The notes below the pieces were generated by a model. The model searched no databases. It saw only the letters and a program-made list of their open reading frames with translations, and had not been told where the DNA came from. A stretch of DNA of 18,516 bases from Monoraphidium neglectum (lineage: Eukaryota > Chlorophyta > Chlorophyceae > Sphaeropleales > Selenastraceae), in contig NW_014012933.1 of the NCBI RefSeq assembly GCF_000611645.1, forward strand, positions 2,459 to 20,974, written 5' to 3'. Positions 1-18,516 of the stretch are shown here, piece by piece. Numbering within the stretch: position 1 is the stretch's first letter; each line of letters opens with the position of its first letter. Position numbers and translations under genes: made by a program.

Positions 1-92
1 GGCGCACTGCGACGCCACCCCTGCCGCTGCGCCCCGACCATCCCGTGCGCTCGCAGCCCCTCGCTGGTTCGCATGCATGATGCCACCCCCCC

Positions 93-134
93 CCACACAC
101 ACACACACACGCACACACACGCACACAAACACGC
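93..134. repeat. Interrupted CA/TG microsatellite just inside an intron donor
   Basis: A C-run is followed by CA repeats with CG interruptions. On the minus (sense) strand of the neighbouring gene this is a GT-rich stretch starting immediately after the donor at 136. No exon could be placed in the remaining 1-92. Confidence 0.85.
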
Positions 135-136
135 AC

Positions 137-627
137 CTTTTGAATGCGTCTGATTTAGTGTACAGCGCCACCCGCGCGCGGTTGAAGTCCAGCAGCTGCG
201 ACATGTTGAGGCCCACCCCAGCCTTCTCCATCAGACGCAGCGCAGTGTTGAGCGCCCGCACGGCCTCCTCCCCAGAGGCGTCAGACTGCTCTTTCGTATC
301 CGTCGCTGCGCCTCCGTCTGCGCCGGCCGCGGTGGCGTCGCTGCCGTTGTCGGCTCTGCCTTTGAGGCGTGCTGACAGCGCTGCGGATGGGGCCTTGCTG
401 CTCGCCGCACCGCCCAGGGCGCCACCAGTGCTGCCGCCGCAGAAATGATGGCCCACGAGCACGCTCACTACGCACATGACTGCAATCATACATAGCTGTA
501 CGAGCCGAAACAGCGACTGGCTGCTCGAAGGGCGAGGGCAATTGAACGCTGGTTAGGGCTGCTGGCGATAATATGGGCACGTAAAACCATAGATAGCACT
601 CATAACAAGCTCGCACCTGGGCCTCAT
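137..627 (-). CDS. 5' part of an unrecognised N-terminally membrane-anchored protein (partial)
   Basis: Not recognised. The model has exon 1 at 627-617 (ATG plus 8 nt, donor AG|GTGCGA), a 96-nt intron, and exon 2 at 520-137 (acceptor GAGCAG|C). Exon 2 ends AAAAG|GTGCGT in phase 2, and the gene runs off the left edge. The visible 131 residues begin MRPSQSLFRLVQLCMIAVMC. Residues about 8-27 form one hydrophobic helix, so this is a signal anchor or uncleaved signal peptide. A Gly/Ala/Ser/Asp-rich linker follows (about 31-85). The last 45 residues look like a helical folded region, with LRLMEKAGVGLNMSQLLDF and RARVALYTKSDAF. A short N-terminal anchor, a stem and then a domain recalls Golgi type II enzymes, but no catalytic part is visible. 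An alternative acceptor at 524 would add one Ser; starting at the internal Met in exon 2 would leave the helix mostly intact. Confidence 0.6.
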
Positions 628-2515
628 GTCGCTGCTGCGGTCTCAGATCCCCCTTCCCCCCAGGCTGGTCTTGTTGATGTGTTCTATGTTGAAAGCCTAA
701 GCCGCAGCAAGCAAAGACCTGGGTGCCAATCAGTGTTGTGATTTACCACACGCTACAGTGATGTTTGAGAGTTGCAGAGCGCTGCAAACGTCGTTGCGGC
801 AACATTGTCGCAGCGCTCTGGGGGTCGACGATGGTGACTTGTTGAGTGCATCGGCAACCCTCAAGCGTGCGCAGTGGGCCATTCTCGTGGACCGACTTCC
901 ACACATGTACCCGCTCTCGTCACTAGTCATTTTTACGGTCGTTCTGCGTGATTTGGCGGGTGACCCACTGCTGACTGACTGCTGACTAATCCCCGCTGCT
1001 TTGACCAGGCCTGACAAGCTCCATGCACCCATTCCGCCGCCACTGGGCGCCGTAGGTTGTTCAGCCCGTTGCTCTTGCTAGTGTCAATGGTCATGTCACA
1101 ATTGCAGACCCTCAACGGACACCAGCTGACACTTGCTTCAAAATCGTAGGCTGCTGACACACCGTCACCCCGATATCGATTTGTCGTGCTCGTTACCAGG
1201 AAGGCTGCAGTGCAAAGCCGGCCGTGAGGCTGAAATGCGCGTCTGAAAGAAGGCAATCACCGCTTCAAGGATGATGAGCTGCGCTCCATTGGCATGGCGC
1301 GCTGCAAGACGGGGCCGCCCATGGAACGGGGGCAAGGGTGCGCACTTGCAGGCACCCGCCCGCACCAGGTGCGGCGCCCATACCCGGCGCCGCCTGCGCA
1401 CAGGGCTGTGTGGTGTTGGCGGCGCCAGACACCCTGACCCTGCGCCACGGCTGGGGGGTTGCTAGAATACATAATGGAGGATGACAACAGTTTGGTAAGT
1501 GAAGAACAACATTCAGTTGATGGTACATGAGGCCACCAACCCTAGGCCTAGCCCTTCGCGCGAGCGAGGACAAAAGAGGAGGCAAAAAGAGGCGAGAGCC
1601 GCAGGCAGCAGGCATTGCAGCGCTGTCGCCGGGGCGCTTGGCTGCATTTCTTAGTGTACAACAAGCGCCCCGCGCCGCGGCGGCCCAGTGGGTGGCGGCG
1701 GCGCGCAGGCATGCTGGGCGAGGTAACCAGGCGAAAGCAGCAAGGCGGCGCCGAGAGGGGTTGCGCAGCGGTTGCATGCTGGTCGGCACGTGGGGCCGAG
1801 CAGAGAGCACGCAGCGGGGCGCCGCCACTGCGCTTCTAGTACAGACGCAAGGCAATTGCGTGGCGCGGCCCCTTGGCAGCGAAGGAGCGGCCGTCAAGGG
1901 CGCCGGGCGCCTCGGTCCAAGGCGCGTGCTCGCGCCGGTGTCCGTTCGGTGGTCTGGGGGGCTAATTGTCTACAGCACCCGGGGTCGGGGCTTGGCCGAC
2001 CCCTGACCGCATCAGGCGGGGCTGACGTCCGTGCGAGCAGGGCGGCAAAACGTGACGCGGCCAAAAAAAGGCTCTCTCAACAACTTGCAAACTGTGGTCG
2101 TGCCACTCTGCTCGCCCATGAATGGCTGGGGGAGGGGAAGCCACAGCTGCCGCCAGTACCTGGCAGCCCCAAAAAATCACGGGGTGTAGAAAACAAAAGC
2201 GGGAGCACTACAGCCTTCCCTAGCCCCGCTCCGCCCCGCGCTGAGCCCGAAAGTGGCGTCGCGGGCGGGCCCTCCAGACGCGGAGCGTCCAGTGAGCGGC
2301 AGTGCCGAGCCCGGCTCAAGCCCCGACCCGCCTCCCACTGACCTGCGTGTCAATTGGGCGTGCAAAGCGCCGCTGAAGCCCCTATCTCCAGCGCGTTGTG
2401 CAAGACCAACAAACAGAGGCGGGACGCCCCTCGGCGGTGCACGCCCTTGGGTGCAGCCGTCAGGGCCGCGGCGGTGACGCCGGCCGCGCCGCCCGCGGTG
2501 ACGCCAACCGCGGCG
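628..2515. other. Spacer: 5' flank of the left gene and 3' flank of the BBD gene, no convincing gene
   Basis: This holds the upstream region of the left minus-strand gene and, nearer 2515, the presumed 3' UTR of the BBD gene. Long open frames at 1265-1897 (minus) and 1527-2341 (plus) are compositionally loose, Arg/Ala/Gly-rich, and lack any domain or splice logic. A plus frame at 758-985 (75 codons) has mixed third positions, unlike the strongly GC3-biased exons nearby. A tiny ATG exon followed by a near-perfect donor (TTTG|GTAAGT, 1474-1494, plus) has no partner exon I can find. No TGTAA signal on the minus strand was seen close to the BBD stop codon. Confidence 0.5.
775..820. repeat. Nested inverted repeat (hairpin)
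   Basis: A perfect 11-bp outer arm (CAGAGCGCTGC at 775-785, GCAGCGCTCTG at 810-820) encloses a 24-nt loop. The loop contains a second small stem, GTTGC-g-GCAAC. The element lies in the spacer upstream of the left gene. Function unknown. Confidence 0.6.
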
Positions 2516-3218
2516 TCACCGGGTGTCTGCGTTCTTCTGGCTCTGCGTCTGCAGCGCGGCCTCGGTGACGGCGCGGCGGTACTCGTCCCGCAGCTTGGCG
2601 GCCTCCTCGTACCGCCCGTCGGCCAATGCGGTCTCCATGGCGACCACCATGCGCAGCAGGCGGTTGTGGGTCATCTCGTGGACGATGTGGTCGTGGAAGG
2701 ACCTGCGATGGCCGGGTGCGGTTGTGAGGGGGCCGGGGTGCGATGGGCGTGGGGGTGAGAGGGGAGGGGGGTAATTGGGGTTGGCCCTTGTGCGGGCATG
2801 CCTTGTACGGGGCAGTGCGGGCACGTCTGGCGGCGCCAGCTGGGCAATCTTCGGCCTCGTCAACCGCACGAGCGCCCGCCCGCCCGCCTGCCGACCCGCA
2901 GCTGCCCCCATCCCACGACAAAGCGTGTCAGTCTCAACACGTGAGCGAGCGCCTCGCTGCGCCGCCGCCCTGCCTGGCCCCCAGGGCTGCGGCCTGCCCA
3001 CCTGGCGTCCTCAAAGCGCTCCTCCTTTATCGCGAGCTCCTTTTGGAGCTGAAACATCACCTGGGCCGGGGGTGAACGGTCGGGTGGATCGAAAGCTTGA
3101 TTTGAAACCATGTTTGCTTGGGTGTCGGTGCATGTGAGGGAGCGGGTGAGACGCGCATACGAGCGTTCGAGTTTGTTCCCTTCCAAGTGCGCATGCGAGC
3201 GCTTTATGCGAGTGTCAG

Positions 3219-3283
<65 letters not shown>

Positions 3284-5121
3284 TGGAGCCACGGTGCGTG
3301 TGGGTGTTACCCCGCGTCGCCGCTGCGGCACCGGGCGCGGCTCTGTTTAAGCCCAGGTGAGATCATGCGATCCACAGCCGCGCCCACCGTGGGGTCGTCG
3401 TAGGATGACAGCGCGTCGCGCACGCTCCTGACAATCTCCGCGTTGCTCTCCGTGGGCTGGTAGCTCGTCGCGGCCGGGCTGCTCGGGGAGGCCTGGGTGG
3501 TGCCGCAGGCAGCAGGGGGTTTGGGGGGGGGCGCGAATTTTATGATTCAACGCTGGCGACATTGGTGCCGCTGCTGGCGCTGGGGCCGCTCCCGCCGCTG
3601 CTGCCGCTACTCCTGCTGCCGCCGCGGCAGCTGCTGCTGCTGCTGCTGCTGCTGCTGCCGCTGCTGCTGCCGCTGCTGCTGCTGCTGCCGCTGCTGCTGC
3701 TGCCACGCCAGCAGCTGCTACTATTTCTTGGTCGCGCAGCATCACAGCAGCGACCGCCCCCTCTCCATGAGCCTCGAAACGCTGCGTGCGCCGCCCCCCC
3801 CCCAAAAAAACCGAGGGGCTCGTCCCGCCACAACGGCCGCCCCTGCACTCCCACTCCCGACTGCCGGCTCACCGACAGCCCAAACGGCTCCAGCGGGGGT
3901 GTGGCGGCCGCCTCGACGATCTTCTTGGCCACGTACATGGGGGCGCCGAAGCGAACGGCCAGGTTGATCGCGTCAGAGGGCCGCGCGTCCACGTCGACCT
4001 CGGCGGCCTCTGCCGGGTTTGAGGAGTCCGAGGCGGGGCGCGCGAGGTGGATGCGTGCGTAGTACGTGTTGGCGATGATGTCGGTCACGCGGATCTGGGT
4101 TTGTGGGGTGTGGCGTCGGCGGCGGTGAGGAGCGGGGTAGGGTGGCGGAAACAGGCCGCGGGGTGGGGGCCAAGTAGGGTGGGTCGCGCCAGGCGGCGAA
4201 GCGAGCGCGTGCGTGCGGCGCGAGCTGTGGGTGGTGGAGGAAAGCAATCCGCGTCTGCCAGAGGTGCTTGGTGCGACCCAGGGTGGTGTCGCTCAGCCAA
4301 CACCGCACCCCCGCTTGGGGGCCCGAGCGCCTCGCCCCGCCGGCAGACCAGGGGCGCGCCCCCGCTCGCCTCAGACCGGGCGCCGCCCGCAAGGCCGCTG
4401 CCCTCGCGCCGTCCCCATGACCCGCACCCCCCGCCCCCTGCCCGCGGCCCGCACCTTGGTCACCCGGAACCCGATCGCCTGCAGCATGTTCTTGGCCATG
4501 TCGTGTGTCAGGGGCCGCGACTGGCGCTGCTTGTTGATCTCCTTGAGGAGCGCGTTGGACTCGGCTTCCCCAATGTGAACAGGGATGACGTAGCCCGTGG
4601 TGTCGAGCACCCGCAGGTAAACAACCGCGCTGCCCTGCGACACGCGCACGCTGTCCACCTTGACCTGCAGGGGCGGGCGGTTGGCGGGTCGGGAACGGGG
4701 CCCCTGGGCGCGCGCGGCCGGGGCGCCGCGCGGCGTGCGCCGTCCACATGGGCCTGCACGCGCCCACGCTGTCGGGCGCTAGTGTGTTTGACGCCCACGA
4801 CGCGCCACGCTGCGGCGTGATCGATATGCTCGTGGCCTGCCCAAGCGACCTAGCGGCCCCTTTCCCACGTGGGGCGCTGCCAGGGTGCTTCCCATTGGCC
4901 CTGCTCGTCCGGTCATGGCCCTTGGGCGCAGCCCTTGAACGCTTGCAGTGCCCGTGACTGATCCCATTGAACCACTCGCTTCATCAGCGCACCTCAATGT
5001 ACTCCGCGTCGACCTCCCTGCTGCTTGCCCTCACGACCAGCGACCGCGGCACCCTGCTTGCTTGCCGCGGGCTAGGTCTGGCGAGGCGTGCTGCCGGGGC
5101 AAACTGAGCTCTAAGCTGCAT
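2516..5121 (-). CDS. BBD: BBD-type bifunctional nuclease (BFN/DUF151 domain plus UVR motifs), probably plastid-targeted
   Basis: Six exons, all phase-consistent: 5121-4993, 4664-4455, 4094-3873, 3492-3388, 3060-3002 and 2702-2516 (TGA), giving 303 aa. Residues 1-35 are Arg/Ala/Ser/Pro-rich with no acidic residue, like an algal chloroplast transit peptide. Residues about 37-180 are a BFN (DUF151) domain: VDAEYIE, VIPVHIGEAESNALL, LTHDMAKNMLQAIGFRV, and the signature DARPSDAINLAVRFGAP (149-165). Two UVR-type motifs follow: a degenerate one (QKELAIKEERFEDAR, about 228-242) and a good one (ALADGRYEEAAKLRDEY, about 267-283). This is the order seen in plant BBD1/BBD2 proteins (bifunctional nuclease in basal defence response), whose homologues are reported to degrade DNA and RNA; UVR motifs usually mediate protein contacts. 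The start is supported by AAAAG before the ATG. The weakest junction is the acceptor of exon 4 (CACCCAG at 3497-3493), next to a CAG repeat. Confidence 0.9.
3221..3282. repeat. (TG)31 microsatellite in BBD intron 4
   Basis: Uninterrupted TG dinucleotides, 31 units. In the BBD sense strand this is (CA)31, within the 327-nt intron between exons 4 and 5. Confidence 0.98.
3562..3712. repeat. CTG/CAG trinucleotide tract in BBD intron 3
   Basis: CTG and CCG triplets, purest at about 3631-3710. In the BBD sense strand it reads CAG/CGG. It lies upstream of the exon 4 acceptor. If translated it gives poly-Ser, poly-Ala or poly-Gln depending on frame; the frame continuing exon 3 is poly-Ser and stops at 3540-3542. 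Confidence 0.95.
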
Positions 5122-6344
5122 CTTTTGAGGGTGGGAGCTGCGCAGCACGGGGGTCTAGATCAATGCTCGGCACTGACAACGAGGGCACCACCTTGTTGCC
5201 GGTATGACAGCGTCTCTGATACAGAAGAGCACTGGTAACGATTTAGTGGATTCATACCAACGTTTGGTAGCAATTCCACAACTGCGGAACTCGCACGGGT
5301 GGCGCGCCTGCTTCGGAATCGTCAAAGCGCCCGCTCGCCGACCCATTGCGCGCTGAAGGTGTATGTGTTCGGTGTTGTTGTCAGGAGCCCCGCGCGCACT
5401 TCGTGTCTTGTCCCGCGTACCCTCTCGCGCATGCACAGCAGTGGCCTATCACCCCACCCTCCTTGCGGTCCCAATGGCTGTAGCTGTTGCCACCCATCTG
5501 GAAATGCAGGCTTCGCCCGGCCTGTTGTCAGGGGCAGGCTCCGGAAAACTCAGCCGCCACCACGGCGCTACATCACACCATGAACCTTTGCGACCTCTTG
5601 GCCGCACAGTGGAGCTGCTGCTGCCGCCGTTGCTGCCGCTGCTGATGATGTATGTCTGGCCCATCAACCTTGCATCCTGCGCAGAAAGACAAGTCCGCCG
5701 TGCCGGCGCCCACCCACCGACCTGCTGTGCAGAAGACGCACCTTGCGCTCGCTACTGTTATGTAGCAAAGCCCCACGCTGTGCCATACCGTGCAGTCTTC
5801 AAAAGGAGGCAGGCAACCTGGGGGCAGGATCTTCCTGCACAGGCTACGCCCGCTGCTGTCCTGGCCCTGCAGATATCACTGATTCTCATAACTCTGTCCA
5901 TCAGAGGAGTAGTGAAGGAGCCGAGGCAGTGTCACCCAGAATGGTGGCCATAGTACTGCCCTCGTGACACACACGCGTATGGACGGTGTTTCGATGGACG
6001 AGATGCCTTTGCTTTGCTCGTTCCACGTATCTGGTGTACTTTTCCGCATCAAAACACACACTCGCCTGGCGTCGCACTCTCCATTCAGCCGCAACGCTCC
6101 CGTCCACTGTGTCGCCACGGGACCAGGGCGGGCCGCTCGGGACGTTGAAATAATTGACAGGCATCGACGTGCAGTTTTGTGACAGGCGGCAGCCACGAGT
6201 GGCGCCCCGTGACAGCGCGCAACGCAGCGAAGCCCGCGGCGCTGGATGCGCCGCATCGCTCGTGCGGGTGCCTGGCGCCAAGGTCGGGCTCGCCGGCAGA
6301 TGTTGGCAGTCCTTTCATAGAGCAGTCGTACAGCGCTTGCAGCC
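5122..6344. other. Divergent intergenic spacer between the BBD and VASt genes
   Basis: This 1.2-kb region holds the 5' flanks of the minus-strand BBD gene and the plus-strand VASt gene. A 196-codon open frame (5363-5953, plus) was considered, but its codons end in A or T about 40 percent of the time and it is His/Cys/Leu-rich without a domain, unlike the real exons on either side. No clear TATA box, repeat or RNA gene was seen. Confidence 0.5.
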
Positions 6345-6607
6345 ATGGTCCGGGAAGCTAAGATAGACGCCCGGGTGTATGGCGTTGATGCGCAGGTGCG
6401 AGCGCGCGCCGACGCTTCGTGCGCGCGCTTTTGCGACATCGGCATGCCGCACACAGCGCAACCTCCCTCGATACGACCTCTCTGGACGTCTTTGACAGCT
6501 CCAACAGCCCGGCGGCGCTCTCGTTTGCGGCTCACGCCTGCGCGCAGCTGCGTCCTCGCCGCGCCGCCCTCTTGAGCGCAGCTGCCAGATCCTCCCTCGC
6601 TCTCTCC

Positions 6608-6655
<48 letters not shown>

Positions 6656-9530
6656 GCGGTTTTACGACATCGTGTACGCTGACGCGGCCCCCCTGAAGCG
6701 CTACCACGCGACCGCCAACGGCTGCAACCACGCGGTCGCGTCGCCCTGGCTGGACGGCCGCCGCACCGTGCACTTTACCATTGCCCTGGCGCTGCCCTCA
6801 GCCTTTCAAAAGATCGTCGGTGAGGGGGCGGGGCTGGGGGCAGCCCAGGAGGCGCGCGACGTGCAGGCGTACGCCTGCGCCCGAAACGGCTGCGCCGCGG
6901 CGCGGGCGGGGCCGCGGCTTGCAGCTCGTCGGGGCTGGCCGGGGCCGCCGGGGTGCGGATGCCGGGTGGCCGTGGGCACGCCTGTACATGATGGCCGGGC
7001 TGCAACATGCAGTGGGTTCCGTGCGGCACGGCGCGGCGCCGTGCGCATGGGCGCTCTTTTGACCAACCCATGCGTGTAATACTGCGTGTGTGCAGGCGCC
7101 GGGCCCATCCCAGTGCGCGAGGTCCAGACTGTTGTGTGGGACGGCGGCTGCAGCTTCACAGTGACGTCAGAGCCGGAACTGACGGTGGGCTGCTGCTCTT
7201 TGTTATCGCGGCGGCGTCCTGAGGGCCCGGGGAAGCTTTCTGGCGCCGCTGCTGCCGCGCGACGCTGCGGGCCGCATCCGCGTCCGCCCACCTCCCGACC
7301 GCGCAGCAGCAGTCGCGCCGTGGAGTCACCCGCTCGGCTCTGCGGTTTCAAGCTGCGGGAGCTCCTGGTGTTGCCATCATGATCACCGTCGTGCCGCCCC
7401 GCTCGCTCCGCCCCATCCATTGCAGTTCCCCGGCGCCGCCAACTTCCCGACCCACGCGCAGCTGACGGTGCGCGACGCGCCCTGCGGCGCGCTGGCCGCC
7501 GTCGCGCTGTCGTGCCTGGTGCGCTGCAGCGCGGGCGTGCCGTGGGTCATGCAGAAGACGGTGGAGGGGCTGATGGCCGACCAGGCCAAGCAGTCACTGG
7601 CTGGATTCCTCGACTTCTGCGAGGTGAGGGGGGCGGGGTCTGCTCGCCTTTTGGGGACTCCCAGGGGGGTGCGGGCATCCACTGCGCGGCAGGAGCTGCA
7701 GCCTCCGCAGTTCGACGCCGAGGACGGCGGAGCAAAAATTGTGCAGAGGGGGTGCGCCCGGGAGGCGCGGCAGGCCGGGGGTTGGCTGCAGCAGACGTGC
7801 GCGCGCCAGGGGCCTGCTGATTGCTCAGGCGTTGGCGCAGGGTCTTGAGCCGGCGCGCGGCGACGAGGGTGCGTGGAATCTCTGCTTGTTTTTACAGCTG
7901 TCCTGGTCCCTGCCGGCTGCGCAGCCCGGGGCGTGTGCGGCCGCGCCTGACGGGCTGCAAACTTGCCTGACTCTCCCTGCTGCGTTTTCAGATGCTCTGC
8001 AAGGAGCACCTGGCTGCCCCTGTTCCCGCACCACGGCCAAAGCTGGCTCCCCTCGCTTCGGAGCCTGGCCCGGCGGCAGCTGCCGCCGTGGTTGTGGACG
8101 CGACGGGGGACGCTTTGACATGCGACAGCAGCGCCGGCAGCGGCAGCAGCCGCGGCATCGGCGCGCGCATCAAGGGGGACAAGGAATGGGTGGTCGCGCC
8201 CGACACGCCGCCACTCGCGGCCAGCAGCGGCGCGGCGGAGGCGGCCGCGGTGGTGGCGGCGGCGCGGCTGCTGCTCTCCGCTGCGACGCCGCAGGCGGAC
8301 GCGGCGAGCGCCACGTTGGTCGTGCCCACGGCGCACGAGGGCGGTGCCCTGCCTGCCTGTGCGGCTTCCGGGCCCAGTTCACCGTTGGCAGGTGCGGCTG
8401 CTGAGGGCGCCGCCCTGCTTGCTGCGGCGCCCTCCGAGAGTGCCGCGCCATTCGAGGCGGCCGCGCAGTCCGACAGTGCCGAGCTGCACGAGGCTGCGGC
8501 GCAGTCCGAGATTGCCGAGCCGTCCGTGGCTGAGGCGCAGTCCGAGAGTGCCGCGCAGTCCGAGGCTGAGGCACAGTCGGAGGGTGCCGCGCCGTCTGAG
8601 GTTGTGGCGCAGTTCGAGAGTGCCGTGCCGTCTGAGGTTGTGGCGCAGTCTCAGAATGCCGCGCCTTCCGAGGCTGCGGCACAGTCCGAGGACTCGGGGG
8701 CCGAGAGCGAGGACGAGTTTTTCGATGCGACAGAGGGCGGCCTGCGGCGGCAGCAGCTTGAGCAGCGGCTGCTGGACGAGCAGCCGCAGCAGGAGGAGGA
8801 GCTGCAGCAGCGGGAGCAGCAGCAGCAGCAGCAGCATCCATTAGAGGAGCAGCAGCAGCAGCAAGAGGAGCAGCAGCATCGGCAGCAGGATGTCGCATCT
8901 CGCAGCATTTCAAGGGTGGTGGCGGCATCGGCGCCCCCTGCAGCAGCGCCGGCCGACGCGGTGCAGTTGATCGAGTCTTTGGTGGGGCAGATAGCAGAGC
9001 TTGGGCAGGCCCAATTGAACAGCAACAGGTGCGCATCCCAAGGCCTGAGACTCGTGGTTTAGATACACGCCCCTTGCGCGATTAGCCGTGTCACGCACCT
9101 CTTCCTTCCCTTTGCCTTGATGTTGCAGCCCCCCCTGACTGTTGCACCAAACACCTCCCGGCGCATTCGCCACTCAGCGTCCCGCTGCGCCAGCGAAACA
9201 CCACATCCGCGCCCCTTCTGTGCCAGCATCCAACACTTCCGCTGCCATCGCCGTGGCGCACACCCGCAACTGGCGCTCGACACAACCCCCTGAAACCCCC
9301 CCAGGCTGCTGGCCGAGGTGGAGGCGCGCCTGCGCAGCGTTGAGCTGGACCTGGCTAAGGCGCTGGCCTACCAGGAGGGCCAGGCCTCAGTGCTGGACCT
9401 CGTGCGGCGCAGGGGCGGCCTGCAGTATGCCAGCGGCGGCCTCGGGGCCGGCACGGCGGCGCTGCTGGTGGCGGCGGCGGCCGCGGGCGGCGTCGCCGCG
9501 CTCGTGCTGCTGCGGCGCAGGGCGGGCTGA
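6345..9530 (+). CDS. VASt-domain lipid-transfer-like protein with C-terminal tail anchor
   Basis: Six exons: 6345-6395, 6657-6819, 7096-7184, 7426-7623, 7992-9028 and 9305-9530 (TGA). All phases agree, giving 587 aa. Residues about 1-175 form a VASt domain (VAD1/GRAMD1/Lam family StAR-like sterol or lipid binding fold): AKIDARVYGVDAQRFYDIVY, LKRYHATANGCNHAVASPW, REVQTVVWDGG, and the C-terminal helix VPWVMQKTVEGLMADQAKQS. The long exon 5 carries an Ala-rich linker, seven 12-residue repeats (about 317-400), an acidic segment and a Q/E-rich stretch (about 419-468). Exon 6 gives a coiled-coil-like helix (LLAEVEARLRSVELDLAKAL) and a 21-residue hydrophobic helix (about 562-582) followed by RRRAG-stop, a typical tail anchor. 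The family usually has a GRAM domain before VASt; none is seen here. The start has good context (GCAGCCATGG) with an in-frame TAG nine codons upstream, although a farther 5' exon cannot be excluded. Likely site: ER or contact-site membrane, VASt facing the cytosol. Confidence 0.85.
6614..6652. repeat. (CA)n tract abutting the exon 2 acceptor of the VASt gene
   Basis: About 19 CA units run directly into GCAG|CGG, the acceptor of exon 2. The CA tract occupies the usual polypyrimidine position; a C/T-rich stretch lies just upstream of it. Confidence 0.95.
8439..8690 (+). repeat. Coding minisatellite: seven 36-bp units (12 aa each)
   Basis: Seven tandem units, consensus roughly SAAPSEAAAQSE, run in exact 36-nt register inside exon 5 of the VASt gene. 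The fifth, sixth and seventh units are the closest to each other. A partial unit (AAPSE) precedes the array. Confidence 0.9.
8746..8893 (+). repeat. CAG/GAG-rich coding tract (Gln/Glu-rich segment)
   Basis: Imperfect CAG, GAG and CTG triplets encode runs such as QQREQQQQQQHPLEEQQQQQ in the VASt protein, probably a charged helical spacer between the lipid-binding domain and the tail anchor. Confidence 0.85.
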
Positions 9531-9612
9531 TGGCGCGTCGGGCGCGCTGGCTTGGCTGTAGAGGCTCGCGGCCGGCCGGAGGCGGTGAGACTGTTCTTGG
9601 CTGCGAGCAATT

Positions 9613-9617
9613 TGTAA
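9613..9617 (+). terminator. Candidate TGTAA poly(A) signal, VASt gene (proximal)
   Basis: TGTAA lies 83 nt after the VASt stop codon. TGTAA is the usual green-algal poly(A) element. A second copy at 10119-10123 is the distal alternative; a 3' UTR of several hundred nt is normal in these algae. Confidence 0.4.
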
Positions 9618-10118
9618 ACACTGTCAACAAATCAGTGCAGTGCGTGGCGAAGCGCGCAGGCGCTGATGATGCCGTACTCAGGATTGACATTGAGCGCAGT
9701 CACTGGGGAACATGCGCGCGCGCGCGCAGCGTGCGACGTCTGGAAATGTCGGAGGTGTGCTTTGCTGTGTGGGGTCCGTTGCTGGCCCACCGCAAACGTT
9801 CAACCTCCCAGGCTTGATTTCGTTTCCTGTCTCCTTGAGAAACAACACACCATTTCTGCATTGCTTGGTGGGAACTGATCATTCCTTGCATTGCACCGAC
9901 CATTGGCATGAGTTCACAATTGGGGTGTGTGTGGTGGTGTTGGCATCTGCACGCCCCAGTCGGCCGGGTACGGAAGATGAAAAGCTGTGTGTGTTTTGAA
10001 CCGATGCACGTCCCATGTTGGGGCGGCAGGAGCTGCAACTTCGCATGATTTTCAGGGCACGATGTTGGTGTGCCTGGACATTTTTTGCACCTGGTTGTCT
10101 TGACGACGCCACACGATG

Positions 10119-10123
10119 TGTAA
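10119..10123 (+). terminator. Candidate TGTAA poly(A) signal, VASt gene (distal)
   Basis: TGTAA within GATGTGTAAACC, about 590 nt after the stop codon. This may be the main site if the transcript has a typical longer algal 3' UTR. Confidence 0.35.
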
Positions 10124-11253
10124 ACCAGTCGTGTCTGTCAGGCCCATGCAGCATTTCTTGCATCCTTGATGGCAGCAACGGGCCCATTCATGGGGCAGGG
10201 GTGTGACAAGGCCAACAGTGCAGGCTGCGCAAAGCGGCCATGTCAGCCACAGAAGTGCTATAACAAAACGGCAGGCCAGCAAATGCAGAGCGTTATATAT
10301 GCCAAGCATCAGGGCAAGCTGTCTTGCTTGAAGCCACGAATGTAGAAAGAAGAGAGTGGCTGCAGCTGCATTGCATAAATCAAGATCACAAGCTGAAACA
10401 ACAACCAGTGCCACGCCCAACAACCTGCGCAACATCTACAGGCTGGGCATGCCTTGGAGCACGCGGCAGTGATGATGGTGAAGCATATCCCCCTGGTCCA
10501 GGTGGCGGCGGCCCCTCTTGCCGGGCAATCACAGGCGGCCACGGGCGTGCGCACACGCAGCTCGCGTGCTGCGCTGCTCTGTGCGCCTAAATCTGTCTGA
10601 CAGGCTGGACCCCTCTGTGTGCCGACAACGCTGTGTGGAATTGTTGAAACACATCAGGCTTTACTGTGACGCCATACCCTTTATACATCCCATCACGCAA
10701 ACTTGACCCATCCGCATGTGCAGATCGTCACGCGTCACCCGCCGAAAGCGCCAACTCAGCCGGCACAGGTCGCCGGGGACAGCAATCGTGTAGCACAAAG
10801 TATATGTACATTCCACGATGGGTACATGCAAGTTGAGCTGCTGCCCGTCCACCTCGCGACGCGGCCAGGTGCGGTGCGGCGGCACAAACATAGAGCGTGT
10901 TTGCAAACAAAGCACATCCGATGTCCTGCAGAACCGACAGCATGAAATGCTATGGACAGCGCCACAGGGCGCGGAGAACATCAAACAAAATGCAATTGAG
11001 GCATGCTAGTATGTGACAAGCCTGCAGAGAACGTTTTCGCCGCATGAAGTGAGCATCAAACGGCTGGCCTGGGGTTCCACCGCTCGCTGCCGCGGACCCC
11101 TCCCCGCCCTTGGCTTTGCGCGACCCCGATTCCTGTCCAGCCCTTGCCGTGTGCTGTGACGTGTGTGCGTATCCTCCATCGGGCGGTTGTTTATTTGCTG
11201 CACAGCACCTCATGTGAGAGCCCGGACAGGCGCCGGTGAACATCGTCAGTTGC

Positions 11254-12630
11254 CTAGTGCTTTGGGGCAGCGGGCGCAGGGTTGGCAGCAGCAGGGGCCT
11301 CTGCCTCGGGCTCAAACGCAGGAGCCGCCGCTGAGGCTCCCGCAGCAGGCGCAGCGCCCTTGGCTACGTGGCAGTTATGAGGGGGACGAGGGGTGAGAGT
11401 GGGCAAATTGTGAGCGTGGAGCTGAGGGGGCTAACGCAGGGTCCACATTTATAGCAGCTGCACAGTCTGATTTTTGCGCGCATGATACCCTCGTGATGTC
11501 AGCTGCGGCTGGCTGGCGCATTGGCTGCCAAGCAAGACGTCGGAGTGGGACTCAGTGTTACGAAGCAAGCAACGCCCGCGTTCCGAACGTGGCCAGCACC
11601 CACCAAAGGGAGCAAGCTGGGGTCGCCATTCCAGCAGCAGGGCAAGGCACCAACATCGAGACCGGCAGCACCAGGCGGCAGCGCAGCAAGCAAGGGACCA
11701 AGGGGGTCAGTTGGAGCAGAGGGTCATGTTTGAAGCCGCTGAAAGGATATGCATATATGGCTGCACCTGCGACAGCAGGGACGGTGCGGGTCACACCCCT
11801 TGCAGCCATGCTTCGTATCACAAGCGGCACCGTCGCGTGTGTGTGCCCACTATGACCTCCGTCTAAATCTGCGCAGCAGGCGCATGCCAATTGTTGACTC
11901 CGTGGCGCGCATGGAAGCCCCCAGCTCCCGTGGCCCACCTTGCCGGCAGGGCCGTATCCGGGTTTGAAGTGAATTATCGTGGGCGTGGGGGCGGCACCGG
12001 GGGTCCCTTGAAGCACGGTTGGGCCCTTGACCCATTCACCGCCCTGGATTTCCACCTTGCCCGGCACAGTTTTGGGGAGGGAGCCTTTGCCGTGCGCGAT
12101 GTACGTGGTGGTGCCGACGACGTTCACGCTGCCTTGGGTGAAGCTGCCGCCGCCAGTCGTGAAGGAGAAACCGGGGATTGTCTTGGTGCCAAGAGAAACC
12201 CCCGCGTACCCCTCGCCAAAGCCGATGGGGTTGATGGTCCTGGTCTCCGCGGGCTGAGCAGGCTGGGCTGGCAGGCCGAGCGCGCCCTTCCCAATGATGT
12301 CTTTTGCAAGCAGCGCCCTGCGGCCGGCAAAGCGGACGGGCGTCGGCCTGCGTGCCATGACGCGCGGGTGCATGGCGGGGTGCCGGGCAGGTGAGCACGT
12401 GCGGTGGTGGGGCTGAGGTGCATGGTGGGGCTGGCATTGCACGCAATGCACAATCTACATTAAATTTAGGTGACTTCAGAAGCCGGGACCCATTGCATTG
12501 GGCAGTGGCGCCCTGTGCCTGCACCGTCGTTTCTCTGTCAAGGTACCGTACGCAGGCAACATGCCCAACCCCACCTGGCAGCCCCGCAGCCGGCCAGAAG
12601 AACCACGAGCAGAATTATTGTTAATTTCAT
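11254..12630 (-). CDS. Small secreted protein, cluster member A (unknown family)
   Basis: Three exons: 12630-12575, 12347-11939 and 11358-11254 (TAG), giving 189 aa. Exon 1 encodes a signal peptide, MKLTIILLVVLLAGCGAA; the next codon (Arg) is split by the intron (AG|G), and signal peptidase cleavage is likely after GAA or close by. The mature part starts RPTPVRF and contains IGKGALG, then a Gly/Thr/Val/Ser-rich probable beta region (TTGGGSFTQGSVNVVGTTTY, VEIQGGEWVKGPTV), a Pro/Gly tail (FKPGYGPAGK) and an Ala/Pro-rich C-terminus ending APKH. There is no Cys after the signal peptide. It aligns with the next gene (14025-14635) along its length. Exon 3 is the uncertain part: the chosen acceptor is AAG at 11361-11359; a TAG five bases upstream would shift frame. 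Family and function unknown; extracellular or cell wall location is inferred. Confidence 0.72.
12433..12455. repeat. Palindromic short repeat, copy 1
   Basis: GGCATTGCA, one base, then GCAATGCACAATC. It lies in intron 1 of cluster gene A and matches copy 2 at 13131-13155 except for the spacer. Confidence 0.6.
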
Positions 12631-12736
12631 GGCTGATTGAGCTCAGTGGCGCGCGGGCACTCGTTCCAATGGCTCTGCTCAGCGCCCGATCCTGAAACGG
12701 CCGGTGACAACAGGTGCAAAGCCGTCACAGATTGAA

Positions 12737-12755
12737 AGCTGAGAATTATTCAGCT
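12737..12755 (-). promoter_or_regulatory. AT-rich inverted repeat upstream of cluster gene A
   Basis: AGCTGA - GAATTAT - TCAGCT lies about 110-125 nt before the gene A ATG. AT-rich candidates occur at a similar distance before genes B and C, so this may be part of the core promoter. Weak evidence. Confidence 0.25.
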
Positions 12756-13130
12756 ATGAAAGGCGCACTCGCTCGCAATTCCACACAAGCAGTCCAGGAT
12801 CAACCGTGTCGTAACTGAGGTGACTCGGCGTCAACCGTCGCTGCAGTATGCCCTCAAAATAAAATAAATACGTCATAACGCTGCCTTCACTCTGCAAGGC
12901 GTTTGCAAAGCATGACCTGGTCCGCATCTAACCGCACTCGGTAGTTGTGTGCCCGTGCAACAGCTCTGCAGGTTCCTACCTTGCGCACTGGCGCGTGTGC
13001 TAACATAAGTTCGGGCAGACTATGTGTCAAACTCACAGCACCTAACGCATACCCACAGCATGCGCCCTGTGTGCAATAACGGCATCATGGACGCTCAGCG
13101 CCACATGCAGGAGCACCTCATAGGCGGCAT

Positions 13131-13155
13131 GGCATTGCATTTGCAATGCACAATC
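13131..13155. repeat. Palindromic short repeat, copy 2
   Basis: GCATTGCA TT TGCAATGC is a perfect inverted repeat (13132-13149). It is followed by the same ACAATC tail as copy 1, about 700 bp away. Confidence 0.6.
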
Positions 13156-13250
13156 CATTGCATCATCCTGAAAAATACACCTGCTGCACCACTGTATCAG
13201 AAACCCTTGATTTTGCAGTGACGTTTTTGAAACGATGGACTGTCACACAG

Positions 13251-13260
13251 TTACATTACA
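13251..13260 (-). terminator. Candidate tandem TGTAA poly(A) signals (distal), cluster gene B
   Basis: The minus strand reads TGTAATGTAA. This is about 770 nt past the gene B stop codon, an alternative to the nearer site at 13730-13734. Confidence 0.3.
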
Positions 13261-13729
13261 AGTCGCGCTCGCTCGTCCACACCGCCCGGGATCAAGTCAG
13301 CATTCAAGTCCTTCTTGTCAGTTGCACCCAGAACGCCTCTGTGCGACAAGGACCTGGGACACGTGCTCGCTGGTAGCTAAGACAGTGATTTACATGGATT
13401 TTAACATGATGCTGAACCAATCGTTGCCAGAGCAGTGCCAGCAAGCTCAGAGCAGTGATCGCGATACATTCAAGAGCCCCACCACGCGCATGCGCTGGGG
13501 AGCAGCATCTGAGCCCCCATATGACTGTGTCAAACGTGCCATGCATGCGTAGAAGTGTTTTGCACTGGCGGCTGCCATTCACAGGAATGGGTGCTACAGC
13601 CAACGATGGCACACAGGCAGGTTGGCCATTTGGTAACACCCGGTCGCAAAACCCTCGGCGAAAACAAGTGTATACTCGATGGGAACGGCGCCGCAGTGGT
13701 GCCTGCCAACACAGCGTTCAAGTGGTTAC

Positions 13730-13734
13730 TTACA
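13730..13734 (-). terminator. Candidate TGTAA poly(A) signal (proximal), cluster gene B
   Basis: The minus strand reads TGTAAGTAACC, about 290 nt after the gene B stop codon, a usual distance for green-algal transcripts. Confidence 0.4.
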
Positions 13735-14024
13735 CGGGCCGGCGCTGAGGCCAATTCGTTCCAGGGCCTATGGCGGGACAATGCCGACTCAGAACCCCGG
13801 CACCCACCATGCATGTCGCTGTGTGCATGTCCCTCGACTGTGTGAGCTTCAGATCAGGCCCTCGTGCCAGCAGGCGGTCCGTCGCATCCCCTTGAGGCAT
13901 GCGCCAAGCTATTCAGCAATGAGTCATGGGTGCACTGCTGCGCCTCTGCCTGGCCGCCGGCCCACGCCGTGCGCCCGGCGCGTGCGCCTGCACGCACGCG
14001 CACGTCGCGCAGCAGGGCAGCGCT

Positions 14025-14635
14025 TCAGCGCCCGCCGACCTTGTCGACTGGACCGGCGACGGACGCGACGTCCAGGGTGGTTGTGGGGGCCTTGGTGACC
14101 GACAGCATGGGCTGCGTGAAGGTGCGCCCCTGCACGGCGACCTGGGGGGCCTTGCCGGTCCCCCCCTTCAAGACCAGGACGCTCCCGCCGCTGACGCCGC
14201 CGCCGCCAAAGGAGATGACGGCGGCAGGCGGGTAGGGCTCGGTGCTGCCCTTGCCGGGGAAGAAGTCGGTGCCGAGCAGCACGCGGCCCTCTGGGGTTGG
14301 CCTGTGGGAGCAGAGGGGTGGGTGGGTTCTGGGTGTCACGGTGGTGGTGACAACGGTGGGCGGAGCAGGTGGGCGCCAGGTGGAGCAGCTTAACAGCGCC
14401 AAATCGTGGTGAATTCTGGCGGCGGCGGAGTGAAAGCTATGGAAGCAGCACAATGCACGCAGGTGCTCGCGCTGCACGGGACGCAATGCCACACGTCATG
14501 ATGCCACGCAAGTGCGCCAGTGATGCTGACGCTTGCTAGTGTGTGAGATGACCCTGGCAACGCCTGGCCGCACCTGGCAGCCTCGCAGCTGGCCAGAAGG
14601 ACCAAGACGGCCAGAAATACGGCAGCCTTCATCAT
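14025..14635 (-). CDS. Small secreted protein, cluster member B (paralog of A)
   Basis: Two exons: 14635-14574 and 14301-14025 (TGA), giving 112 aa. Exon 1 encodes MMKAAVFLAVLVLLASCEAA, a clean signal peptide; the intron is phase 2, splitting the Arg codon. The acceptor CTCCCACAG is strong. The mature protein starts RPTPEGRVLLGTDFFPGKG and continues with a Gly-rich turn (SFGGGGVSGGS), VLVLKGGTGKAPQVAVQG and SVTKAPTTTLDVASV, ending GPVDKVGGR. It has no Cys after the signal peptide. Matches to gene A: RPTP, GR.LL, GKG, GGG, GSV.V, V.(I/V)QG, AP.(P/T)T and GP..KV. The last 32 nt of the signal exon plus donor match gene A at 29 positions. It lacks the Ala/Pro exon 3 of gene A: the equivalent donor reads AAG|GTCGGC, and translation continues four codons to a stop. 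Function unknown. Confidence 0.78.
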
Positions 14636-16199
14636 GGGTGGGACAACGTGTGGATATCGAGATGAGGTTGAACGGGTATGTTCCCGGCCAACTTGGAGCT
14701 GCAGGTGGTAGCAATGCGCGTGTGTCAATTAGCTGTAGTGAATACTTAAAACCAACATCAATCACTGAAGATTTTATGGGATCCGCCGGCAGAGAGCAGT
14801 GACAGTGTTCGGGTGACACCCAACGAACGTCTCAACGTCCGCGATGCTGCCACTTCTGTCACGCAATGCGCTTATCTCAAATCGCCTCTGGTACATGTCA
14901 AAGTTTCACCGTCGGGGAGTTGGCAATAGAGTCTCACCAGCGAGGTTCCCCCCTTCAACAGCTGGGGGGAACAGCTGCAGCAGTGGTAGCTTGCCACCTG
15001 CTGAACCACGATGGCGCCTCAGCGGGGAGGCACACGCTCCTTCGAGCTTTGTCAATGCGAATAAAGTGGCCGAGGACAAGGAAAGGAGCCCCTGGCTGAT
15101 TGCGTGGCGGGAGTGTGGCTAGAGGATGGGCTTGGGGCAGCTAAGCCGCGTCGCAGCACGATCTCGGCTTTGAGGGGGGCCACATGCACTGCCCCGGTTG
15201 TCGCTGCGGAGCACGCAAGGACCCAGCCCAGTCTGATGTCCGCATGCCGCTTGACATGGCTGCCCGTGCTTTGACAAACAAGCAATCAACGGGCGCAAGG
15301 TGGCGTGCTCGAAACCGCCGCGCGCTGCGGGTGTTTGTAGACAGTGTATAGTGCAGCGCAGGCCATATTACTCAGCAGCAGTCACACACTGGGATGAACG
15401 CACGGGCGGTGCATCAGGAAGGGCGTCCGTGCATGCAGGGTTGAGATGGGCGGGGCTCTCATGAGAGGGGTGCACCTCATGGCCGCGGGCACTGCGGGCG
15501 TACAGTCAGCTCACGCCCACAGCGTTGAGGTTTTGAACGTGCTTCACGGTTTCTTCCATGCTCAAAATTAGGAAAGCGCGCAGATGTGGCGCACAAGGAT
15601 CCACAGTACCAAGTGGTTGGATTTCCTTCAGTAGATGCAAGCAGGTGGTGATTCAGGAATACAAGTCTTGTTGGCGGATGCATCCCTCATGCGAGACATC
15701 CCACTGCCACATGTCTGGGGGCTGCTTGGCGTGTAGGCAGCGCCATAACGGGTACAAACCAGCACACATGGCAAGGCAAACAGCCGGTGGTGATCAATCG
15801 ATGCAGCTCGAAATTGAACTCAAAAACTAAATTGAGTGGCCACTGAATCAATCAAGCCCAGTCAGTAGCTTCTCAAGCAGAGGTGCAGCGTGCGCCCCTC
15901 TTGTCGGTGACCGCAACAGCAGCGCAAGCAAACTCGCTCATTGCAGTGCAAAAACAGCAGAGACGCTGGCGCGCCTACTGCTGGGGTGTGCCTCACTCAC
16001 GCTCCCCAAAACTTTCAAGCCCAGAACGGGTTTGCCATTTCGACAAGCCCCGACCACTGCGACACGGCAGCGTACCTGCGGGCTCTTCGAGTCCTGCATG
16101 CAACATCCGCAGGCACTCAGATGCAGTGCACATGTTATGCTCTCCCCTCCCACTAGCGCCGCACACGAGCTGTCGCGCTGCACCGTCCAATCCACGCCG
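14636..16199. other. Spacer between cluster genes B and C
   Basis: This is the promoter side of gene B and the 3' side of gene C. Open frames at 14533-14802, 15477-15683 and 15558-15830 have near-random third positions and no domain. No minus-strand TGTAA was seen close to the gene C stop codon. No repeat element or RNA gene was recognised. Confidence 0.5.
14741..14752 (-). promoter_or_regulatory. TATA-like AT-rich element upstream of cluster gene B
   Basis: The minus strand reads GTTTTAAGTATT, 106-117 nt before the ATG. Compare a TTTAAG/ATATAC stretch before gene C. Candidate only. Confidence 0.3.
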
Positions 16200-16425
16200 T
16201 CAGCCCTTCTGCAAGCCAGAGAACGGCCAGAACAATATCGGCAGTACCGGCTGCTTCTCGCCCTGCAGTGCCTGCTGGGCCGGGGCTCCAGGTCCCGCCG
16301 CGGACGCCGCGCCGCCTGCAATCTGCTGGGCGATGGGCTCAGCCACAAATGGCGTCAACAGGTCGATCATGCTGACCGGGTCGACAGCACCCCGCTGGTT
16401 CGCGGCAGGCCGATTGGCCCCCTGC

Positions 16426-16470
<45 letters not shown>

Positions 16471-17216
16471 CGCTCAGCTTGCGGCGGTGCCGCCGCGCTG
16501 GGGACAGTTGTGGGGGCAGCCGTATAGGGGAACAGGACGGGCTGCATTGCCAGGGGCCGAGGGAGGCTGCTGTCAGGCTTGGGTCCCTCACCCTGCGGGA
16601 GTGCAGGTTGGATGGGGGGCAGCCAGAGATCTGTGGGCGTGCAGATACAGGTATTAACACCTTCAGCGGGCCTGTGCCGCCCCTGCTGCAGCTTGCCACC
16701 AGCAGGGCTTGCGAGGCATTGAAGCCTTCAGACATGAATTTCAAAGCAGCGCGCGGACAGGCACGTGGGGCCAGCCTGCAGGCATGCGCGGGAGCGTTGC
16801 CACCCCACCGAGGCCACCCCACCTGGGGAAATGCAAGCTGCGGCTTGGCGACGACGTTTCCGTTTTTGTCGTACAGGATGAACGAGTCCACCAGCCTGCC
16901 TTCCCAAGCCCACAAGGACTCCTTGCTGGACCTGGTCAGGGAGATGGGGCGCCCGTACTTATCGTAGAAGACCGTTCCGCTGCGCACGGGCGGCGGGGTC
17001 CTGAGACGGACGGCCGATTCATCACCAAAGGGCCTGTGCGGGGTTTGGGGGATCAGAATAAGATGTTTCGTGACGAAATAGGCCCACGCACACCCCATGG
17101 GGCGCTGCGTGTCCGCGGTCGTAGCACTCTACAATGCTCGGGAGCCATTCTCACCTGCACGCCGCCTGCCTTGCCATGAACATGAGTCCCAATAAGATCC
17201 ATTTGCCAGCAACCAT
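16200..17216 (-). CDS. Small secreted protein with poly-Gln tract, cluster member C
   Basis: Three exons: 17216-17155, 17033-16823 and 16592-16200 (TGA), giving 221 aa. Exon 1 encodes MVAGKWILLGLMFMARQAAC, a short and somewhat atypical signal peptide. As in genes A and B, the intron is phase 2 after AG and the next residues are Arg-Pro (RPFGDES). Exon 2 encodes a compact charged/aromatic region: SGTVFYDKYGRPISLTR, LWAWEGRLVDSFILYDKNGN and VAKPQLAFPQ. Exon 3 is Pro-rich, has 16 Gln in a row (about residues 133-148), then VSMIDLLTPFVAEPIAQQIA and a hydrophobic end (VLPILFWPFSGLQKG). It has no Cys after the signal peptide. An alternative splice (donor at 16808-16807, acceptor CCCACAG at 16634-16633) would keep frame and insert VGWPRWDLWLPPIQPALPQ. 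The family is not recognised; its relation to A and B rests on gene architecture, order and strand, not on clear sequence identity. Confidence 0.7.
16422..16469 (-). repeat. CAG repeat encoding 16 Gln in cluster gene C
   Basis: Sixteen Gln codons (CAG with one CAA), coding strand minus, in exon 3. Confidence 0.95.
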
Positions 17217-17650
17217 CGTCGATGGGTGCAGCAGGATCCGCTGCCCACGCGGCAGACCTGTATCGGCCAGCGATTGTTTGTGGCTGCAGCTGCGACCGTA
17301 GTGGCCGGTTTAACGGAATGGGATGCGGTATATCGGCCTTAAATCGAAATTAAATGTAGCCACGAAACTTGGGTTCCTCCTGGTGGACCCAAGTGCCTGT
17401 CTGAAATGACGAAACCACCCACTGCTGGTGCGCACGTGCGATATTCACGAGCCAGAGCCATGCACTACGAGGCACCGCGCGATGACAACCTGAAGTGGAG
17501 AGACGTTGTCACGGAAGCCCCTGGCTCGCACAATCAGCGCACACGTGCGGCGAGCCGAAACGCGGCCGATGGGACTGATGGTGAGCTGGCAGCCCCCGGC
17601 GCCCTGGCGCTCTAGCCCACTCTGGGCAGGGTTTAGGCGGCAGCGCAATT
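17217..17650. other. Upstream region of cluster gene C
   Basis: Less GC-rich than the flanks. Short open frames here (17406-17615 plus, 17445-17648 minus) have no domain or codon bias. It holds the presumed promoter of gene C. Confidence 0.5.
17328..17345 (-). promoter_or_regulatory. TATA-like elements upstream of cluster gene C
   Basis: The minus strand reads GATTTAAGGCCGATATAC, 112-129 nt before the ATG. TTTAAG also occurs in the element before gene B. Candidate only. Confidence 0.3.
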
Positions 17651-18516
17651 GATACGATTACAACACAATGTGAAATTCTTTCTTGTGCACCCACATGCTC
17701 ATGCCTGAGGCGGGGGTCCCTGGCGCGGCGCTCATCATCAACAGATGAACGCTCAAGGTAAGGGCTGAGGCGCGTCGCCGTGCAGGCGGTGACATGCGAC
17801 GGCTGCCGCGCTCGAATCGGGGCCACCAATATGTCGGTTGACCTGTTGGGCAAGGCAACATGCATTCACGGAGCCGCGGGCGTGTTGCTGCGGAAGCACA
17901 GGAGGGGAGGCGAGGCTGGGCACACAGGTTGAACAGCACAAGGGGGGCGGGGCGGGGCTGGCGCTGGCCCGAGGGCCCGCGCCTGAAAGCAGGGGGCCGG
18001 CGCGGCCGGCGGCGGGGCCCCTGCGGCACGGCGCGCAGGCGGGGCTGGCAGTTTTGAGGGTTGGGGGCGGGATATCGGCGGATGCTTGTGCCGGGGCAAG
18101 CGGCGGGGGCGCGCTGCGAGCTGTCGGAGGTTGAGAGGGTGTCCAGGGCGCAAAGGGTCCGGGTTGAGATGGGCAGCAGATAGCAGGGGCCCGCGCGCCC
18201 GCGGCGGCGGGCTGCGCCGGCTGCCTGTAATTGTCATCAGCTCCTCGCGCGCGCGCGCGCATGCGGCGCGGCGGCTCAAATGTGTATGCATATCGTGTAC
18301 GGGTGTGTGATGAGCGAGTGTATGTGCAGTTTCCTGGACGCGCAGCATGACACGGGCTGGAGCCCGCGCGCGTGTGTTGGGGATGGGGAGCGGGCAGCAG
18401 GCGGCGGCGGCGGCGCGGGTGTGCCGCGGGCGGCGGGCTGGAGGCCCCGTGCTGCGATGCGGCCAGCAGATGGCGCAGGCCAGCCCCGCCAGCAGGCGAC
18501 GCCCGGGGACTGGCGG
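17651..18516. other. Very GC-rich stretch; possible Pro/Ala-rich coding exon on the minus strand
   Basis: GC content rises sharply here and several frames stay open, so an open frame alone means little. The best candidate is a minus frame spanning 18262-17753. It has a possible acceptor (ATTACAG|G at 18226-18225) and a possible donor (CAACAG|GTCAAC near 17844), and encodes a Pro/Ala/Ser-rich low-complexity segment (e.g. PFAPWTPSQPPTARSAPPPL). No domain, start exon or stop exon could be placed. A plus-strand ATG near 18456 opens to the right edge and could equally be a first exon. Confidence 0.2.

Follow-up and report, generated by a model that had tools for sequence, protein, structure and literature searches.

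Genes A and B look like diverged tandem paralogues, and we put at about 0.6 the probability that a single gene encoding a small secreted protein gave rise to both by tandem duplication, with the third gene, C, being a neighbouring orphan and the AG|G splice of all three being ordinary. Judged by its sequence, C has no convincing kinship with A or B, so these two are best regarded as an ordinary lineage-specific pair rather than as a new secretion module. Coordinates refer to the window, i.e., the whole stretch of 18,516 nt that was analysed (Monoraphidium neglectum, GCF_000611645.1, contig NW_014012933.1, positions 2,459-20,974, forward strand), in which the three genes lie within 6 kb, all on the minus strand. 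The contig ends 1.3 kb upstream of gene C. The genome is of the type of a photosynthetic eukaryote, with 38 light-harvesting-protein stretches counted.

Gene structures and coding support

The architecture described in the initial annotation was recovered in part. The signal-like first exons measure 59 (A), 56 (B) and 62 nt (C), within the 56-62 nt reported; a phase-2 AG|G intron splits an Arg codon that precedes Pro (CAG|GTG donors and ..CAG|GCC acceptors in A, B and C); and the second exons are free of Cys. The account of their composition also holds: Gly, Thr and Pro abound in both A and B, joined by Val in A, and exon 3 of C contains 20% Gln.

In gene A, exon 1 (14574..14632) is assigned from its hydrophobicity (Kyte-Doolittle maximum 3.42) and donor, and encodes the putative signal peptide MKAAVFLAVLVLLASCEAA plus AG, the first two bases of the split Arg. 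Another ATG three bases upstream, at 14635, is a possible start. With cleavage residues judged by eye, A has Glu at position -3 of the presumed AA|R cut, which leaves its cleavage site ambiguous. The intron (14302-14573) is followed by exon 2 (14025..14301), which encodes the mature part PTPEGRVLL...KVGGR up to a TGA stop and is supported by its junctions, by a codon score of 0.34 (the best of six frames; GC3 0.92) and by a 34.5-bit segment in the whole-window coding scan. A TGTAA lies 291 nt past the stop and is not informative.

Gene B has the same layout at its 5' end, with exon 1 (12575..12630; MKLTIILLVVLLAGCGAA plus AG) called on hydrophobicity (maximum 3.57) and donor, an intron (12348-12574) and exon 2 (11939..12347; PTPVRFAGRRALL...GYGPAGK), which ends at a donor at 11938. 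Its codon score of 0.14 is the best of six frames, that of the frame past 11938 falls to -0.60, and the coding scan gives a segment of 26.6 bits. The initial annotation had extended B to 11254 through a putative, uncertain last exon (11254..11358) with an Ala/Pro-rich tail and a TAG stop. The phase fits, but this extension is unsupported, with a codon score of -0.62 in its true frame and a GC3 of 0.56 vs 0.87 in kinase exons. An AATAAA occurs 59 nt past that stop and no TGTAA within 800 nt, neither being informative. The structure prediction for B (pLDDT 32.6 with two sequences) is uninformative, and disorder is not to be read from it.

Gene C starts with a weak exon (17155..17216; MVAGKWILLGLMFMARQAAC plus AG), assigned from hydrophobicity and donor; its Kyte-Doolittle maximum is 2.3, and as a signal-like exon it is of near-chance quality. 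Intron 1 (17034-17154) precedes exon 2 (16823..17033; PFGDESAVRL...AFPQ, with the motifs FYDKYGRPI and ILYDKNGNVV), and intron 2 (16593-16822) precedes exon 3 (16200..16592), which carries a poly-Gln tract and ends in TGA. Both scores are the best of six frames: 0.135 for exon 2, with two segments in the coding scan, and -0.08 for exon 3, with one segment of 10 bits. The absence of TGTAA within 800 nt of the stop is not informative. We dropped a YD-repeat-like interpretation of the two motifs of exon 2 because the exon is predicted at a pLDDT of 54 and its predicted fold has no match in PDB below E 1.7.

The codon model, trained on kinase exons of the same genome, favours the second exons of A, B and C alike. 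None of the signal exons scores above zero; that of A is the best of its six frames, that of B barely so, and that of C is not. When the whole window was scanned for coding segments of at least 9 bits, those found on the minus strand from 10.5 to 17.5 kb were confined to exon 2 of A, exon 2 of B and exons 2 and 3 of C. The same interval has six plus-strand segments of 9-20 bits, four of which are antisense to or overlap the A, B and C genes or the Gln tract, or lie beside C; the other two are at 13.1 and 13.4 kb.

We compared signal-like exons followed by a phase-2 AG|GT with a background of 165,052 non-N bases (2 of its 20 stretches were all N), in which nested ATGs were counted separately. 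At a hydrophobicity of at least 2.3, three were seen for 0.67 expected per window (Poisson P 0.031). At 3.4 or more, two were seen for 0.11 expected (P 0.006, becoming 0.022 with one extra background count). If any phase is allowed, 1.23 are expected per window (P 0.13).

Similarity between A and B, their junction and searches for relatives

The proteins of A and B match in BLASTP with an E of 3e-6 across the signal, RPTP and R.LL..D..GKG, and their full-length local score was reached by none of 2000 shuffles. For the mature parts, the global score was reached by 12 of 3000 shuffles (48 of 3000 when RPTP was removed), and the local score is weak (174 of 2000; in further tests 237 and 291 of 3000). 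Identity amounts to 34 of 85 aligned mature residues and 130 of 255 aligned nucleotides. When mature A was compared with the 219 window frames of at least 60 aa, the frame of B ranked next after A's own; mature B scored higher with a frame on the plus strand (1.7-2.3 kb) than with that of A (58 vs 49). Collinear protein similarity and a common intron position, as in a pair of paralogues, were found together, the similarity being weak outside the first 40 residues; past the shared motifs, the mature sequences are barely alignable.

The phase-2 AG|G junction with its split Arg is the usual exon junction of this genome: of 14 picked kinase junctions, 11 have an exon ending in AG, 12 an exon starting with G and 10 both. 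These junctions come from ten fetched loci, nine of which had pairs separated by no more than 6 residues of the profile. One candidate was picked for each to restore kinase motifs, with the exon bases outside the score; for L036 and for both junctions of L043, this was not the top-scored one. Two junctions, that of L040 and the second one of L042, are doubtful.

In 34.6 Mb of genome, a 28-nt signature of the signal exon matched only A and B at up to three mismatches. A codon-degenerate version at up to two mismatches matched nine further places vs three in a reversed control; by eye, none of the nine has signal-like sequence just upstream. Searches of the same genome for paralogues returned only itself for exon 2 of B, itself and two weak places on other contigs for A, and itself and one weak place for C; all three weak places looked spurious on reading their frames. 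Since B was not recovered by the search with A, relatives of similar divergence could be missed.

Protein searches returned only fragments identical to A (P0004, two contigs) and to B (P0001, one contig), and nothing for C. None of the three proteins reached a curated cut-off among Pfam and NCBIfam profiles. Viral contigs gave nothing for A and B and nothing for C, prokaryote genomes nothing for exon 2 of B or of C, and sequence comparison with PDB, made for B and C, a best E of 1.4 and 0.067, respectively. We found no literature on algal orphan secreted proteins, and do not claim their absence from print. Provisionally, A and B may be called orphans with respect to the libraries searched.

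Alternative readings of the cluster

At the DNA level, A and B share a tract of 40 nt that runs across the donor, with six intron bases included (12569..12608 in B, 14568..14607 in A, both on the minus strand; 87.5% identity, blastn E 3e-7 in the self-comparison of the window). Of the residues identical in A and B, six of seven where the signal exon ends use the same codon, as do 11 of 34 in the mature portion (Fisher P 0.014, with a boundary chosen once the match had been seen). The tract and the different codons used by most identical residues elsewhere are what one would expect if short gene conversion had homogenised the signal exons, or if the donor were constrained at the nucleotide level, the rest reflecting an old duplication. 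We hold this rather unlikely: there are just seven informative codons, the boundary is post hoc, and over the whole signal exon (same codon for 7 of 10 identical residues) P is 0.064. The same preserved exon end could speak for a single fast-diverging secreted family comprising A, B and C and built on a conserved signal exon, an architecture like that of venom toxins, as could the phase-2 signal-like exon followed by Arg-Pro in all three genes, on one strand within 6 kb, and the local similarity of A and C (score reached by 22 of 2000 shuffles at full length and by 13 of 2000 for the mature parts; 49 and 64 of 3000 in further tests of the latter). However, this match falls outside the signal exon, in the low-complexity QP.L..T.APTT stretch of C exon 3; BLASTP gives an E of 0.31-0.77, and the score of A is 45 with C and 46 with an unrelated frame on the plus strand of the window. 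The sole DNA match of A and C (25 nt, 92%, E 1.4e-4 with the low-complexity filter off) links exon 2 of A with exon 3 of C and is GC-repeat-like. Exon 2 of C matches neither A nor B (global score reached by 874 and 2590 of 3000 shuffles, respectively; 2616 of 3000 in another comparison with A), and the mature local score of B and C was reached by 269 and 310 of 3000 and, like that of A and C, does not exceed the score with an unrelated window frame. Pairwise and in the self-comparison of the window, the signal exon of C has no similarity to those of A and B in DNA or protein. The common junction being generic and no further members having been found in this genome, we consider such a family improbable. 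The earlier claim of a signal exon common to the three genes is confirmed for A and B but not for C. Of the proposed family with a conserved secretion module, a diverged pair with a common signal exon and no family found is retained; the membership of C lacks convincing support, and the signature searches show no reuse of the module elsewhere in the genome.

We give even less credence to a bolder version, in which A and B would be what can be seen of a secreted family of algae whose secretion exon and donor are kept almost constant in DNA sequence, through conversion or selection, with a mature part that diversifies until it is unrecognisable and C as a far member; if true, it would bring a venom-toxin-like mode of evolution to a photosynthetic protist. 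For gene C itself, there is a serious possibility, at somewhat under even odds, that some joins are due to chance, exon 2 belonging with a different, undetected first exon and the protein not being secreted. The expected number of signal-like exons as good as that of C and in its phase is 0.67 per window, and its signal exon is not the best-scoring of its frames. Against this, phase, donor and acceptor fit, the AAC before the junction places small residues at -1 and -3, and no minus-strand coding segment occurs upstream of C in the window (the contig ending as described above). We read C as an apparent neighbouring orphan without shown kinship to A and B that is possibly also secreted.

Proposed function and known systems

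According to the preferred reading, i.e., tandem duplication with C as a separate orphan, one duplicated gene would have given A and B their common signal exon and the place and phase of their intron. The signal peptide would target each protein to the Sec61 translocon, with cleavage near the AA|RPTP junction. The Gly/Thr/Pro-rich, Cys-free mature chain would then be extracellular, its probable place being the wall or surface matrix, a setting in which low-complexity proteins may tolerate fast divergence. A and B are most likely Sec-exported surface or matrix proteins, a wall location being suggested by their composition. Among the components of algal walls and surfaces, lineage-specific secreted proteins have been little explored. 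The pair alone changes no picture; with its matched introns and one tract still readable as DNA, it could serve as a small test of whether the evolution of signal exons is separate from that of the proteins they export.

Pherophorins (PF12499) are extracellular-matrix proteins of volvocine algae. We considered them as possible matrix relatives of A, B and C, none of which reached a Pfam cut-off; the PF12499 profile had no match in this genome in a search run without a positive control. Conotoxin gene superfamilies, as presented in PMC3862624, comprise venom peptides in large families. Unlike these, A and B are one pair from an alga-like genome, Cys-free in the mature part, and nothing points to a larger family. 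A further parallel is the signal-peptide exon with an intron close to the cleavage site, a subject of Tordai and Patthy (2004) as cited by Nielsen and Wernersson (2006, PMC1626468), who describe such introns in AG|G proto-splice surroundings. A and B resemble the signal exons described there in having an intron by the cleavage site and in its AG|G context, whereas the excess that paper describes is of phase 1 and the introns here are of phase 2, convincingly so only in the related pair A and B.

A probable tandem pair and its neighbour

Three adjacent minus-strand genes, each with a signal-like first exon followed by a mature part, had been read in the initial annotation as one secreted family on a common signal exon. 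The tests run do not support a single family that includes C (17155-17216, 16823-17033 and 16200-16592); A (14574-14632 and 14025-14301) and B (12575-12630 and 11939-12347) do look related. On sequence comparison, A and B are probably old tandem duplicates that encode lineage-specific secreted proteins, with C as an adjoining orphan gene. The biology of such a pair would be plausible and ordinary.

A and B look like paralogues. Their BLASTP match (E 3e-6) spans the signal and two stretches at the start of the mature part, RPTP and R.LL..D..GKG, and their full-length score was matched by none of 2000 shuffles. For the mature parts, the global score was equalled by 12 of 3000 shuffles (48 of 3000 without RPTP) and, taken by itself, the local score is weak (174 of 2000; 237 and 291 of 3000 in a separate test). 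When mature A was compared, as a control, with 219 window frames, the B frame came top after A itself (score 49), followed at 46 by an unrelated frame of the plus strand (10.3-10.6 kb) and at 42 by C exon 3. At the DNA level, a 40-nt tract spanning the donor is 87.5% identical. Residues common to both proteins have identical codons in 6 of 7 cases over the last ten signal-exon codons and in 11 of 34 in the mature part (Fisher P 0.014, for a boundary picked after the match was seen); over the whole signal exon the proportion is 7/10 (P 0.064). Gene conversion, constraint around the donor and chance are all possible explanations of this codon match at the exon end. In their signal peptides (14574-14632 and 12575-12630, minus strand), A and B also contain LLAGC and LLASC, which resemble bacterial lipoboxes; this is probably a coincidence, the genes being intron-bearing and eukaryotic.

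The signal exon of C matches neither that of A nor that of B, and an exon of such quality and phase is expected 0.67 times per window. By local alignment, the beginning of C exon 3 (16485-16601, minus strand) weakly resembles the end of A (14049-14162, minus strand) at the protein level, through QP.L..T.APTT of C exon 3 (BLASTP E 0.31-0.77; 13 of 2000 shuffles, and 49 and 64 of 3000 in a separate test). The unrelated frame outscores C exon 3 against mature A, so this match does not establish kinship, although C could conceivably be a far member of the A/B family. Within C exon 2 (16838-16975, minus strand), the similar motifs FYDKYGRPI and ILYDKNGNVV are possibly an internal duplication, and their region has no structural match.

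Exon models and searches for relatives

The signal-like exons and junctions of all three genes are present as originally described. Under a codon model built from the kinase exons of ten loci in this genome (1723 codons), each exon 2 scores positively and is the best of its six frames; 1.7% (A), 4.0% (B) and 4.3% (C) of 3000 random open 276-nt frames score as well. C exon 3 is slightly below zero and best of its six frames, and 11% of 3000 random open frames equal it. No signal exon scores above zero, the frame being best of six in A, barely so in B and not best in C. A whole-window coding scan recovers these second exons and those of a bifunctional-nuclease (BFN) domain. Between 10.5 and 17.5 kb it yields no further minus-strand segment of at least 9 bits and six plus-strand segments scoring 9-20 bits, the majority lying antisense to the three genes or next to them. 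The coding signal of B stops at donor 11938, and codon usage lends no support to the proposed last exon of B (11254-11358, minus strand) reaching down to 11254. Downstream of B, a hydrophobic ATG start (MLRRLLGVALVVVSAC...) occurs at 10435 (minus strand) with only TT|GT as a nearby donor; the scan places no minus-strand coding segment there.

With A, B and C, no Pfam or NCBIfam profile reaches its cut-off. Among 5.8 billion proteins, A and B retrieved identical fragments only and C nothing. Viral contigs held no relatives of A and B or of C, prokaryote genomes none of B or C, and PDB searches with B and C gave no convincing match. AlphaFold2 produced no usable model for B; that of C exon 2 was poor and matched nothing in the PDB below E 1.7. 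We provisionally regard the three as orphans, the algal share of the searched libraries being uncertain.

Genome and window setting

The assembly comprises 34.6 Mb in 1632 contigs; the window covers contig positions 2459-20974 and ends where the contig ends. The 38 stretches matching light-harvesting chlorophyll proteins and the intron-bearing kinase genes indicate a photosynthetic eukaryote, and the GC content (63% in a background sample of the genome) and gene style fit the chlorophyte label. The sole recognised domain among the window ORFs scanned is BFN (PF02577), found by profile match and coding scan in two exons at 3.9-4.7 kb (within 2531-4682, minus strand). Downstream of it (2.5-2.7 kb, minus strand), a stretch resembling the UVR motif stays below the Pfam cut-off. 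A 36-bp tandem array of 7.5 copies (8421-8690, plus strand) lies inside a plus-strand coding segment and encodes an Ala/Ser/Glu/Gln-rich repeat.

The signal exon and its split Arg codon

The signature searches of the 34.6 Mb gave no sign of genome-wide reuse of the signal exon. At a tolerance of up to 3 mismatches, a 28-nt signature occurs in A and B only (control 0), and an 81-nt query from the A exon finds itself alone, missing B. A codon-degenerate signature, allowed up to 2 mismatches, hits 9 extra places (reversed control 3), and visual inspection of the 60 nt upstream of each revealed nothing signal-like.

The split Arg codon was compared with 14 junctions that we selected from kinase loci of the same genome, a small sample. 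The exon ends in AG in 11 of the 14, the next starts with G in 12, and both hold in 10. Three of the four phase-2 junctions have the form CAG|GT..CAG|G, with an Arg codon split by the intron, and two of these lie in the kinase HRD motif; the remaining junction is doubtful. To judge from these few junctions, phase-2 introns mostly produce a split AGG Arg, and the feature therefore says little about family. One published account describes introns close to signal-peptide cleavage sites as a general phenomenon, mostly in phase 1 (PMC1626468).
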